A DNA stretch of 64,000 nucleotides from Lutibacter sp. A64 (GTDB taxonomy: Bacteria > Bacteroidota > Bacteroidia > Flavobacteriales > Flavobacteriaceae). Each line of letters starts with the position of its first letter. Positions within the stretch are counted from its first letter, which is position 1. The translations under genes were made by a program, and so were the position numbers. The stretch lies in assembly GCF_022429565.1 (NCBI RefSeq), contig NZ_CP092487.1, positions 2,436,001-2,500,000 of the forward strand, written 5' to 3'. Positions 1 through 64,000 of this stretch are shown one piece after another. Under the pieces are notes generated by a model. It saw only the letters and a list, made by a program, of their open reading frames with translations, had not been told where the DNA came from and did not search any database.

Positions 1-19
1 CTTACAATTTTTAACTCAT

Positions 20-661
20 TTAATTTGCAAGCGGCTTATCAATCCAACCAATTACACGTTTTATGGCTTGTAAATAATTAATGTTTTCGGCACCTTCTAA
101 TTTACAATCCACAATGGTTTTTTTAATATCGTCTAACTCTGTAGATTCAGAATTTATAGTCACAATTTTGGCTCCATTAACCAATACATTTCCTACTTCA
201 CACAAGGTATTATTTACCATATACCCAAAGCGTTGTTTGTGCACACGTACTCCTTGTAAATCTGGATTTTCAGCAATCATTTCTAAAAATTCTTCTAATG
301 TATATGTATCTTTTGTAAGTTCAGGCATTGCTATCTGAAATGCAGGAAAAACGTCGTTTTCTAATACTTGTTTAGATATTGGAAATTCACCTTTCATTAA
401 AGGATTCCATTGCTCTAAACCATCTACGGTTTGCACATAGGTTTTAATATCCATTTTACCATCGCGTATTTTTGTATTATTAATATCGTTGGTTTTAGAT
501 AGAATATATATTTCTTCTGAAGTTCTTTCCCAAACTTTTTCTGGAATTGGTACTGATAAACGTGCCATATACTTTGCTTGTAAGTCAAAGTTTTGACCAA
601 ACGTTCTAAACTCGAAACGAGGTTTTGAAATTTCACCTATTTTCATTGCTGGTTTTGTCAT
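20..661 (-). CDS. Conserved protein, possibly CYTH-like fold, last gene of the phosphate operon
   Basis: 213 residues with no signal peptide or membrane segment, so cytoplasmic. I do not recognise a named family with certainty. The region at about residues 45-95 contains KIRDGKMDIK, GLEQW and MKGEFP, and the N-terminus has RFEFR; conserved basic and acidic residues spread on beta-strand-like segments recall the CYTH / triphosphate-tunnel superfamily, which acts on triphosphates and polyphosphate. That would fit its place 28 bp behind the SdiA-type lipoprotein at the end of a phosphate-uptake operon. The CYTH assignment is inference by eye only; the ORF itself is clear and co-directional with its neighbours. 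Confidence 0.75.
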   Translation of the reverse strand: MTKPAMKIGEISKPRFEFRTFGQNFDLQAKYMARLSVPIPEKVWERTSEEIYILSKTNDINNTKIRDGKMDIKTYVQTVDGLEQWNPLMKGEFPISKQVLENDVFPAFQIAMPELTKDTYTLEEFLEMIAENPDLQGVRVHKQRFGYMVNNTLCEVGNVLVNGAKIVTINSESTELDDIKKTIVDCKLEGAENINYLQAIKRVIGWIDKPLAN

Positions 662-689
662 AATTATATTTATTAATTTTTGTCGGAAT

Positions 690-1442
690 TTATTTTATTG
701 GTTTTTTAAACTTGTAGAGTTTCGAATTTGAATCACTTACTATATAGATAAAATCTTTAGTAACCACTATACCTTCGGCATTACTTACATTTATAGCATA
801 ACTTTCTATCAATGCTCCTTGTAAACTACATTTATTAACCGTTTTACTTTGATCGCTAACGATCCATAATACATTTAAATCTTTATCATGAAAAATACCT
901 GAATAATCTGATGCAAAATCTAAATTGTACGATTCTATAATTGAAAAATCGCTTCTTAATCGCATTAATAATCCTGGTTCTTTTTCATTAATAACAAATA
1001 AAGTGTTATCGTTTAAGTTATAAGCAATTCCTTCTAAACCACTGTTAGAATCGTTATTACTATAGATAACTTTATTTTTTTTATAAGTTTTGGCAGTTAA
1101 ATCATATTCAACAACTTCTTTGGTTCTTTCTTCTACTAATACTACTTTATTATTAGAAATTACTGAAATACCTTCAACATCATTTCCATCATATTTATAT
1201 TTTTTCAGTACTTCTCCAGTGGTAGATAATTCATAAATATTATTGGTATCATCACTAACAGTATACAAGGTTGAACCGGAAGCGTTAATTGCTAAACCTG
1301 AAGCTTCTACAACAGCAATTTTATCACTTGAAATTAACTCGAGTTTACCGTTGTTATTTTCTACAACATTGCCCTTATCACAAGCTAAAAAAGAGGTCAT
1401 AAAAACTATGGTAAAACTTAATATTTTACTTAAATGTATCAT
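690..1442 (-). CDS. SdiA-regulated-type beta-propeller lipoprotein
   Basis: The start is placed at the ATG at 1442, which gives a signal peptide beginning MIHLSKILSFTIVFM and ending in a lipobox (SFLAC), rather than at the in-frame ATG at 1514 that runs through an 11-bp hairpin. The mature 230-residue part has repeated strands such as GLAINASGSTLYTVSDD, VEGISVI, GIAYN and AEGIVV, the signature of the SdiA-regulated family, which forms a six-bladed propeller and is found exported in many Bacteroidota. The ligand is unknown. It sits between a lamin-tail lipoprotein and a cytoplasmic protein in the phosphate operon, so a surface or periplasmic role in phosphate-ester handling is a guess from context. 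Confidence 0.85.
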   Translation of the reverse strand: MIHLSKILSFTIVFMTSFLACDKGNVVENNNGKLELISSDKIAVVEASGLAINASGSTLYTVSDDTNNIYELSTTGEVLKKYKYDGNDVEGISVISNNKVVLVEERTKEVVEYDLTAKTYKKNKVIYSNNDSNSGLEGIAYNLNDNTLFVINEKEPGLLMRLRSDFSIIESYNLDFASDYSGIFHDKDLNVLWIVSDQSKTVNKCSLQGALIESYAINVSNAEGIVVTKDFIYIVSDSNSKLYKFKKPIK

Positions 1443-1451
1443 TTTAAAAGT

Positions 1452-1479
1452 ACTAGCTTGTGCAAAAACACAAGCTAGT
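1452..1479 (-). terminator. Perfect 11-bp hairpin between two lipoprotein genes (attenuator or weak terminator)
   Basis: The arms ACTAGCTTGTG (1452-1462) and CACAAGCTAGT (1469-1479) are exactly complementary with a six-base loop. On the minus strand the hairpin starts about 10 nt after the stop of the lamin-tail gene, is followed by a short run of T (ACTTTT), and ends 9 nt before the ATG of the next lipoprotein. It could terminate part of the transcripts, stabilise the upstream mRNA, or restrict initiation at the downstream start. Confidence 0.7.
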
Positions 1480-1489
1480 TTTTTAGTTG

Positions 1490-3085
1490 TTATTGAACTG
1501 TGTAAACATTCCACAATGTTGGATCGTCTTTAAAATCATCAGATTCGTCAGTATCTCCTCCACCTGGAGTGTTATCTAAAGACATTGCACCTGTATTTGA
1601 ATAATAATATTCTGCTGTATCTGTAGAAATACGCACATAGAATGACACTTTAGCTCCTGTTTCACTTAAAGATAATTCATCTCCATCTGTAACAACATCT
1701 TTTAAATTAATAGTTACACCGGTTTGTGTAAATGTATCATCATCTTCACCAGATACTTTATTAGCTTTTACATATTCTGGTTCATCACCAACAGCAAAAT
1801 AAACTCTAGCTTCTGTAATTTCTTCTGAACTTGCATATTCTAAAACAAGATTAATATCAGACCCTGGAATTGGGTTTGTTGGAAATGTTAAACTTGTTAA
1901 TGGCCCGTCTGTTGAAGTAATAGTTGTCTCTACAACTTCATCATAATTTACAGCTTCAACTGTATAAGTAGGCCAAGTTGTACCTAAATCGTGATTAAAA
2001 TCGCCACCATCTTCCAGTGGGTAATACGTTTTTGTTCCATCAACATATTCAACTCTAATATAATAATGAACTTCACCTTCTATATTAAGAGCAGGAACTA
2101 CAGCTTCCCAAGTATCACCATTTTGAGTCATTTCAATTTTAGTTTTATCATCAAAACCATTGTCTTCATCTTGTTGTTCGCCTGGGAATAAGTAATACAA
2201 TCTTAATTCATCAACTTGTTCTGGATACAATGGTGTAGCAGTAAACGTAACATTACCTCTATTACCATCTATTTCGCCCTCAAAACTTAACTCACTAAGA
2301 CCTCCAACAACTGAAAACTCTGCAGGTTCGTTAGTTCCGTTACTTGGGTAATACGATTTTAATCCTGTATTATCTGTTGCAACTACATAATATTTAACAA
2401 CTTCTCCAACATTTGCTTTAGGTACAGAAGTTTTGTATTCACCATCTACCAATGCCATATCTAGAGATTGTACGCTTTCACCAATAATAAGCACTAATTT
2501 TACTGAAGAAATACCATCGGCATCTGAAACACTTACAGCATAAACATCGGTAAATTCAGTAATAGAACTAGCATCTAAAAACGGTGCTGTATTTGCCACA
2601 GAACCATTTGAAGAATTTGGAGTTGGAGAACTAATTTTCCATTGGCCAGCACCATCAATTTCTCTTGCCCAAGTTAGCCCAACATTACTACTCATATCTG
2701 GTGTAACCGTATGATCTACAATTGTTCCATTAGGCTCAAATAAACCAACATCTTCTCCTCCAGAACTAATAGACTCTCCAGATTCGTTTGCATCAACAAA
2801 GTAAAAACCACCTGCTGGTATAATTGTTCCTGAAGGTATTTCATAACCACCTACTGTTGCTTTATCATTTAAAAAGTAACCAGAGATATCCATATCGGTT
2901 GTACCGCTATTGTAAACTTCAATCCAGTCTGGGTTATCTCCAACATCCTTAGACATAATTTCATTTAGTTTCAGCACACTACCTTCTACAATAGGCTCAT
3001 CTTTTGTCATTATTTCATCCTCTACACAACTAAAAGTAGTAGATAACATAATAATTGTTAGAACTATATATTTTAAATTTTTCAT
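1490..3085 (-). CDS. Lamin-tail-domain lipoprotein with three Ig-like modules
   Basis: 531 residues. Signal peptide MKNLKYIVLTIIMLSTTFSC with lipobox TTFSC, so a lipoprotein. Residues about 36-165 form a lamin tail domain (LNEIMSKDVGDNPDWIEVYN, then DISGYFLND, IPAGGFYFVDAN and a closing SPTPNSSNG), an Ig-like fold common in bacterial exported nucleases, phosphatases and surface proteins. Three diverged modules follow, each ending in a strand like VKYYVVATD, VHYYIRVEY or VSFYVRIST followed by a tyrosine pair. No catalytic domain is visible. It lies 24 bp behind the phosphate-selective porin, which suggests it works at the surface next to that porin, possibly as a binding partner; this is context only. 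Confidence 0.85.
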   Translation of the reverse strand: MKNLKYIVLTIIMLSTTFSCVEDEIMTKDEPIVEGSVLKLNEIMSKDVGDNPDWIEVYNSGTTDMDISGYFLNDKATVGGYEIPSGTIIPAGGFYFVDANESGESISSGGEDVGLFEPNGTIVDHTVTPDMSSNVGLTWAREIDGAGQWKISSPTPNSSNGSVANTAPFLDASSITEFTDVYAVSVSDADGISSVKLVLIIGESVQSLDMALVDGEYKTSVPKANVGEVVKYYVVATDNTGLKSYYPSNGTNEPAEFSVVGGLSELSFEGEIDGNRGNVTFTATPLYPEQVDELRLYYLFPGEQQDEDNGFDDKTKIEMTQNGDTWEAVVPALNIEGEVHYYIRVEYVDGTKTYYPLEDGGDFNHDLGTTWPTYTVEAVNYDEVVETTITSTDGPLTSLTFPTNPIPGSDINLVLEYASSEEITEARVYFAVGDEPEYVKANKVSGEDDDTFTQTGVTINLKDVVTDGDELSLSETGAKVSFYVRISTDTAEYYYSNTGAMSLDNTPGGGDTDESDDFKDDPTLWNVYTVQ

Positions 3086-3109
3086 TGTTTTATTTTTTAG
3101 ATATAATTA

Positions 3110-4465
3110 TTAAAAATTAACTTCAAGTCTTAAAGAAACCTGACCATAATCGTCTCCTGCATCACCTTCTGCTTCTGTTACTAAAGACCAATCTTTAGTT
3201 GGATTTCCAGAAGCATCATGTCCTACATACAATTTACCTTTTCCATTTGCAAAACGGTCATGGTTATGATACACATAATTTAGAGCAACTTTTACATTAG
3301 GATTAACATAGTAATTTAAACCTGCTGAATATCCTTCAGCTGATCCTCCATAAATTGAAGCATCAAAATCGTTTAAATCAATAAAATCGTAACGTAAAGC
3401 TAATTCAATATCTCCTTTATCAGAACCGGGTGTAATTCTTGTAAATTCACCTTCTTTAGTATTGTAATTATGTTTACCACCTAATAATAAATAGGCTGCT
3501 TGTGCATAATAACCTTTAAAAGAAGCATCAATACCATCAATCATATTAACATTATGTTCTTTATATTCTCCTTGAAACATAACCCCTTTATATTTTCCTG
3601 CTAATTCAAACGTATAACCAAAAACATTATCTACTCCTGAAATATCATCAGTATCTAAGAATTTTTTTCTATTTACTACTGAATGAGAACGTGTACTAAG
3701 TCTATAAGCACCGCCTTCCCAATATGTTTTTGGAGTTCTATGTGTAGCGGCAACACCTAAATGTAGTAACTTTTCATTGTCATTAATAGGTGCCCAAACA
3801 GCTCTACCTGTCAATGAATATCCTTCATCTACACCATCATCTTTATTGGCATCTTTTGTTATAGTAACTTCTTCAGCATCACCAACTGTATTAAAGTGAA
3901 CACCTGCAACAAATAAAAACTTATTTGCATAAATATTTGTTTGAAAACCTAAATGACGAGAAGGGTCGAATGTTGAAGCTAAAGAACGCTCCATAAATAA
4001 TAGATATCTAGAAGTTGTAGTAGTTTCCATACCATAACCTTCTTTAAAATGCCCTGCTTTAATATCCCATTTTTTAGAATCTGCAGTATATTTAAGATAA
4101 GCATCTTTAATCTCTGTTCCAGAACTTTCAAAATCCAAATCTATTTCACCATACCAGTTTTTCCAAAACTCAGCTTTTAAAGCAAAACGCATTCTACGAA
4201 TTGTAATACCATTACCTAGCTCATTTAACGCATCATTAGAAAATATATACGCATCTAATTGAGCTCTGTTATCCATCCACATTTTATAATTACCATCTTC
4301 TGAAAACCACTTGATAAAACCATCTTGTGCCTCAGTATGTAGAGGAATTGCCTCTACTTCTTGTCCGTATTGGTTAATACGAATATTATCCTTTTTTTCT
4401 TGGGCATTTAACCCTATTCCAAATAGAATTAATGCTACAACTAATGTACTAACTTTACTTTTCAT
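3110..4465 (-). CDS. OprO/OprP-type phosphate or polyphosphate-selective porin
   Basis: 451 residues with signal peptide MKSKVSTLVVALILFGIGLNAQ. The mature part has the pattern of the phosphate-selective porin O/P family: WMDNRAQLDAYIF, ITIRRMRFALKAEFWKNWYGEIDLDF, VFGYTFELAGKYKGVMFQGEY and a C-terminal strand ending in phenylalanine (VSLRLEVNF), as needed for barrel insertion. Family members import phosphate or pyrophosphate across the outer membrane. It follows the PiT permease gene by 33 bp on the same strand, so outer- and inner-membrane steps of phosphate uptake are encoded together. Confidence 0.92.
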   Translation of the reverse strand: MKSKVSTLVVALILFGIGLNAQEKKDNIRINQYGQEVEAIPLHTEAQDGFIKWFSEDGNYKMWMDNRAQLDAYIFSNDALNELGNGITIRRMRFALKAEFWKNWYGEIDLDFESSGTEIKDAYLKYTADSKKWDIKAGHFKEGYGMETTTTSRYLLFMERSLASTFDPSRHLGFQTNIYANKFLFVAGVHFNTVGDAEEVTITKDANKDDGVDEGYSLTGRAVWAPINDNEKLLHLGVAATHRTPKTYWEGGAYRLSTRSHSVVNRKKFLDTDDISGVDNVFGYTFELAGKYKGVMFQGEYKEHNVNMIDGIDASFKGYYAQAAYLLLGGKHNYNTKEGEFTRITPGSDKGDIELALRYDFIDLNDFDASIYGGSAEGYSAGLNYYVNPNVKVALNYVYHNHDRFANGKGKLYVGHDASGNPTKDWSLVTEAEGDAGDDYGQVSLRLEVNF

Positions 4466-4498
4466 TATTTTATGGTTTAGTTTAAATTCATATTATAT

Positions 4499-6247
4499 TT
4501 ATAGTTTACTGATTATTTCCGATAAATTATTTTCGCGTTTTAAATGCATTTTCTTTCGTAGTCTATGCCTATTAACCTCAACACTTTTTGTTGAAATATT
4601 TAAAATTGAAGCCATATCTTTTGAACTTAAATTTAAGCGTACTAAAGCACACAAATGCTGTTCGTTTTCGGTTAAATTTGGATACCTATTTAACAATCTG
4701 AAATAAAAATCTCTATTTAATTCGTTGATATAAATATTAAAACGCTGACGATCTTTATCAATACTTAAATTTTCAACAATTAATTTTTTTAAGTTTGAAA
4801 GCTCTTCTTGATTGGTATCAGATTTATTAATTATTGCATCAATTTTAGTTCGTAACTTTTCTAAAAAACGATTCTTTTGAATAATACTTAAAGCAATATT
4901 CATTTGCTCTTTTCTTTTAAATTCAATTTCTTTTTCAAGCTCTGCATTTTCCGAATTAACTTTGGTTAATTCTGTCTTTAAAAAGGCCTCTTGGGCTTTA
5001 TACTTTCTAACAATATCTGTAGACTCCTCGTCTTTAGAATGTAATTTATCGTTTGTTAATTTTAATACTAAAACAATTATTACAACTATTAGTATTACAA
5101 TTATGCCATATAACAAAGGTTGAAATAAGTTAATATTTAAAGTAGTTTCCGATAAAGTTGGTAAATTATTAAGATTGGTAGTTACAGATGTTAAAGCTGT
5201 ATTTGTTTCATTAAACACTTCTAGTTTAAATACATTATCCATAAAAAACAACGACATAAAAGAAACAAAACCAGCAATTATTGGTGTAGTAACCCAACCT
5301 AATGAAATTCTACCCAATATATTAAATTTAATACCTCTACCACCTTTTAATAAACCAACCCCCATAATTGCACCAACAATGGCCTGCGAACTTGAAACCG
5401 GCACCAATGGTATTGCTGGTAAGCCAATACTTTGTATCGCATTTGATAAAGAAGAGGATGAAAAAATAAACAATACCATAGCATGTGCTAATACTATAAC
5501 CAAAGCAGCTTCTGCAGATAATTTCATTAATTCGTTACCCACAGTCATCATAACTTTTTTTGAATAAGTTGCTATACCTACGGCAATAGAAATACCACCC
5601 ACTAAAAATAATAATTGAACACCATCTAAGGCAAAAAATCCAAAGTCTAAATAAAGATCAGGTACAGAAGGTATAAATACACCTACAACATTTGCTACAT
5701 TATTTGCTCCCAAACTATAAGCACCAAAAGCACCTATTATTAAAAGTGCATATTTTAAATAAGCATCTAATTTTATGAGATGAATTTGACTTCTTTCAAG
5801 AAAGAATTTCAACAATAAATACAATAAAATTGCAAAAATAGCTCCCAAAATTGGCCCTGCTACCCAAGTACTAACAATTCTACCTAAAACAGTAATATCT
5901 GTTGTATTCCCAGAATAAAAATTCCAACCAATAATTGCACCAATAATTGCTTGTGACGTAGATACAGGTAATTTTAAACGAGTCATCCAAAAAACTGTAA
6001 CACCTGCACAAAGAGCAACAGTAAAAGCACCACCTATAGCATTTACAGATCCTAATTTACCAAGTGTATCCGATGCACCAGCTCCCTGTAATACAGCCCC
6101 TAAAATAACGAAAATAGAAGCAATAATAACAGCTACACTAAATTTCACCATTTTAGATCCTACTGCAGATCCAAATATATTAGCTGCATCGTTGGCTCCT
6201 AAAGACCAACCTAAAAATAAACCACTTGATAAAAAGAATAAAAACAT
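4499..6247 (-). CDS. PiT-type phosphate permease fused to coiled coil and LuxR-type HTH
   Basis: 582 residues. Residues 1-336 are a complete PiT permease: the two inverted-repeat signatures GANDAANIFG (17-26) and GANNVANVVG (180-189), and the paired PVSTSQAIIG (94-103) and PVSSSQAIVG (283-292). Then come a polar loop (about 337-375), an extra transmembrane helix (376-396), a long charged coiled coil (about 412-500) and a helix-turn-helix at 524-582 (LTENEQHLCALVRLNL, DMASILNISTKSVEVNRHRL). The HTH is the type that ends many Bacteroidota sensor regulators. The reading frame is continuous, so this is a real fusion rather than an overlap. PiT proteins carry phosphate with H+ or Na+; a built-in DNA-binding tail suggests a membrane-tethered regulator (transceptor). 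The gene lies 14 bp after the DUF47 gene. Confidence 0.92.
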   Translation of the reverse strand: MFLFFLSSGLFLGWSLGANDAANIFGSAVGSKMVKFSVAVIIASIFVILGAVLQGAGASDTLGKLGSVNAIGGAFTVALCAGVTVFWMTRLKLPVSTSQAIIGAIIGWNFYSGNTTDITVLGRIVSTWVAGPILGAIFAILLYLLLKFFLERSQIHLIKLDAYLKYALLIIGAFGAYSLGANNVANVVGVFIPSVPDLYLDFGFFALDGVQLLFLVGGISIAVGIATYSKKVMMTVGNELMKLSAEAALVIVLAHAMVLFIFSSSSLSNAIQSIGLPAIPLVPVSSSQAIVGAIMGVGLLKGGRGIKFNILGRISLGWVTTPIIAGFVSFMSLFFMDNVFKLEVFNETNTALTSVTTNLNNLPTLSETTLNINLFQPLLYGIIVILIVVIIVLVLKLTNDKLHSKDEESTDIVRKYKAQEAFLKTELTKVNSENAELEKEIEFKRKEQMNIALSIIQKNRFLEKLRTKIDAIINKSDTNQEELSNLKKLIVENLSIDKDRQRFNIYINELNRDFYFRLLNRYPNLTENEQHLCALVRLNLSSKDMASILNISTKSVEVNRHRLRKKMHLKRENNLSEIISKL

Positions 6248-6261
6248 AGGATGTTGTTTTA

Positions 6262-6912
6262 TTACATTTTTATTTTTATAACTAACGAAGAAAGCAGTTT
6301 AGCAACTACTTTTGATGCTTCGGCAACCTGCTCTACATGTAATGTAAAATAACGTAAATGTATTTTTTCACTTAACTTTAAAAAAGGCATGTCTTTAAAC
6401 AATGTTCTTTTTATTTTGGTTGCTAATTTTTCAGTTTCACGTTCGTAAAAAATTACTTTTTGTAACTTATCTTTTACTAAATTAGGTGCCGTAAAAAAAA
6501 CTCTTGCTGCTGGTATTACATTTTCAGCAGACTTTACAGATAAAGAAACCAACCTTGAGAAATCATTTTTTATATCTTCTGGAAAATATGGATCTTCTAC
6601 ATCAAACTGACTTAAATTATCTTTTATCTTATCTATAATATCATCCGTTTTTTCTAATAAACTTAAAATATCACTCGAATAATTAGGCATTAAAGAATGT
6701 ACATAAAAATCATTTTCAATCTTTCTAATTATTGCATCAGCAGATTCTTCCTGTTTATTAACTTTATCTAAATTGTTTTCAAACTCAGAAAGATTCCCTT
6801 CTAAATAATTATTGATACCTTCTTTAAAGTTTAATATCCCTAACTCAACAGTATCAAAATATTCATCAATATTTAGAATAACATTTTTTGAAGTTTTAAA
6901 TATTCTAATCAT
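6262..6912 (-). CDS. PhoU-like DUF47 protein, PiT accessory factor
   Basis: 216 residues, almost all helical and rich in charged residues, soluble. It matches the DUF47 / TIGR00153 family (distant PhoU relatives): an early FDTVELGILNFKEGINNYLEG segment, the E-E-x-A-D-x-I-x-R-K-I-E motif (about 53-64) and a second three-helix bundle ending VEQVAEASKVVAKLLSSL. Such proteins are nearly always encoded beside PiT permeases and are thought to control their activity. Here it is the first gene of the minus-strand phosphate operon, 14 bp before the permease-HTH fusion. It starts at ATG 6912 behind a TAACTTTG promoter element and a palindromic operator. Confidence 0.93.
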   Translation of the reverse strand: MIRIFKTSKNVILNIDEYFDTVELGILNFKEGINNYLEGNLSEFENNLDKVNKQEESADAIIRKIENDFYVHSLMPNYSSDILSLLEKTDDIIDKIKDNLSQFDVEDPYFPEDIKNDFSRLVSLSVKSAENVIPAARVFFTAPNLVKDKLQKVIFYERETEKLATKIKRTLFKDMPFLKLSEKIHLRYFTLHVEQVAEASKVVAKLLSSLVIKIKM

Positions 6913-6930
6913 AATTCAAAATCTTTACAT

Positions 6931-6938
6931 CAAAGTTA
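6931..6938 (-). promoter_or_regulatory. -7 promoter element of the phosphate operon
   Basis: Minus-strand TAACTTTG matches the Bacteroidota TAnnTTTG element, 19 nt before the DUF47 start codon. No TTG is found at the expected -33 spacing, which suggests activator dependence; the palindrome at 6959-6976 sits where a class II activator would bind. Confidence 0.45.
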
Positions 6939-6958
6939 AATATACATTCAAGTATTAA

Positions 6959-6976
6959 AAGTGACATATGTCACTT
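6959..6976. promoter_or_regulatory. 18-bp perfect palindrome, CRP/FNR-like operator
   Basis: AAGTGACATATGTCACTT is a perfect palindrome. Its centre is about 42 bp upstream of the transcription start inferred from the TAACTTTG element, the classic position for a CRP/FNR-family activator. The TGAC-N4-GTCA core recurs at 12841-12850. Which regulator binds is not shown by the sequence. Confidence 0.55.
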
Positions 6977-7402
6977 ATTAGAGTTCACTTTAAAAAATGT
7001 AGGTTATTTAAAATTATATACTACTAAAAATAAACAAATTAAAACACGTGTGTAGTGTTTATAATAAATTATAATAGCCTTATGTAGTGTTTTTTTATGG
7101 TTTTATTATTTTTTATATATGAAAATATCCTACAGATTTAAGATCAAAATTAAAAGAAATAACTCCCAAAAAAACCCTAACAGACAATGATTACATAAAA
7201 TTAACACTTTAAAAAAAGAAGTTCTTAACCACATTTTACAGTTTAATAATAAAAATAAACTAAAAAATTGATACTAAGAAACTTAAGAGATATTTTTAAG
7301 TTTGAAGTTTAAATAGCAGTTTTAAAAATATTTTGCATTTCATTATTAACAATATGTTAAGCTACCATCATCTTTAATCTACTTAGCCTCTACTTAATAA
7401 AC

Positions 7403-7419
7403 TTGGCACACTTTTAGTA
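7403..7419 (+). promoter_or_regulatory. Possible sigma-54 type promoter before the META lipoprotein
   Basis: TTGGCAC (7403-7409) is a perfect -24 element. At the right spacing the -12 element reads TAGTA instead of TTGCA, so the match is partial. It lies about 33 bp before the start codon of the META gene. Confidence 0.28.
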
Positions 7420-7451
7420 TAAAAGATAATTAAAGTTTTAAAAACCAAATT

Positions 7452-7928
7452 ATGAATACAAAAAACATAATATTCTCATTAATCACACTAGTAATAATAA
7501 GTTGCAACACAACAAAAAAAGCAAACACAGAAATAAAAGCTAGCTCAGACATAAAACAAGAAATTACAAATAACAATCCGATTACCGAAAAATATTGGAA
7601 ATTAAAAACTTTATCTGGAAAGGATATTAAAATGGATGAAAAACAAGAAAGAGAAATCTATTTTACTTTAAAGCCTGATGAAAATAGAGTTGTTGGATTT
7701 GCTGGATGCAATAACTTTAGTGGAACTTTTACAATAGAAGAAGGAAATCGCATTCGTTTTAAACAAATATTTTCAACACTAAAAGCTTGTCCAGACCTAA
7801 ACATCAACGAATCTGAATTTTTAAAAATATTTAATCTTGTAGATAACTACACCATAAATGGAGACACCTTAAATTTAAATATTGGAAAGCGTGCACCTTT
7901 AGCCATTTTTGAAGCTGTCTATTTTTAA
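7452..7928 (+). CDS. META/HslJ-like domain lipoprotein
   Basis: 158 residues. Signal peptide MNTKNIIFSLITLVIISC with lipobox VIISC, so a lipoprotein. The mature part is a single META domain: YWKLKTLSGKDI near residue 47, then VVGFAGCNNFSGTF with the family's GxxGCNxxxGxY-like core, and RFKQIFSTLKACPD. META proteins (HslJ in E. coli) are small outer-membrane-associated proteins linked to stress and novobiocin tolerance; the biochemical activity is not known. It is monocistronic, divergent from the phosphate operon and convergent with the next gene. Confidence 0.88.
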   Translation: MNTKNIIFSLITLVIISCNTTKKANTEIKASSDIKQEITNNNPITEKYWKLKTLSGKDIKMDEKQEREIYFTLKPDENRVVGFAGCNNFSGTFTIEEGNRIRFKQIFSTLKACPDLNINESEFLKIFNLVDNYTINGDTLNLNIGKRAPLAIFEAVYF

Positions 7929-7948
7929 TAAACACAACACACTTTAAA

Positions 7949-8353
7949 TCACCCTCCAAAAAGTTGAATAATTTGATTTTTAGTAAAAAAAGCACTTCTA
8001 CCAAAAGTATTACTATTTAAATTATTTTGATATACATAAAGCATGTATTCTCCATTTAATTTTTTAAAATTAAATTTTACAATAGTATCTTTATTTGTCT
8101 GTACAATTATTTGATGTCCTTTATTTCTATTAAAACCATTTATTAGTATAGAATAAATAGTTTCTTTATTAGGAAAGTTAAATGATTTTTCTTGTGTAGC
8201 AGTTACAGACTTTACATCTGAATAAACCAACGAAAACAGATTGTCAATTTTTAGAAGTTTTACAAAATGAGTACCAACTTTCACATTCCCAATCTCTTGA
8301 CAAAATGTTACTGAATAAAACAATAGAAAAGGAATTAAAAATTTTAATCTCAT
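7949..8353 (-). CDS. Small exported protein of unknown function
   Basis: 134 residues from the ATG at 8353 (the longer frame would begin with a GTG at 8377, inside the tRNA terminator). Signal peptide MRLKFLIPFLLFYSVTFCQ. The mature part of about 115 residues looks like a beta-rich fold (NVKVGTHFVKLLKIDNLFSLVY, INGFNRNKGHQIIVQTN, LNGEYMLYVYQNN). I recognise no family. It is convergent with the META gene, 20 bp apart, and follows the tRNA-Asn terminator. Confidence 0.65.
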   Translation of the reverse strand: MRLKFLIPFLLFYSVTFCQEIGNVKVGTHFVKLLKIDNLFSLVYSDVKSVTATQEKSFNFPNKETIYSILINGFNRNKGHQIIVQTNKDTIVKFNFKKLNGEYMLYVYQNNLNSNTFGRSAFFTKNQIIQLFGG

Positions 8354-8377
8354 AAAGTATATTTCATTAAAAAGCAC

Positions 8378-8404
8378 AAAAAAACCTGCAGAATCTGCAG
8401 GTTT
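8378..8404 (-). terminator. Rho-independent terminator of tRNA-Asn
   Basis: The arms AAACCTGCAG (8382-8391) and CTGCAGGTTT (8395-8404) form a 10-bp stem with a three-base loop. On the minus strand the stem runs into seven T residues. It starts 8 nt after the tRNA 3' end. Confidence 0.85.
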
Positions 8405-8411
8405 AATTTTG

Positions 8412-8485
8412 CTCCCCCTCTTGGGCTCGAACCAAGGACCCTCTGATTAACAGTCAGATGCTCTAACCAACTGAGCTAAGGAGGA
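8412..8485 (-). tRNA. tRNA-Asn (anticodon GUU)
   Basis: Complete 74-nt cloverleaf read on the minus strand: 7-bp acceptor stem TCCTCCT/AGGGGGA (one G-U pair), D arm GCTC...GAGC, anticodon stem TCTGA/TCAGA around loop CTGTTAA giving anticodon GTT, T arm CTTGG/CCAAG with TTCGAGC. The discriminator base is G. The CCA end is not encoded. A consensus promoter precedes it and a terminator follows, so it is a single-gene unit. Confidence 0.97.
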
Positions 8486-8507
8486 ATGCAATTTGCTTTT
8501 GCGAGTG

Positions 8508-8537
8508 CAAATATACAAGCTTTTCTTATTTTTGCAA
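8508..8537 (-). promoter_or_regulatory. Consensus Bacteroidota promoter for tRNA-Asn
   Basis: On the minus strand TTG (8537-8535), a 19-bp spacer and TATATTTG (8515-8508) match the TTG-N19-TAnnTTTG consensus exactly. The expected start lies about 15 nt before the mature tRNA 5' end. Confidence 0.8.
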
Positions 8538-8771
8538 TGTTTTTTTAAAAAAATTTCACTTTTTTTTTACTTATTTTTTTTCACATTTATAAATACTTGT
8601 AAATTAGAATTTTGTAGAATCAAAAAAATGTATTTTTTTAGAACATTTTTGTTATTTATAATAAAAAAAGTTATTAAAAATACACTTTTGTAACCTAATT
8701 ACTTTTTTTTTGTCATTTATACAATAATTCATAAAATACCCTAATTAAAATGGTAGTTTTAGTAAAAGTTG

Positions 8772-8779
8772 TATTTTTG
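8772..8779 (+). promoter_or_regulatory. -7 promoter element of sucAB
   Basis: TATTTTTG matches TAnnTTTG 37 nt before the sucA ATG. The -33 region has no clear TTG. Confidence 0.45.
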
Positions 8780-8816
8780 TCAAGATAAATAAAACAATAG
8801 ACTACTAACATAAAAC

Positions 8817-11546
8817 ATGGATAAATTTTCATTTTTAAATGCTGTACATACAGAATTTATAGCCGATCTATACGATCAGTATCTAATTAACCCTGACAGT
8901 GTAGAAACAAGTTGGAGAAGTTTTTTTCAAGGATATGATTTTGCAAATGAGAACTACTCATTAACAGATGCTGAAGTTCAAATTCCTGAAAACGTATTTA
9001 AAGAATTTAAAGTAATTGATTTAATTAACGGTTACAGAACTCGAGGACACTTTTTCACTAAAACAAATCCGGTTCGTGCACGCAGGCAGTATACACCTAC
9101 ATTAGAAATCGAAAATTTCGGTCTTTCCGAAAACGATTTAGATACAGTTTTTGATGCCGGTGGAATGATTGGGTCTGGTAAAAATACCCTTAGAAATATC
9201 ATAAAACACCTTCAAAACATTTATTGTGATTCTATTGGTGTAGAATATATGTATATTCGAAATCCAAAAGAAATAAAATGGCTTCAAAAACAATTAAACA
9301 GAAATTCTAACCACCCAAATTATTCGGTTGAATCTAAAAAATACATTCTACAAAAATTAAATCAAGCTGTAACTTTTGAAAACTTCTTACAAACAAAATA
9401 TGTTGGTCAAAAACGTTTTTCTTTAGAAGGTGGCGAAACTTTAATACCAGCATTAGGATCTGTTATTAGAAATGCTGCAGAAATTTATGATGTAGACGAG
9501 TTTGTTTTAGGTATGGCACATAGAGGACGTTTAAATACGCTTGCCAATATTTTTAGAAAACCAATACGCGATATTTTTAGCGAATTTGAAGGAAAAGATT
9601 TTGAAGACGAAACCATAGATGGTGATGTTAAATACCATTTAGGTTTAACAATTAATAAAACCTTAAAAAACAATAAGGAACTAAAAATGAACTTAGTTCC
9701 AAACCCTTCGCATTTAGAAACTGTTGGACCAATAGTAGAAGGTATTACACGCGCAAAAATTGATAAAACTTATGATGGAAATAATTCCAAAATATTACCA
9801 ATTATTGTTCACGGAGATGCTGCAATTGCAGGACAAGGGTTAGTGTATGAAGTAACACAAATGAGCAAACTACCTGGATATACAACAGGTGGTACAATAC
9901 ATATAGTTATAAACAATCAAATTGGTTTTACCACCAATTATTTAGATGGTAGATCTAGTACCTATTGTACAGATATAGCAAAAGTAACGCTATCGCCTGT
10001 TTTACACGTAAATGCAGACGATGTTGAAGCCGTTGTTCATGCAGTAGAAATGGCCTTAGATTTTAGAATGAAATTTAAACGCGACATTTTTATTGATTTA
10101 TTAGGTTATAGAAAATACGGTCATAATGAAGGCGACGAACCTAGATTTACACAACCAAAACTATACAAAGCAATTGCCAAACATAAAAACCCTAGAGATA
10201 TTTATGCCGAAAAATTAATTTCAGAAGGTACTATTGACTCTAGTTATTTAAACAATACAATAGCAGAATTTAAAAATCTATTAGAAGAAGAATACCAACT
10301 TTCTAAACAAACTGAAACTTCTAAAGTTAGTGAGTTTATGAAAGATACTTGGAAAGATTTTAAGAGACATAGATTAGACGCTATGTTAATTTCTGAAACT
10401 ACAGATTATCCAAAATCAAAATTAGAAACAATTTCAAATGCAGTATCTACTGTTCCAGAAGGCGTAAAATTTTTAAGAAAAGCAGAACGTATTCTTAGAG
10501 ATAGAAATAGAATGGTTTTTGAAACCAATAAAATTGATTGGGGTATGGCTGAAACTTTAGCCTACGGAAGTTTACTTCAAGAAGGTTTTGACGTTCGTAT
10601 TTCTGGTCAAGATGTTGAACGTGGAACTTTTAGCCACAGACACGCAATTTTACGCGATGAAATTTCTGAAGAAAGAATAAACCTATTAAATACAGTTGAA
10701 GGCAACAAAGGACAAATGTATATTTACAACTCTTTGTTATCTGAATACGGAGTTTTAGGGTTTGATTATGGTTATGCAATGGCAAATCCAAATACATTAA
10801 CTATTTGGGAAGCTCAATTTGGAGATTTTAGTAACGGAGCACAAATTATTTTCGACCAGTACCTATCTGCTGCAGAAGATAAATGGAAACTTCAAAATGG
10901 TATTGTAGTTTTATTACCACACGGTTACGAAGGACAAGGTTCTGAACATTCATCGGCACGTATGGAACGTTATTTACAATTGTGCGCTATAGATAATATG
11001 ATAGTTACAAATTGTACAACACCTGCAAACTTTTACCACTTATTACGCCGTCAAATGATTCGTAAGTACAGAAAACCACTTATTGTATTTACACCAAAAA
11101 GTTTATTACGCCATCCATTAGTTACTTCAACTTTAGATGAATTTTCAAAAGGAAGTTTTCAAGAAGTTATAGATGACACTATAGACCCAAACAATGTAAC
11201 TAAATTAGTATTTTGTACAGGTAAATTTTATTACGATTTATTAGCAGAAAGAACAAATTTAGAGAGAAACGATATTGCTCTTGTAAGAATTGAGCAACTT
11301 TTCCCACTTCATTTAGATAAATTACAACAAATTATAGATAAATATCCAAACGTAAAAAATTATGTTTGGGCACAAGAAGAACCAGAAAATATGGGTGCTT
11401 GGAGTTATATGTTACAACGTTTTAGATTGGTACATTTAGAAGTTGCTTCACAACCTTTTTATGCAGTTCCTGCAGCAGGATCTTCTGCTCGTTTTAAAAG
11501 AAGACATCAAAGAATAATAGATAAAATATTTCAAACTAACGAATAA
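8817..11546 (+). CDS. sucA: 2-oxoglutarate dehydrogenase E1 component
   Basis: 909 residues, normal length. It decarboxylates 2-oxoglutarate with thiamine diphosphate and passes the succinyl group to the lipoyl domain of SucB in the TCA cycle. The N-terminal complex-binding segment is present (FIADLYDQYLINPDSVETSW), then the E1 core with GMAHRGRLNTLANIF (about 234-248) and HGDAAIAGQGLVYE, the pyrimidine-binding domain with SGQDVERGTFSHRHAI, and the C-terminal domain with EEPENMGAWSYM. sucB follows 34 bp downstream on the same strand, forming a two-gene operon. The E3 component is not in the window. Confidence 0.98.
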   Translation: MDKFSFLNAVHTEFIADLYDQYLINPDSVETSWRSFFQGYDFANENYSLTDAEVQIPENVFKEFKVIDLINGYRTRGHFFTKTNPVRARRQYTPTLEIENFGLSENDLDTVFDAGGMIGSGKNTLRNIIKHLQNIYCDSIGVEYMYIRNPKEIKWLQKQLNRNSNHPNYSVESKKYILQKLNQAVTFENFLQTKYVGQKRFSLEGGETLIPALGSVIRNAAEIYDVDEFVLGMAHRGRLNTLANIFRKPIRDIFSEFEGKDFEDETIDGDVKYHLGLTINKTLKNNKELKMNLVPNPSHLETVGPIVEGITRAKIDKTYDGNNSKILPIIVHGDAAIAGQGLVYEVTQMSKLPGYTTGGTIHIVINNQIGFTTNYLDGRSSTYCTDIAKVTLSPVLHVNADDVEAVVHAVEMALDFRMKFKRDIFIDLLGYRKYGHNEGDEPRFTQPKLYKAIAKHKNPRDIYAEKLISEGTIDSSYLNNTIAEFKNLLEEEYQLSKQTETSKVSEFMKDTWKDFKRHRLDAMLISETTDYPKSKLETISNAVSTVPEGVKFLRKAERILRDRNRMVFETNKIDWGMAETLAYGSLLQEGFDVRISGQDVERGTFSHRHAILRDEISEERINLLNTVEGNKGQMYIYNSLLSEYGVLGFDYGYAMANPNTLTIWEAQFGDFSNGAQIIFDQYLSAAEDKWKLQNGIVVLLPHGYEGQGSEHSSARMERYLQLCAIDNMIVTNCTTPANFYHLLRRQMIRKYRKPLIVFTPKSLLRHPLVTSTLDEFSKGSFQEVIDDTIDPNNVTKLVFCTGKFYYDLLAERTNLERNDIALVRIEQLFPLHLDKLQQIIDKYPNVKNYVWAQEEPENMGAWSYMLQRFRLVHLEVASQPFYAVPAAGSSARFKRRHQRIIDKIFQTNE

Positions 11547-11580
11547 AAAAATCGTCATAAAAGATTAAAAAAAGAACAAC

Positions 11581-12789
11581 ATGGTTTTAGAAATGAAAGT
11601 TCCCTCTCCGGGAGAATCAATTACAGAAGTAGAAATAGCAACTTGGCTTGTAGAAGATGGTGATTATGTTGAAAAAGATCAACCAATTGCTGAAGTAGAC
11701 TCTGACAAAGCAACTTTAGAATTACCTGCTGAAGAAAGCGGAATTATAACATTAAAAGCAGAAGAAGGTGATGCCGTAGAAGTTGGAGCAGTAGTTTGCT
11801 TAATAGATATGGATGCTAAAAAACCAGAAGGAACAGCTAAAGAAACAACTAAAGTTGTTGAAGCTGAAACCCCAAAAGTTGAAGCGCAACCAAAAGAAGA
11901 AAAAACAACTTACGCAAGTGGTGCAGCTTCACCAGCAGCTAAAAAAATATTGGCTGAAAAAGGAATTTCTGCATCAACAGTAAAAGGAACTGGAAAAGAT
12001 GGTAGAATTACAAAAGATGATGCCGTAAAAGCTGTTCCAAGTATGGGAACCCCTACCGGAGGCGCACGTGGTTCAGAAAAAAGCAAACTTTCTATGTTAC
12101 GTAGAAAAGTTGCACAACGTTTAGTTGCAGTTAAAAATGAAACTGCAATGCTTACTACTTTTAACGAGGTAGATATGAAACCCATTTTTGATTTACGTAA
12201 AGAATTTAAAGAAGATTTTAAAGCTAAACACGGTGTAAGTTTAGGATTTATGAGCTTCTTTACATTAGCAGTTGTAAGAGCTCTTAAAATATACCCAGAC
12301 GTAAACTCAATGTTAGATGGAGATTATAAAATTTCACACGATTTTCAAGATATTTCAATTGCAGTTTCTGGACCAAAAGGTTTAATGGTACCAGTAATTA
12401 GAAATGCTGAAAATTTAAGTTTTAGAGGTGTAGAAAGTGAAGTAAAACGTTTAGCAATTAGAGCTAGAGATGGACAAATTACTGTAGATGAAATGACTGG
12501 AGGAACATTTACCATAACAAATGGAGGTGTTTTTGGCTCTATGTTATCTACACCAATTATTAACCCACCTCAAAGTGGTATTTTAGGAATGCATAATATA
12601 GTAGAACGCCCTGTTGCTATAAATGGCGAAGTAGTTATTAGACCAATTATGTATGTTGCCCTTTCTTACGATCATAGAATTATTGATGGAAAAGAATCTG
12701 TTGGATTTTTAGTTGCTGTTAAAGAAGCTTTAGAAAACCCAATAGAACTTTTAATGGATAACAATCCTAAAAAAGCATTGGAATTATAA
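11581..12789 (+). CDS. sucB: Dihydrolipoyl succinyltransferase, E2 of 2-oxoglutarate dehydrogenase
   Basis: 402 residues. Domains in order: one lipoyl domain (1-80) with the lipoyl-carrying Lys43 in DSDKATLEL; an Ala/Glu/Lys-rich linker; a peripheral subunit-binding domain (about 118-155, [28 protein letters not shown]); and the catalytic acyltransferase domain ending in SYDHRIIDG with His365 and Asp369. It takes the succinyl group from the E1 reaction and makes succinyl-CoA. It is the second gene of the sucAB operon and is followed directly by a strong terminator. Confidence 0.98.
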
Positions 12790-12809
12790 AAAATAATACC
12801 TTTAAATTG

Positions 12810-12838
12810 AAAGTCGAACAGTCGTTCGGCTTTTTTTT
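12810..12838 (+). terminator. Rho-independent terminator of sucAB
   Basis: Arms AAAGTCGAAC (12810-12819) and GTTCGGCTTT (12824-12833) form a 10-bp stem with one G-U pair, followed by a T run to 12838. It begins 20 nt after the sucB stop codon. Confidence 0.9.
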
Positions 12839-12852
12839 ATGACAAATGTCAT
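12839..12852. promoter_or_regulatory. TGAC-N4-GTCA dyad, second copy
   Basis: ATGACAAATGTCAT shares the TGACAnATGTCA pattern with the palindrome at 6959-6976. Its centre is about 71 bp upstream of the start inferred for the His-rich protein promoter, another spacing used by CRP-family activators. It directly abuts the sucAB terminator, so chance cannot be excluded. Confidence 0.35.
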
Positions 12853-12853
12853 T

Positions 12854-12910
12854 CTTATTTAAAATTGTTCTAAATAAGCTTGTTTCTTATTTAGAATGGT
12901 TCTAGTTTTG
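12854..12910. promoter_or_regulatory. Tandem Fur-like dyads overlapping a promoter
   Basis: A 25-bp dyad at 12854-12878 (arms CTTATTTAAAA and TTCTAAATAAG, 3-bp centre, one mismatch) is followed 32 bp on by a second, weaker dyad at 12886-12910 that begins CTTATTTAGAA. The right arm of the first and the left arm of the second also form a perfect 11-bp inverted repeat. The second dyad overlaps the -7 element of the promoter for the His-rich protein, as expected for a repressor. The TTTAGAA/TTCTAAA half-sites resemble Fur-family boxes; the metal is not determined. Confidence 0.65.
12880..12910 (+). promoter_or_regulatory. Promoter of the His-rich protein / TonB receptor operon
   Basis: TTG (12880-12882), a 20-bp spacer and TAGTTTTG (12903-12910) match the Bacteroidota consensus. 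The start would be near 12917, which rules out the in-frame ATG at 12896 and supports the start at 12932. Confidence 0.7.
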
Positions 12911-12931
12911 TGTCTCAAACTAAGATATAGA

Positions 12932-13303
12932 ATGAAATTCTTTAGAAATAAATTTATTTTAAAGTTCTTAAGCTTACTAAGTATAAGCATTCTATTATTG
13001 AATATTGCTAACAAAAGTGTTTATTTACATTCGCATAAACTAGCTAATGGAGAAATAGTAACGCACGCTCATCCTTTTAATCAACAACAAGACCATGACC
13101 CTTTAAAATCTCATAAACACTCAAGCCTAGAGTATTTACTATTAAGTGCAATAGACATATTTAACTTAACTATTATTGCATTTACTGTAGTTATATTAAA
13201 ATTAGTAATTACTAATAAATTTTATTATCCAAAAAAATTCATTAGACAGCTTTATTTTCATTATAAACAAAACAAATCCCCCCCTTTTTTAAATAGTATT
13301 TAG
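12932..13303 (+). CDS. Histidine-rich small membrane protein, probable metal-linked
   Basis: 123 residues from ATG 12932, chosen because it lies after the inferred transcription start and opens directly into a membrane segment. Layout: transmembrane helix at about 8-26, an outside loop (about 30-66) with seven histidines in LHSHK, THAHP, DHDP and SHKH, a second helix (about 72-98), and a basic tail. I know no named family. The His-rich loop suggests metal binding, and the gene lies 35 bp before a TonB-dependent receptor behind Fur-like operators. It may be a metal-binding or sensing partner of that receptor; this is inference. Confidence 0.75.
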   Translation: MKFFRNKFILKFLSLLSISILLLNIANKSVYLHSHKLANGEIVTHAHPFNQQQDHDPLKSHKHSSLEYLLLSAIDIFNLTIIAFTVVILKLVITNKFYYPKKFIRQLYFHYKQNKSPPFLNSI

Positions 13304-13338
13304 GGAAAAAAAATCAAATCAACTATTTAAAATATATA

Positions 13339-15705
13339 ATGAAGAAAATTATTATTATTCTAATAAACATAGTGTTTATTGGGCAAACTATATTTGCACA
13401 AGACAGCAATAAAAGTGCAAGTATAACAGGAAAAACGACAAGTAATGGAGCCGAAATCCCGTATGTATCTATCTTTTTAAAAGGTACAACTATTGGAACC
13501 ACTACAAACGAAAATGCAGAGTTCAACATCATAAATTTAAAACCTGGCTTTTACACAATACAAATACAGTCTATTGGTTTTAAACCATTTGAACAAAATA
13601 TAGAGCTAGAAAATAACGAAAACAAACATATTAACATTGAATTAGAACCAGACGTTTTAGGTTTAGAAGAAGTTGTTGTAACAGGAAATAGAAGTAGAAT
13701 TATGCGTAAAAAAGCTTCTACTATTGTAAATGTTATTAATGCTGAAATTTTTCAATCTACACAGTCTGCAACATTAAGTGAAGGACTTAATTTTTGTTCT
13801 GGTTTAAGAATGGAAAATGATTGTCAGAACTGTGGATTTAGTCAAGTTAGAATGAATGGTTTAGAAGGACCTTATTCACAAATATTAATAAACAGTCGCC
13901 CAATTTTTAGTGGATTAGCAGGAGTTTATGGATTAGAATTAATCCCTTCAAATATGATTGAAAAAGTAGAAATTATTCGTGGTGGTGGTTCTGCTTTGTA
14001 CGGAAGTAATGCCATTGCAGGAACCATAAATTTATTATTAAAAGATCCTACACAAGATGCATACGAAATAGGAATAACAGACTCTTTTATAGGTGTTGGT
14101 GGAAACGGAGATAACACCGCAACAGATTATACATTAAACTTTAATGCTACAGTTGTTGGTGAAGATGATAAAAATGGAGTTTCAATTTATGGTTTCCACA
14201 GAAATAGAAAACCTTATGACGATAATAATGATTCATTTTCTGAAATTGCATCATTAAATAACACTACTTTAGGCTCTAGAATGTTTCAAAAATTGGGTAC
14301 AAGAGCTAAAGTTTCTTTAGATTTCTTTCATATTAACGAAAAAAGAAGAGGAGGAAATAAATTTGATTTACCAAATCACGAAGCAGATATTTCAGAAGCT
14401 GTTGAACATCATTTAACCACAGCAGCAGTAACTTTTGAACAATATTATAGAGAAAATGATTTGCTTTCTATTTTTGCTTCAAGTCAAAAAATTAATCGTG
14501 ATTCTTATTACGGAGCTGAACAATCTCTTTCAGATTACGGAAACACAAAAGACTTTACTTTTAATACAGGAGTTCAATACAATGCTAAATTTAAAAACTC
14601 TGAATTAGTTTCAGGAATTGAAAATACATACTCAGCCCTAAAAGATAAAAAATTAGGATATGTTGAGTATAGCATTTCTAATTTAGGAGATTTAGTTGAA
14701 ACCCATTATAATAATACGATTGTTTCAGACCAAAAAATGAACACCTTAGGTCTTTTCTCTCAATATGATATTAGATTGAACAAATTCAAACTATCTTTAG
14801 GAGCAAGATTCGACACTTATAAGGTGGAAGACAAAGAAAAACAAGCTGATGATAAAACAGGTAATGTATTTAGTCCAAGAGTAAATCTATTATATGATAT
14901 TCAACCAAACTTTCAAGCACGTTTAAGCTATTCTGCAGGTTATAGAGCTCCTCAAATTTTTGATGAAGATTTACATATTGAAACTTCAGGTTCAAGAAAA
15001 GTAATTCACGAAAACGCTTCTGATTTAGAACAAGAAACAAGCGATAGTTTTATGCTATCTTTTGATTACAGTAAAATATTTGAAAACAACAGTAACCTTG
15101 GAATTTTAATAGAAGGGTTTTACACAAAATTAAACAATCCATTTGTAAATGAATTCTCTGACCCAAGTGCTGATGGAGTAGTAACATATTTAAGAGTAAA
15201 TGCTGATGAAGGCGCAACTGTAAGTGGTGTAAATTTTGAATTAAACTATGTGCCCAATGCAGATTTAAAATTAAAGGCTGGTTATACTTTTCAAACTAGT
15301 GAATACGAGGAAGCTCAAGAATTTAATGAAAAAAGTTTCTTTAGAACTCCAGACAGTTATGGTTTTTTTACTGCTGATTGGGAATTAACTGATACTTGGT
15401 GTGTTATTGGAACTGGTACTTTTACTGGAAAAATGTTAGTCCCTTATTTTGGTGCTGATCTTGCCAATCCTGAAGATGGAGAACTTAGAGAATCTGATAC
15501 TTTTTTTGATGCAGGTTTAAAAATTACAAAAACTATAAAATTAGCTCATAATAATTTAGAAATTTCAGGTGGAATTAAAAATATATTCAATTCTTTTCAA
15601 GAAGATTTTGATACAGGAATTGACAGAGATCCTGCTTATATTTATGGCCCAATGACACCTAGAACAATATATTTTGGTTTAAAATTTGGAAATATTTTAA
15701 ACTAA
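13339..15705 (+). CDS. TonB-dependent outer-membrane receptor, probable metal or metal-complex uptake
   Basis: 788 residues. Signal peptide MKKIIIILINIVFIGQTIFA; a carboxypeptidase-regulatory-like domain (about 26-102); a plug (about 110-240) containing LINSRPIFSGLAGVYGLE and EIIRGGGSALYGSNAIAGTI; then a 22-strand-type barrel with a TonB-receptor end (ITKTIKLAHNNLEISGGIKN, PRTIYFGLKF). The plug holds three cysteines close together (Cys153, Cys162, Cys165 in ENDCQNCGF), unusual for a receptor plug. The length fits small-ligand receptors of the BtuB/FepA class rather than SusC. The His-rich upstream partner and Fur-like operators point to a metal or metallophore substrate. Confidence 0.93.
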   Translation: MKKIIIILINIVFIGQTIFAQDSNKSASITGKTTSNGAEIPYVSIFLKGTTIGTTTNENAEFNIINLKPGFYTIQIQSIGFKPFEQNIELENNENKHINIELEPDVLGLEEVVVTGNRSRIMRKKASTIVNVINAEIFQSTQSATLSEGLNFCSGLRMENDCQNCGFSQVRMNGLEGPYSQILINSRPIFSGLAGVYGLELIPSNMIEKVEIIRGGGSALYGSNAIAGTINLLLKDPTQDAYEIGITDSFIGVGGNGDNTATDYTLNFNATVVGEDDKNGVSIYGFHRNRKPYDDNNDSFSEIASLNNTTLGSRMFQKLGTRAKVSLDFFHINEKRRGGNKFDLPNHEADISEAVEHHLTTAAVTFEQYYRENDLLSIFASSQKINRDSYYGAEQSLSDYGNTKDFTFNTGVQYNAKFKNSELVSGIENTYSALKDKKLGYVEYSISNLGDLVETHYNNTIVSDQKMNTLGLFSQYDIRLNKFKLSLGARFDTYKVEDKEKQADDKTGNVFSPRVNLLYDIQPNFQARLSYSAGYRAPQIFDEDLHIETSGSRKVIHENASDLEQETSDSFMLSFDYSKIFENNSNLGILIEGFYTKLNNPFVNEFSDPSADGVVTYLRVNADEGATVSGVNFELNYVPNADLKLKAGYTFQTSEYEEAQEFNEKSFFRTPDSYGFFTADWELTDTWCVIGTGTFTGKMLVPYFGADLANPEDGELRESDTFFDAGLKITKTIKLAHNNLEISGGIKNIFNSFQEDFDTGIDRDPAYIYGPMTPRTIYFGLKFGNILN

Positions 15706-15748
15706 CCTTTTTATACATTTAGATAATAGCCAATCTAACTTTATAATT

Positions 15749-15885
15749 GAAGAGGCTGTTTAGAAAGTAGAATTTCCGTCAACCTAAACTTGTTTCAGGT
15801 TCTCATATTGATTCGTAACAATTATGATGAGATTCTGAAACAAGTTCAGAATGACGAGTTTTAATACTTTTTAAACAGTCTCTTC
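15749..15885. repeat. Dispersed imperfect inverted repeat, copy 1
   Basis: 137 bp. The outer arms (15749-15769 and 15865-15885) match at 19 of 21 positions when one is reverse-complemented. The inner arms AACTTGTTTCAG and CTGAAACAAGTT are perfect. The element lies between the convergent TonB receptor and outer-membrane barrel genes. A related copy is at 61175-61355 with the same CGTCAACCTAAA left core and AACAAGTTCAGAATGAC right core. Confidence 0.85.
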
Positions 15886-15895
15886 TAATTCAATA

Positions 15896-16960
15896 TTAAT
15901 CCATATCAAATCTAACACCTAAAGAAACATTATTTTGCTTAATAACTTGATCTTTAAAAATTGGTGATAAATCGTATTTTGCATACACGGCTACATTTCT
16001 AAAAGCCACATAAGAACTTAAGCCATACACCAAATTGCTAGCGTTATAACCTTGTTTTAGTTTATCTTTAACTTTATCTCCATCTACAGAATATTTTAAT
16101 TTTTGACGAGTTCCAATATTAAATCCGGCATAACCACCAATTCCAAATTTAAATTGATTGTAAGTATCATATCTAAAGTAATTATCTTTTACATTTTTGT
16201 TAGACGGTCCAAATTCAAAATGAATAGGCACTACTAAGTTGGTAATAGTTAATTTAGATTTTTTTAAATCATAAGGAAAAACTTCAAGAGAAGTTTCATC
16301 TCCATAATCAACAAAATACTTATTATCCGTAGGTTTTAAACCATTAAACTGTAAAGAAAAACCATATTTTAAACGCATAAAATTTGTATTTTTAAACACC
16401 CTTGTTTTCCACGCCCAACCAAGTTCAAAAAAACGTGAACCCCCAAACTTGTATGGAGAATCATCTATTTTTTCACCTTCTATAATTGCATTATTAAAAC
16501 CAACAGCAATAACTAATTCACTATATGTTCTTCTATCATATCTTCTAGGTTTGTTGTTTCCTTTTGTTTTTACACCTATAACTGTTCCGCTATTTCCACC
16601 AATACTAAAACCAGCAATGGACGTTTCTCCATCATTATCATAATAGCCATCTTCATTACGTTCTAAAAGCGCTATTTTATTATTTATAATTGCTGTTCTG
16701 TTTTCAATGTTTAAAGCTCGTTTTTTTGCTGCTTCTTTTTTTAATAAATCAGCTTTTTCTTCAGTAATTTCACCATTTTTAAAGCGAAGCATAATATTTT
16801 CAACTTCACTTTTCAAATAGTCACGTTCTTCAGTGGAAATTTTTTCTTTTAATTCTTTTAATGTATTAATTCTAAAACTGCTACTATTTTCTTGAGCTTG
16901 TATAAACTGTGTACTAAAAGCTATTAAAATAAGTACTATGTATTTTGTTATATTTTGCAT
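15896..16960 (-). CDS. Outer-membrane beta-barrel protein with helical N-terminus
   Basis: 354 residues, signal peptide MQNITKYIVLILIAFSTQFIQA. The N-terminal part (about 30-105) is a charged helical segment, followed by a beta-barrel of the type called outer membrane beta-barrel or PorT-like (SELVIAVGFNNAIIE, FFELGWAWKTRVF, MRLKYGFSLQFNG, FKFGIGGYAGFNIG, NVSLGVRFDMD). It is the last gene of a minus-strand series, 31 bp behind the putative anti-sigma protein and the ECF sigma factor. In Bacteroidota such barrels are often the target or sensor of the sigma factor they are encoded with. Ligand unknown. Confidence 0.82.
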   Translation of the reverse strand: MQNITKYIVLILIAFSTQFIQAQENSSSFRINTLKELKEKISTEERDYLKSEVENIMLRFKNGEITEEKADLLKKEAAKKRALNIENRTAIINNKIALLERNEDGYYDNDGETSIAGFSIGGNSGTVIGVKTKGNNKPRRYDRRTYSELVIAVGFNNAIIEGEKIDDSPYKFGGSRFFELGWAWKTRVFKNTNFMRLKYGFSLQFNGLKPTDNKYFVDYGDETSLEVFPYDLKKSKLTITNLVVPIHFEFGPSNKNVKDNYFRYDTYNQFKFGIGGYAGFNIGTRQKLKYSVDGDKVKDKLKQGYNASNLVYGLSSYVAFRNVAVYAKYDLSPIFKDQVIKQNNVSLGVRFDMD

Positions 16961-16991
16961 GGTGTGTTTTTTAATTTAGACATTCAACTTA

Positions 16992-17747
16992 CTAATCATT
17001 TCGTTGCGCAATCATTGTTTTTAGATTCTCATAATTCAATCTTAAAGTTTCTAAAAACTTAACTCTAGTAGACCTATCTATATCATCTTCAACGTCTTGA
17101 AGTAATTTATAAGCATCTACTATTTTGGTATTTTCTTTATATAATTTTTCAAATTCTATTGCTAATTGAGCTTCTTTTAAAAGCTGATCAATATCGCTAT
17201 CTGTCACTGTTGTATTGAAGGTATGATTTTTACTTTTTAAGTCTTCAATTTCACTTATTAGTGCTTCAATCTTTTCTTCTTCAACAGTAACTACTACAGC
17301 AATTTCTTCTATATTTTGAAGTTTTATTTTCTTGGAATCAACAAGAACTTCATTTTGCTGCATACCAGATTTTATTTTTTTATCTTTTAAAGTATCAACT
17401 ATTAAACTTTCCGAATTTTCTAGACTATTATTATTTTGTAAAGTATCTAATATTTTTACATTATTATCAACCACAACAGTGCCCGAATCTTCTTCAGTCT
17501 CAGAAACAGGGATAGTTACAATGGTAGGCGTAGTATTGTTAACATCATCTTTAAAAAAGATTGAAACCATTAATAATACCCCTACAACACAAACTGCAAC
17601 TGCTAAAAAGTACCAAGCTTTTACGCCTTTTTTTCGTTCTTTAGAGTTTAAAGAGGCATCTAACTTATTCCAAGAGCTTGCCGTTGGTTTTATAGTTCGT
17701 TTTTCAAGCTTATTTTTTATGTCTTCTTCAAATTTATAAGGTTCCAT
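16992..17747 (-). CDS. Single-pass membrane protein, putative anti-sigma factor
   Basis: 251 residues. The first 42 residues are cytoplasmic-like and basic (MEPYKFEEDIKNKLEKRTI, then SSWNKLDASL), one transmembrane helix follows at about 43-65, and the rest is an acidic, coiled-coil-rich outside domain. It overlaps the ECF sigma gene by 14 bp, the usual arrangement for a sigma/anti-sigma pair. There is no zinc-binding HxxxCxxC motif, so it is not a ZAS-type anti-sigma; the short N-terminal tail would have to bind the sigma factor. No family assignment is certain. Confidence 0.72.
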   Translation of the reverse strand: MEPYKFEEDIKNKLEKRTIKPTASSWNKLDASLNSKERKKGVKAWYFLAVAVCVVGVLLMVSIFFKDDVNNTTPTIVTIPVSETEEDSGTVVVDNNVKILDTLQNNNSLENSESLIVDTLKDKKIKSGMQQNEVLVDSKKIKLQNIEEIAVVVTVEEEKIEALISEIEDLKSKNHTFNTTVTDSDIDQLLKEAQLAIEFEKLYKENTKIVDAYKLLQDVEDDIDRSTRVKFLETLRLNYENLKTMIAQRND

Positions 17748-18297
17748 CGCTTGTTTTATTTAGTTTAATAATTTGTTTCTGAAGAATTTTCCGTGCTTTA
17801 AACAATTGAGATTTTGAAGTTCCTTCAGAAATATTTAACAAAGTTGCAATTTCATGATGTTTATATCCTTCAATAGCATACATTACAAATACAATTCTAT
17901 AACCATCTGGAAGTGCATCAATTAAATTTTGAATTTCATCAACATCCATATCAGAATACACAGAATTAATAGTTGTTTGGTTAAATTCAACATCATCGGT
18001 TACAAATTCAATTTGCTTTTTTTTCCTCAAAAATGAAATGGACTCTCGTATCATAATCCGTCGTATCCAACCTTCAAAACTACCATTATGCTCAAAGCTA
18101 TTTAAATTGGTAAATACTTTTAAAAATCCATTTAACATGGCCTCTTCAGCAAACTGAATATCTTTAATATAATACCTACAAACACTTAACATTTTTGGCG
18201 CATGCAAGTTATATAGCCTTTGTTGTGCTTCTCTGTTATTTTGAAGTGCTTTTTTTATAAGCTTTTCTTCGTTTTTAAATAATTGAATAATTTTCAC
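17734..18297 (-). CDS. ECF-type RNA polymerase sigma factor
   Basis: 187 residues with both ECF domains. Region 2 covers about residues 25-95 (LYNLHAPKMLSVCRYYI, EEAMLNGFLKVF, GWIRRIMIRESISFLRKKK), and region 4 about 125-180 (LIDALPDGYRIVFVMYAIEG, HHEIATLLNISEGTSKSQLF). It directs RNA polymerase to specific promoters when released from inhibition. It overlaps the following single-pass membrane protein by 14 bp and lies 255 bp downstream of the retropepsin gene on the same strand. Confidence 0.93.
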   Translation of the reverse strand: MKIIQLFKNEEKLIKKALQNNREAQQRLYNLHAPKMLSVCRYYIKDIQFAEEAMLNGFLKVFTNLNSFEHNGSFEGWIRRIMIRESISFLRKKKQIEFVTDDVEFNQTTINSVYSDMDVDEIQNLIDALPDGYRIVFVMYAIEGYKHHEIATLLNISEGTSKSQLFKARKILQKQIIKLNKTSDGTL

Positions 18298-18552
18298 AAT
18301 TTACAATGGCTTTTAACTTGTTTAATTTTATAACATATTAAAGTTTCAATTGGGGTTCTATTTATAAAGACGCAATTTATCTGCTAACAGTTGCCTGAAG
18401 TATCTATTTTTTTAAAAAAAATGAAATAAACAACTAAACACATCACAACAAACATCTATATATCAATAAAATAGATGAAAAATATCAGCTAAAAGAAAAT
18501 TTAAAAATAATATCTTAACTAAAATTAAGTACAACGTAATTTTAATATGAAT

Positions 18553-19005
18553 TTAAAACTTAAAAACAAGCTTTTTTAAGTACACACATTTATTTTTATA
18601 ATCTATAATTGCTTTTCCTTTTTCTAAAATATCTGCACCAATAATTCCTTCTACAGCTTTCGCATTGTGCTCTGTTAATGCAGTATTTACATGGGTTAAG
18701 TCCAATAAAACTAGATTAAAATTAGAATATTCCCATTCTTTAAATTTAATTGTATTATTAGATGAAATTTTAGTTTCCATACCTATTGCTCCTGCGCCAG
18801 CGGCTAAAGTTTCAGAATCTTCTACATTTAATTTAAACTGTTCAGCCAAAGTAATATCTAAACACGAATTTGAAGCTCCAGTATCTAGAATAAAACGTCC
18901 CTTTACACCATTTAATGTTGCTTTTATTTCAAAGTGATTTGTGTTTAATTTTTTGAGTTTAATTATAACAAACCCCTTTCTTAAAAGAATACTTTTTAGT
19001 TTCAT
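18553..19005 (-). CDS. Retropepsin-like aspartic protease
   Basis: 150 residues. One retroviral-type aspartic protease domain: FILDTGASNSC with the catalytic Asp41, the following beta-hairpin GAGAIGMETKI, and EGIIGADILEKGKAIIDYKN. Like retropepsins it should work as a homodimer, each chain giving one Asp. No clear signal peptide is seen (the N-terminus is basic with a short hydrophobic patch), so it may stay in the cytoplasm. The start lies only 3 bp behind the stop of the CHAT gene, which implies co-translation with it. Two proteases of different class in one transcript is notable. Confidence 0.88.
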   Translation of the reverse strand: MKLKSILLRKGFVIIKLKKLNTNHFEIKATLNGVKGRFILDTGASNSCLDITLAEQFKLNVEDSETLAAGAGAIGMETKISSNNTIKFKEWEYSNFNLVLLDLTHVNTALTEHNAKAVEGIIGADILEKGKAIIDYKNKCVYLKKLVFKF

Positions 19006-19008
19006 GTA

Positions 19009-21702
19009 CTACTTATTTAGCCCAAATCTACTATTTTTAAAAAAGATAAAGCCAACTAAAAGTCCAATTATTATAATAAAAAGCCACCAATAGCTATTAT
19101 TCTGATTTTTGAGGGTTGTAATTTCACCAAAATAACTAAAACTAGCCCAATAATAAGGCGATTTCTTTATAGCAGAAATAGATGTATCTTTTAAATAATT
19201 TAATTTAGAATGGTACAATGCTTTGGATTTACTACCGGTTTTTTTGTAATTTTTATAAAAAGAAGCCATTAAATTTTCGGTAGATTTATCGTTTACTTTC
19301 CACAAAGAAACAATTAAATTTTTAACACCAGCATACGAAAAACCTCTTGCCAAACTTAAAACACCTTCTCCTTTACTTAAAGTTCCAATTCCTGTTTCAC
19401 AGGCACTTAAAACAACCAAATTGTAATTTAAGTTATAACCATAAATTTCTGGTAAATACAATGTTTCATTAAAAAATTCAATAGCTGGTGGCGTATATAA
19501 ATCTCCTGCTGTTGCGTGTGTAGAAAGGTGTAAAATAGAAAAATCATCCTTTAAAAGGTTAAAACTTTTTTTTGAAGCAGCCTCTCCAATTAAAAAATTT
19601 CCATCTATTTCATTTTTAATACTTGTAGCCTCTTGTGCTGTATAGCCTAATTCTGCTAAATTTCTATGATTATTTTTAAATACTGGAAAAAAACCTATCA
19701 ATTTATTCTTTCTTGTATCAATTACTTTAGAATCGCTCCATAATATAGATGCTGAATAGCTATAACTTATAGTTGTTTTATGAATTAAATAGGGCAATTT
19801 TTCAAAATTAGTAATTGATGTTTCTTCTGTTAACAAGGCATCAAAAGGTATAAAAGAAAACAACCCATCGGGTATTATAATAGTATTTGTATACAATTCC
19901 GCATCAAACAATTTATTGAATAAACTAAATGCTAATGTAGTATATTCTTGAATATTATTTTGAATTGCAGCTCCTCTAACGTCTGAAAACAAAGCTAAAA
20001 ACCGAGAAATTTCATCTTTAAATTCTGTTGTTTTTTCTATTCTCTTTATTGAAATTGAATTGTTTTTTGAAATTGAAAAACTATAAATGTAATTTGTTCC
20101 TTCAAAAAATTCGATTAACAATTCATCATTAACCAATAGTTCTTCTTGTATGGTTTTTACAGAAACAGTTTTAATTAAATCTGATTTTAAATTTGGATAT
20201 TTTAATTCAATTTCCTGATTTAATAATTGAATTTGTTGAGCAACATTTACACGTTCTTTAGTTAATTCAGCTAATAAATTTACTGCCGCTTTATCTTTTT
20301 TTAATTGTTCTAGCGTAATGCTTTTATTTAATTGTGCTTTTTTAAATGCTAATGCGGTTTCTTTAATAAATAAACTATCATTTTTTATGGTTGATTTGGC
20401 TGCCAAAAGTGTTTTATTTTCTAGTAAGATTGATGCTTTTGTTAATTCAGCAAATTCAAATGCTTTTTCAGCCCAACTTATTAAGTTTGTTTGCTCAAAT
20501 AAAATGTAACATAAGTCGATACATTTTTCACTTCGCACTCTATTTTCTTTCTGTTGTACTAATTTTGCATTCTGACTTAAATATGTATTATTAAGTTCTT
20601 TTTCAACTAAAAATGATAACTCATAATTATTTAAAGCAGCTTCAAAATCACCAATTATAGTAAAAATATGTGCTCTACCATCTAAGGCTTGTTTTAATGT
20701 GTTTTCAGGATAAAAATAAGTACTTTCCGGATTTTCAATTTCATTTTTGGGAGCATAATTTGGCAACAATGTACTCAACGCTTTTTGATATGTTTCTAAT
20801 GCTGTTTTATGCTCATTTTGAAGTCTGTAAACTTCAGCAATTTGATTGTAAATTTTTGCAACTTCCCTATCATTATTTCCAAAAGCCAACTTTGAAAATT
20901 TTAATGCTTTATTCAGCTCAACTAAAGCATTATTAAATTCATTTTTTAGTATAAAGCAACTTCCTAATGTATTAAAATTTCTAGCTAAAATAGATGCATC
21001 TTGTTGTACATTTAATTCATTAGAAACCTTCGTGTACTTTTCAGCTTTATTTAAAGCTTCTAACATTAAGTAATTAATAGCTAAATCAGAATTAATTTTA
21101 GCTTTTAAATACTTTGAATTGGCATTTTTTAACCCTAAATTTAAATAATTTATGGCTGTTAAATAAACTCCTTTAGTTCTATAAATAATTGCTAAATTTA
21201 AATATCCCGAAGCAATTTGATTGTTATTTTTCTCTGCAATAGCTTGCTCTATTGTAATTTTAAGAATGTCTTCTGCATTGTCAAAATCTCCAAGTCTGGT
21301 ATAATTATTAGCCAAAGGTTTTAAGCAGTATTCAATTATATTGTAGTGTATCGCATTCTTTTTAAAATGCGCATAACCTTTTTCATAATACTTAATAGAC
21401 TTGTTTATAAATCCTAATTCTTTTAATTGATAAGCATAATTAATATAAAAATAAAGTTGTGCCACAAGTTCATTATTACTTAATGGATTTCTCCACAAAT
21501 TAGCATCTAAACTTTCAAAAATATTTAAATTTTTTACTGTAGGATTTTCAGCAAATTTATCTAAATGTACATAAATATACTCGGCGTAATTATCTGCTTC
21601 TTTTAATGCCTGAACAGTAGTTTTAAAACTTGTGTTTTGCTGTTGTGCTGAAACTAAAAAACCACAAATAATTAATAAAAAAATTAAGCCTTTTTTTAGC
21701 AT
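19009..21702 (-). CDS. TPR-CHAT (caspase-like) protein anchored in the membrane
   Basis: 897 residues. Signal peptide MLKKGLIFLLIICGFLVSA; about eight TPR repeats (60-420) such as ASGYLNLAIIYRTKGVYLTAI; a helical linker; a CHAT domain (about 600-860) with the cysteine-protease dyad His729 in LHLSTHA and Cys768 in LSACETG; then one transmembrane helix near 872-888 and a short basic tail. CHAT is a clan CD peptidase fold related to caspases and separase. The layout places the protease and the TPR part in the periplasm, tied to the inner membrane. It is followed at 3 bp by a retropepsin-like gene. Substrate unknown. Confidence 0.92.
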   Translation of the reverse strand: MLKKGLIFLLIICGFLVSAQQQNTSFKTTVQALKEADNYAEYIYVHLDKFAENPTVKNLNIFESLDANLWRNPLSNNELVAQLYFYINYAYQLKELGFINKSIKYYEKGYAHFKKNAIHYNIIEYCLKPLANNYTRLGDFDNAEDILKITIEQAIAEKNNNQIASGYLNLAIIYRTKGVYLTAINYLNLGLKNANSKYLKAKINSDLAINYLMLEALNKAEKYTKVSNELNVQQDASILARNFNTLGSCFILKNEFNNALVELNKALKFSKLAFGNNDREVAKIYNQIAEVYRLQNEHKTALETYQKALSTLLPNYAPKNEIENPESTYFYPENTLKQALDGRAHIFTIIGDFEAALNNYELSFLVEKELNNTYLSQNAKLVQQKENRVRSEKCIDLCYILFEQTNLISWAEKAFEFAELTKASILLENKTLLAAKSTIKNDSLFIKETALAFKKAQLNKSITLEQLKKDKAAVNLLAELTKERVNVAQQIQLLNQEIELKYPNLKSDLIKTVSVKTIQEELLVNDELLIEFFEGTNYIYSFSISKNNSISIKRIEKTTEFKDEISRFLALFSDVRGAAIQNNIQEYTTLAFSLFNKLFDAELYTNTIIIPDGLFSFIPFDALLTEETSITNFEKLPYLIHKTTISYSYSASILWSDSKVIDTRKNKLIGFFPVFKNNHRNLAELGYTAQEATSIKNEIDGNFLIGEAASKKSFNLLKDDFSILHLSTHATAGDLYTPPAIEFFNETLYLPEIYGYNLNYNLVVLSACETGIGTLSKGEGVLSLARGFSYAGVKNLIVSLWKVNDKSTENLMASFYKNYKKTGSKSKALYHSKLNYLKDTSISAIKKSPYYWASFSYFGEITTLKNQNNSYWWLFIIIIGLLVGFIFFKNSRFGLNK

Positions 21703-21869
21703 CAGTTATTTAAAGTTTTGAATTATTCTTTTAATGGCTTTATAAAATATTGTTATTTTTTTGATATAAATATCTAAATAGAGAGCATTCGTAAAATACA
21801 TTTCTACACCGTTCAACAACCAAATTTAGTAGAAAGAACCATTTTAACTAATATATATAGAATCTGTTT

Positions 21870-23861
21870 TTAAATTTTCCAGATTGCATAAAAATGCAAT
21901 TGCGAATTTGGTTCATTAAAATTATAAATATATCGCGCTCCTAAACTTGGTCCAATTCGAGAAGCTCCAATAGTAATATCTCCAAAAATACCATATTTAA
22001 TGTCGGAAAACGCATTATTTTCTGAAGTTGTTATTGTTGATGAGGCTTCTTCAAGAAACTTCCCTTTTTCATCATTATAATACGTATAATACTCAGTAGC
22101 TGTAGTCGTTTCTACTTCATTAGAAACATCTAAAGAAATTTGAGGTCCAACTCCAAGCCCAATAACTCCATTTAAATTATATCTAAATGAAACAGGCACA
22201 ATATCTAAGTTAATTTTTTCGGTTGTTATGCTATTATTTTCTTCTTTTAAAGCAATATCTACAGTTGCTCCAGGTATTTCGTCTAAGCCTACAATATCTG
22301 ACATACTATTAAAATCCGTAAATTTATGTGTGCCCATCATAATTTCGGCTTGTAAATATTTTTTATACGATTTATAAGGTGAAATTGTAGCACCCACAAA
22401 ATAACTTTTAGAATCTGTTAAATCTGGAAAACTATTATATCCGGCTTTTACACCAATTGAAATTCCTGGTTTAAATCTAGATGTTGAAACATTTGTAATT
22501 ATAGGTTCATTTTTATCGAATATAATTGCTGTTTGACTTTTAGATTTTACTTTGTGAAAATCTTTTCCAAATTTTAATGCGTATTTTACAAATCCTTTGG
22601 TAGAATCTTTGTCGTGTACTCCTTTTTGCGCTGTTCCTGGTAAGTAAATATTTTTAAACTGAAACGATATTTGATCTTTACTTATTATAGTATCTAAACA
22701 ACTGTATTGAACTTGCTCTTCTGGACAAATAGGGCATTTTGGATACATATCTATAACCTCTAAAGTTGATTTATCTAACATTTCTGGAATATCAACATTT
22801 AATTTTATAAGTTTTGCAGGCCCTTCTCCATCATTTTGAAATCGTACTTTATATTTTAATTTTTTATAACGCACCAATCTGTAATTTAATCGCGTATCAT
22901 AAACTGCCATTTTATTTGGATCGTGAGATGTTACAAGTTCCATTTCTTTAGTTAAAACCTTATGTTCATCATTTCCTCTTTCTGGCACATAAATACTTCT
23001 AATGGATATTATTGCACTGGTATCTTTTAACATTTCTGGAGTGGTTTTAAATGTAAAAAACATATTGCGTTCTTCATTAGGTTGCATTTCATTAAAGTTA
23101 TACACTTTCACATCTTGATAAGTTATTTTAGCTTCTTCTAAGCTAAGCGGTAAATTTTGTTGTATAGAATCTGTCACCAATAGTTTTTCATCTAAAAAAG
23201 TGCTAATTCCTGTAGTTTGAATCAATTCTTCTTTTGAAATATAACGTTTACTATCTACAATCATTTCATCTAAAACTTCTTGCTCATTATTATGCAAACG
23301 CACATCTACTAATTCAAAATTTTTATCTTTATATTTCGTTTCATTAAAAAACAAATATACTTTTCCGTTTGTAGCATATTCTTTAGTATTTCCATAACTT
23401 ACAATAAACTGCATTTCTTGTTCTGGCATTGGTTCTCTGTTAGTTTGTAATCTAAAGCCATTATGAGCAGCAATAAGGTTGTATTTTATGTTAGAGACAT
23501 TCTTTTTATTAATACTAGTTACACTAACTTCTTTTGGTCTTGTTGTAGGTGGTTTTCCATCATCATAATTATTAGTAACCGAAAGTTGAGCTGTATAATT
23601 CCCGGTTTCTTTATAAACATGTTCAGGGTCTTTATTAAAACTATAATTTCCGTCTCCAAATTCCCAGTAATAGGTATAAAAAGCTTTGGGCGCCCCTGCA
23701 ATTTGATTTAACTCTGGAGTTTCGGGGCTAAAAGACACCTTATTTTCTTCTACAGTATGTACTATTGCAGCTGTTCTAGTGATAGTATCTTTAACAATAG
23801 ATTGTGAATTTGCATAATTACAACTCAATACAAAAAAAACAATTTTTAAATAAGTTTTCAT
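21870..23861 (-). CDS. PKD-domain surface protein with C-terminal barrel-like domain
   Basis: 663 residues, signal peptide MKTYLKIVFFVLSCNYANS. A PKD domain occupies about 35-112 (YYWEFGDGNYSF, HVYKETGNYTAQLSV). A long middle region resembles the DUF11 or conserved-repeat type (YKVRFQNDGEGPAKLIKLNVDIP). The last 190 residues have outer-membrane barrel strands (GISIGVKAGYNSF, IGASRIGPSLGARYIYNF, LHFYAIWKI). It may be an outer-membrane protein with a large periplasmic or surface arm. It precedes the CHAT gene by 167 bp on the same strand. No enzymatic motif is seen. Confidence 0.82.
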   Translation of the reverse strand: MKTYLKIVFFVLSCNYANSQSIVKDTITRTAAIVHTVEENKVSFSPETPELNQIAGAPKAFYTYYWEFGDGNYSFNKDPEHVYKETGNYTAQLSVTNNYDDGKPPTTRPKEVSVTSINKKNVSNIKYNLIAAHNGFRLQTNREPMPEQEMQFIVSYGNTKEYATNGKVYLFFNETKYKDKNFELVDVRLHNNEQEVLDEMIVDSKRYISKEELIQTTGISTFLDEKLLVTDSIQQNLPLSLEEAKITYQDVKVYNFNEMQPNEERNMFFTFKTTPEMLKDTSAIISIRSIYVPERGNDEHKVLTKEMELVTSHDPNKMAVYDTRLNYRLVRYKKLKYKVRFQNDGEGPAKLIKLNVDIPEMLDKSTLEVIDMYPKCPICPEEQVQYSCLDTIISKDQISFQFKNIYLPGTAQKGVHDKDSTKGFVKYALKFGKDFHKVKSKSQTAIIFDKNEPIITNVSTSRFKPGISIGVKAGYNSFPDLTDSKSYFVGATISPYKSYKKYLQAEIMMGTHKFTDFNSMSDIVGLDEIPGATVDIALKEENNSITTEKINLDIVPVSFRYNLNGVIGLGVGPQISLDVSNEVETTTATEYYTYYNDEKGKFLEEASSTITTSENNAFSDIKYGIFGDITIGASRIGPSLGARYIYNFNEPNSQLHFYAIWKI

Positions 23862-24016
23862 ACGTCTTTATTATTTTTTTTAACGGTCGCATACTGTTCA
23901 CATTTTATCATTTTTATAGCTGATAAATTATATAACATGCTCGGTTTGTTAGTATTCCATTTTAACAAATATAGAAAAACATTCTAAATGAAGCTTAAAA
24001 CTAAATTAAATGAATA

Positions 24017-24045
24017 AAAAAAGCCACCTTAAAAAAGGTGGCTTT
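24017..24045 (-). terminator. Rho-independent terminator of the tonB unit
   Basis: Arms AAAGCCACCTT (24020-24030) and AAGGTGGCTTT (24035-24045) form an 11-bp stem with a four-base loop; the minus strand continues in a T run. It lies 26 bp after the tonB stop and closes the long maeB-to-tonB unit. Confidence 0.88.
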
Positions 24046-24070
24046 ATAGTATTCTATAAAAATCATTTAT

Positions 24071-24790
24071 CTATTCAACTTTAAAAGCGATAGGTAAACT
24101 ATATTTTACACCAACTGGTCTTCCTCTTTGTTTACCAGGAGTCATTTTTGGTAATAAGTTTACAACTCTAATTGCTTCTTCTTGTAATCTTTTATGTGGT
24201 GCACGTGCCATTACATCTGTAATTTCACCATTTTTATCAATTTTAAACATCACAAAAATACGCTTAACACCTGGAGCTAATCCTAAATCTGATGCTAAAT
24301 CTGCATTAAATTTTCTATTAACGTGTTTAGTAATTTTATCTTGTAAACAATTTCTTAATTCAGTTTTATTTCCTTTACATCCAGGATATACAGGTACATC
24401 TTCAATAATTGCAAAAGGTACATCTTCCATCACCTCTTCCTCTTCTTCTACCTCTATAATTTCCTCAACTTCAACAGCTTCTGTTTCGTCTGTTTCAGTA
24501 GATTCAATTACAGTTTCCTCAATTTCTTCTTCATCTTCAACAACTTCAATTTTGTCTGGTGTTGGTGGTGGTGGAGTTTTTGGCTCTGGCGGCTTAACCT
24601 GTTCAATTTCTATTGTTTGTTCTTCATCTTCCATATTTAAGACCACTGGTCCTAAATTTTCGATAACTCTATCATAGGTTTTCTTCTCAATGGCTAAATA
24701 AACCACCAACAATGCTAAAACTAGCCCTAATTGCATAAATAACTTGCTGTAGTTCTCTAGATTTGCTTTTGGATTTTTTTTAATCTGCAT
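24071..24790 (-). CDS. TonB-family energy transducer
   Basis: 239 residues. Short basic cytoplasmic N-terminus (MQIKKNPKANLENYSKLFMQ), one transmembrane helix (about 19-35), a periplasmic Pro-rich then strongly acidic spacer (KPPEPKTPPPPTPDK followed by long Glu runs to about 120), and a TonB C-terminal domain (about 150-239) ending VKYSLPIAFKVE. It couples the proton-motive force to outer-membrane receptors, several of which are encoded nearby. The PVYPGCKG segment before the C-terminal domain is typical of Bacteroidota TonB proteins. It may be read from the long upstream unit (63-bp gap) or from its own promoter. Confidence 0.92.
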   Translation of the reverse strand: MQIKKNPKANLENYSKLFMQLGLVLALLVVYLAIEKKTYDRVIENLGPVVLNMEDEEQTIEIEQVKPPEPKTPPPPTPDKIEVVEDEEEIEETVIESTETDETEAVEVEEIIEVEEEEEVMEDVPFAIIEDVPVYPGCKGNKTELRNCLQDKITKHVNRKFNADLASDLGLAPGVKRIFVMFKIDKNGEITDVMARAPHKRLQEEAIRVVNLLPKMTPGKQRGRPVGVKYSLPIAFKVE

Positions 24791-24853
24791 CTGTAAAATA
24801 TTTATAGTTCGCTAATTTAATAATTTTATAACAACTTTTACAATAATATTTTT

Positions 24854-25222
24854 CTATTTCAAAAGTTTTTTTTGTTGAAATACTTTAAAAACTGTAAATC
24901 CAATTGCAATTCCTAACAAATTAGCTAGTATATCTTTAATTTCGAATTGTCTATTAGCTGTAACAGTTTTTTGTAACACTTCAATAATTATGCCATAGAA
25001 AAATATCAAGAAAATTATGTAAGTATTGATATTCAAATATTTATAATTTTTATTTAAAGCAATTAACCAACAGAGTGTTAATAAAAAATAAGCACTACTG
25101 TGTATTAATTTATCTGAAACTTTAATATTAGAAGGTACAGTGTCTCCAATTGTTATAAGACTACCCCAACCAATAATTATTGTTAAAGAAATTGCAAAAA
25201 ATAAAACTATTTTATGCACCAA
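24854..25222 (-). CDS. VanZ-like membrane protein
   Basis: 122 residues with four transmembrane helices. The VanZ-like pattern is present: a loop [16 protein letters not shown] after the first helix and [16 protein letters not shown] in the last. The family is linked to teicoplanin resistance only in VanZ itself; in Bacteroidota its role is unknown. It overlaps the end of gcvH by 11 bp, so translation is probably coupled. This gcvH-vanZ pairing is a common synteny in Flavobacteriia. Confidence 0.85.
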
Positions 25223-25592
25223 TCAATGCTTTATAATCTTCTGCAGATAATAATTCATCAATTTGAGAAGGATCGGCAATTGTACTTTTAATCATCCATC
25301 CATCTCCATAAGGATCTGTATTAACTTTTTCTGGCTCGTCTTCTAAAGCTTCATTAAATTCAGTTACTTCACCAGTTAAAGGCATCATAAGGTCCGAAAC
25401 TGTTTTTACAGCTTCAACAGATCCAAAAACTTCATCTTTTTCAATTGTTTCGTCTAATGTATCTACATCTACATAAACAATATCTCCCAATTCGCTTTGT
25501 GCGAAGTGTGTGATTCCAATAATTGCTGTATCACCTTCTACCCTAACCCACTCATGGTCTTTTGTGTATTTTAATTCTGCAGGAATACTCAT
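25212..25592 (-). CDS. gcvH: Glycine cleavage system H protein
   Basis: 126 residues, full length. It carries the aminomethyl group from glycine between the P, T and L proteins on a lipoyl arm; the lipoyl lysine is Lys63 in [13 protein letters not shown]. The N-terminal [14 protein letters not shown] and the GYGDGW-like end ([10 protein letters not shown]) are family signatures. The P and T genes are not nearby. It lies 29 bp behind sprA and overlaps the VanZ-like gene. Confidence 0.97.
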
Positions 25593-25621
25593 TTTAATTT
25601 AATTTTATAGTTGATAATTTA

Positions 25622-28600
25622 TTAATTTCCTAAAACATATCTAATACTTAACCCTGAGCTTACTGATTGCCTTGGGAACGTAGTAGAAATTGCATATTTT
25701 GATGAGCTTTGATCGAAATAAAACGATGCTGTTAAATTAGCATTTATTGCATAATCTGCAAAAAACTTAAATGACAATAAGCGTTGACCTCCTGTTACTT
25801 GATCATTGTCTTCATCTATGGCTCTTATTATTGTTTTATTATCTCTTAGAGATAAATCTGCTCTTAAGTCTAAATCACCCTTTAATCTGGTTAATTTACC
25901 TCCAAATCTAAATTTCATTGCTAAATCTTTAATTCTATAGCCCATTCCAATTACATATTCTAATCCTTTTGTTTGTGTAATTGTATTGTTACTGAAATTT
26001 AAATTAAGTCTTCTATCCTTATCAATTCTTCCTGAAAAAGAAACTGAATTTTTCATTTTCATATCTACTTTTAACAACGGACTAAATTCCTCAATTAAAT
26101 CTACATTTGTAAATAAGGTTTTATTATAATAATTACCTACAATATCTGTTTCTGCATAAGGATCTTGTGCATTGTATTCTAAATTATTAGTAAAACTTAA
26201 TATTGAATATTGTGAATTATAACTATGTGATAAAGAAAAACTTCTAAATTTATCTTTAAACCAAGCCATTTTCATTAAACCTTTGTAGTTAATATCCCAA
26301 CTAGGAATTGGCACATCTCTAAAAGCAGACAATTTAATTTTACTTGCATCTTGACCAGAATAAGCTGCTAAAAAGGCTGGTAAAGAAACTTGCTGACTTG
26401 TAACACCAAAGCCATCAATTGGTTGCCCAGATGCTTGTGCTAATCGTTGTGCTATAATTTCTCTGTTTGCCTTAAATTCTTCAAAATTTTCATCACTATT
26501 TGAAAATGCTGTTTTTATCATATTATGACTAATCATAAAATTACCAGCTTGTGAAATTGGAGAATCTGTTAGAACATTGTCTATAACATCTAATTGTTGA
26601 GAGGTGTTTTTTGTATAGATTTTATTCCCTCTTAATTCTATATCAAAATTAGAGAATGGTTCTACGGTAATAGTGTAATCTAGCTTATTCATATGGGTTA
26701 CACTGTAGGTTTTATTGTAATACGGATCGGATTCACTTCTAGATAATAACCAGCCATTCTCTAAAGCTCGTTCTCTGATATCTATTTGACTTCCAAAAAC
26801 AAAACCAAGTGAAGGCGCAACACCTCCATTGTAATTATCTTGTCCTAAAAATCCTACTTCAGGAATATAACCTGGTAAATAGGTTCCGTTATTTTCTGAA
26901 TAATTTAAACGTGCCTTTTTAAAAGCTGTTAATAAATTATAAACACCTTCTTTTAAAGTTGGTCTTGATTGTTTTGTTCTTTGACTTGCTCTATTTGTAG
27001 GATTATTTAATCTACTTTCTGAGCTATTGGAAGCAACTGATTGCTTTTTATTAAATAATTTTGTTAAACCAACATTTTTATAAAATTTACCAAAATCTAC
27101 GTCTAAGCCTAAACTATGGCTATTTGTATTTTGAATAACATTTCCTACTTGTTCTACATAAGATTGAGAAGAAGCTTGCCAATCAAAATCTGCGGCATAA
27201 GTATAATCTGCATTTATAAAATCTAACAGAGGTAATTTATTAATTGGTATTTTGTAAGTACCGCTTAATGTTTGATGGTAATGATCTGGTCTTCCTAAAG
27301 AAAAGAAATTATCAAAAATTTGAATGTCATCAGCGGCATCAAAATCATCATACAAATAATTATTTGCTGCTCTAAAATTAAATTGTAGAGATTTGGTTAA
27401 ATTGTATCCAATTGTATAATCCCAATCGAACATAAAATGACGCTGTTTTAATGTTGGCAATTGCGGTAAACCTTCTACTAAACTTCTTGAAAGTTGCTCG
27501 TTATATGTTCTGAAAATATTTGAATTCACAGAAACAGTTGTAGGTACTAAATTTATATTAAGATCCTTTAAAAACTTAAAATACTTACTATTTAGAGATT
27601 GCCAATTTTTAAAAGGCTCTATACTTTTTGGTTCAAAACTATAATTATAATTTACTGAAGCTCTAACATTTTGATCTACATATTTTTCAACATTATAATC
27701 TCTATGGAATGTCTCATTATAAGCGTACGATACAGAAAGGTTTTCTACATTATAAAAACGCTGTTTTCTTTCTGCATTAGGATTGTGCTCTTTTCTAACA
27801 TTAATTAAGCTAATACTTCTTCTCTTGGTATAATCTTGATTGCTTTCTCTATTTGGACTGTTTTCTATATTCGTATCTTCATATAAAACATCTTGATATT
27901 GTGAATCGTATTTTGGATCTTTTATTTCTTCAGAAACACTATAACTTAGCGGTAATGAAACTCCCCAATCTTTTGGAAGTAATTTACCTACATTTACATT
28001 GGTAACAAGATCATACAATTTTGTATCTTCTTGGCTACGCTCATTTACACTTTGCTCTATACCTCCAAAACCTTGAGTTTCCATACGTCCTGTAACTGCA
28101 ACATCTGCAAGGTCGGCAATATTTGCATCTGCGCTAACTACAGCAGCCCATCCACCTTCATTATCAAAATCGGCAACACGTAATTCATTAAACCAAACCT
28201 CAGCACTTTGATTTGCGTTAGATACGTTTTTAACACCTAACATAATTGTTTTTATATTCGATAGGTTTGGATTTCCTTTTACTCTAATTTCGTACCCATC
28301 TATTCCTTCAATTGGTGGTACAGTACCTTCTGCTGGATAGACTTCGTTTGGCGCTAGACCTTCATCAAATCTTAATAGTTTTAAGTTTGTTAGGTATTCT
28401 AACATTGCCTCTATATTGTTTTCTTCAGGCCAAATATCTAACTCATCGGTAGCGCTATAATCAGATATTGTTAATAATTTTTCAATTTGATAGTAGTTAT
28501 CATCCAAATCACTACCCAACCTAATTATTGCTTTTAATTCATCATTTTGTACTTGTGCTCTAGTTTGAACACCTTCAGCATGTAAAAACAACTTCAATTG

Positions 28601-31600
28601 TTTGTACATTCTTAAATCTACACTTACATTTTTATAAATTGCTCGTGTATCATTAGGTTCTAAATCTGTTACTTTTAAAGTTAAAGATTGCTCGTTTTGT
28701 TGTTGTAAAGTTGTACTACCTCTTAAAATTTCGCGTTCAATACCTGGAGGTAAAACATAAGGTATTGGATTTCTATCTTCATTCTCTTGAATATTAACAA
28801 CTCCAACTTCAAAGTTTTGTAATTCGGTATCTGTTAAATCTTGTGGTACTGTAATAGCTTCATCTAATGTTTTTGTGTAACGTCTCCAATCTCCTCTAAC
28901 CAATTGAATTTCTCCAAAACGCAACACTATTGGCATTTTAAACTTGGTTAAAAACATTCTCATAAATCGAATAGAGTTAAAGCCAGTAATATCATTTATA
29001 ACTTCATCTGGTGTACTAACTTGAATTCTAAATTGCAACCATCTAAATTGTTTTTGACTTCCATCCTCTAAAGTAACAGTTACCACTTTTTCATCAACAA
29101 TATTATTTTGACCAACAACTAAGTCGCTTTTATTTAATGAAACTTTGTATTGATAGTAACTCTCAACAGTATTCATTGTTTGATCTTTATTAATATCTTC
29201 TGTATCTGGATAGGTTGTAGCTGAAGTAGGGTAACTTTCAGTTGATAAATTATTAGTTGGTGAATTTCCTTCTGTATTATTATATTTTTTATAACGCGTT
29301 AAAATTGATGCATTAGAATTATCATATTCTGTACTTCTAAAATAGCTATAGTTATCGTTCGATGGATCTGGCCCAAATGCAGTTCCAAATTTTGCTACTT
29401 CTTGGTCATCATTTAATCCGTCAAAACCTATATCTTGATTTAAACGTTCGTTATCATCATCGCTAAAAGCATACAATAAAGATTGATTTGTAGGAATTTT
29501 ACCCCACATAGTTTCCTCTGTATTATTTGTACTTAAAGGATCTTCTGGCAACCCATTTTCGTACATTTTTCTACCATCTTTTAAAATATCTTCAGAAACA
29601 TTCCCTAAGTTAAAATACAATTCTCCAACTTGGTTTTCTGGGTTACTTGGGTTAACACCTACAGGCAGTCCTTCTTCATTAGTGATAGAATAATGATCGT
29701 AAGGATCCATTAACCAAAACTGAATATATTCAACATTAGATTGTTCAAAATTTGTTGTAGTAAGCGCTCTAGTTATACCACCCCAACGTTCTTCTGGATT
29801 TGTAAATTTACCATCTGCACCAACATTACTTGTATCGTAATTATAACTTCCTCTTTCATTTGGAAAATAAGCTAAATCTAAGGTTCTAACAATGGTAGAT
29901 TGTGTTAAATCTAAATCTTGTTCAGGGAACAACTCTTCATATCTTACTCTCCTAACCTCTGCTCTTGACAACTCTTCGTTATCAATATTCCCAGGTTTTA
30001 AAGAAGAACCTCCATAAAAAAGTGGATCTATAATATACCAAGATAACCTTGCTCTTTTATAACCATAGCTAATATCTGAAGCATTACCTCCTAAATCGAA
30101 CTGCGTTTGATATTGCGGTGTACTTGCCAAATGCCATTGTTGAATTGATTTAAGTTCTAAAGGAATTTGAGAACCTTCAAAATCATCTACATACGATGTT
30201 GCCTCTCCATCTAACTCTATTCTACTTGGTGATCCGGGTTTTAAATAAGCAAAATCTCCTCTAATAGAAAAATTAGATTTATAATCCGTATCAATATTTG
30301 GTAATTTATTTGCCAATTTAGTTAAAAATGGAACCTCTGTACCAAAATTTGCATTTAACCCAAAAATAGTATTGTTAATTGGTTCTTGACCAAAAAGTGC
30401 TTTTTGAGTAATTGGTTTTTCATTTAAATTTAAAATTGTAGCACCTGCAATAAATTTATCTGAGAATTTATGCTCAATATCAACTCCAAAGAAACGTTTT
30501 GTTTGTAAGTTAAATGCTGCATTATTCTCTACTGAAACATTTATAGGTGCATTTGAAGCTTCTAAACTAGGGTTTACAATTTGCACCCTACCCATTTGAT
30601 AATCTACCACATAATCTACTCCTTCTACTAATTCTCTTCCTCCAGTTGTAACCCTAACCGAACCTTGTGGAACGTTAAAAGCTCCCAGCGGAATTCCGTT
30701 AGAGCTTTCAGATTTATGGTATCCTTTTATTAAATACTTATCTTTATATTGGTAATTATTTCTAGCTTCAGATTGTGTGATTTCATACAATTCGTTAAAA
30801 ATATAATTTTCATCTTCTGTACTTGTCAATTTTAATTCTAAATCTTCACCAAAAGGTTCTACCGTTGGAAAAATAATGTATCCTTTTTCAGAATCTACAG
30901 TTACCCCTTCAACATAATCAAAATAACCATCACCTTCTGCAACATAAAACTGACTTTGATCTAATTTATCAATATCTAATAAATTTAATAATGTTTTATC
31001 TGAAACACCTGATGTTTGTGCATTTTGTAATACATTTATTGAAACACCTGTTTCGTCGTCGGCATATAAAAGTTCTAACCTAAAGCCATCTTGCTGCATT
31101 CTATAGGTTTGAAGCGAGTAAATATTTTTCATCATCAAATCCCACATAGGAACATCAGTACTTACTATTTCACTTCTTAACAGTTTTACAACTATATTGT
31201 CTGGCGCAATAATACCATCACTTGTAAATTCTCCTACTCTATATACTTTTGAATCTCCACTAACTGTATATTCAAAAGCAACAGCTAACACATCAGAATC
31301 TGTAAGCCTTCTATTTAATGAAATATACCCTAATTGCGGATCAAATTTATAATCATCTACCCCTAATTTAATCGCATTTTCTAATACCGAATAATCTCTA
31401 CCTTGTTGCATAGCGTAAGGCGTTAAACCATTACCTACAGTTGAAATTTTTCTAACTGGATTTGTACTATTTAAAATTGAAGCAATATTATTTGCATCGT
31501 TTGAAGGGTATAAAAACCCAGGATTTGGCGTTACATTTGCGGGTCCAATATTTGTTGGATCTCCTTCTCCAAGATCTGCTATAGCAACAATATTTCTAAT

Positions 31601-32665
31601 ATCTTCAGTAGTAGCATTTCTATTAGTTACCCATACTTCAACTTTAGTAATATTTATAGGACTATTAATTAGTGGATAGTTTTTTAAAGCTGTATTGTAA
31701 TTATCTCTAAAATATTGTGAAAGAAAAAAGTGTCTATTTTCATCGTAATCTGTTGTTTGCAATTCAAACTCTTGAATTGTAGAACCTCCTTCTGCTGCTA
31801 CAGTACGTGTTTGCGATTTTTGTTCAGCAAAAACACCAGTAACCGTAGTACGTCCAAATTGTAATTCTGTTTTAACACCAAATAAACTTTGCGCACCAAC
31901 AATTAACGAATTTTTTAAAGGCATACTTACATTTCCAACTTCTACTTTTTGAAGAATATCATCTTCTGTTGGTGTGTATTCTAACTTTATTTGATTTTGA
32001 AAATTAAAAGATGCTTGTGTGTCGTATTGTGCTCCAACTTTTAAACGTGTACCTACTTTTGCTTGAATACTTGCACTAATTTGCTGATCAAAATCAAACG
32101 TAAAACTACTTCTATTGCGTTCAGATAATTGAGGGTTGTCTACTTTTTGGTACAACGCACCCATTTTAACAGTAACATCTCCGGTTGGATTTACTTCAAT
32201 GCTATTTCCTCCAAAAAGAGATTGAAAAAAATCAGAATCTACGTAATATGTAGGTAATAAATTCTTTTGAGCTTCTTCACTTCCAAGCTTTTTACTATTG
32301 GTGGCACTAATTTTATTTTTATAGTAACCAAGCATGTCTTTTTTTAGCTTGTACTCTTTATATTCTTCTTGAGACATATACACTGGACGTTTTATATAAT
32401 AATCTCCAATTTTCTCAACAATAATATATTTTCCTAATTCTGTATCGTAAATAACTTCAGATTCTGAAAGATTTTCTAAAAACAAACCGCCTTTCTGGTT
32501 ACCTTTAAAAGGATACTTTAAACTTGTTGAATCTTTAGCGTTTTCAAATTTTGCAGTATCTTTTGCTTGTATTATAGGCAACACTTGTGCATTTACTGTT
32601 ATTTTAAAAAACAACAATAAGATAATTAAAATATGTGTTTTAAATATAAATTTTGTTTTTTTCAA
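25622..32665 (-). CDS. sprA: SprA (Sov), translocon protein of the type IX secretion system
   Basis: 2347 residues, the usual giant size. Signal peptide MKKTKFIFKTHILIILLLFFKITVNA. Family segments include SFTFDFDQQISASIQAKVGTRL, GVFAEQKSQTRTVAAEGGST, SRIELDGEATSYVDDFEGSQ, EVWFNELRVADFDNEGGWAA and a barrel-type C-terminus SVSSGLSIRYVLGN. SprA forms the very large outer-membrane channel through which T9SS cargo passes, and is needed for gliding in Flavobacterium. It lies between ruvA (3 bp gap) and gcvH, a gene order well conserved in the phylum. Its presence implies that the organism has a T9SS; the other core genes lie elsewhere. Confidence 0.98.
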   Translation of the reverse strand: MKKTKFIFKTHILIILLLFFKITVNAQVLPIIQAKDTAKFENAKDSTSLKYPFKGNQKGGLFLENLSESEVIYDTELGKYIIVEKIGDYYIKRPVYMSQEEYKEYKLKKDMLGYYKNKISATNSKKLGSEEAQKNLLPTYYVDSDFFQSLFGGNSIEVNPTGDVTVKMGALYQKVDNPQLSERNRSSFTFDFDQQISASIQAKVGTRLKVGAQYDTQASFNFQNQIKLEYTPTEDDILQKVEVGNVSMPLKNSLIVGAQSLFGVKTELQFGRTTVTGVFAEQKSQTRTVAAEGGSTIQEFELQTTDYDENRHFFLSQYFRDNYNTALKNYPLINSPINITKVEVWVTNRNATTEDIRNIVAIADLGEGDPTNIGPANVTPNPGFLYPSNDANNIASILNSTNPVRKISTVGNGLTPYAMQQGRDYSVLENAIKLGVDDYKFDPQLGYISLNRRLTDSDVLAVAFEYTVSGDSKVYRVGEFTSDGIIAPDNIVVKLLRSEIVSTDVPMWDLMMKNIYSLQTYRMQQDGFRLELLYADDETGVSINVLQNAQTSGVSDKTLLNLLDIDKLDQSQFYVAEGDGYFDYVEGVTVDSEKGYIIFPTVEPFGEDLELKLTSTEDENYIFNELYEITQSEARNNYQYKDKYLIKGYHKSESSNGIPLGAFNVPQGSVRVTTGGRELVEGVDYVVDYQMGRVQIVNPSLEASNAPINVSVENNAAFNLQTKRFFGVDIEHKFSDKFIAGATILNLNEKPITQKALFGQEPINNTIFGLNANFGTEVPFLTKLANKLPNIDTDYKSNFSIRGDFAYLKPGSPSRIELDGEATSYVDDFEGSQIPLELKSIQQWHLASTPQYQTQFDLGGNASDISYGYKRARLSWYIIDPLFYGGSSLKPGNIDNEELSRAEVRRVRYEELFPEQDLDLTQSTIVRTLDLAYFPNERGSYNYDTSNVGADGKFTNPEERWGGITRALTTTNFEQSNVEYIQFWLMDPYDHYSITNEEGLPVGVNPSNPENQVGELYFNLGNVSEDILKDGRKMYENGLPEDPLSTNNTEETMWGKIPTNQSLLYAFSDDDNERLNQDIGFDGLNDDQEVAKFGTAFGPDPSNDNYSYFRSTEYDNSNASILTRYKKYNNTEGNSPTNNLSTESYPTSATTYPDTEDINKDQTMNTVESYYQYKVSLNKSDLVVGQNNIVDEKVVTVTLEDGSQKQFRWLQFRIQVSTPDEVINDITGFNSIRFMRMFLTKFKMPIVLRFGEIQLVRGDWRRYTKTLDEAITVPQDLTDTELQNFEVGVVNIQENEDRNPIPYVLPPGIEREILRGSTTLQQQNEQSLTLKVTDLEPNDTRAIYKNVSVDLRMYKQLKLFLHAEGVQTRAQVQNDELKAIIRLGSDLDDNYYQIEKLLTISDYSATDELDIWPEENNIEAMLEYLTNLKLLRFDEGLAPNEVYPAEGTVPPIEGIDGYEIRVKGNPNLSNIKTIMLGVKNVSNANQSAEVWFNELRVADFDNEGGWAAVVSADANIADLADVAVTGRMETQGFGGIEQSVNERSQEDTKLYDLVTNVNVGKLLPKDWGVSLPLSYSVSEEIKDPKYDSQYQDVLYEDTNIENSPNRESNQDYTKRRSISLINVRKEHNPNAERKQRFYNVENLSVSYAYNETFHRDYNVEKYVDQNVRASVNYNYSFEPKSIEPFKNWQSLNSKYFKFLKDLNINLVPTTVSVNSNIFRTYNEQLSRSLVEGLPQLPTLKQRHFMFDWDYTIGYNLTKSLQFNFRAANNYLYDDFDAADDIQIFDNFFSLGRPDHYHQTLSGTYKIPINKLPLLDFINADYTYAADFDWQASSQSYVEQVGNVIQNTNSHSLGLDVDFGKFYKNVGLTKLFNKKQSVASNSSESRLNNPTNRASQRTKQSRPTLKEGVYNLLTAFKKARLNYSENNGTYLPGYIPEVGFLGQDNYNGGVAPSLGFVFGSQIDIRERALENGWLLSRSESDPYYNKTYSVTHMNKLDYTITVEPFSNFDIELRGNKIYTKNTSQQLDVIDNVLTDSPISQAGNFMISHNMIKTAFSNSDENFEEFKANREIIAQRLAQASGQPIDGFGVTSQQVSLPAFLAAYSGQDASKIKLSAFRDVPIPSWDINYKGLMKMAWFKDKFRSFSLSHSYNSQYSILSFTNNLEYNAQDPYAETDIVGNYYNKTLFTNVDLIEEFSPLLKVDMKMKNSVSFSGRIDKDRRLNLNFSNNTITQTKGLEYVIGMGYRIKDLAMKFRFGGKLTRLKGDLDLRADLSLRDNKTIIRAIDEDNDQVTGGQRLLSFKFFADYAINANLTASFYFDQSSSKYAISTTFPRQSVSSGLSIRYVLGN

Positions 32666-32668
32666 ATC

Positions 32669-33250
32669 TTATAAATTTTTAAGTGCTTTTTTAATTAAAG
32701 CTTCAACACTTAACGTATTATCTTCTAATAAAATTTTATCAATAACCTTTTCTGCTTGTTTTTTAACAAATCCCAACACCTCTAAAGCAGATAACGCTTC
32801 ATTTTTATTTGTATTATTTACCGATGCTGAAACTTCGTCAATATTGTATGTTTTTAAAATTTTATCTTTTAAATCTATCAATACTCTTTGCGCTGTTTTA
32901 ACTCCAATTCCTTTTACAGATTTAATAACTCCCACATTTTCTGAAGCTATTGCCTGCTGAATTTCATCGGTAGTCATTGAAGACAACATTGTTCTTGCAA
33001 TACTTGGACCTACACCAGAAACTGAAATTAACAATCTAAAAATTTCACGCTCAATTTTATCTACAAACCCAAATAATGTATGCGAATCTTCTTTTACAGA
33101 CAAATGGGTATACAAAAACACCAATTCATCATCAGAGATTTTTGAATAGGTGTTTAATGAAATATGTAATAAATACCCTAAGCCTGCTGTTTCAACAACA
33201 ACATAGGTCGGGTTTTTTTCTATTAATTTTCCTTTAATATGAGTGATCAT
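32669..33250 (-). CDS. ruvA: Holliday junction branch migration protein RuvA
   Basis: 193 residues, full length. OB-fold N-terminal domain (MITHIKGKLIEKNPTYVVVE, GYLLHIS), two helix-hairpin-helix motifs (LISVSGVGPSIARTML, IKSVKGIGVKTAQRVLIDLK), a short acidic linker and the RuvB-binding C-terminal domain (ALEVLGFVKKQAEKVIDKIL). It binds four-way DNA junctions and loads the RuvB motor. The gene lies 11 bp after maeB and 3 bp before sprA; being bound into a transcript with secretion and metabolic genes is typical of Bacteroidota. Confidence 0.97.
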   Translation of the reverse strand: MITHIKGKLIEKNPTYVVVETAGLGYLLHISLNTYSKISDDELVFLYTHLSVKEDSHTLFGFVDKIEREIFRLLISVSGVGPSIARTMLSSMTTDEIQQAIASENVGVIKSVKGIGVKTAQRVLIDLKDKILKTYNIDEVSASVNNTNKNEALSALEVLGFVKKQAEKVIDKILLEDNTLSVEALIKKALKNL

Positions 33251-33261
33251 TTCACTTATGG

Positions 33262-35568
33262 CTATTTACAGCCAAATGTAGTAAAATAATCTGTATTATT
33301 CTTAGCATTTTCTTGTGCATCTACAATAGCCACACAAACCATGTTAACAATCTCATCTACACTACACCCTAACTGTAGAATATGTGCTGGTTTTTTTAGT
33401 CCCATTACTATTGGCCCAATAGAGTCTATTTTATTTAAAGATTTTAAAAGTTTATAACTAATATTTGCAGAATTTAAATTAGGGAATATCAACCCGTTTA
33501 CTTTTTTCTTATGAATTTTAGAAAAAGGGAATTTATCATCTCTTAAAGTTCTACTCAATGCAAAATCTGCTTGAATTTCTCCATCGATATTAATTTCTGG
33601 AAAATTTTCGTGTATATACGCCACTGCATTTGCACCTTTATTTGCCGATTTTGAATCTGCTGAACCAAAATTAGAATAAGATAGAACTGCTAAATGAGGG
33701 TCTATACCAAATATTTTCATAACTCTATCCGTCATTCTAACTATTTGAATAAGATCTTGTTCTGTTGGGTTTATATTAAACGCTGTATCAGAAAAGAACA
33801 TTGGTCCTCTATCTGTCATCATTATATTAGTTGCAGCAACTCTACAAACACCTTTTGCCATACCGATTAATTCTATCATTGGTTTTGCCACACTCCTATA
33901 ATTTCTAGAATATCCTGTAACTACAGAATCTGCTTCTCCTTCATTTACCATCATTGCAGCAAAATAATTACGTTCTCGCATCCATTTTTGAGCATCTAAC
34001 AATGAAATTCCATTTCTTTGATGTTTTTCCCAATAAATTTTAGCAAACTTATTTCTTCTTTCTTTTTCTTCATCAGATTTTGGGTCGATTATAGGAAGAT
34101 CAGCATCAAAATTTAATTCGTCCATCAATTCTTTAATAATCTCTTTATCTCCTAATAAAATTGGTTTTCCTATACCATCATCATGAACTATCTGTGCTGC
34201 TTTTAAAACATCTAAATGATCTGCTTCAGCAAAAACAACACTTTTAGGATTTGCTTTTGCACGTTCTGTAATCATTCTCATTAGCTTACTTCCAGTTCCT
34301 AACCTTTCGGCCAACACCTCTTTATAGGCATCCCAATCTGTAATAGCTTCTTTTGCTACACCCGATTCCATTGCCGCTTTTGCAACTGCTGGTGGTACTT
34401 CAGTTATTAAACGCGCATCAAAAGGTTTTGGAATAATATACTCTCTACCATACTGAATGTTTTTTTCTCCGTAGGTAATATTTACCTGCTCTGGAACGGA
34501 TTCTTTTGCTAAATTGGCTAAAGCATATACCGCTGCAATTTTCATTTCCTCATTAATTTTTGTTGCTCTAACATCTAAAGCACCTCTAAAAATAAAGGGA
34601 AATCCGAGTACATTATTTACCTGGTTAGGATTGTCTGAACGACCTGTTGCCATAATAACATCTTTTCTTGTTTTTATAGCTAAATCGTATTCAATTTCTG
34701 GATTAGGATTTGCCAATGCAAAAACTATAGGATCTGAAGACATACTTAATAACATCTCTGGTGTAAAAACATCGGCAACTGATAAACCAATGAAAACATC
34801 GGCTCCATCTGCCGCTTCAGCTAATGTATAAATATCTCTATCAGTAGCAAACTCGGCTTTTTGAGAAGATAAATTTTCAATATCTTTTCTAATTACACCC
34901 TTACTATCGCACATTACAATATTCTCTTTTTTTGCTCCTATTGCCATATACAGTCTAGTACAAGAAACAGCTGCTGCTCCTGCTCCATTTACAACTATTT
35001 TTACTTTTGAAATATCTTTACCTGCAATTTCAATAGCGTTTTTTAAAGCTGCTGATGAAATTATTGCAGTTCCGTGCTGGTCATCGTGCATTACAGGAAT
35101 ATCTAATTCTTCTTTTAGCCTTCTTTCAATTTCAAAAGCTTCTGGCGCTTTAATATCTTCTAAATTTATTCCTCCAAAAGTTGGAGCAATATTTTTAACA
35201 GTTTCTATAAATTTTTCAACATCAGTAGTATCTATCTCTATATCAAACACATCAATATCCGCAAACACTTTAAATAGCAGTCCTTTTCCTTCCATTACAG
35301 GCTTTCCAGCCAATGCTCCAATATTTCCCAGACCTAATACTGCTGTTCCGTTAGATATAACCGCTACTAAATTTCCTTTTGAAGTATATTTATAAACATT
35401 TTCAGGATCTTTTTCAATTTCTAAACAAGGCTCTGCAACACCCGGAGAATACGCTAAAGATAAATCTTTTTGGGTAGCATATTTTTTTGTTGGAACTACT
35501 TCAATTTTTCCTGGAGTAGGTTTTGCATGGTACAATAAAGCCTCTCTTCTCATTCTTGAATCACTCAT
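33262..35568 (-). CDS. maeB: NADP-dependent malic enzyme with phosphotransacetylase-like domain
   Basis: 768 residues, the normal length of the long bacterial form. Malic enzyme N-terminal domain (KDLSLAYSPGVAEPCLEI, VISNGTAVLGLGNIGALAGKP), the NAD(P)-binding domain (KIVVNGAGAAAVSC), and from about residue 430 a phosphate acetyl/butyryltransferase-like domain (SKLMRMITERAKANPK, GVCRVAATNIMMTDRG) that is thought to be regulatory. It makes pyruvate and NADPH from malate. First gene of the probable maeB-ruvA-sprA-gcvH-vanZ unit. Confidence 0.96.
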   Translation of the reverse strand: MSDSRMRREALLYHAKPTPGKIEVVPTKKYATQKDLSLAYSPGVAEPCLEIEKDPENVYKYTSKGNLVAVISNGTAVLGLGNIGALAGKPVMEGKGLLFKVFADIDVFDIEIDTTDVEKFIETVKNIAPTFGGINLEDIKAPEAFEIERRLKEELDIPVMHDDQHGTAIISSAALKNAIEIAGKDISKVKIVVNGAGAAAVSCTRLYMAIGAKKENIVMCDSKGVIRKDIENLSSQKAEFATDRDIYTLAEAADGADVFIGLSVADVFTPEMLLSMSSDPIVFALANPNPEIEYDLAIKTRKDVIMATGRSDNPNQVNNVLGFPFIFRGALDVRATKINEEMKIAAVYALANLAKESVPEQVNITYGEKNIQYGREYIIPKPFDARLITEVPPAVAKAAMESGVAKEAITDWDAYKEVLAERLGTGSKLMRMITERAKANPKSVVFAEADHLDVLKAAQIVHDDGIGKPILLGDKEIIKELMDELNFDADLPIIDPKSDEEKERRNKFAKIYWEKHQRNGISLLDAQKWMRERNYFAAMMVNEGEADSVVTGYSRNYRSVAKPMIELIGMAKGVCRVAATNIMMTDRGPMFFSDTAFNINPTEQDLIQIVRMTDRVMKIFGIDPHLAVLSYSNFGSADSKSANKGANAVAYIHENFPEINIDGEIQADFALSRTLRDDKFPFSKIHKKKVNGLIFPNLNSANISYKLLKSLNKIDSIGPIVMGLKKPAHILQLGCSVDEIVNMVCVAIVDAQENAKNNTDYFTTFGCK

Positions 35569-35594
35569 AAAAAATTTTTTTTAATGTATAAGAA

Positions 35595-35602
35595 CAAATT
35601 TA
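35595..35602 (-). promoter_or_regulatory. -7 promoter element before maeB
   Basis: Minus-strand TAAATTTG matches TAnnTTTG, 26 nt before the maeB start codon. There is no good TTG at the -33 spacing. Confidence 0.4.
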
Positions 35603-35797
35603 ACAATATAATAGTAATAGCACACTTTATTTATGGTATTTACTGCGAAAACGAGATAAATATTATGTAATATTCACTATTTAGATTATTCTTATTTAAA
35701 ACATTTAATTTATATTAAAAAACGTTCCGAATTAAGAAATTTAATGCAACAAAAAAAGTATCTTAATTTTTTAAAATTGGTTAAAATTTTAAACCTT

Positions 35798-36430
35798 TCA
35801 ATTATTATTTTTAGTTTCAGAAGAAATTAGACATTTACCATTGTCCCATTTTTTTAAATCTTTTGAAGAAATAATAACATTATTACAGGTTAAATAGTTT
35901 CCTAAACTATCTTTTTTAATTATTTTTAAATCGCCTCGTTTAATTGCATTTACAATTTTAAAAACAAGTCCATTTTTACTATAATTAGTATCTTTAACCG
36001 AAAATGTTAACCCCATTTTATTATTAAATAAATCCATTTTTTTTGACGCTAAATCTGGATGAATTCCATCTTCTAAATCACTTTTTTTAAATGAATTGAA
36101 ATTAGATTTCTCATACGATTTACCTAAAGAACGAGCTGCTTTTTCTCCAATCTCTATCTTTAAAACAGCCATCCAATACGCATGTCTAAAAGCATCTACT
36201 TGTCCACCAACCTTATCTTTATCCAACAAATTAGTGTTTGCTATAGAATCCGTTATTTTAATTACTTCATTAGATATTTTAAAGGCTTTTTTTGCTTTAA
36301 AAGGATGTAACAATGCCCATTTTTTAAGCGAACTAGGCTGATCTTTAAATAAACTCCAGTTAGATTGAGCTTGTAATTTAAAAGAAAATAGAAGCACTAC
36401 AATTAACAATTTAACTTTAAAATAATTCAT
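35798..36430 (-). CDS. Exported protein resembling the DUF6973 family
   Basis: 210 residues with signal peptide MNYFKVKLLIVVLLFSFKLQA. The mature part has the pattern GGQVDAFRHAYWMAVLK, then AARSLGKSYE, DGIHPDLASKKMDLFNNKMG, in which conserved His, Asp and Asn residues suggest a small helical enzyme-like fold seen in many Bacteroidota exported proteins. The activity is unknown. It is a single gene between maeB and the propeller protein, all on the minus strand. Confidence 0.75.
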   Translation of the reverse strand: MNYFKVKLLIVVLLFSFKLQAQSNWSLFKDQPSSLKKWALLHPFKAKKAFKISNEVIKITDSIANTNLLDKDKVGGQVDAFRHAYWMAVLKIEIGEKAARSLGKSYEKSNFNSFKKSDLEDGIHPDLASKKMDLFNNKMGLTFSVKDTNYSKNGLVFKIVNAIKRGDLKIIKKDSLGNYLTCNNVIISSKDLKKWDNGKCLISSETKNNN

Positions 36431-36511
36431 TTGAAGTGATAATTTTTATTTAACTATAATTACCTCTACTTTACTTTTACTCCGCTGAACAGTTGCACTT
36501 GACTAAAACAT

Positions 36512-39280
36512 TTATTTTACCTCAAAAGCTTTCTTAACAGTCCCTATTTTCACAAAATACGTGCCTTTTGGTAAATAATAAATGCCGTTTTTAGCTTTTT
36601 TATGTGACTGATCTTTCATAGATAAATTATAGATATTCTTTTGTCCTTTTACTGACAAATTATAATTAAAATAATTAAATCCTTTATCTGCATTAACTAT
36701 AAAAGAATTTATTTTTGAATCGTCTTCAGTTAAAATTTCAACAATATATTCATCTGCTTTTGAACTATAGAAAGGAATTATTATAGTTGGTTCAAAGGCT
36801 TTAGACCATTTACTTCTAGCATTTCCCCATCTTGAAGAATATCGTATTGAAGGAATTTCAAAAATTGCAACCAACGAATTTTTAATAGTATTATATTCTT
36901 GTAAAGCAGCAATATTTGCCTTATAGATAGAACGTCCGTGCGTACCAATAAGCAAATCTTTAGCTTCATTTTGAATTACCAAATCGTGAATTGCAACTTT
37001 AGGCAATCCGTTAGAAAATAATTGCCAATTTACACCTTTATCAAAACTTACATAAGCTTCATTATCGGTACCTAAATAAACTATATTTTCATCCTCAGGA
37101 TCTTCTTTTATAACATTTACAGCATAATTTGGCAGTTTACTTCCAATATTTTTCCAAGTAATACCTTTATTTTCACTAACAAAAACATAAGGTTTAAAAT
37201 CGTCGTTTCTATATCCATTTAAAGTAATATAAACCCTATCTTTTTCGTGTTGTGAAGCTACAACTCTTGACACCCATAAACCTTGCGGTAGATTATCTGA
37301 AATTCGAGTCCAAGTTGCCCCACCATTTTCTGTAACATTTATATAACCATCATCACTTCCAACATAAATAAAACCAAATTGAAAAGGACTTTCTGAAATT
37401 GTTGTAAGCGTACCATAAGGCACATTTCCTTTTTTTCCACCAGTGGTTAAATCTCCAGAAATTACATCAAATTTTTCGCCTTTATCCATAGAGCGCAATA
37501 ATTTATTAGCTCCCATATATAAAATATCTTGATTATGTGGCGATAATACTATTGGAGTTTGCCAATTATAACGATAAGGCGTATCTCCCAATTGATGCTT
37601 TGGATGAATACTTAAACGTTCTTTTGTTTTTAAATTTAAGCGAAAATAATACCCAAATTGAGAGCCGGTATATACCAAATTATTATCTCTATTATCTATT
37701 TGAACTTGCATTCCATCGCCACCGCCAATACTTTTATATGGATACTCTCCACTGCTTTCCCAACGCTTAGAAGTTCTATAATTACTAGATCCGTACCACA
37801 CACCATTATCTTGTAAACCACCAAAAACATTATATGGTTTTTGATTGTCTACATTTATATAATAAAATTGCCCAACTGCAGGTGAATTATTTTTAATCCA
37901 GTTTTCACCATCATCATAGGTAATATTTACACCACCGTCATTCCCATCAATTATATGCCCATTTAAATTAGGATTTACCCACAAAGCTTGATGATCGGCG
38001 TGTACATTTTCCTTACCTATTGAAGTCCAGTTTCTACCACCATCTTCCGATTTAAACAATGGAACACCTCCAATATAAATTTTATTCTGATTGCTAGTAT
38101 TTACCGCTATTACACCAAAATAATAACCGTAAGAACTATACATTCCGTCTAAATAATCTTTATGTGTTTTTTTCCAGGTTTTACCACCATCTACAGATTT
38201 ATACACCTCGGCACCAATTACTTCAGAAGTTAATAAAACACTATTTGCATCTTCTAAATAACTTGCTAAATCACTTGGTTGTACAGTTTCTTTCTCAATT
38301 GCTTCTTTTACACTTATAGCAGTGTATTTTTTTTCGAAATTATTTGTTTTTAAAAATGAATTCAAATCCTTATTATCTAACTTTAAAAAAGTTTCTTTAG
38401 TCATTTTTTTAAAATCATCTTTCTGCAAACCTTTTTCTTTCTTTTTCTTTTTTTCAGGCCTCATAAACTGATTGTCTAAAAGTGCGTAAATAACATTGTT
38501 ATTAAAAGCAGCTAACCCAATTCTACCAACACCATTACCTGTTGGAAAACCGCTCTTTTCATCGCTTACATTTACCCAAGTTTCACCAGCATCTGTACTT
38601 TTATATATTGCAGAACCTTCTCCATCGCCATCAAAATTCCAAGCTTTTCTAATACGCTCCCAAGAAGCTGCATATAAAACAGCAGGATCTGTAGGAGATA
38701 CGCTAACATCTATTACGCCTGTATTTACATTAATAAACAAGGGGTTTTTCCAAGTTTTCCCACCATCGGAAGTTTTAAAAATACCACGCTCTTTGTTTGG
38801 CGTATATAAACTTCCAACGGCAGCTACTACAACTTCATTTGGGTTGTTTTTGTTTATAATAATACGACCAATATGTTGCGAATCGGTTAAACCAACATTT
38901 TTCCACGTTTTACCACCATCGGTAGTTTTTAAAACTCCAATTCCTGCATAAGAAGAACGTGAAGAGTTACTCTCTCCAGTACCTGCCCAAATTGTATTAT
39001 TTTTCCAATCTACGGCAATTGCTCCCATATTTTGGGTTGGAGCATTTTCTGTAATTGCAGTAAATGATGTTCCATTATTATTTGTATACCAAATACCTCC
39101 AGAAGCGTACACAACATAAAACTCTATTGGGTTTTCAGGGTTTACTGCCAAATCTACTACACGACCACTCATTATTGTTGGTCCTATATTACTAAATGGC
39201 ACATTTTTTACTAATGAATTTTGAGCATTTATTTCTATAAGAAGAAATAAAAAACTAAAAAAGAAGATTATTTTTTTCAT
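36512..39280 (-). CDS. Exported BNR/sortilin-type beta-propeller protein
   Basis: 922 residues, signal peptide MKKIIFFFSFLFLLIEINA. It has repeated Asp-box blades throughout (TSDGGKTWKN, STDAGETWVNV, SVDGGKTWKKT, SEDGGRNWTS, TENGGATWTRI, FDKGVNWQLF), the mark of the sortilin/VPS10 and BNR propellers that databases often label as glycosyl hydrolase. Around residues 275-365 lies a Lys-rich inserted helical segment. No sialidase catalytic residues are evident, so hydrolase activity should not be assumed. The C-terminus GTYFVKIGTVKKAFEVK is a short strand pair resembling a T9SS sorting tail, but the match is weak. Monocistronic. Confidence 0.88.
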   Translation of the reverse strand: MKKIIFFFSFLFLLIEINAQNSLVKNVPFSNIGPTIMSGRVVDLAVNPENPIEFYVVYASGGIWYTNNNGTSFTAITENAPTQNMGAIAVDWKNNTIWAGTGESNSSRSSYAGIGVLKTTDGGKTWKNVGLTDSQHIGRIIINKNNPNEVVVAAVGSLYTPNKERGIFKTSDGGKTWKNPLFINVNTGVIDVSVSPTDPAVLYAASWERIRKAWNFDGDGEGSAIYKSTDAGETWVNVSDEKSGFPTGNGVGRIGLAAFNNNVIYALLDNQFMRPEKKKKKEKGLQKDDFKKMTKETFLKLDNKDLNSFLKTNNFEKKYTAISVKEAIEKETVQPSDLASYLEDANSVLLTSEVIGAEVYKSVDGGKTWKKTHKDYLDGMYSSYGYYFGVIAVNTSNQNKIYIGGVPLFKSEDGGRNWTSIGKENVHADHQALWVNPNLNGHIIDGNDGGVNITYDDGENWIKNNSPAVGQFYYINVDNQKPYNVFGGLQDNGVWYGSSNYRTSKRWESSGEYPYKSIGGGDGMQVQIDNRDNNLVYTGSQFGYYFRLNLKTKERLSIHPKHQLGDTPYRYNWQTPIVLSPHNQDILYMGANKLLRSMDKGEKFDVISGDLTTGGKKGNVPYGTLTTISESPFQFGFIYVGSDDGYINVTENGGATWTRISDNLPQGLWVSRVVASQHEKDRVYITLNGYRNDDFKPYVFVSENKGITWKNIGSKLPNYAVNVIKEDPEDENIVYLGTDNEAYVSFDKGVNWQLFSNGLPKVAIHDLVIQNEAKDLLIGTHGRSIYKANIAALQEYNTIKNSLVAIFEIPSIRYSSRWGNARSKWSKAFEPTIIIPFYSSKADEYIVEILTEDDSKINSFIVNADKGFNYFNYNLSVKGQKNIYNLSMKDQSHKKAKNGIYYLPKGTYFVKIGTVKKAFEVK

Positions 39281-39319
39281 TCTTGAAGTTTAATAGTTTA
39301 GCATAAAAATGCTTTTCTT

Positions 39320-39327
39320 CAAATTTA
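39320..39327 (-). promoter_or_regulatory. -7 promoter element before the propeller gene
   Basis: Minus-strand TAAATTTG matches TAnnTTTG, 39 nt before the ATG at 39280. The -33 part is not clear. Confidence 0.4.
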
Positions 39328-39424
39328 GCAATATAATTTAAACTTTAAGGAATGAAAAAATAGATTTATAATTCACATGCTAAGTAAATTAAAATTAGCT
39401 AATTCAGAATTAATTTATTTAATA

Positions 39425-40270
39425 CTAAAAATTAGATTGGTGTAATGCTAAAAAAGGTGTTTTAGAATAATAATCTAAGGTTGCCATTTTTGGTCTAAAC
39501 AAAATTTGTTCTAACAAATTAAGGTTTTTTGCAGCTAACACTATTAAATCTATATGCATTTTATTAATAAATTGCTCTATAGATTTTTCAAAATTTTTAT
39601 TTATTTCTGAATGAAAACTATGTTGTTTTTCTGTAAAATAATCTTGTAAGGTTTCTTTATTCCAACGTTGTTCTTCAGTTAAAATTTCGCTGTTTTTATT
39701 TAAGTATAAAAACCGAACTGCAGCATTAGCATAACACGATTTACTTGTTAAATAATGTAACAATTTTGCTTCGTAATAGTTGGTATAATCTGTAGGAAAT
39801 ACAATTTCATTTATTTTAGTATAAACAGCAGTTTCTGGAACCACCAAAACAGAACATTTTACTTTTGTTATAATTTCTTCGGAAATAGAATTTCTAGTTA
39901 TTTGCCCTTTTGAAGGAATATCATTAGCGCCAATTACAATTAAATCAATTTTTTTTGTTTTAATTTGATTTCTAGTAGCTTCAACAATATTTTTTTCGTC
40001 TAAAATTGGGATAAAAGTATGGTTTCCTTTTATTTTTAAAGTATCTATTTTATTAACTAATGCTTCTATCTGTTTTTTTGCATCTTTTTTAGCTGATGCT
40101 TGAACTAAATTTGTTTCTTGATGATGATTAATATCCCATTCATTCTCATATCTATTACCTGCATTTAACAAATGAAAATTGTATTGCTCATTCTGAAATA
40201 AACTCAGTGCATAAGTGATAGAATTCCAAGATTTCTTAGAAAAATCAGTTAAAATTAATATGTTTTTCAT
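39425..40270 (-). CDS. Tandem universal stress protein (UspA family)
   Basis: 281 residues from the ATG at 40270 (MKNILILTDFSKKSWNS), chosen over the frame start at 40324 because the UspA fold begins exactly here. Two Usp domains in tandem: 1-135, ending in the ATP-loop-like IVIGANDIPSKGQITRNSISEEI, and 140-281, shorter, with FPTDYTNYYEAKLLHYL. The second lacks the full nucleotide motif. Usp proteins bind ATP or act as stress effectors. It lies 112 bp behind the receiver-CRP regulator on the same strand and may belong to its regulon. Confidence 0.88.
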   Translation of the reverse strand: MKNILILTDFSKKSWNSITYALSLFQNEQYNFHLLNAGNRYENEWDINHHQETNLVQASAKKDAKKQIEALVNKIDTLKIKGNHTFIPILDEKNIVEATRNQIKTKKIDLIVIGANDIPSKGQITRNSISEEIITKVKCSVLVVPETAVYTKINEIVFPTDYTNYYEAKLLHYLTSKSCYANAAVRFLYLNKNSEILTEEQRWNKETLQDYFTEKQHSFHSEINKNFEKSIEQFINKMHIDLIVLAAKNLNLLEQILFRPKMATLDYYSKTPFLALHQSNF

Positions 40271-40382
40271 ACCATTAATTATTGCTACAAACTTAAAAAA
40301 AGCCGTAGTAATAATAAATGACATTAATCAGTGAAATTTTGAATGTGGTTTACGTTTTTTTATTTAAAACATTGAATAATTA

Positions 40383-41441
40383 TTAATATATAGCCTCTAA
40401 TTGCTCTAAATCAACAATTCTAATATTTCTTCCTTCAATTTCTATAACTCCCTCTTTTTTTAAGTCTGTTAATGTTCTAATTAAACTTTCGGTAGCTATA
40501 CCTGCAACACTTGCAAGATCTCTTCTAGAAATATTAATATTATCAGATGGTTTATGCCTCATTTTATTAGCAAATTTTAGAATTGTTTTTGCTGTTTTTC
40601 TTCGCATAGAACCATAAGCCATTTGTAATAATTGATCTTTTACTTCTGTTAAGTTTTCATTAATTAATTGAAACACTTCTAATGATAGGCTATAGTTTCT
40701 TTTTAGAATGTTTTGAACTGTGGTTTTAGGCACACTCATTATTTCTAATTTTTCCATAGCAATTGCAGATTCATAATTATGAGAGTCTTCAAAGATTGCT
40801 GAAAATCCAAAAAATTCATCTTCTTTATTAATTGTTATAATTAACTCTTTTCCAAATTCATCTATTTTAACACCTTTAACTTTGCCTTTATAAATGAGAT
40901 AAATATTATTAGTTTTTTCTGATTCTTTATAAATTAATTCTCCTTTTTTAAATATTTTAGCAGTACCAAAATCACAAAAATAGTTTTTAAGGTCATCTAT
41001 GGTTAAAATATTTTCAAATGTATCTTCTTCAGGAGTTTCAGTTTCTTCAACTGTTAAAGATTCTTTTAAAAGCGCAGCTTTTGCTAACCTACTTTCAATA
41101 GCGCTTAATAATAATTCTTCTTCAACTGGCTTTGTTAAATAGTCATCTGCACCCAAATCCATTCCTTTTCTTATGTCTTTAACTTCAGTTTTGGCAGACA
41201 TAAAAATAAATGGTATTTTTTTTGTTGCTTCATCTTCAGACAGCAATTTAAAAACATCATACCCATCTAGTTCAGGCATCATAATATCACAAATAATAAG
41301 ATCTGGAAGCATTATTCTAGCTTGTTCAATACCTCGTTTTCCATTAGAAGCTGTTACAACTTTATAATCTTCTAATTCTAAAATTTCAGCCGTAGTTTCT
41401 CTTAAAACTGTATCGTCTTCAATTAATAATAATGTTTTCAT
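40383..41441 (-). CDS. Response regulator: receiver domain fused to CRP/FNR-type regulator
   Basis: 352 residues. Receiver domain (1-120) with phosphoacceptor Asp52 in IICDIMMPELDG and the acid pair in IEDD; an acidic linker; a cyclic-nucleotide-binding-like domain (about 155-270, IFKKGELIYKES, IYLIYKGKVKGVKI); and a CRP-type winged helix at about 290-350 (SRRDLASVAGIATESLIRTL). The Arg of the cAMP pocket is missing (NYESAIAM where CRP has RSAW), and there is no Cys cluster for an iron-sulphur centre, so control is probably by phosphorylation. The PAS histidine kinase 121 bp upstream is the likely partner. Confidence 0.93.
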   Translation of the reverse strand: MKTLLLIEDDTVLRETTAEILELEDYKVVTASNGKRGIEQARIMLPDLIICDIMMPELDGYDVFKLLSEDEATKKIPFIFMSAKTEVKDIRKGMDLGADDYLTKPVEEELLLSAIESRLAKAALLKESLTVEETETPEEDTFENILTIDDLKNYFCDFGTAKIFKKGELIYKESEKTNNIYLIYKGKVKGVKIDEFGKELIITINKEDEFFGFSAIFEDSHNYESAIAMEKLEIMSVPKTTVQNILKRNYSLSLEVFQLINENLTEVKDQLLQMAYGSMRRKTAKTILKFANKMRHKPSDNINISRRDLASVAGIATESLIRTLTDLKKEGVIEIEGRNIRIVDLEQLEAIY

Positions 41442-41562
41442 TTCTTTTACATATTGTTTTAAACGTGCATACTTTATCTTAATTCAACACAAATCTTATA
41501 TTCTAGTTATACATAAAACTAGTTTATTTTATTTAGAAAAAAACGTTCTAATACGCTTTGCT

Positions 41563-42795
41563 TTATTTTTTATTAATTAATGGCAACTCAATAATAAAAG
41601 TTGTACCCTCATTTTCTATACTTTCAAATTTTATAGAGCCCCCTAAACTTTCTAAATGACTTTTAACTATATTTAATCCTATTCCTGTACCTTGGTTTGT
41701 TAGTGCATTTTCTGCTCTAAAATATCTGTTAAAAATATGTTTTTGATCACTTAGTGGAATTCCAATTCCTTCATCTTTAATTTTAAAAATAATAATTGGT
41801 TCTTTTATCTTAATTTTAAAATCTATTTTAGTGTTTTCTGGTGAATATTTAATAGCATTATTTAAAACATTAGACAGCATTAATTCTAAAATTTTTTCAT
41901 CTTGATAAACATCTATATTATCAATATCTTTTGGATAGGTAATATGCTGTCCACTTTTAAGCATTAAATTAGCATTATAAATAACTTCATTTACTACTTT
42001 ACTAAGTTTAAAGTTACTGAATTTATAATTTACTCTTCCAGATTCTAACCGTTCTACCGATAAAAAATCATTTAAAATACCATCTAAATAATGCACTTTA
42101 TTTTTAATGGTTAGCAAATGCTTCTCTCTTTTATCTTGCATTTCGGTTTTCTTATATTTTCCGACTAAAACAGCTGCATTTAACACACCGCTTAGAGGTG
42201 TTTTAAATTCGTGAGAAACCAACGATAAAAATTTGGTTTTTAATTCATTTAATTCTTTTTCTTTTTTTAATGCTTTCCTTAGCTTAGACTCTGCTTTTAC
42301 ACGCTTTTCAATTTCGCTTTTTAAATTTGCAACCGTTTTATTTAACTCTGTAGTTCTTTCTGAAATTTTACCTTCTAATAAAGTATTTAATTCTCGAATT
42401 TTATTTTCAGAATTTTTACGATATGTTATATCTATAACAATTGCCATTACATATTTTTCTCCTTCAATTTCAAAAGGGTTTAACCCTACCTCAACCGGAA
42501 AATTATGTCCGTTTTTATGAGCACCATTTAAATCTTGGTTACTCCCCATTTGTCTGGCAGAAGATTTCTTGTAAAAAGAATTAAAATGAGCTCCATGACC
42601 TGCATGGTAATTTCTAGGAATTAAAATATTTAAATGCTGATTTTGCAACTGACCTTTTTCATATCCAAACATTTTTTCTGCCGCAGCATTATTTGCAACA
42701 ATTGTTTGGCTTTCATCTACAACAATTACACTTTCAGAAACTGCTTCAAAGAGCACATTAAATACAAATTCATTTTCATGAAATAAATTAGGCAA
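41563..42795 (-). CDS. PAS-domain sensor histidine kinase
   Basis: 410 residues, no membrane segment, so a soluble cytoplasmic sensor. PAS domain (about 10-130), coiled coil (130-185), HisKA with LVSHEFKTPLSGVLNA (phosphorylated His) and a HATPase domain with N box, DEGIGIP and GTGIGLNIV. The PAS segment YHAGHGAHFNSFY followed by R-Q-M-G and FPVEVGLNPFEIEG runs parallel to FixL, where a His at the same place (here His67) holds heme; the distal Arg of FixL is Gln here. Oxygen or NO sensing is thus possible but unproven. It lies just upstream of the receiver-CRP regulator. Confidence 0.92.
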   Translation of the reverse strand: MPNLFHENEFVFNVLFEAVSESVIVVDESQTIVANNAAAEKMFGYEKGQLQNQHLNILIPRNYHAGHGAHFNSFYKKSSARQMGSNQDLNGAHKNGHNFPVEVGLNPFEIEGEKYVMAIVIDITYRKNSENKIRELNTLLEGKISERTTELNKTVANLKSEIEKRVKAESKLRKALKKEKELNELKTKFLSLVSHEFKTPLSGVLNAAVLVGKYKKTEMQDKREKHLLTIKNKVHYLDGILNDFLSVERLESGRVNYKFSNFKLSKVVNEVIYNANLMLKSGQHITYPKDIDNIDVYQDEKILELMLSNVLNNAIKYSPENTKIDFKIKIKEPIIIFKIKDEGIGIPLSDQKHIFNRYFRAENALTNQGTGIGLNIVKSHLESLGGSIKFESIENEGTTFIIELPLINKK

Positions 42796-42811
42796 TGGTA
42801 TATTTTTTTAG

Positions 42812-42839
42812 TTTTTAGTAGTTTCGAAAATACTAAAAA
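42812..42839 (-). promoter_or_regulatory. Inverted repeat in the histidine kinase leader
   Basis: TTTTTAGTA (42812-42820) and TACTAAAAA (42831-42839) are exactly complementary around a 10-bp spacer, 17 bp before the kinase ATG. It could be an operator or an mRNA hairpin; there is no other support. Confidence 0.3.
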
Positions 42840-42939
42840 ATTATGAACTACAATAGCAATTTATACCCAAAAAGAAAATAAGCGCTTCAATACTAATAAT
42901 TACAATAAAAAATTTAAAACCCTTAGAATAAACTTTTAG

Positions 42940-43794
42940 TTAATATGTTTTTGTCATTGTTGAAGGCACAACAATTATAAAGTCGGCCTTTAATTTATTT
43001 TCTGTATCGAATTTTTTAATATTTTCTTGTTCAATTACACTTACGGTACTAATTTGTAAATTGGGATTTCCTTTTTTTAAATACCAATAAATTCCCTCGT
43101 AATTATCGGAATGATACGAGCCATTGTAATGAACAAACAACTTCTTATCTTGTAGATTTTCCAATATAAAATAACCCATTGTTGCATCTTTAACAGCTTG
43201 TGCTTTTGGCAAGTTATCGCTACCGTGACCACCCATCATTTCTTTCATTTTAACATAACCAGGTAAGGTTTTATCGTATGCAATTGGCAATGGCGCTATC
43301 CACGTTTTCTCGTCATCGGTTAATTCTTCCAACGCTTCAAAACCACCTCTAAACACCAAACTAGCGTATCTTCTAGGAATATTAGTGGCTATAAATTTTA
43401 ATTTATTGTCTTTTGCAAAATCTACCAAAGGCTTATAATCTGTTTTGTAATTATTCCATAATCTAGCAACCGTATCTAATGCTTTTGCATCAATAGCTCC
43501 TGACAAATAATTATTTAATTCATTTTGATTATCTGCTTCAAACATTTCAGCCCCTAAAATTAATTTATTTTCTACACTTAAATCTTTAGTTGCCTCATAC
43601 TGCAACCAATGTATAATAGGATTGTTATGATATTCTCCAAATAAAACCACATCGGCTTTACTCATTTTTTTTATCATCTTTTTATAGGAAACCTTTTTAC
43701 CTTTGGCATTGTATAATTTATATGCTGGTTTGTTTTGTGCAAATACTACTCCAGAAAAAATAATTACCAGAAAAAATACAAGTTGTTTACGCAT
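42940..43794 (-). CDS. ChaN/Tiki-like lipoprotein-family protein
   Basis: 284 residues, signal peptide MRKQLVFFLVIIFSGVVFA (no lipobox Cys, so periplasmic rather than a lipoprotein). It matches the ChaN (haem-binding uptake, Tiki-related) family: VVLFGEYHNNPIIHWLQ with the conserved Glu and His, LILGAEMFEADNQNELNNYL, FIATNIPRRYASLVFRGG and a late FVHYNGSYHSDNYEGIYWYL. ChaN of Campylobacter binds haem, while eukaryotic Tiki is a metalloprotease with the same fold. It is divergent from the aminopeptidase gene. Iron regulation cannot be seen here. Confidence 0.87.
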   Translation of the reverse strand: MRKQLVFFLVIIFSGVVFAQNKPAYKLYNAKGKKVSYKKMIKKMSKADVVLFGEYHNNPIIHWLQYEATKDLSVENKLILGAEMFEADNQNELNNYLSGAIDAKALDTVARLWNNYKTDYKPLVDFAKDNKLKFIATNIPRRYASLVFRGGFEALEELTDDEKTWIAPLPIAYDKTLPGYVKMKEMMGGHGSDNLPKAQAVKDATMGYFILENLQDKKLFVHYNGSYHSDNYEGIYWYLKKGNPNLQISTVSVIEQENIKKFDTENKLKADFIIVVPSTMTKTY

Positions 43795-43828
43795 AAATAT
43801 TATTGATTTTTTAACAGTTGGTTTTGAA

Positions 43829-43860
43829 CAAATTTATAACTTTGTTACTAATTATTACAA
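43829..43860 (-). promoter_or_regulatory. Promoter of the ChaN-like gene
   Basis: On the minus strand TTG (43860-43858), a 21-bp spacer and TAAATTTG (43836-43829) give a near-consensus Bacteroidota promoter 35 nt before the start codon. Confidence 0.5.
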
Positions 43861-43942
43861 TTATTTCTTAATAATGAAATCTTAAACTTATTATTAGTTT
43901 GTTTATTAAGATATAAATAACATTTTAAAACATTCATTAAAA

Positions 43943-45238
43943 ATGAAATACCTTCCAATTAATAACCAACTTTTTAAAAAAAACAGAGCAAAATTCACTG
44001 CTCAAATGAAACCAAAATCTCTTGCGGTTTTTAATTCTAACGACACTTTTACTACAGGTGCAGACAGTACACTTCCTTTTAAACAAAGTAGCGATTTATT
44101 ATACTTAAGTGGAGCAGATCAAGAAGAAAGTATTTTAGTGCTTTTTCCTGATGCTATAAACCCAGAACATAGAGAAATTTTATTTTTAACCGAAACCAGC
44201 AAATTAATTGAAATTTGGTATGGTGCTAAATACTCTAAAGAAGAAGCTACAGAGGTTTCTGGAATTAAAACTATTTATTGGCTATCTGAATTTGATAAAG
44301 TTTTTTATGATTTAATGACTGAGGCCGAAACCGTATATTTTAACACCAACGAACACTACAGACAATCGGTTGAAATAGAAACTAGAGAAGATAGATTTAT
44401 AAAAAAATGCAAAGCAGATTTCCCTGCTCATAAATGGGAAAAAAGCGCTCAAATAATGCTTAATATTAGAGGTGTTAAAGAGCCAGAAGAAATTGAACTA
44501 TTACAGACTGCTTGTAATATTACAAACAAAGGTTTTAGAAGAATATTACCTTTTGTAAAACCTGGTGTTATGGAGTACGAAATTGAAGCCGAATATATGC
44601 ACGAGTTTTTAAGAAACAGATCTAAAGGTTTTGCATACACTCCAATTATCGGGTCTGGTTATAGCGCTTGCGTTTTACATTATATAGAAAATAATAAAGA
44701 ATGTAAAGATGGCGATATGCTTTTAATGGATGTTGGTGCAGAATACGCTAATTACTCTAGTGATATGACACGTACTATCCCTGTAAACGGTCGTTTTACA
44801 GAAAGACAAAAAGCTATTTATAACGCCGTTTTACGTGTTAAAGATGAAGCAACAAAAATGCTAGTTCCTGGAGCAGATTGGGCTGAATACCATAAAGAAG
44901 TTGGTAAAATAATGACCAATGAATTATTAGGTTTAAAACTTTTAGATAAAGCCGATGTACAGAATGAAGATCCAAAATGGCCTGCTTATAAAAAATATTT
45001 TATGCATGGAACTTCGCATCATTTAGGCTTAGATACGCACGATTATGGAGCATTAAAAACACCTATGAAAGCAAATATGGTGTTTACTGTTGAACCTGGA
45101 ATTTATATTCCTGAAGAAAATATGGGAATTAGAATTGAAGACGATGTTGTTATTCAAGAGAGCGGAGAGCCATTTAACTTAATGAGAGATATACCTATTA
45201 CCGTTGAAGAAATTGAAGATTTAATGAATAGTAAGTAA
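43943..45238 (+). CDS. Aminopeptidase P family (Xaa-Pro aminopeptidase, M24B)
   Basis: 431 residues. N-terminal creatinase/AMP_N domain (1-150, with NSNDTFTTGADSTLPFKQSS) and C-terminal pita-bread metallopeptidase domain with the five metal ligands: two Asp in MDVGAEYANYSSDMTRTIP, His in MHGTSHHLGLDTHD, Glu in TVEPGIYIPEE and Glu in IRIEDDVVI. It removes N-terminal residues before proline, probably in the cytoplasm since there is no signal peptide. Single gene with a strong terminator shared with the convergent cluster. Confidence 0.95.
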   Translation: MKYLPINNQLFKKNRAKFTAQMKPKSLAVFNSNDTFTTGADSTLPFKQSSDLLYLSGADQEESILVLFPDAINPEHREILFLTETSKLIEIWYGAKYSKEEATEVSGIKTIYWLSEFDKVFYDLMTEAETVYFNTNEHYRQSVEIETREDRFIKKCKADFPAHKWEKSAQIMLNIRGVKEPEEIELLQTACNITNKGFRRILPFVKPGVMEYEIEAEYMHEFLRNRSKGFAYTPIIGSGYSACVLHYIENNKECKDGDMLLMDVGAEYANYSSDMTRTIPVNGRFTERQKAIYNAVLRVKDEATKMLVPGADWAEYHKEVGKIMTNELLGLKLLDKADVQNEDPKWPAYKKYFMHGTSHHLGLDTHDYGALKTPMKANMVFTVEPGIYIPEENMGIRIEDDVVIQESGEPFNLMRDIPITVEEIEDLMNSK

Positions 45239-45278
45239 TTCTTAAAAAAACAGTACCGTATAAACTACATACGTTTCA

Positions 45279-45312
45279 AAAAACTCAGGATTAAATTCAA
45301 TCCTGAGTTTTT
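45279..45312. terminator. Bidirectional terminator between convergent genes
   Basis: The 14-bp arms AAAAACTCAGGATT (45279-45292) and AATCCTGAGTTTTT (45299-45312) are perfectly complementary, with T runs on both strands. It serves the aminopeptidase on the plus strand and, 7 bp beyond its stop, the MG2-like gene on the minus strand. Confidence 0.92.
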
Positions 45313-45318
45313 TTTATA

Positions 45319-47094
45319 TTATTCTACAACAATTATTTCTTTTAAAGAAACTGGTTTCCCTTTATTTGTAAAACCTTCTAAAGAAATTTCAAACGTTCCT
45401 TTCACATCCGAAGTAAAAAAGCTTACATCTTTAGTTTGAGCATTTAATTCAACGTTTGGCAACCATAACAATTGAGTTCTATAGTCTGGAATTCGCTTTA
45501 ATTTATCTGTACCATCATATTGTTGTTTAAAGTATTTTTTATGTTCTAACGGTTTTAACAACACTACATTTATAGCCGTATCATCAGATGTTAATTTAGA
45601 AAAATCACCATTTATAGAACTAAAAGAAATAATACCTTCAAATATTTGAGTACCATACAAGTACTTCTCCCTTACAACATCAATTTGTTGTATTTTATTT
45701 GCATTATAGTTTATAATTTCATTATGATCTTTAATAATTATTCCATCAAAAAGCACCAATGGTAACAATCCAGAATCGTAGGTCCTATTAGCCCAAATAA
45801 CATCTAAAAACACCTTTCCCTTACGGTGCTTTAAAGTTACAACATCAACAACTTCAACAATGGTTTCTTTAACCGTTGGAAAACGTGTAAAATCATCTAA
45901 ATTAAAGGTAATTTCTTTAGAATTATAAAATGTACCGTCTAAAGCTACTTTCTCTACCTCTGTAGGTTTAACAGCTCCGTAAGCATTTTCTATTTGATTG
46001 TTAATACTTTGTTTTAAAATAAAATCACTAATAGATGTATCTATTTTATAATCACTAAATTTTAAGTTTGAATATGTTAAAGAAACTTCTGGATTTAAAT
46101 TAATTTTATACTTTTCAGCATCACTAAGCAACTGAATTGTAGCTGTAGGCTGTTTATAATTCTCTAACAAATTAAAATAAAATTGCCCTAAATTATTTGT
46201 AGTTGACATTTTAAAAAGATCATCTTCTTTTCCTGAAATAGACAAACTAACTTTTACATTAGTTGCTGGTAAATTTGTAGCTTTTTCAACAACAGTTCCT
46301 GAAATTAATTCTCCTCTTAATTCTGGTAAAAATATTTCGTTTTTAGTTGTGTTAGCTATATCCGTTTTTTCCATTTCAAAATTTGAAAATTCAACAGAAC
46401 TAGTACTTTTAAGAGTTTTAAATGGCTGTATTTTTCTAACAGAAATAGAATAATTTCCGGAAGATTCTTCTTCTTCTTTTAAACTATTAAGTTGTAAACT
46501 TACTTTTTGTCTATTTTTAAATTTATTTTGATCTAATAACAACTCAACAAAATTACTTTTAATAATTTTTGAAACATCATTATTTGATGTAGTTACAAAT
46601 TCAAACGCTTTTGAATTTAAAGTATCTAGTTCTTTTGACAGAATTCCATTTTGATTTTCATTAAACGGATTTACTATAGAAATATCTTCTTGAAATATAA
46701 CTTTCTCCCCTGCATTACACATCCATTGCGTATAGGCTACAATTTTATAATTTCCAGATAAAATAGACGTTGGAATAAAAAAATCTCCTTGCCCTAAACC
46801 CGATTCTAATTTTATTTTTTGCTTAAATACTTCGTTTAAATCACTATCCACTAAAGCTACATAAGCTATTTTACTTAAATTACTCAATACATTAGTATCT
46901 CTATTTAAACAATACAGTTTGTAGTAAAAAGTTTCACCTGTAAGTAAAAAAGAACTATTATAATGTATAAATATTTTTTCTTGATGTATGGTTTTAAAAA
47001 GGGGTTTATCGTTACTTTGTAATACAACTTGCGCATTCACAGTATAGCATTGACTATAAAACACTATTAATAATAAAAAGAACTGTTTTTTCAT
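45319..47094 (-). CDS. Exported MG2-like protein of a TonB uptake cluster
   Basis: 591 residues, signal peptide MKKQFFLLLIVFYSQCYTVNA. The N-terminal region (about 30-145) resembles a macroglobulin MG2 domain (KIFIHYNSSFLLTGETFYYKLY, LSGNYKIVAYTQWM). A carboxypeptidase-regulatory-like module follows at about 258-320 (GELISGTVVEKATNLPATNV), and near 450-510 a plug-like segment (IIKDHNEIINYNANKIQQID) similar to TonB receptor plugs but without a barrel. It is the last gene of the four-gene cluster that starts at 51830, 21 bp behind the DUF4249 gene. Probably a surface or periplasmic partner of the receptor. Confidence 0.82.
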   Translation of the reverse strand: MKKQFFLLLIVFYSQCYTVNAQVVLQSNDKPLFKTIHQEKIFIHYNSSFLLTGETFYYKLYCLNRDTNVLSNLSKIAYVALVDSDLNEVFKQKIKLESGLGQGDFFIPTSILSGNYKIVAYTQWMCNAGEKVIFQEDISIVNPFNENQNGILSKELDTLNSKAFEFVTTSNNDVSKIIKSNFVELLLDQNKFKNRQKVSLQLNSLKEEEESSGNYSISVRKIQPFKTLKSTSSVEFSNFEMEKTDIANTTKNEIFLPELRGELISGTVVEKATNLPATNVKVSLSISGKEDDLFKMSTTNNLGQFYFNLLENYKQPTATIQLLSDAEKYKINLNPEVSLTYSNLKFSDYKIDTSISDFILKQSINNQIENAYGAVKPTEVEKVALDGTFYNSKEITFNLDDFTRFPTVKETIVEVVDVVTLKHRKGKVFLDVIWANRTYDSGLLPLVLFDGIIIKDHNEIINYNANKIQQIDVVREKYLYGTQIFEGIISFSSINGDFSKLTSDDTAINVVLLKPLEHKKYFKQQYDGTDKLKRIPDYRTQLLWLPNVELNAQTKDVSFFTSDVKGTFEISLEGFTNKGKPVSLKEIIVVE

Positions 47095-47115
47095 GGTCTT
47101 TTAATTTCAATTTAA

Positions 47116-48333
47116 TTATTCAATCCAGAAATCTGGTTTAACATTAGTTCCTAAAACTGTACAATCGCTACAAGGAACTGGAACCATTTGATAAGGTCCT
47201 CCTGGAATTGGATCCACAGGACTAAATTTACCTCCATTTACTTGAAAAAACTTTAAAGTACCTGCTTTTATCGCATCAATTAATGGTGAACTATTTCCAC
47301 TTCCATCTACTAAAAGCGGAGCAACTAATTCGCAGTTAGAGATATAAGGAGGTGAAGTTTCTATTATTTCTCTTGGGTTCACAAATATTCTTTTGGTTGC
47401 TACTGAAGCTACTTCAAAAAAACCTATTACTTTTTCTTCACTATTTTCATCAGAAGAAATATTTCCACTAAAAAAACCTGGTTGATTTTGTGAAAACAAA
47501 CTTTCTGAGCCAGATAAGTTATTTAAAATATTATAAAAAGTATAGGCTTCTATTGATTGTACATATTGTTTTAACAAAATACTATACCTATTGGTAATTA
47601 TAAAATCATCTTTTGAAATAAACCTCACAGGAAATTTAGACACTCTATCCTCAACAAAACTATTGGTTTCTGTTTGAATGATACCTTCTGAAAATATAGT
47701 ATTATAACATGTTTTTTCTTCTTTAGTTCTTGGAACAAAATCAACCTTAAAAGGAGGTACATCAGATATAACTACTGCATCATAAGCAGACCAATACGGT
47801 GTAATAATTTTATACGTTTCTTCAAATTCATAGCGATAATACCTAGCATCTCCATTTGCATTATAACTACTTACCTGAATTGATATACCTTCATTTCCGT
47901 TACTATCAATTTCTTTAACTGCTATAACCTCATTAATTTCTGCTTCATTTGTAATCTGTGTTGGTTGAGAAGAATAAGACCTTCCGTTTGAAGTTGTAAT
48001 TTTTAATTGATACTGCCTACCAGTTTCTGCTTTAAATTCAACTTCAGACAAATAAACTCCTGGGGTTTCTTCTTCAAAATGATAAGTATTACCAGCATCA
48101 TCTATAACTTCAACCTTCGCATTACTCTCAGTTGTAGGCGTATTATCCTCTATTTTAAACGTTCTACTTAATTTTATTTGATGAAATTTATTTTCATTGG
48201 TAATTGAACCCTCAACTACCAATGCATCATCAAATGAAATTGTTTTTAAATCAATTTGTTCTACACAAGCGTTTGTTAATAACAACACCACAACAGAGTA
48301 TAAAATAAAAGATAAAAATTTTATATTTTTCAT
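47116..48333 (-). CDS. DUF4249 lipoprotein, partner of the TonB receptor
   Basis: 405 residues from ATG 48333 (MKNIKFLSFILYSVVVLLLT); the ATG at 48345 adds four residues. The signal peptide ends in a lipobox (TNAC). The mature protein matches the DUF4249 family: FDDALVVEGSITNENKFHQI near the start, an Ig-like domain (AKVEVIDDAGNTYHFEE, YQLKITTSNGRSYSS) and a long C-terminal part with a late CSDC. DUF4249 proteins are encoded next to TonB receptors across Bacteroidota, as SusD is next to SusC, and may help bind the ligand. It starts within 14 bp of the receptor stop. Confidence 0.88.
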   Translation of the reverse strand: MKNIKFLSFILYSVVVLLLTNACVEQIDLKTISFDDALVVEGSITNENKFHQIKLSRTFKIEDNTPTTESNAKVEVIDDAGNTYHFEEETPGVYLSEVEFKAETGRQYQLKITTSNGRSYSSQPTQITNEAEINEVIAVKEIDSNGNEGISIQVSSYNANGDARYYRYEFEETYKIITPYWSAYDAVVISDVPPFKVDFVPRTKEEKTCYNTIFSEGIIQTETNSFVEDRVSKFPVRFISKDDFIITNRYSILLKQYVQSIEAYTFYNILNNLSGSESLFSQNQPGFFSGNISSDENSEEKVIGFFEVASVATKRIFVNPREIIETSPPYISNCELVAPLLVDGSGNSSPLIDAIKAGTLKFFQVNGGKFSPVDPIPGGPYQMVPVPCSDCTVLGTNVKPDFWIE

Positions 48334-48346
48334 AATTAATTGCATT

Positions 48347-51100
48347 CTAAAATTTAAAATTATAGGTTATAGTTGGCACTGGTATTGAAAAAATTGAACT
48401 CTGATATGCTTTAATTTCACCTTTATCTGTAACAAAATAAACCGAATAAGGATTATTTCTACCTAACACATTATACACTGAAATATTCCAGAAACTATGC
48501 GCAAACTTCTTAATTTTATGATTTCCTTCAATATTAAACCCTATATCAAACCTATAATAATCTGGAATTCTAAATTTATTTCTATCGCTATACAAAACAC
48601 GTTCTTCTCCATTATAAATATATTTTCCTACTGGATAGGTAACTGGTCTTCCTGTTTGATAGGTGAAATTTGCTGAAAAACTATAGCGTTTTGTTAATTT
48701 ATAATTTGCAACTAAACTTACATCGTGAGGCTTATCATAATTAGATGGAAAATAATCTCCATTATTCACTCTTTCTTCAGAGAATTCACTATCTAATTTC
48801 ACCATAGAACGAGAATAACTATAACCAAGCCAGCCATTTAAATTTCCTTTTGTTTTTTTAACTAAGAACTCAACACCATAGGCCTTACCTTCTCCTTGTA
48901 AAACTTCTGTTTCAATATATTCATTTAGCAATAGATCTGCTCCAACTTTATAATCTAAGGTGTTTTTAGTTTTTTTATAATACCCTTCTAAACTTAATTC
49001 GTAAAAAGAGTCTTGGAAATTTTTATAAAGCCCTAGTGTAACCTGGTTTGCTTGTTGTGGTTTAACATTTAAATCAGACAACTTCCAAGTATCTGTTGGA
49101 GAAACTGTTGTATTGTTAGATAATGTATGTATATATTGATATGTACTATTAAAACTTCCTTTAACCGATAAACTTGGTGTTAAAAAATAACGCGCAGACA
49201 ATCGTATTTCAGGACCACCATAAGTTTTAACAACTTCATTTTTATCGAAATTTAAAGTATCAATCACAGAACCTTCATTTTTCGGTAAATCTTTTTGGTA
49301 TTCTCTTTGGGAAGATTTACCCAACGAAGTATAAAACGAATAGCGCAATCCAAAATTAAATAACAGTTTATTATCTACCTTATAAGTATCAGCAATAAAA
49401 ATAGCAGATTCTAATGCTTTTTCTTCTGCAATAGTTGAAGTTTCAATTATAGATTCAGTTCCTATTGGATTAATAGAACCTGGATTTACTACATACAATT
49501 TACTAGAAATACCATAATCAAACTTATGAGTTTCACTATGCAAATACTTCATTTTAAGTTTTAGTTCGGTTTCATTTATTTTATAGCCTAATTTAAAATC
49601 TGTATCAATGGCTCCATCATAATTAATATTGAATTTATATTCACTATTTGCCAAAATTAAGCTTCCATTATTTTTATTATTAAAATTTCTATTCCATCTT
49701 AAAGACATCAGTCTATTGTTATAACTATATAGAGAATCTGAAGTTATGCTAAACTCATCATTACTATAATACCCTGAAGCTTCTAAAGTATTATTGTTAT
49801 CTAATTTATGTTTGTATTTAGCAACCAAATCAAAAAATGAAGCTTCACTATCTTTTATTGACGCATCATCTAACGATTTTAATATCCAGTCTGAATAGGT
49901 TCCTCTTCCTCCAATTAATAAAGAAGATTCGTTTTTAACAATAGGGATTTCAAAAGTTAAGTTACTAGTTACAGGCCCAATTGAAGCCTCTCCTGCAAAT
50001 TTTTCTGTAGAGCCATCTTTGGTATTTATATCGAAAACAGAGGATAATCTACCACCATACTCAGACGGCAAACTACCTTTGTAAATATTTACATCGCCCG
50101 AAGTAAATGGGTTTAATGCAGAAAAAATTCCGAAAAAATGTGATGGATTGTATAGAACGGCATTGTCTAACAAAATTAAATTCTGATCCTCTTTACCTCC
50201 TCTAACATTATAACCTGATGAACCTTCACCTGCTTTTTTTATACCTGGTAATGTTGTAGCAACTTTTAAAATATCACGTTCTCCTAAAACTAAAGGTATA
50301 TTTTTAATTTCTTGAACCTTAATTTGAGTTACACCAGATATTACTTCCTTTATATTTCTATCTCTACTAGCCTCCACCACAACTTCTTTTAAAGTTTCTG
50401 AAGTTTCTTTTAGATTAAAATTTAAGGTTCCATCGCTATAAATAAGCACTTTTTTATTTGCCTCTTCAATACCAAGCGATTTTGTTTCAACATAATTTAT
50501 ACCTGGAGGTAATTTAACACTGTAAAACCCATCAATATCAGTTACAGCATTAATATTTTTACCAACTACAATTAATGCTAAGTTTGGAATTGGATCGTTT
50601 GTTAAACTATTTTTAACATATCCAGAAAGCGTGTAGAATTTTTTTGAATTGGTTTTTGTTTCCTTACCTATTCTTACTGTTTCGTAATTTTTGGTTTTAG
50701 CCACAAAATTATCTTCATAAAATACTGGTTCAACTTCTTTATAATCTGTTATTACTTCTTTCTTTTTATAAAAAGTGCTCGGCAAATAATCGTAAATTAA
50801 ATTATTTTGAGTTAAAACAACTTTATTGTCTTTACCTATATAAAAGTTGATATACGTATCTTTAAATATAGCTGTTAAAATACTATTTAAAGAAGCATTA
50901 ATGTAATTACCAGAGATTGGTTTATTATCTATCCAATCTTCAATAAAATAAAATTGATAACCTGTCTTTTCCTCTAATTGATTTATAACTTCAATCTTAC
51001 TTGAATTTTGAAAACTCAAAGTAATTTTTAGTGATTCTTTAGTTTGAGCATTTAAAAAATAAAAACAGAAAAAAGCTACTAATACTATAATTTTTCTCAT
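48347..51100 (-). CDS. TonB-dependent receptor with N-terminal STN domain
   Basis: 917 residues, signal peptide MRKIIVLVAFFCFYFLNA. STN-like domain (about 25-105, KIEVINQLEEKTGYQFYFIE), a carboxypeptidase-regulatory-like domain (about 155-235, LSGYVKNSLTNDPIPNLALI), plug (about 245-365, VRGGKEDQNLILLDNAVLYN, LPSEYGGRLSSVFDI) and barrel. STN domains usually pass a signal to a FecR-type anti-sigma factor, but no FecI/FecR pair is adjacent. It is the second gene of the cluster 51830-45319, with DUF4249 and MG2-like partners downstream. The substrate is unknown; the DUF4249 partner sets it apart from the SusC/SusD type. Confidence 0.93.
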   Translation of the reverse strand: MRKIIVLVAFFCFYFLNAQTKESLKITLSFQNSSKIEVINQLEEKTGYQFYFIEDWIDNKPISGNYINASLNSILTAIFKDTYINFYIGKDNKVVLTQNNLIYDYLPSTFYKKKEVITDYKEVEPVFYEDNFVAKTKNYETVRIGKETKTNSKKFYTLSGYVKNSLTNDPIPNLALIVVGKNINAVTDIDGFYSVKLPPGINYVETKSLGIEEANKKVLIYSDGTLNFNLKETSETLKEVVVEASRDRNIKEVISGVTQIKVQEIKNIPLVLGERDILKVATTLPGIKKAGEGSSGYNVRGGKEDQNLILLDNAVLYNPSHFFGIFSALNPFTSGDVNIYKGSLPSEYGGRLSSVFDINTKDGSTEKFAGEASIGPVTSNLTFEIPIVKNESSLLIGGRGTYSDWILKSLDDASIKDSEASFFDLVAKYKHKLDNNNTLEASGYYSNDEFSITSDSLYSYNNRLMSLRWNRNFNNKNNGSLILANSEYKFNINYDGAIDTDFKLGYKINETELKLKMKYLHSETHKFDYGISSKLYVVNPGSINPIGTESIIETSTIAEEKALESAIFIADTYKVDNKLLFNFGLRYSFYTSLGKSSQREYQKDLPKNEGSVIDTLNFDKNEVVKTYGGPEIRLSARYFLTPSLSVKGSFNSTYQYIHTLSNNTTVSPTDTWKLSDLNVKPQQANQVTLGLYKNFQDSFYELSLEGYYKKTKNTLDYKVGADLLLNEYIETEVLQGEGKAYGVEFLVKKTKGNLNGWLGYSYSRSMVKLDSEFSEERVNNGDYFPSNYDKPHDVSLVANYKLTKRYSFSANFTYQTGRPVTYPVGKYIYNGEERVLYSDRNKFRIPDYYRFDIGFNIEGNHKIKKFAHSFWNISVYNVLGRNNPYSVYFVTDKGEIKAYQSSIFSIPVPTITYNFKF

Positions 51101-51110
51101 AATTTACAGC

Positions 51111-51830
51111 TTAATTATTTGATATTAATTCACTTAAATACCCTGAAAGTTTAGATAAAAACAACTCATAATTCATTTTTCTTAAATTTGTATTATTCTT
51201 GTAAAATAAATTAATATCTTTTTTAAGATTTGGTAATACTTTTGAAATATTACTTTTTGATTTTATTTGATAATATTCATTATTATAATAAAGTAAATAT
51301 GATTCTTTTTCTGTAAAAACATAATATGCAAAATCTTTATCTAAATGCTTTTTTATTGTTTTTATATACTTTTTATAAAACTTTATATTGCTATCTTCAA
51401 ATAAAACCTCATAAAACCCTGAAACACCTTCAGCAGAAAGCTTTACAAAGCTATGACCGCTTATGGAAAAACTCGATACCTTTTGTTGAATTAATTGAAT
51501 AGTATTATTAGACTTAACGCTTGGTAATTGTGCAATAAGCTCGTCATTATGAATGTCATATTTCAAGTACACATCAAAATAAGGCTGATTGCTATATAAA
51601 ACAGTACCTTTTATAAAATCTGAACTTAAAAAATATTCGTGATTCTTATTTATTGTATTATAACTTCTTTTATATTGAATTCCATTATATAAATCTGTAT
51701 TACCTACTCCAACAACAGCGTCAAACCATTTATAATAATTTTCTTGGCTACTATTTGTTTGCCCGTAGAACGAAATAGAATTTAATATAAAGACAAAAAA
51801 CACAATAATTTGTTTGCCTATTCTTATCAT
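51111..51830 (-). CDS. Exported protein of unknown function heading a TonB cluster
   Basis: 239 residues, signal peptide MIRIGKQIIVFFVFILNSISFYG. The mature part is mixed alpha/beta (VGVGNTDLYNGIQYKRSYNT, GTVLYSNQPYFDVYLKYDIH, FEDSNIKFYKKYIKTIKKHL) with a helical basic C-terminus. I recognise no named domain. It lies 10 bp before the STN-TonB receptor and is likely the first gene of that operon, so probably takes part in the same uptake. Confidence 0.75.
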   Translation of the reverse strand: MIRIGKQIIVFFVFILNSISFYGQTNSSQENYYKWFDAVVGVGNTDLYNGIQYKRSYNTINKNHEYFLSSDFIKGTVLYSNQPYFDVYLKYDIHNDELIAQLPSVKSNNTIQLIQQKVSSFSISGHSFVKLSAEGVSGFYEVLFEDSNIKFYKKYIKTIKKHLDKDFAYYVFTEKESYLLYYNNEYYQIKSKSNISKVLPNLKKDINLFYKNNTNLRKMNYELFLSKLSGYLSELISNN

Positions 51831-51900
51831 ATATCTAATTAAATTTGAGTTTTCGAAGTTAAATAAAATTATTATTAATCTCAGGTATCTTTAAAAAATA

Positions 51901-51932
51901 AAAAACCCGAATTTTAAAAAATTCGGGTTTTT
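51901..51932 (-). terminator. Terminator of the aspartate kinase gene
   Basis: Arms of 15 bp (51901-51915 and 51918-51932), perfectly complementary around a two-base centre, with core CCCGAATT/AATTCGGG and T runs on both sides. It lies 22 bp beyond the aspartate kinase stop codon. Confidence 0.92.
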
Positions 51933-51954
51933 TATTTACCTATAAATTAACATT

Positions 51955-53277
51955 TTAAGACACTGCAAAATCAAAAACATATTTATTTAAATGTTTAAGT
52001 GCAGAAATTTTATCGCTAGTATTTACTAAAAGAGAAATATTATAATTACTTCCACCATAAGAAATCATTCTTATAGGAAGATCTTGTAATACTTGAAACA
52101 ATCTATGTGTTTCATGATGTTTTACAATTTCATTTCCAACCAAACATATAATACTTTGATTGTTATCTACTTCAACCAAAGAGAATTTTTTTAATTCTTC
52201 AACAATTGAATTTAAATTTGCATCATTATCAATAGTTAACGAAACTGCAATTTCTGATGTTGTAATCATATCGATTGGCGTTTCGTATTTTTCAAATATT
52301 TCGAATACTTTTTTTAAGAAACCGTGTGCTAAAAGCATACGTGCCGACTTAATTTTAATAGCTGTAATATTATCTTTAGCAGCGATAGCTTTAACTCCTT
52401 CCCCTTCAATATCTTCAGATATTAAAGTTCCGTAAGAAGCAGGGTCCATTGTATTTTTTAAACGAACTGGTATATTAGCTTCTCGCGCAGGCATAACAGT
52501 TTGTGGATGCAATATTTTTGCTCCAAAATACGCTAATTCAGCAGCTTCATCAAAAGATAAATTAGATATTGCATGTGTATTATCTACAATTCTAGGGTCG
52601 TTATTGTGCATTCCATCAATATCAGTCCAAATTTGAACCTCATCTGCATCCATAACCGCACCAATAATTGTTGCTGTATAATCACTTCCTCCTCGTTGTA
52701 GATTAGCTATATTTCCATAAGCATCTAAACAAATAAAACCTTGTGTTATGTAAATATCTGCAGGTAAATTTTCATGTAAAATTCGTTGTAAATTTTGTTT
52801 GATATAAAAATCATCTGGCTCGTTAGATTTATCTACACGCATAAAGTCTAATGCTGGTAATAATTGTGCATTTACCCCTTCTTGATTTAAAAACTTAGTA
52901 AACATAAAAGTGGACATTAGTTCTCCTTGCGATACTATTTTATTGTATAAAAATACAGTATGCTTTTCTGCAGCTAAAGCTCTTAAATGTTCAAAAACAC
53001 TATCAACATAATTACTTACTTCTTGCTTTGTTTCAGAGCACTCAAACAATTCATCTATAACATCTTCATATTTTGCTGATAAATTTTCAACATATTGTAT
53101 TGCAACATCTAAAGCTCCTAACTTTATTTGTTCAGAAATTTCTACCAAAGCATTTGTAGTTCCCGACATAGCAGATAAAACAACAATTTTTCTATCACCG
53201 TCGTTAATAATCTCTTTAACTCTTTTTATATTTTCAATAGAACCTACTGAAGTACCTCCAAATTTTAAAACTTTCAT
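51955..53277 (-). CDS. Aspartate kinase (monofunctional)
   Basis: 440 residues. It phosphorylates aspartate as the first step to Lys, Thr and Met. The N-terminal kinase domain begins MKVLKFGGTSVGSIENI and has NLQRGGSDYTATIIGAVMDA and TDIDGMHNNDPRIV; two ACT domains follow (about 300-440, TSEIAVSLTIDN and IICLVGNEIVKHH, MISYGGSNYNISLLV). There is no homoserine dehydrogenase domain, so it is a LysC-type enzyme. It is divergent from an ACT-like protein with 102 bp between their start codons. Confidence 0.96.
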   Translation of the reverse strand: MKVLKFGGTSVGSIENIKRVKEIINDGDRKIVVLSAMSGTTNALVEISEQIKLGALDVAIQYVENLSAKYEDVIDELFECSETKQEVSNYVDSVFEHLRALAAEKHTVFLYNKIVSQGELMSTFMFTKFLNQEGVNAQLLPALDFMRVDKSNEPDDFYIKQNLQRILHENLPADIYITQGFICLDAYGNIANLQRGGSDYTATIIGAVMDADEVQIWTDIDGMHNNDPRIVDNTHAISNLSFDEAAELAYFGAKILHPQTVMPAREANIPVRLKNTMDPASYGTLISEDIEGEGVKAIAAKDNITAIKIKSARMLLAHGFLKKVFEIFEKYETPIDMITTSEIAVSLTIDNDANLNSIVEELKKFSLVEVDNNQSIICLVGNEIVKHHETHRLFQVLQDLPIRMISYGGSNYNISLLVNTSDKISALKHLNKYVFDFAVS

Positions 53278-53296
53278 TTTTTGTATTTTAGTTCTG

Positions 53297-53354
53297 CAAA
53301 TGTAAAATCATTTTCAACTTATTGTGTATATTTAAAAACAATACACTAATTTTG
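53297..53354. promoter_or_regulatory. Divergent promoter elements for aspartate kinase and the ACT-like gene
   Basis: Leftward TACATTTG (53304-53297, minus strand) and rightward TAATTTTG (53347-53354) both match TAnnTTTG, 20-26 nt from their start codons. The rightward one has a TTG 22 bp upstream; the leftward one has none. Confidence 0.45.
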
Positions 53355-53379
53355 CACAAACTGTTAACTATTTAACAAT

Positions 53380-54036
53380 ATGAGAACAATCGCAACCTGT
53401 GTAGAAGAAATTTTAGTTTCGCAACCATTTTTAGAGGATGCTTTAACTAGAAATATTTTAAATTTTAGCGCTTTAGCTGAAGAGTTAAGAGATCCTATTT
53501 CTAAAATGTTACGTAAACCTGTAAAATCTGGTGCTATTATGATGGCACTACGTAGATACAGTCCACCAAAAGAAATGGCAAATAAAATTAAGTTAAATAA
53601 AGTACTTCAAAATTTAGGTGATATTACAGTACGCTCAGACCTGTCTGATTACACTTTTAAAAACTCAAATTCGCTTGTAAATAGCCATTTAAAAGCTTTA
53701 GAAATAATAAAAAACGACCCCCATATTTTTTATACGTTTACACGTGGAGTTCACGAAAGTAATGTGTTAATTACCACAACTCTAAAAGATAAAATTGAAA
53801 GCTTTTACAAAGATGAAATTTGCACTTCAGTAAAAGGAAGTTTATCTGCAATTACCATTGGTTTACCTAAAGAAAATACTAAAATTGCAGGTTTATATTA
53901 TCAGTTTTTTAAACGTTTAGCTTGGGAAGGAATTGCATTATACGAAGTAGTTTCTACCACTAACGAATTTACTATTTTAGTAGAAGATGATGTAGTTGAC
54001 AAAGCTTTTTCTGCTGTAAAAGGCCTAAAAAATTAA
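53380..54036 (+). CDS. Conserved cytoplasmic protein with ACT-like C-terminus
   Basis: 218 residues, soluble. The N-terminal 70 residues are helical (TCVEEILVSQPFLEDALT, FSALAEELRDPISKML, SGAIMMALRRY) and could be a winged-helix-like domain. The C-terminal part, about 145-215 (LSAITIGLPKENTKIAGLYY, EGIALYEVVSTTNEFTILVE), has the beta-alpha-beta-beta-alpha-beta order of ACT domains of aspartate kinases; a weaker half-repeat may lie at 110-140. It stands divergent from aspartate kinase and may be an amino-acid-sensing regulator of it. The family name is not known to me. The hydrolase gene follows after 19 bp. Confidence 0.8.
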   Translation: MRTIATCVEEILVSQPFLEDALTRNILNFSALAEELRDPISKMLRKPVKSGAIMMALRRYSPPKEMANKIKLNKVLQNLGDITVRSDLSDYTFKNSNSLVNSHLKALEIIKNDPHIFYTFTRGVHESNVLITTTLKDKIESFYKDEICTSVKGSLSAITIGLPKENTKIAGLYYQFFKRLAWEGIALYEVVSTTNEFTILVEDDVVDKAFSAVKGLKN

Positions 54037-54055
54037 ATTATAAATACTTTTTATA

Positions 54056-54838
54056 ATGACTTTTTCTTATAAAAATATAGCTGTAAATTTTACTTCAAAA
54101 GGAACAGGTAAAACCATAGTTTTAATTCATGGTTTTTTAGAAGATAGTACTATGTGGAATTCAGTTTCTAAAGAACTTTCTAAAAAATACCGTGTAATTT
54201 GTATTGATTTATTAGGACACGGTAAAACAGAGAACCTTGGCTACATACATACAATGCAAGATCAGGCAACAATGGTTATTGCCGTTTTAAAACACCTTCG
54301 TTTAAGAAAATACATCTTAGTTGGGCATAGCATGGGCGGATATATAGCTTTAGAAATTTGCAAATTAGCACCAACTAATGTAAAAGGTTTGTGCTTAATG
54401 AATTCTACCGCATTACCTGATTCTGAAGAAAAGAAAATTAACAGAGATCGAGCAATTGTTGCTGTAAAACAAAATCATAAAACATTTATTAGAATAGCAA
54501 TACCAATGCTTTTTTCTGAAGAAAATAGAACTATTTTTAATTCAGAAATTGAAGAAATAACTAACAATGCATTAAACATATCTCCTCAAGGAATTACCGC
54601 AGCTTTAGAAGGTATGAAAATTAGAGAAGATTATACTTCTATATACAAAAGTGCTAATTTCCCTATACTAATGGTTGTTGGAAAACAAGACCCAGCCTTA
54701 GATTATAATTCTTTAATTGCACAAACTAAAAATACCAACGTAAAAGTTGTAGAATTTTCAGATGGACATATGAGTCATATAGAAAATAAAGAGGCTTTTA
54801 TTACTACTTTGGCTAGTTTTGCAAAAAAATGTAGCTAG
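54056..54838 (+). CDS. Alpha/beta-fold hydrolase
   Basis: 260 residues, no signal peptide. Classic alpha/beta hydrolase motifs: oxyanion loop LIHGFLEDSTMW (22-35), nucleophile Ser92 in VGHSMGG, an acid near MVVGKQDPALD and the catalytic His in DGHMSHIENKEAF. The substrate cannot be read from the sequence; it may be an esterase or a C-C hydrolase. It is co-directional with the ACT-like gene (19-bp gap), so both are probably on one transcript. Confidence 0.93.
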   Translation: MTFSYKNIAVNFTSKGTGKTIVLIHGFLEDSTMWNSVSKELSKKYRVICIDLLGHGKTENLGYIHTMQDQATMVIAVLKHLRLRKYILVGHSMGGYIALEICKLAPTNVKGLCLMNSTALPDSEEKKINRDRAIVAVKQNHKTFIRIAIPMLFSEENRTIFNSEIEEITNNALNISPQGITAALEGMKIREDYTSIYKSANFPILMVVGKQDPALDYNSLIAQTKNTNVKVVEFSDGHMSHIENKEAFITTLASFAKKCS

Positions 54839-55619
54839 CTTAGAAACTGATGTATTCCGGTAAATAAAATAGCTGCTATTATATGGTATACAACAAACTA
54901 ATTTCATCCCTAAAAAACAATTAAAAACTCTGCCTTAATTCTATTAGATATTAGAACCTCTCTTAAATTAAATATATCGGAATTCACAACTTTATTGGTA
55001 GAGTAATAACAACATCCATATACTTAAAAAATGAATTTTAATAAATTTTATTAAGTAATTCAATAGCTTATTATATTTTAAATTTAATACTAAATTAATA
55101 AGAATATATAGTATATTGATTTTTTATTATAAAAAAATAGATTGCATTTTAACTATAAATCTAAACATGGTTAAAATTTAACCATTTTAACAAGAGTTTT
55201 GAAAAACAAGACAAACATTCCAGCACTACTACTAAATACTATTTCTTTTTAACTCACTAAAAACAACCCCATTAATAAACTTACCAATAACAAACAAGCA
55301 CTACTTTAATCATTTTACAAAAATGATTCTATTGCATTAATAGTAATTTTTTCTAAATCACAACACTCAAATAAATGATTTTTATCGAAGAAAACTAGTA
55401 ATTCGTCGAAAAACATAATTTTTTAACAATTATTTATGTTAAATTTAAGGATAAATTAAGATGCTTTTTTAAAGATAAAAGTGTGTGTTTTTAATAATTT
55501 AAGCTATTTAAACACACCTAACTTCTTTTAATTAAAACAAAAAATTCACTTAGGTAGTAAAATATTTAAGAATGCTAAGAACACCCTAAACAAATAAATA
55601 ATTAACTAACACAAATCCT
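54839..55619. other. 781-bp AT-rich region upstream of the SusC gene
   Basis: No gene, tRNA or clear consensus promoter is seen. It holds an 8-bp inverted repeat GTGTGTTT/AAACACAC (55483-55490 and 55510-55517) about 100 bp before the SusC start, which may be a regulator site. The length suggests a long leader or several regulator sites, as is common before Sus-type operons. Confidence 0.55.
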
Positions 55620-58600
55620 ATGGAAATTAAATCAACTAGTTCCCTTTTTTATTTTAAAAAAAGGTTATTAATTCTCATCACGAGAATCTTTATTTTTTTA
55701 TGTGTCACAACAATGTTTGGTTTTACTTCAAACATTGACAATGTAAACATAAAAGGTAGTTTTAATCAAGAAAAGCAGATTACTGGTACTGTTAAAGACA
55801 GTAACGGACAACCTCTTCCAGGTGTAAACATTCTGGAAAAAGGTACAAACAACGGTGTTTTAACCGATTTTAATGGTAATTACACCTTAAAATTATTAAA
55901 TGAAAATGCAACTTTAGCTTTTTCATTTATGGGCTTTAAAACAAAAGAAGTTATTGTTAATAACCAAACAACTATAAATATAACTTTAGAAGAAGACGTT
56001 GCCAGCCTTGATGAAGTAGTTATAGTTGGTTATGGTACAAGAAAAAAATCAAACGTAACATCTGCAGTTGCACAAGTGAGTGCTGAAACATTTGAAGATA
56101 GAGCTATTGCAAATGTATCTACTGGTTTACAAGGAGCTGTTACGGGGCTTCAAATTACAAGTACAACAAGCGGTGGAGAGCCAGGTGCAACACAAAACAT
56201 CAACATTAGAGGGTTAATGACCTCTACAGGCTCAAGCATTAGTAATGCTGGCCCATTAGTTCTTGTAGATGGAGCTGTAATGGATATAAATGATATTAAC
56301 CCAGAAGATATAGAAACAGTTTCTGTTTTAAAAGATGCTGCTGCGGCCTCTATTTATGGTTCTAGAGCTGCTGGAGGTGCTATTTTAATTACTACCAAAA
56401 GTGGTAAAAGCATGGATGGTGGTATGAAAGTTACTTACTCTAACAACTTCTCATTTTCTACATATACAAAATGGCCAAATCAAACAGACGCCTTAACTTA
56501 TACAACGGTAATGAATGAAGCTGGCTTCAACAACACTGGTCGTAACAATGTTTTTTTTAGCGAAGACGCTATTAGTAGAATAGAACAAAATATAGCAAAT
56601 CCTGGTAGCGCACCTACATTGGTTACTAAAAATAATGGTTTAGACTGGGATGTAAGTAGTGGAGGTCTTTATGCAAGTGGAAATACTAATTGGAGAGATT
56701 TTCTTTTTGATGATTTAGCATTAAAAACCAAACACAATTTAAGTTTTAGAGGAGGAAATGAAAAATTAAATTATTACATTTCAACAGGTGCTTACTCTGA
56801 AGATGGACTATTTAAAGTAGCTGAAAACAATTTTAACAGATACAATTTAGATGCAAAAATAGCAGCAAAACCAACAAAATGGTTAAAATTTGAACTTTTA
56901 ACTAAATTACAAAGAAGTGATGCTGAGTTCCCTTGGGATCCTTCTTATGGTAGAGGTAGAGTATTTGATCAATTATCTAAATTAAAACCAACCATGCCTA
57001 CCGTTGATCCTACCTACGGTGAGCCACTTACTGCTGCCTATTACCCTAGTTGGAATTACTCAAGTGAAGTAAATACAAAAAACCAATTAGTATTACTACC
57101 TAGAGTTAGCATAGAACCTCTTAAAGATTGGTTTATTAATTTAGAATACAACTACAAAACAAACAACAATAAAACAGTATATTCTACTTCTGAGTATGAG
57201 ACCATACGTCCAAATGGAGATCCACAAGTTATAATTTCAAAAGATCAAACTCGTGTAACTCCTACATTGTATACCAATGACTATTGGTCTCCAAACTTAT
57301 ACACTAGCTATCATAAAACTATTGGCGAACATAATTTTGATGCTACAGTAGGTTACCAAAGTGAACGCTATAATGTTTATAACTTAAGTGCAAACGCTTA
57401 TGGTTTATTATCCGATGGTGTTACTTCAATATCAACAGCCGTAGGAGATCAAACCGTTACCGACGGTATCTCTCACTGGTCTACAGAAAGTGTATTTGGT
57501 AGATTTGGTTACAATTACAAAGAAAAGTACATGGGTAGGATAACTTACCGTAGAGATGGATCATCAAGGTTCGAGCCAGGTAATAGATGGGCTGGTTTCC
57601 CTTCATTTGAGTTAGGATATAACATAGCTAAAGAAGATTTTTGGTCAATTGAAGAAATAAGCATGTTAAAGCTTCGTGCTAGTAGCGGTTCTCTTGGAAA
57701 TCAAAATGTGGGTAATTACCTATATGTACCAAGAATCCCAATTTCAAATGGTTTTTACCTATTTAATGGAGAAAGAGAATACACTGCAAACGTACCAGAT
57801 TTAACTAGTATCAACCTTACTTGGGAAACTGTAAAAACTAAAGATATTGGTATTGATATTATAGCATTAAACAATAAGCTAAATTTCTCTTTTGACTGGT
57901 ATCGTTCTGACATAGAGGATATGTCTACTTCAGGCGCTTCTTTACCAGCGGTTCTTGGAACAAGTTCTCCTTTAATAAATGGAGGTATTACGCGTACTCA
58001 AGGATGGGAAGCTGAAGCAAGCTGGCACCAATCATTCGGCGATTTTAGATTTAACGTTAGAACCACACTATCTGACTATAAACAAACTATAGTAGAATTT
58101 CCTAATGAAACAAAATTATTATCTGACTTATATGAAGGCAGAGATCTTGGAGAAATATGGGGATTGACTTGGGAAGGTTGGTTTACTAGTGACCAAGAAG
58201 CTTTAGACCGAGAATCTGTTGTAAACCAAAGATGGGTGCACAACAGCCAATTTGGTGAAGGAGACACAAAATATGCTGATTTAAATGATGATGGTGTAAT
58301 TAACAATGGAGCTAACACGCTAGATGACCATGGTGATATTTCCATAATAGGAAACTCAACACCTAGATATCAGTATGGAATTACAATTGGTGCTAATTAC
58401 AAAAGCATAGACTTTAATATGTTTATACAAGGTGTTGGAAAAAGAGAGTATTCTCCATTGGCAGGAAATTTAAAGAAACAATTTTTAGGACCAAATCAAG
58501 GTCCATTCCATTCAAATGTATACACAGAACATTTAGATTATTACAGACCTGCTGATACTGACAGTCCATTAGGCGCTAATACTGACTCGTTTTTCCCAAG

Positions 58601-58898
58601 ACCATATGCTGTAAATGGTGGTAAAAACAATAGAAACTTTAGAACTCACGTAGACCGTTATATCCAAAACGCGGCTTATGCTAGACTAAAAACAATCCAA
58701 CTTGGATTTACAATTCCTAAAAAAATAACAGATAAATATAAAATTGATAGATTTAGAATATTCGTTACAGGTGAAAATTTACTAACAATTTCCGACCTAA
58801 AATTTTATGATCCTGAAGCATTACAAGGATCATTTAGTGGAGGGGTATCCTATCCTTTATCTAAAACTATTTCTACAGGAGTTAATATTTCATTTTAA
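55620..58898 (+). CDS. SusC/RagA-type TonB-linked outer-membrane transporter
   Basis: 1092 residues. Long signal region (MEIKSTSSLFYFKKRLLILI followed by a hydrophobic stretch to about residue 35), carboxypeptidase-regulatory-like domain (about 58-135, TGTVKDSNGQPLPGVNIL), the SusC-specific signature LDEVVIVGYGTRKKS at the TonB-box region, plug with NIRGLMTSTGSS and VLKDAAAASIYGSRAAGGAI, and a large barrel ending SYPLSKTISTGVNISF. SusC proteins import glycans across the outer membrane together with a SusD lipoprotein, encoded 19 bp downstream. The neighbouring xylose genes suggest xylan-derived oligosaccharides, which is inference. Confidence 0.97.
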   Translation: MEIKSTSSLFYFKKRLLILITRIFIFLCVTTMFGFTSNIDNVNIKGSFNQEKQITGTVKDSNGQPLPGVNILEKGTNNGVLTDFNGNYTLKLLNENATLAFSFMGFKTKEVIVNNQTTINITLEEDVASLDEVVIVGYGTRKKSNVTSAVAQVSAETFEDRAIANVSTGLQGAVTGLQITSTTSGGEPGATQNINIRGLMTSTGSSISNAGPLVLVDGAVMDINDINPEDIETVSVLKDAAAASIYGSRAAGGAILITTKSGKSMDGGMKVTYSNNFSFSTYTKWPNQTDALTYTTVMNEAGFNNTGRNNVFFSEDAISRIEQNIANPGSAPTLVTKNNGLDWDVSSGGLYASGNTNWRDFLFDDLALKTKHNLSFRGGNEKLNYYISTGAYSEDGLFKVAENNFNRYNLDAKIAAKPTKWLKFELLTKLQRSDAEFPWDPSYGRGRVFDQLSKLKPTMPTVDPTYGEPLTAAYYPSWNYSSEVNTKNQLVLLPRVSIEPLKDWFINLEYNYKTNNNKTVYSTSEYETIRPNGDPQVIISKDQTRVTPTLYTNDYWSPNLYTSYHKTIGEHNFDATVGYQSERYNVYNLSANAYGLLSDGVTSISTAVGDQTVTDGISHWSTESVFGRFGYNYKEKYMGRITYRRDGSSRFEPGNRWAGFPSFELGYNIAKEDFWSIEEISMLKLRASSGSLGNQNVGNYLYVPRIPISNGFYLFNGEREYTANVPDLTSINLTWETVKTKDIGIDIIALNNKLNFSFDWYRSDIEDMSTSGASLPAVLGTSSPLINGGITRTQGWEAEASWHQSFGDFRFNVRTTLSDYKQTIVEFPNETKLLSDLYEGRDLGEIWGLTWEGWFTSDQEALDRESVVNQRWVHNSQFGEGDTKYADLNDDGVINNGANTLDDHGDISIIGNSTPRYQYGITIGANYKSIDFNMFIQGVGKREYSPLAGNLKKQFLGPNQGPFHSNVYTEHLDYYRPADTDSPLGANTDSFFPRPYAVNGGKNNRNFRTHVDRYIQNAAYARLKTIQLGFTIPKKITDKYKIDRFRIFVTGENLLTISDLKFYDPEALQGSFSGGVSYPLSKTISTGVNISF

Positions 58899-58917
58899 AA
58901 TTTAATTTATAATAATT

Positions 58918-60648
58918 ATGAAGAAAATATTTTATATTCTAACAATATGTACGGCAATCTTAATAGTATCGTCATGCGACAAAGATATATTAGATAGAAC
59001 ACCTCTAGATGAAATATCTGAACCAGAATTCTGGAAAACAACAAGTGACTTAGAGTTATACGCAAACTCTTTTTATAATAAATTACCTGGATGGTCTGGT
59101 GTAGGTTTTGGTAGTGCCCAAATGCCAGACGTTGGTACAGATTTAGGGTTAGGAACAGGTATTTCATCTAGATTACACGGAAGCCAAGGTATTCCTAGCT
59201 CATCTACTAATTCACTTTGGAGTTGGGATGAAGTAAGACAAGCGAATTACTTTGTATCCAATGTATCTAAAGCAGAAGGTTTAGAAGCAGAAATTAATCA
59301 ATTTACTGGAGAAGGTTATTTCTTCAGAGCTTATTTTTATTACGATTTACTAAAAAAATACGGTGACTTACCTATTTATGAAGAGTATTTTGATAATTTA
59401 AATACAGATGCTTTATACCAAGCTAGATCACCAAGAAATGAAGTTGCTGACTTTATACTTGCAGATTTAGATAAGGCAATTTCTTTACTAAAACCAAAAA
59501 GTGACCTTCCTACACCACGTGTAAATAAAGAAGCTGCTCAATTACTAAAAGCAACAATAGCACTTTATGAAGGTACTTGGGAAAAATATCACAACGGAAC
59601 TGAATTTGGTGTACCCGGATCTGATGGTAGCGCTTTTTTACAACAAGCAGCAAATGCTGCTAAAGACCTTATTGATGGAGGAACAAGAAGCTTAAACCCT
59701 ACTTATGGCGATTTATTTAATCAAACAAACCTTAGTACCAATAACGAGGTAATCCTTTGGCGAGAATACGATTATGTAGGTTTAGGAAGATCATTTGGTA
59801 ACGATGCGCAAGTTCAATGGCCTAACAATTTTTCTTTTTCACTAAGTGCCATACGCAGTTATTTAGCCCTAGATGGTTTACCTACAGCAGTTAGTCCTTT
59901 AGATACAGATGATAAAATGTTAGCAAATATTGAAACGAACAGAGACCCTAGACTTGCTCAAACCCTAATGGTTCCTGGCGATATTACTGTTGTTAATATT
60001 GATGGCTCTATGCTATATTGGGAAGAACCTACTGTAGGAAAAAGTGTAGGAGCTTATGAATCTCAAAAATACAGAATTGTTGAATTAGACGCTTCTACTA
60101 ATGACTATAGCAGAAATACAGCAAAAATTCTTATGAGATATAGCGAAGCATTACTTATTTATGCTGAAGCTAAAGCTGAATTAGGAACTATTACACAGGC
60201 GGATTTAGACCTTACAATAAATAAATTACGAGAAAGAGCTGGTTTTGATTTTGCTACATACCCAACTGCAAAACTTACTTTAAACCCTGTAACTGACCCT
60301 AATTGGCCAGATTATGGATATTCATTATCAAATTTACTTCAAGAAATAAGAAGAGAAAGAACCGTTGAATTAATGAATGAAGGGTTTAGAACTGCTGACT
60401 TAATGCGATGGAGAGCACATAATCTTTTTGTAGGTGCACAACAAAGACCAAAAGGAGCTTACTACGAAGATTTAATTATTGAAGTTGCGGGTAACTTAAA
60501 CACTGATTCAGATGGATATCTTGACCCATATGCTTCAGACTTATCCAATGGTTACGGTTTTAATCCTGAACGTGATTATTTACTTGCTATACCATCTGAA
60601 GAATTAGTATTAAACCCTAACTTAACACAAAACCCAGGTTGGGAATAA
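58918..60648 (+). CDS. SusD/RagB-type glycan-binding lipoprotein
   Basis: 576 residues. Signal peptide with lipobox Cys20 (IVSSC), then the SusD hallmarks: DRTPLDEISEPEFWKTTSDL near the N-terminus, ANYFVSNVSKAEG, FTGEGYFFRAYFYYDLLKKY, and late LPNP-like LAIPSEELVLNPNLTQNPGW. It caps the SusC barrel at the cell surface and binds the glycan. It forms a two-gene unit with the SusC gene and is closed by a strong terminator. No glycoside hydrolase is attached within the window. Confidence 0.97.
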   Translation: MKKIFYILTICTAILIVSSCDKDILDRTPLDEISEPEFWKTTSDLELYANSFYNKLPGWSGVGFGSAQMPDVGTDLGLGTGISSRLHGSQGIPSSSTNSLWSWDEVRQANYFVSNVSKAEGLEAEINQFTGEGYFFRAYFYYDLLKKYGDLPIYEEYFDNLNTDALYQARSPRNEVADFILADLDKAISLLKPKSDLPTPRVNKEAAQLLKATIALYEGTWEKYHNGTEFGVPGSDGSAFLQQAANAAKDLIDGGTRSLNPTYGDLFNQTNLSTNNEVILWREYDYVGLGRSFGNDAQVQWPNNFSFSLSAIRSYLALDGLPTAVSPLDTDDKMLANIETNRDPRLAQTLMVPGDITVVNIDGSMLYWEEPTVGKSVGAYESQKYRIVELDASTNDYSRNTAKILMRYSEALLIYAEAKAELGTITQADLDLTINKLRERAGFDFATYPTAKLTLNPVTDPNWPDYGYSLSNLLQEIRRERTVELMNEGFRTADLMRWRAHNLFVGAQQRPKGAYYEDLIIEVAGNLNTDSDGYLDPYASDLSNGYGFNPERDYLLAIPSEELVLNPNLTQNPGWE

Positions 60649-60690
60649 TATATTAATTTTAAACTTAATAAATTGAGTTTTTAATATTAG

Positions 60691-60745
60691 CCCAAAATTT
60701 AGTTTTTTATGTATTTTCATAATAAAAAACTAATTTTGGGTTTTT
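60691..60745 (+). terminator. Long-stem terminator after the SusD gene
   Basis: The left arm (60691-60710, CCCAAAATTT then AGTTTTTTAT) pairs with the right arm (60722-60740, ending CTAATTTTGGG) with a single bulge. A run of five T residues follows at 60741-60745. The loop is about 11 nt. Confidence 0.88.
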
Positions 60746-61174
60746 ATTTATCTATATACTTGCTTAAAAGAAACACAACATACTCAAGCACTATTATAAA
60801 AACCTCACACACTGCTCCAAAAAGAGAGCTAACTCCTATCTTTATAAATTATTAAATATGCTTAATTAAGCCTTCTATAGGTTTACTAAAAACACCCAAT
60901 TCCTATAACTTTTTCTAGCTATAACTCCACCTATAAAATTAAAGTTTAAAATAAATTCTAGTAGTTTTAAGTATTATCTCTGAAGTAAATTACGTTATAA
61001 AGAAGCAATAAAACACATTCTTTTTCTAAATTAAAACCTATTGTATTAATAAAGGTTTCAAAAAAGTCAACGTTAATTAGAACCAATACATTCCAAAGCT
61101 ACACTTAGTGTATTTGATACAATAAAAAATAGAAATCTTGAAATACTAGTTTCACAAACTTTTTTACAATATAA

Positions 61175-61355
61175 AAAGACTGTCTAAAAAGTTAAATTTT
61201 CGTCAACCTAAATCTATTTACTCATCTATTTCACATTTTATAATATGGAATTTGTGAGTCTTCGAATTCATGTTCTCAAGTGAATGATTATCAGTAAAAT
61301 GAGATTCTAAAACAAGTTCAGAATGACAGATTCCTAGACTTTTTAGACAGTCTCT
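61175..61355. repeat. Dispersed imperfect inverted repeat, copy 2
   Basis: The outer arms GACTGTCTAAAAAGT (61178-61192) and ACTTTTTAGACAGTC (61338-61352) are perfectly complementary over 15 bp. Inside are the cores CGTCAACCTAAA (61201-61212) and AACAAGTTCAGAATGAC shared with the copy at 15749-15885. This copy is about 40 bp longer in the centre. Like the first it lies between convergent genes. Confidence 0.85.
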
Positions 61356-61386
61356 TAAAAATATTTTAATTAAGAAAATAGAATTA

Positions 61387-62796
61387 TTATTTCCATATTT
61401 TTTCTATTTCCTCTAAAGTTTTCCCTTTGGTTTCTGGAACAAATTTCCAAACAAGTAACGCTGCTAACACTCCCATAACACCATAAATCCAATAAGCAAA
61501 ACCATGGTTAAATGTTTCTAGTAAATAGGTGTTTTTATCTAACATTGGAAACGTCCAAGAGACTAAATAATTAGAAATCCATTGAGCTGCAACCGCAACT
61601 GCTAAAGCTCTTCCTCTAATTTTATTTGGAAACATCTCTGACAATAGCACCCAACAAACAGGTCCCCAGCTCATAGCAAAACTAGCTACATAAATTAACA
61701 TAAATATTAAAGCTCCTATACCAACAGATTCCATAAAAAATGTAGTTCCCAAAGCAAACATTGCAAATGCCATTCCTATTGCACCAATAATCATTAATGG
61801 TTTTCTACCATATTTATCAACTGTCATAATTGCTAACACTGTAAATAATAAATTAACAATTCCAACAATAATAGTTTGTAATAATGCAGCATTAGTACCA
61901 GACCCCATACTTTTAAAAATTTCAGGAGCATAATACAACACAACATTTATCCCTACAAATTGTTGAAAAACAGATAGCAATACACCAATTACAATTACCG
62001 CAATACCAAAAGAAAATAACTTTCCTGAATTACTAACTACTGTATTCTGAATTTCTGCAAGAATCTTTTTGCCCTCTTCAAGACCATTTACTTTAACTAA
62101 AACATCCAATGCTTTTTCTGGCTGAGATTTTAACACCAAAGACCTTGGAGTATCAGGTACCATAAATAACATTATTAAAAATAAGGTTGCAGGAATAATT
62201 TCTGAAGCAAACATCCAACGCCATCCAACAGTATTCAACCAGGTATCGTCTCCCTGTTTTGCAATAAAATAATTTACAAAATACACCACTAACATACCAA
62301 AAATAATAGCAAATTGATTCATTGACACCAATTTACCTCGTATTTTTGCAGGTGCAATTTCAGCAATATATAAAGGTGATAGCATTGATGCTAACCCTAC
62401 TCCAATACCTCCAATAATTCTATAAACAATAAATATGTAAATAAAAGTATGATCTCCTTCTCCAACAGGTTTTATCAACATTTCTGGCATTGATGATCCA
62501 ATGGCTGAAAATAAAAACAACACTGCCGCTAAAATTAACCCATTTTTACGTCCTAGTTTTTTACTAATAACACCACCAAAAACACCACCAATAATGCATC
62601 CAATTAAGGCACTGGAAACAACAAATCCTAAACGGGCATTTGCTCCCAACTCATCCAAACCAAAAGGCAGAACAAAAAAACTTTCTAACGAACTTACAGT
62701 TCCAGAAATAACTGCGGTATCGTATCCAAATAACAGTCCGCCCAATGTAGCGACTAAAGTTAGTTTCAATAAATATTTAGAATTTGCTGTTTCCAT
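61387..62796 (-). CDS. xylE: Sugar porter (MFS), probable D-xylose/H+ symporter
   Basis: 469 residues with twelve transmembrane helices. Sugar porter motifs: LFGYDTAVISGTVSSLESFF in helix 1, KKLGRKNG in loop 2-3, RIIGGIGVGLASMLSPLYIA with AEIAPAKIRGKLVSMNQ, DKYGRKPLMIIGAIG in loop 8-9, and VPETKGKTLEEIE after helix 12. QQFVGINVVLYY in helix 7 is the sugar-binding segment of the XylE/GLUT type. It lies 11 bp behind xylA on the same strand, which supports xylose as the substrate, although glucose or arabinose porters look similar. Confidence 0.9.
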   Translation of the reverse strand: METANSKYLLKLTLVATLGGLLFGYDTAVISGTVSSLESFFVLPFGLDELGANARLGFVVSSALIGCIIGGVFGGVISKKLGRKNGLILAAVLFLFSAIGSSMPEMLIKPVGEGDHTFIYIFIVYRIIGGIGVGLASMLSPLYIAEIAPAKIRGKLVSMNQFAIIFGMLVVYFVNYFIAKQGDDTWLNTVGWRWMFASEIIPATLFLIMLFMVPDTPRSLVLKSQPEKALDVLVKVNGLEEGKKILAEIQNTVVSNSGKLFSFGIAVIVIGVLLSVFQQFVGINVVLYYAPEIFKSMGSGTNAALLQTIIVGIVNLLFTVLAIMTVDKYGRKPLMIIGAIGMAFAMFALGTTFFMESVGIGALIFMLIYVASFAMSWGPVCWVLLSEMFPNKIRGRALAVAVAAQWISNYLVSWTFPMLDKNTYLLETFNHGFAYWIYGVMGVLAALLVWKFVPETKGKTLEEIEKIWK

Positions 62797-62807
62797 ACTA
62801 CTAAAAA

Positions 62808-64000
62808 TTAAATGTATTGATTAATAATATTTTCAAATAATTCTTGCTTACCACTTTTTAGCGGTAACTCTCCGTTTTCTTGTGCAATTTTATACAAGTC
62901 TTCCATAGATAATTTTCCTTCTTCAAAAGCTTTTCCTTTTCCTGAATCAAAAGAAGCATAACGTTCTGCTCTTAATTTTGTATAGGGAGATGAAGTTATA
63001 ATTTTATCTGCAATTAACAAGGCTCTTGCAAAGGTATCTGCTCCACCAATATGTGCGTGAAATACATCTTCTAAATCTGTTGAATTTCTTCTAATTTTAG
63101 CATCAAAATTAACACCTCCACCTTGTAAACCACCAGCTTTTAAGAATACCAACATTGCTTCTGTAGTTTCTTGAATATTGTTAGGGAATTGGTCTGTATC
63201 CCATCCATTTTGGTAGTCTCCACGGTTAGCGTCTAAACTTCCTAACATTCCTGCTTTGGCAGCAACTTCTAATTCGTGTTGGAATGTATGTTGCGCTAAC
63301 GTAGCGTGATTTACTTCAATATTTATTTTAAAATCTTTGTCTAAACCATATTCTTTTAAAAATCCAATAGCCGTAGCTGTATCAAAATCATATTGATGTT
63401 TCATTGGCTCCATTGGTTTTGGCTCAATAAAAAAGTTACCCTTAAATCCTTGTGCACGCGCATAATCTCTTGCCATTCCTAAAAAGCGCCCCATATGGTC
63501 TAATTCACGTCCCATATCTGTATTTAACAACGACATATAACCTTCTCTACCTCCCCAAAAAACGTAGTTTTCACCACCTAATTTAATGGTTGCATCTAAG
63601 GCTAATTTAATTTGTCCACCAGCTCTTGCAAGTACATCAAATTCTGGATTTGTTGCAGCTCCATTCATATAACGTGGATTTGAAAAACAATTGGCTGTTC
63701 CCCATAATAATTTAACTCCACTTGCTGCTTGTTTTTCTTTTATATAATCGGTAATTGTATGTAATCTAGCTTCTGATTCTGTAAAAGTTGCTGCTTCTTG
63801 TACTAAATCATAATCGTGAAAACAAAAATAATCGAATCCCATTTTTGTAATAAATTCAAAAGCGGCATCTGCTTTATCTTTTGCTGCCTGAATTGGATCT
63901 GATGATTTATCCCACTCAAAACTCTGAGTTCCTGGTCCAAATGGATCGCCTCCTTGCCCACAGAATGAATGCCAATAGGCAATTGCAAATTTAAAATGCT
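62808..64000 (-). CDS. xylA: Xylose isomerase, 5' end beyond the window
   Basis: The reading frame continues from the stop at 62808 to the window edge (about 397 residues seen of about 440); the ATG at 63842 is internal, because upstream in-frame codons read [20 protein letters not shown], the conserved N-terminal part. The active-site pieces are all present: FCFHD (catalytic His-Asp), [18 protein letters not shown] with the first metal Glu, [27 protein letters not shown] and NFDAKIRR. It interconverts D-xylose and D-xylulose using two divalent metal ions. It precedes the xylose porter gene by 11 bp. Confidence 0.97.

Follow-up and report, generated by a model that had tools for sequence, protein, structure and literature searches.

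Can a phosphate permease act as the transcription factor of its own operon? The question is raised by a gene of Lutibacter sp. A64, which we analyzed within a stretch of 64,000 nucleotides (positions 2,436,001 to 2,500,000 of contig NZ_CP092487.1, hereafter the window). A single frame encodes 582 residues, from an ATG start and without an internal stop, and joins a full PiT permease to a C-terminal HTH, as an earlier note on the sequence had claimed (Table 1). The PHO4 profile (PF01384) covers residues 17–329 (E 4e-64, 217 bits against a cut-off of 33.7) and the GerE profile (PF00196) covers residues 524–571 (E 1e-4, 22.2 bits). The four permease motifs named in that note are all present: GAND at 17–20, PVSTSQA at 94–100, GANN at 180–183 and PVSSSQA at 283–289. 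PsbH, sigma-70 region 4 and other weak Pfam matches were considered as better descriptions of the protein and dismissed. The AlphaFold2 model (mean pLDDT 75.9, pTM 0.59) comprises a helical permease, a low-confidence loop, an unbroken helix from 375 to 474 formed by the extra transmembrane (TM) segment and the coiled coil, shorter helices, and the HTH helices at 512–581. At E ≤ 0.001, Foldseek comparison with the PDB matched the model to a single entry, the Na+/phosphate transporter 6l85, through its two chains (E 4e-11 and 9e-11); full-length FixJ (5xt2, E 0.29, probability 0.99) and StyR (1yio, E 0.31, probability 1.00) came next. By profiles and model, a membrane domain and a DNA-binding domain share one chain, which is the build of a transmembrane transcription regulator; regulation itself is predicted.

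Table 1. Features of the fusion locus and its upstream DNA, in window positions.
Feature	Position	Strand	Basis or remark
213-aa protein without Pfam match, predicted triphosphate tunnel metalloenzyme (CYTH-like) fold	20..661	(-)	model and Foldseek
SdiA-regulated/phytase-like protein	690..1514	(-)	PF06977 E 1e-29, PF13449 E 1e-9
Lamin-tail-domain (LTD) protein	1490..3085	(-)	PF00932 E 2e-14
Porin_O_P outer-membrane porin	3110..4465	(-)	PF07396 E 3e-42
PiT::HTH fusion gene	4499..6247	(-)	582 aa; profile matches, ortholog alignment, AlphaFold2 model
LuxR/GerE-type HTH, residues 512-582	4502..4714	(-)	GerE 524-571; recognition-helix stretch near-invariant
Predicted cytoplasmic coiled coil and linker, residues 397-511	4715..5059	(-)	conserved core ~447-465
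Extra transmembrane helix, residues 373-396	5060..5131	(-)	counterpart of the TM preceding the same tail in other proteins
Predicted periplasmic loop, residues 346-372, 0 K/R	5132..5212	(-)	pLDDT<50 at 347-368; variable, 23-74 aa in orthologs
PiT permease domain, residues 1-345, signature motifs intact	5213..6247	(-)	PHO4 E 4e-64; Foldseek 6l85 E 4e-11
DUF47/PhoU-like partner, first operon gene	6262..6912	(-)	PF01865 70 bits, cut-off 24.4
TAACTTTG, -7-like box	6931..6938	(-)	similar words at like place in upstream alignments
18-bp perfect palindrome, TGA-N6-TCA type, CRP/FNR-like by eye	6959..6976	.	palindrome search
Operator-candidate repeat 2, AAACACTACA	7051..7060	(-)	same strand, 32 bp from repeat 1
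Operator-candidate repeat 1, AAACACTACA	7083..7092	(-)	upstream of DUF47

We scanned genome contigs of 84,980 species, one genome per species, and kept the best 80 of the 159 stretches that encode a relative. Among these best 80, 32 are fused (30 reach the HTH) and 48 unfused, and the search for PiT plus GerE/LuxR-HTH architectures that the earlier note had recommended thus yielded 32 further loci, in Flavobacteriaceae and beyond. Their hosts, mostly MAGs, include Lutibacter, Mariniflexile, other Flavobacteriaceae, Bacteroidales, Saprospiraceae, Melioribacteraceae and Ignavibacteria/Chlorobiota. PHO4 matches all 33 aligned fused proteins and GerE 31 of them, both at E ≤ 0.001 and with the window protein included; L059 and L062 are truncated in the alignment by contig ends ahead of the HTH. 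The fusion recurs across many separate assemblies and an assembly or frameshift artefact was therefore dismissed, as was a chance HTH, given its conservation, low dN/dS and GerE matches. The fusion is neither chance nor an assembly accident.

The distribution is patchy. Within the genus, matches at E ≤ 1e-60 spanning permease and tail occur in 11 of 38 genomes, and one more match (G430) ends at residue 387 at a contig end; in the family, both parts are spanned at this threshold in 5 of 299 genomes, the A64 genome included, two of the five being of its own genus. Among the matches listed for a class sample of 395 genomes, the PiT part is covered in the A64 genome and G172 (both fused) and in G141 (untailed). 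With the permease part as query, 13 of 395 genomes of a phylum sample match; the frame of A64 measures 599 aa there and the other twelve 391–404 aa (three) or 492–528 aa (nine), all shorter than the complete fused proteins of the alignment.

The tail has a wider currency than the fusion. The fusion protein finds matches at E ≤ 1e-10 in 152 of the 395 class-sample genomes, among the matches listed nearly always through its tail, at 24–47% identity, and the NCBIfam BT3442 family matches it weakly. Pfam scans of ten tail carriers that are not PiT proteins identified TPR in nine and Y_Y_Y in one. All 67 such carriers analyzed (27 loci from the class search and 40 places hand-picked from its list) have 0–2 hydrophobic segments (0 in 6, 1 in 35, 2 in 26), counts that are minima for the 20 frames that reach the 5' end of their stretch, compared with 7 in the window protein by the same coarse measure. 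Judged by these domain assignments, TM-coiled coil-HTH is a stock output module of Bacteroidota TPR/propeller sensors. The extra helix pointed out in the earlier note is indeed present, but it is nothing special to this protein: tail carriers normally hold a TM ahead of the coiled coil and HTH, and we take the helix to be the usual TM of the module. The permease as input appears new here, since none of the 67 other carriers exceeds two hydrophobic segments. In the window protein, PHO4 replaces the single-TM arrangement with TPR or Y_Y_Y; by domain content, the fusion put a permease in the position typical of a TPR or propeller-type part.

The C-terminus of PiT proteins lies outside, in the periplasm. 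In all 33 fused proteins the 24–25 residues after the extra TM hold 5–11 K/R, while the loop before it holds none in the window protein and 1–17 in the others; K/R exceed D/E in the loops of six of the 33 (L039, L049, L053, L056, L060 and L071), and the L071 loop (17 K/R in 74) is as basic as its post-TM stretch (5 in 25). From the basic stretch and the outside C-terminus of PiT proteins we infer that the extra TM places the HTH in the cytoplasm.

We propose, at slightly better than even confidence, that the fusion is a membrane-tethered, self-regulating one-component regulator with the intact PiT permease as its sensor (a transceptor). The permease C-terminus would be periplasmic, and the tail would reach the cytoplasm by way of the extra TM. 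The conformation of the permease, whether empty or phosphate-loaded and perhaps under the influence of DUF47, would be passed on through loop and TM and would change how the coiled coil pairs or in which register; HTHs brought together as a pair would then bind the AAACACTACA array cooperatively and pull the promoter to the membrane, and expression of the whole phosphate/polyphosphate island would follow. A fuller version is possible, and we put it forward tentatively: a working ion-coupled phosphate permease would be its own operon's transcription factor, its occupancy read through the coiled coil and an HTH that clamps, at the inner membrane, helically phased same-strand repeats; the transporter itself would thereby control uptake, the porin and the polyphosphate enzymes with no need for a kinase, Pst or PhoB. 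Weighed against the transceptor reading, the same genome encodes Pst-PhoU, a Na/Pi cotransporter and a second PiT elsewhere.

Proteins of related build are known. Transmembrane transcription regulators are one-component proteins that act from the membrane and are enriched in Bacteroidia and Coriobacteriia (PMC10269533); the terms PHO4, LuxR and GerE are absent from the main text of that survey. In Eggerthella lenta, a member of the Coriobacteriia, DadR, HcdR and CadR are LuxR regulators with 10–12 TMs, for which passages of PMC9734109 describe deletions showing substrate-induced activation, with autoregulation of DadR suggested by the authors. These proteins resemble the fusion in joining a polytopic membrane domain to a C-terminal LuxR-type HTH in one chain, and as described in those passages they are set apart by an N-terminal 10–12-TM region of low identity, whereas the fusion has a recognizable intact PiT permease, a DUF47 partner and a TM with a long coiled coil. 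The words 'transporter' and 'MFS' are absent from the main text of PMC9734109. By analogy, the deletions reported there for the E. lenta 12-TM LuxRs indicate that such a build can work. The Bacteroidota TPR/Y_Y_Y-TM-coiled coil-LuxR proteins share a homologous tail with the fusion and differ in input, a TPR or Y_Y_Y part there and a permease here. The permease part has the fold of TmPiT (6l85), a 402-residue chain without a tail whose second-repeat motif is GAND/TH rather than GANN/SQ.

The permease could instead be an anchor or carrier only, with the HTH driven by another input, for instance DUF47 or a signal from the cytoplasm that works on the coiled coil; a comparable case has been argued for some SLC5-fused kinases. 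DUF47 lies upstream of the fusion in all 32 fused loci, which would suit such an input. The SLC5/STAC histidine kinases CbrA and CrbS likewise join a transporter domain to a signaling output and differ in their unrelated transporter family and in signaling by a kinase that works via a response regulator (PMC8871633, in the passages on these kinases). According to the same passages, a CrbS/CbrA chimera transduced its signal without need for substrate transport, and work cited there linked histidine transport by CbrA to CbrA activation. By this precedent, sensing does not have to lie with a fused transporter domain, which may apply here as well. However, D20, N23, Q99, N182, N183, N186 and Q288 of the permease are invariant in all 34 fused rows of the alignment (among 49 unfused PiT rows, D20 is kept in 48, Q288 in 47 and the other five in all 49), and the tail usually partners TPR or Y_Y_Y parts, not permeases. 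We consider an anchor-only permease unlikely.

The word AAACACTACA, present twice on the coding strand ahead of DUF47, has a chance expectation of 0.27 in the whole window, and at least two copies occurred in 2 of 100 shuffles. Related words recur in relatives. Among 14 flavobacterial upstreams, 8 carry CACTACA, with 17 copies in all where 0.4 would be expected; among 10 Bacteroidales/Ignavibacteria-type upstreams, 6 carry CTCTACA, with 7 copies against 0.3. A 12-column matrix, seeded from words of the same upstream regions that it then scored, gave 53 sites in 27 upstreams at a threshold of 8 bits, compared with none on the reverse strand and 6.4 in Markov shuffles; at 6.5 bits it gave 62 sites, compared with two on the reverse strand and 11.3 in shuffles. 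Three of these training upstreams (L035, L037 and L038) have no matrix site. The scoring was made without L050, L057 and L061 (no upstream DNA), L045 (short upstream), and L059 and L062 (partial genes). Of five untailed operons, scored apart, two carry the three sites that reach 6.5 bits, L063 with 6.7 and 8.0 bits and L064 with 10.2 bits. Start codons were chosen by script; for L048, L062, L058 and L124 they appear to have been set too far upstream, which shifts their positions relative to ATG.

Five held-out loci (L005, L123, L124, L125 and L127, with L123 and L125 from one genome) contain 14 sites of at least 7.5 bits, none reverse, against 1.7 expected, a number reached in 0 of 1000 simulations; this count omits L115, L126 and L128, whose upstreams are 97–100% identical to training ones, and the L115 upstream has one reverse-strand site. 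When the matrix was trained on one distant group and tested on the other, using 14 and 12 of the 27 upstreams, we obtained 19 sites against 6.0 (12 test upstreams) and 12 against 4.8 (14) at 6.5 bits, the highest of 100 shuffles being 11 and 10. At 8 bits there were 8 against 2.8 and 8 against 2.2, with highest shuffles of 9 and 7, and the second direction also gave 2 reverse-strand sites and 3 sites in 13 coding stretches. Motif transfer between distant groups is therefore weaker than the excess within the set. Among 37 successive spacings, 3 are at 21, 10 at 31–32, 13 at 52–56 and 5 at 85–87 bp, with 6 elsewhere; the recurring values correspond to about 2, 3, 5 and 8 helical turns and are common to relatives including held-out loci, and are not independent since they come from related loci. 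For two pair patterns, the repeat pair was found once in the 4.03-Mb genome, and reversed controls gave 0.

We regard the repeat array at 7051–7092 as the likeliest target DNA of the HTH and as a candidate operator. The earlier note had read the fusion as a transceptor with plausible autoregulation and named the promoter stretch 6913–7010 as the DNA on which to test binding of the tail. Its general reading agrees with the conserved architecture, with the HTH under purifying selection, with basic residues after the TM, with the setting in the operon and with the presence of a candidate operator upstream. The stretch it named, however, contains the palindrome and the -7-like box, and the likelier array lies outside it. 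Activators usually bind upstream of promoters. With the array in this position, activation is the favored direction, under substrate scarcity, although we assign this with low confidence.

Other elements of the upstream DNA were also considered. A gapped-palindrome search found TGAT-N4-ATCA in 13 of 30 upstreams. The looser TGA-N6-TCA palindrome recurs, between -59 and -74, in every one of the 16 Flavobacteriaceae-type upstreams of the first set, and was not found in the held-out L127 upstream. It was rejected as the site of this HTH because it is missing from Bacteroidales/Ignavibacteria-type upstreams (L060 has two, at other positions), where a near-identical HTH is encoded. The TAACTTTG box fits the Bacteroidota -7 consensus TAnnTTTG. 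If this box sets the start site, the palindrome would be centered near -41, the place of a CRP/FNR-type activator. A sigma-70 scan was no better than chance (51 against 49.6 in shuffles). Repeats of the PhoB box sit 11 bp apart, and a PhoB-box (phosphate-box) reading of the repeats was rejected on this spacing.

The array might nevertheless be bound by another factor, with the fusion regulating targets elsewhere. Binding of the HTH to the array is a prediction, cross-group transfer of the motif is modest, and the untailed operon L064 holds one good site. Against this, the array stands at shared spacings before fused operons, held-out ones included, and its pair pattern is unique in this genome. 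We judge targets elsewhere to be distinctly unlikely.

The transceptor reading also assumes that the permease carries phosphate. PHO4 with DUF47 and Porin_O_P is the classic company of phosphate transport. As the earlier note had observed for the window, DUF47 and a porin are encoded alongside the fusion: beyond the constant DUF47, Porin_O_P and the LTD protein occur in the same 24 of 32 fused loci, the other eight ending within ~0.65 kb of the fusion. Twenty-two fused loci extend as far as the 213-aa gene, and 19 of them, all but L035, L036 and L040, encode the SdiA-regulated/phytase-like protein. Beyond the window, 18 of these 22 continue with a CYTH gene, and the other four break off within the 213-aa gene or shortly past it. 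An SLC13-type symporter is encoded in 14 of the 18 CYTH-bearing loci, the other four ending soon past CYTH. The 213-aa protein has no significant match in Pfam, NCBIfam or PDB sequences. Its model (pLDDT 89.5) gave 46 Foldseek matches at E ≤ 0.001, mostly CYTH/triphosphate tunnel metalloenzyme (TTM) proteins and RNA triphosphatases (2gfg, 7z67, 5a64, 7nsa and others, best E 3e-6), together with Mediator Med18/20 chains, at TM-scores by query length of ~0.3–0.5; it is predicted to be a TTM-fold protein, placed by fold only. Judged by its gene content (DUF47, PiT::HTH, porin O/P, LTD, SdiA-regulated, TTM-fold, CYTH and SLC13), the island is conserved and phosphate/polyphosphate-flavored. Versions with an untailed PiT exist in L064, L067, L068 and partly in L075, which means that the island predates the fusion or that the tail was lost there.

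A different oxyanion (sulfate, arsenate or condensed phosphate) could be the substrate of the permease and of the island as a whole. The TTM-fold protein, the CYTH protein and the SLC13-type symporter within the island could be read in this way, as could GANN and SQ in this PiT group compared with GAND and TH in 6l85, and the NCBIfam sulfate permease model SulfPermCysPBac (NF053884) matches weakly. This match was rejected, since its 75.6 bits are far below the equivalog cut-off of 400, whereas PHO4 scores 217 bits and has DUF47 and Porin_O_P as neighbors. Another substrate seems improbable.

The HTH itself has been kept. Mean pairwise identity across 31 proteins is 0.71 in the permease, 0.65 in the HTH (516–582) and 0.81 in its core (526–566), compared with 0.41 in the coiled coil (0.61 in its core) and 0.20 in loop and TM; the recognition-helix residues, whose loss across orthologs the earlier note had named as a test, are retained. 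Nei-Gojobori dN and dS for the HTH are 0 and 0.48 against L115 (G420, 96% identical to the window protein) and 0.025 and 0.91 against L034, and for the permease 0.016 and 0.166, and 0.069 and 0.757, respectively. The dN/dS of the HTH is below that of the permease in six of eight comparisons with a defined HTH dS and above it in two (L035 and L036); several dS are near saturation, and the L040 comparison has no defined value. Thus, the HTH is under purifying selection and about as constrained as the permease. A profile search of the C-terminus, also suggested in that note, recovers GerE in nearly all fused proteins; in the window protein its score lies 1.3 bits below the curated cut-off of 23.5, and orthologs fall on either side (30.7 bits in L046, 22.9 in L053). 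That the HTH is a functionless vestige, for which this shortfall could be cited, is scarcely credible given the identity of its core and its low dN/dS.

We compared trees of the two parts to explore the origin of the fusion, both being quick searches with SH-aLRT support only. Two label changes suffice for the 34 fused rows in the tree built from 83 PiT domains, against a shuffled mean of 26.5, and the untailed L063 and L064 lie among fused rows at a fork that is not resolved. In the tail tree (32 fused and 67 other tails), which came with a warning of long branches among the other tails, the fused tails lie on one side of a branch with support 91. A single fusion event would be the simplest reading, with a loss also possible.

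None of the listed titles and abstracts of open-licence PMC papers describes a PiT-HTH fusion, although a description may exist elsewhere. One-component regulators of the LuxR type that are tethered to the membrane are already known; an intact PiT permease as their input was not seen in those papers. Whether the working cycle of a transporter can serve as a transcriptional signal is a long-standing question that has been hard to settle in CbrA or in the Pst-PhoU-PhoR complex. It is directly testable here, because the fusion is a single gene with intact permease motifs and an array of recurring spacing, and untailed sister operons provide natural controls. The fusion marks a conserved phosphate/polyphosphate island and suggests that the common TM-coiled coil-LuxR module of Bacteroidota can apparently take a permease as its input. 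If the transceptor reading is true, the transporter may itself convey phosphate status straight to the genes that encode it.

PiT with a C-terminal HTH is joined by a second kind of PiT fusion. Among the best 80 of the 159 stretches encoding a relative, 11 loci (L069, L073, L085, L086, L091, L094, L096, L100, L108, L110 and L113) hold PiT relatives with a different C-terminal extension of ~140–170 residues, in hosts that include Cyanobacteria, SAR324, Krumholzibacteria, Zixibacteria and Spirochaetes. We scanned four of these extensions (L069, L073, L100 and L113) against Pfam and obtained no match. The Chlorobiota PiT of locus L088 has an extra hydrophobic segment and ends shortly after it, and no match to the tail of the HTH fusion was found in this locus. 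This protein is perhaps a truncated or split relative.

Features inside and outside the window.
Feature	Coordinates	Remarks
18-bp perfect palindrome	window 6959-6976	CRP/FNR type; upstream of operon
213-aa protein	window 20-661	family with relatives; strong conservation
Second phosphate locus	L134:202-8748	own genome
PiT, 455 aa	L088:5962-7326	Chlorobiota
Continuation of island	L133:6287-9915	own genome, just outside window start

Palindromes of the same kind as that preceding the operon are retained in Flavobacteriaceae-type relatives. The second phosphate locus of the genome encodes PstS, PstC and PstA (the latter two assigned by eye), PstB and PhoU. A Na/Pi cotransporter is also encoded there, as is a 750-residue PiT. 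The island extends past the window start: a CYTH protein and an SLC13-type symporter are encoded there, together with a 488-residue protein that has no Pfam match.

The ~213-residue family likewise has no Pfam match, and its gene occurs as two copies side by side in several Bacteroidales-type loci. Its predicted fold is that of the triphosphate tunnel metalloenzymes.
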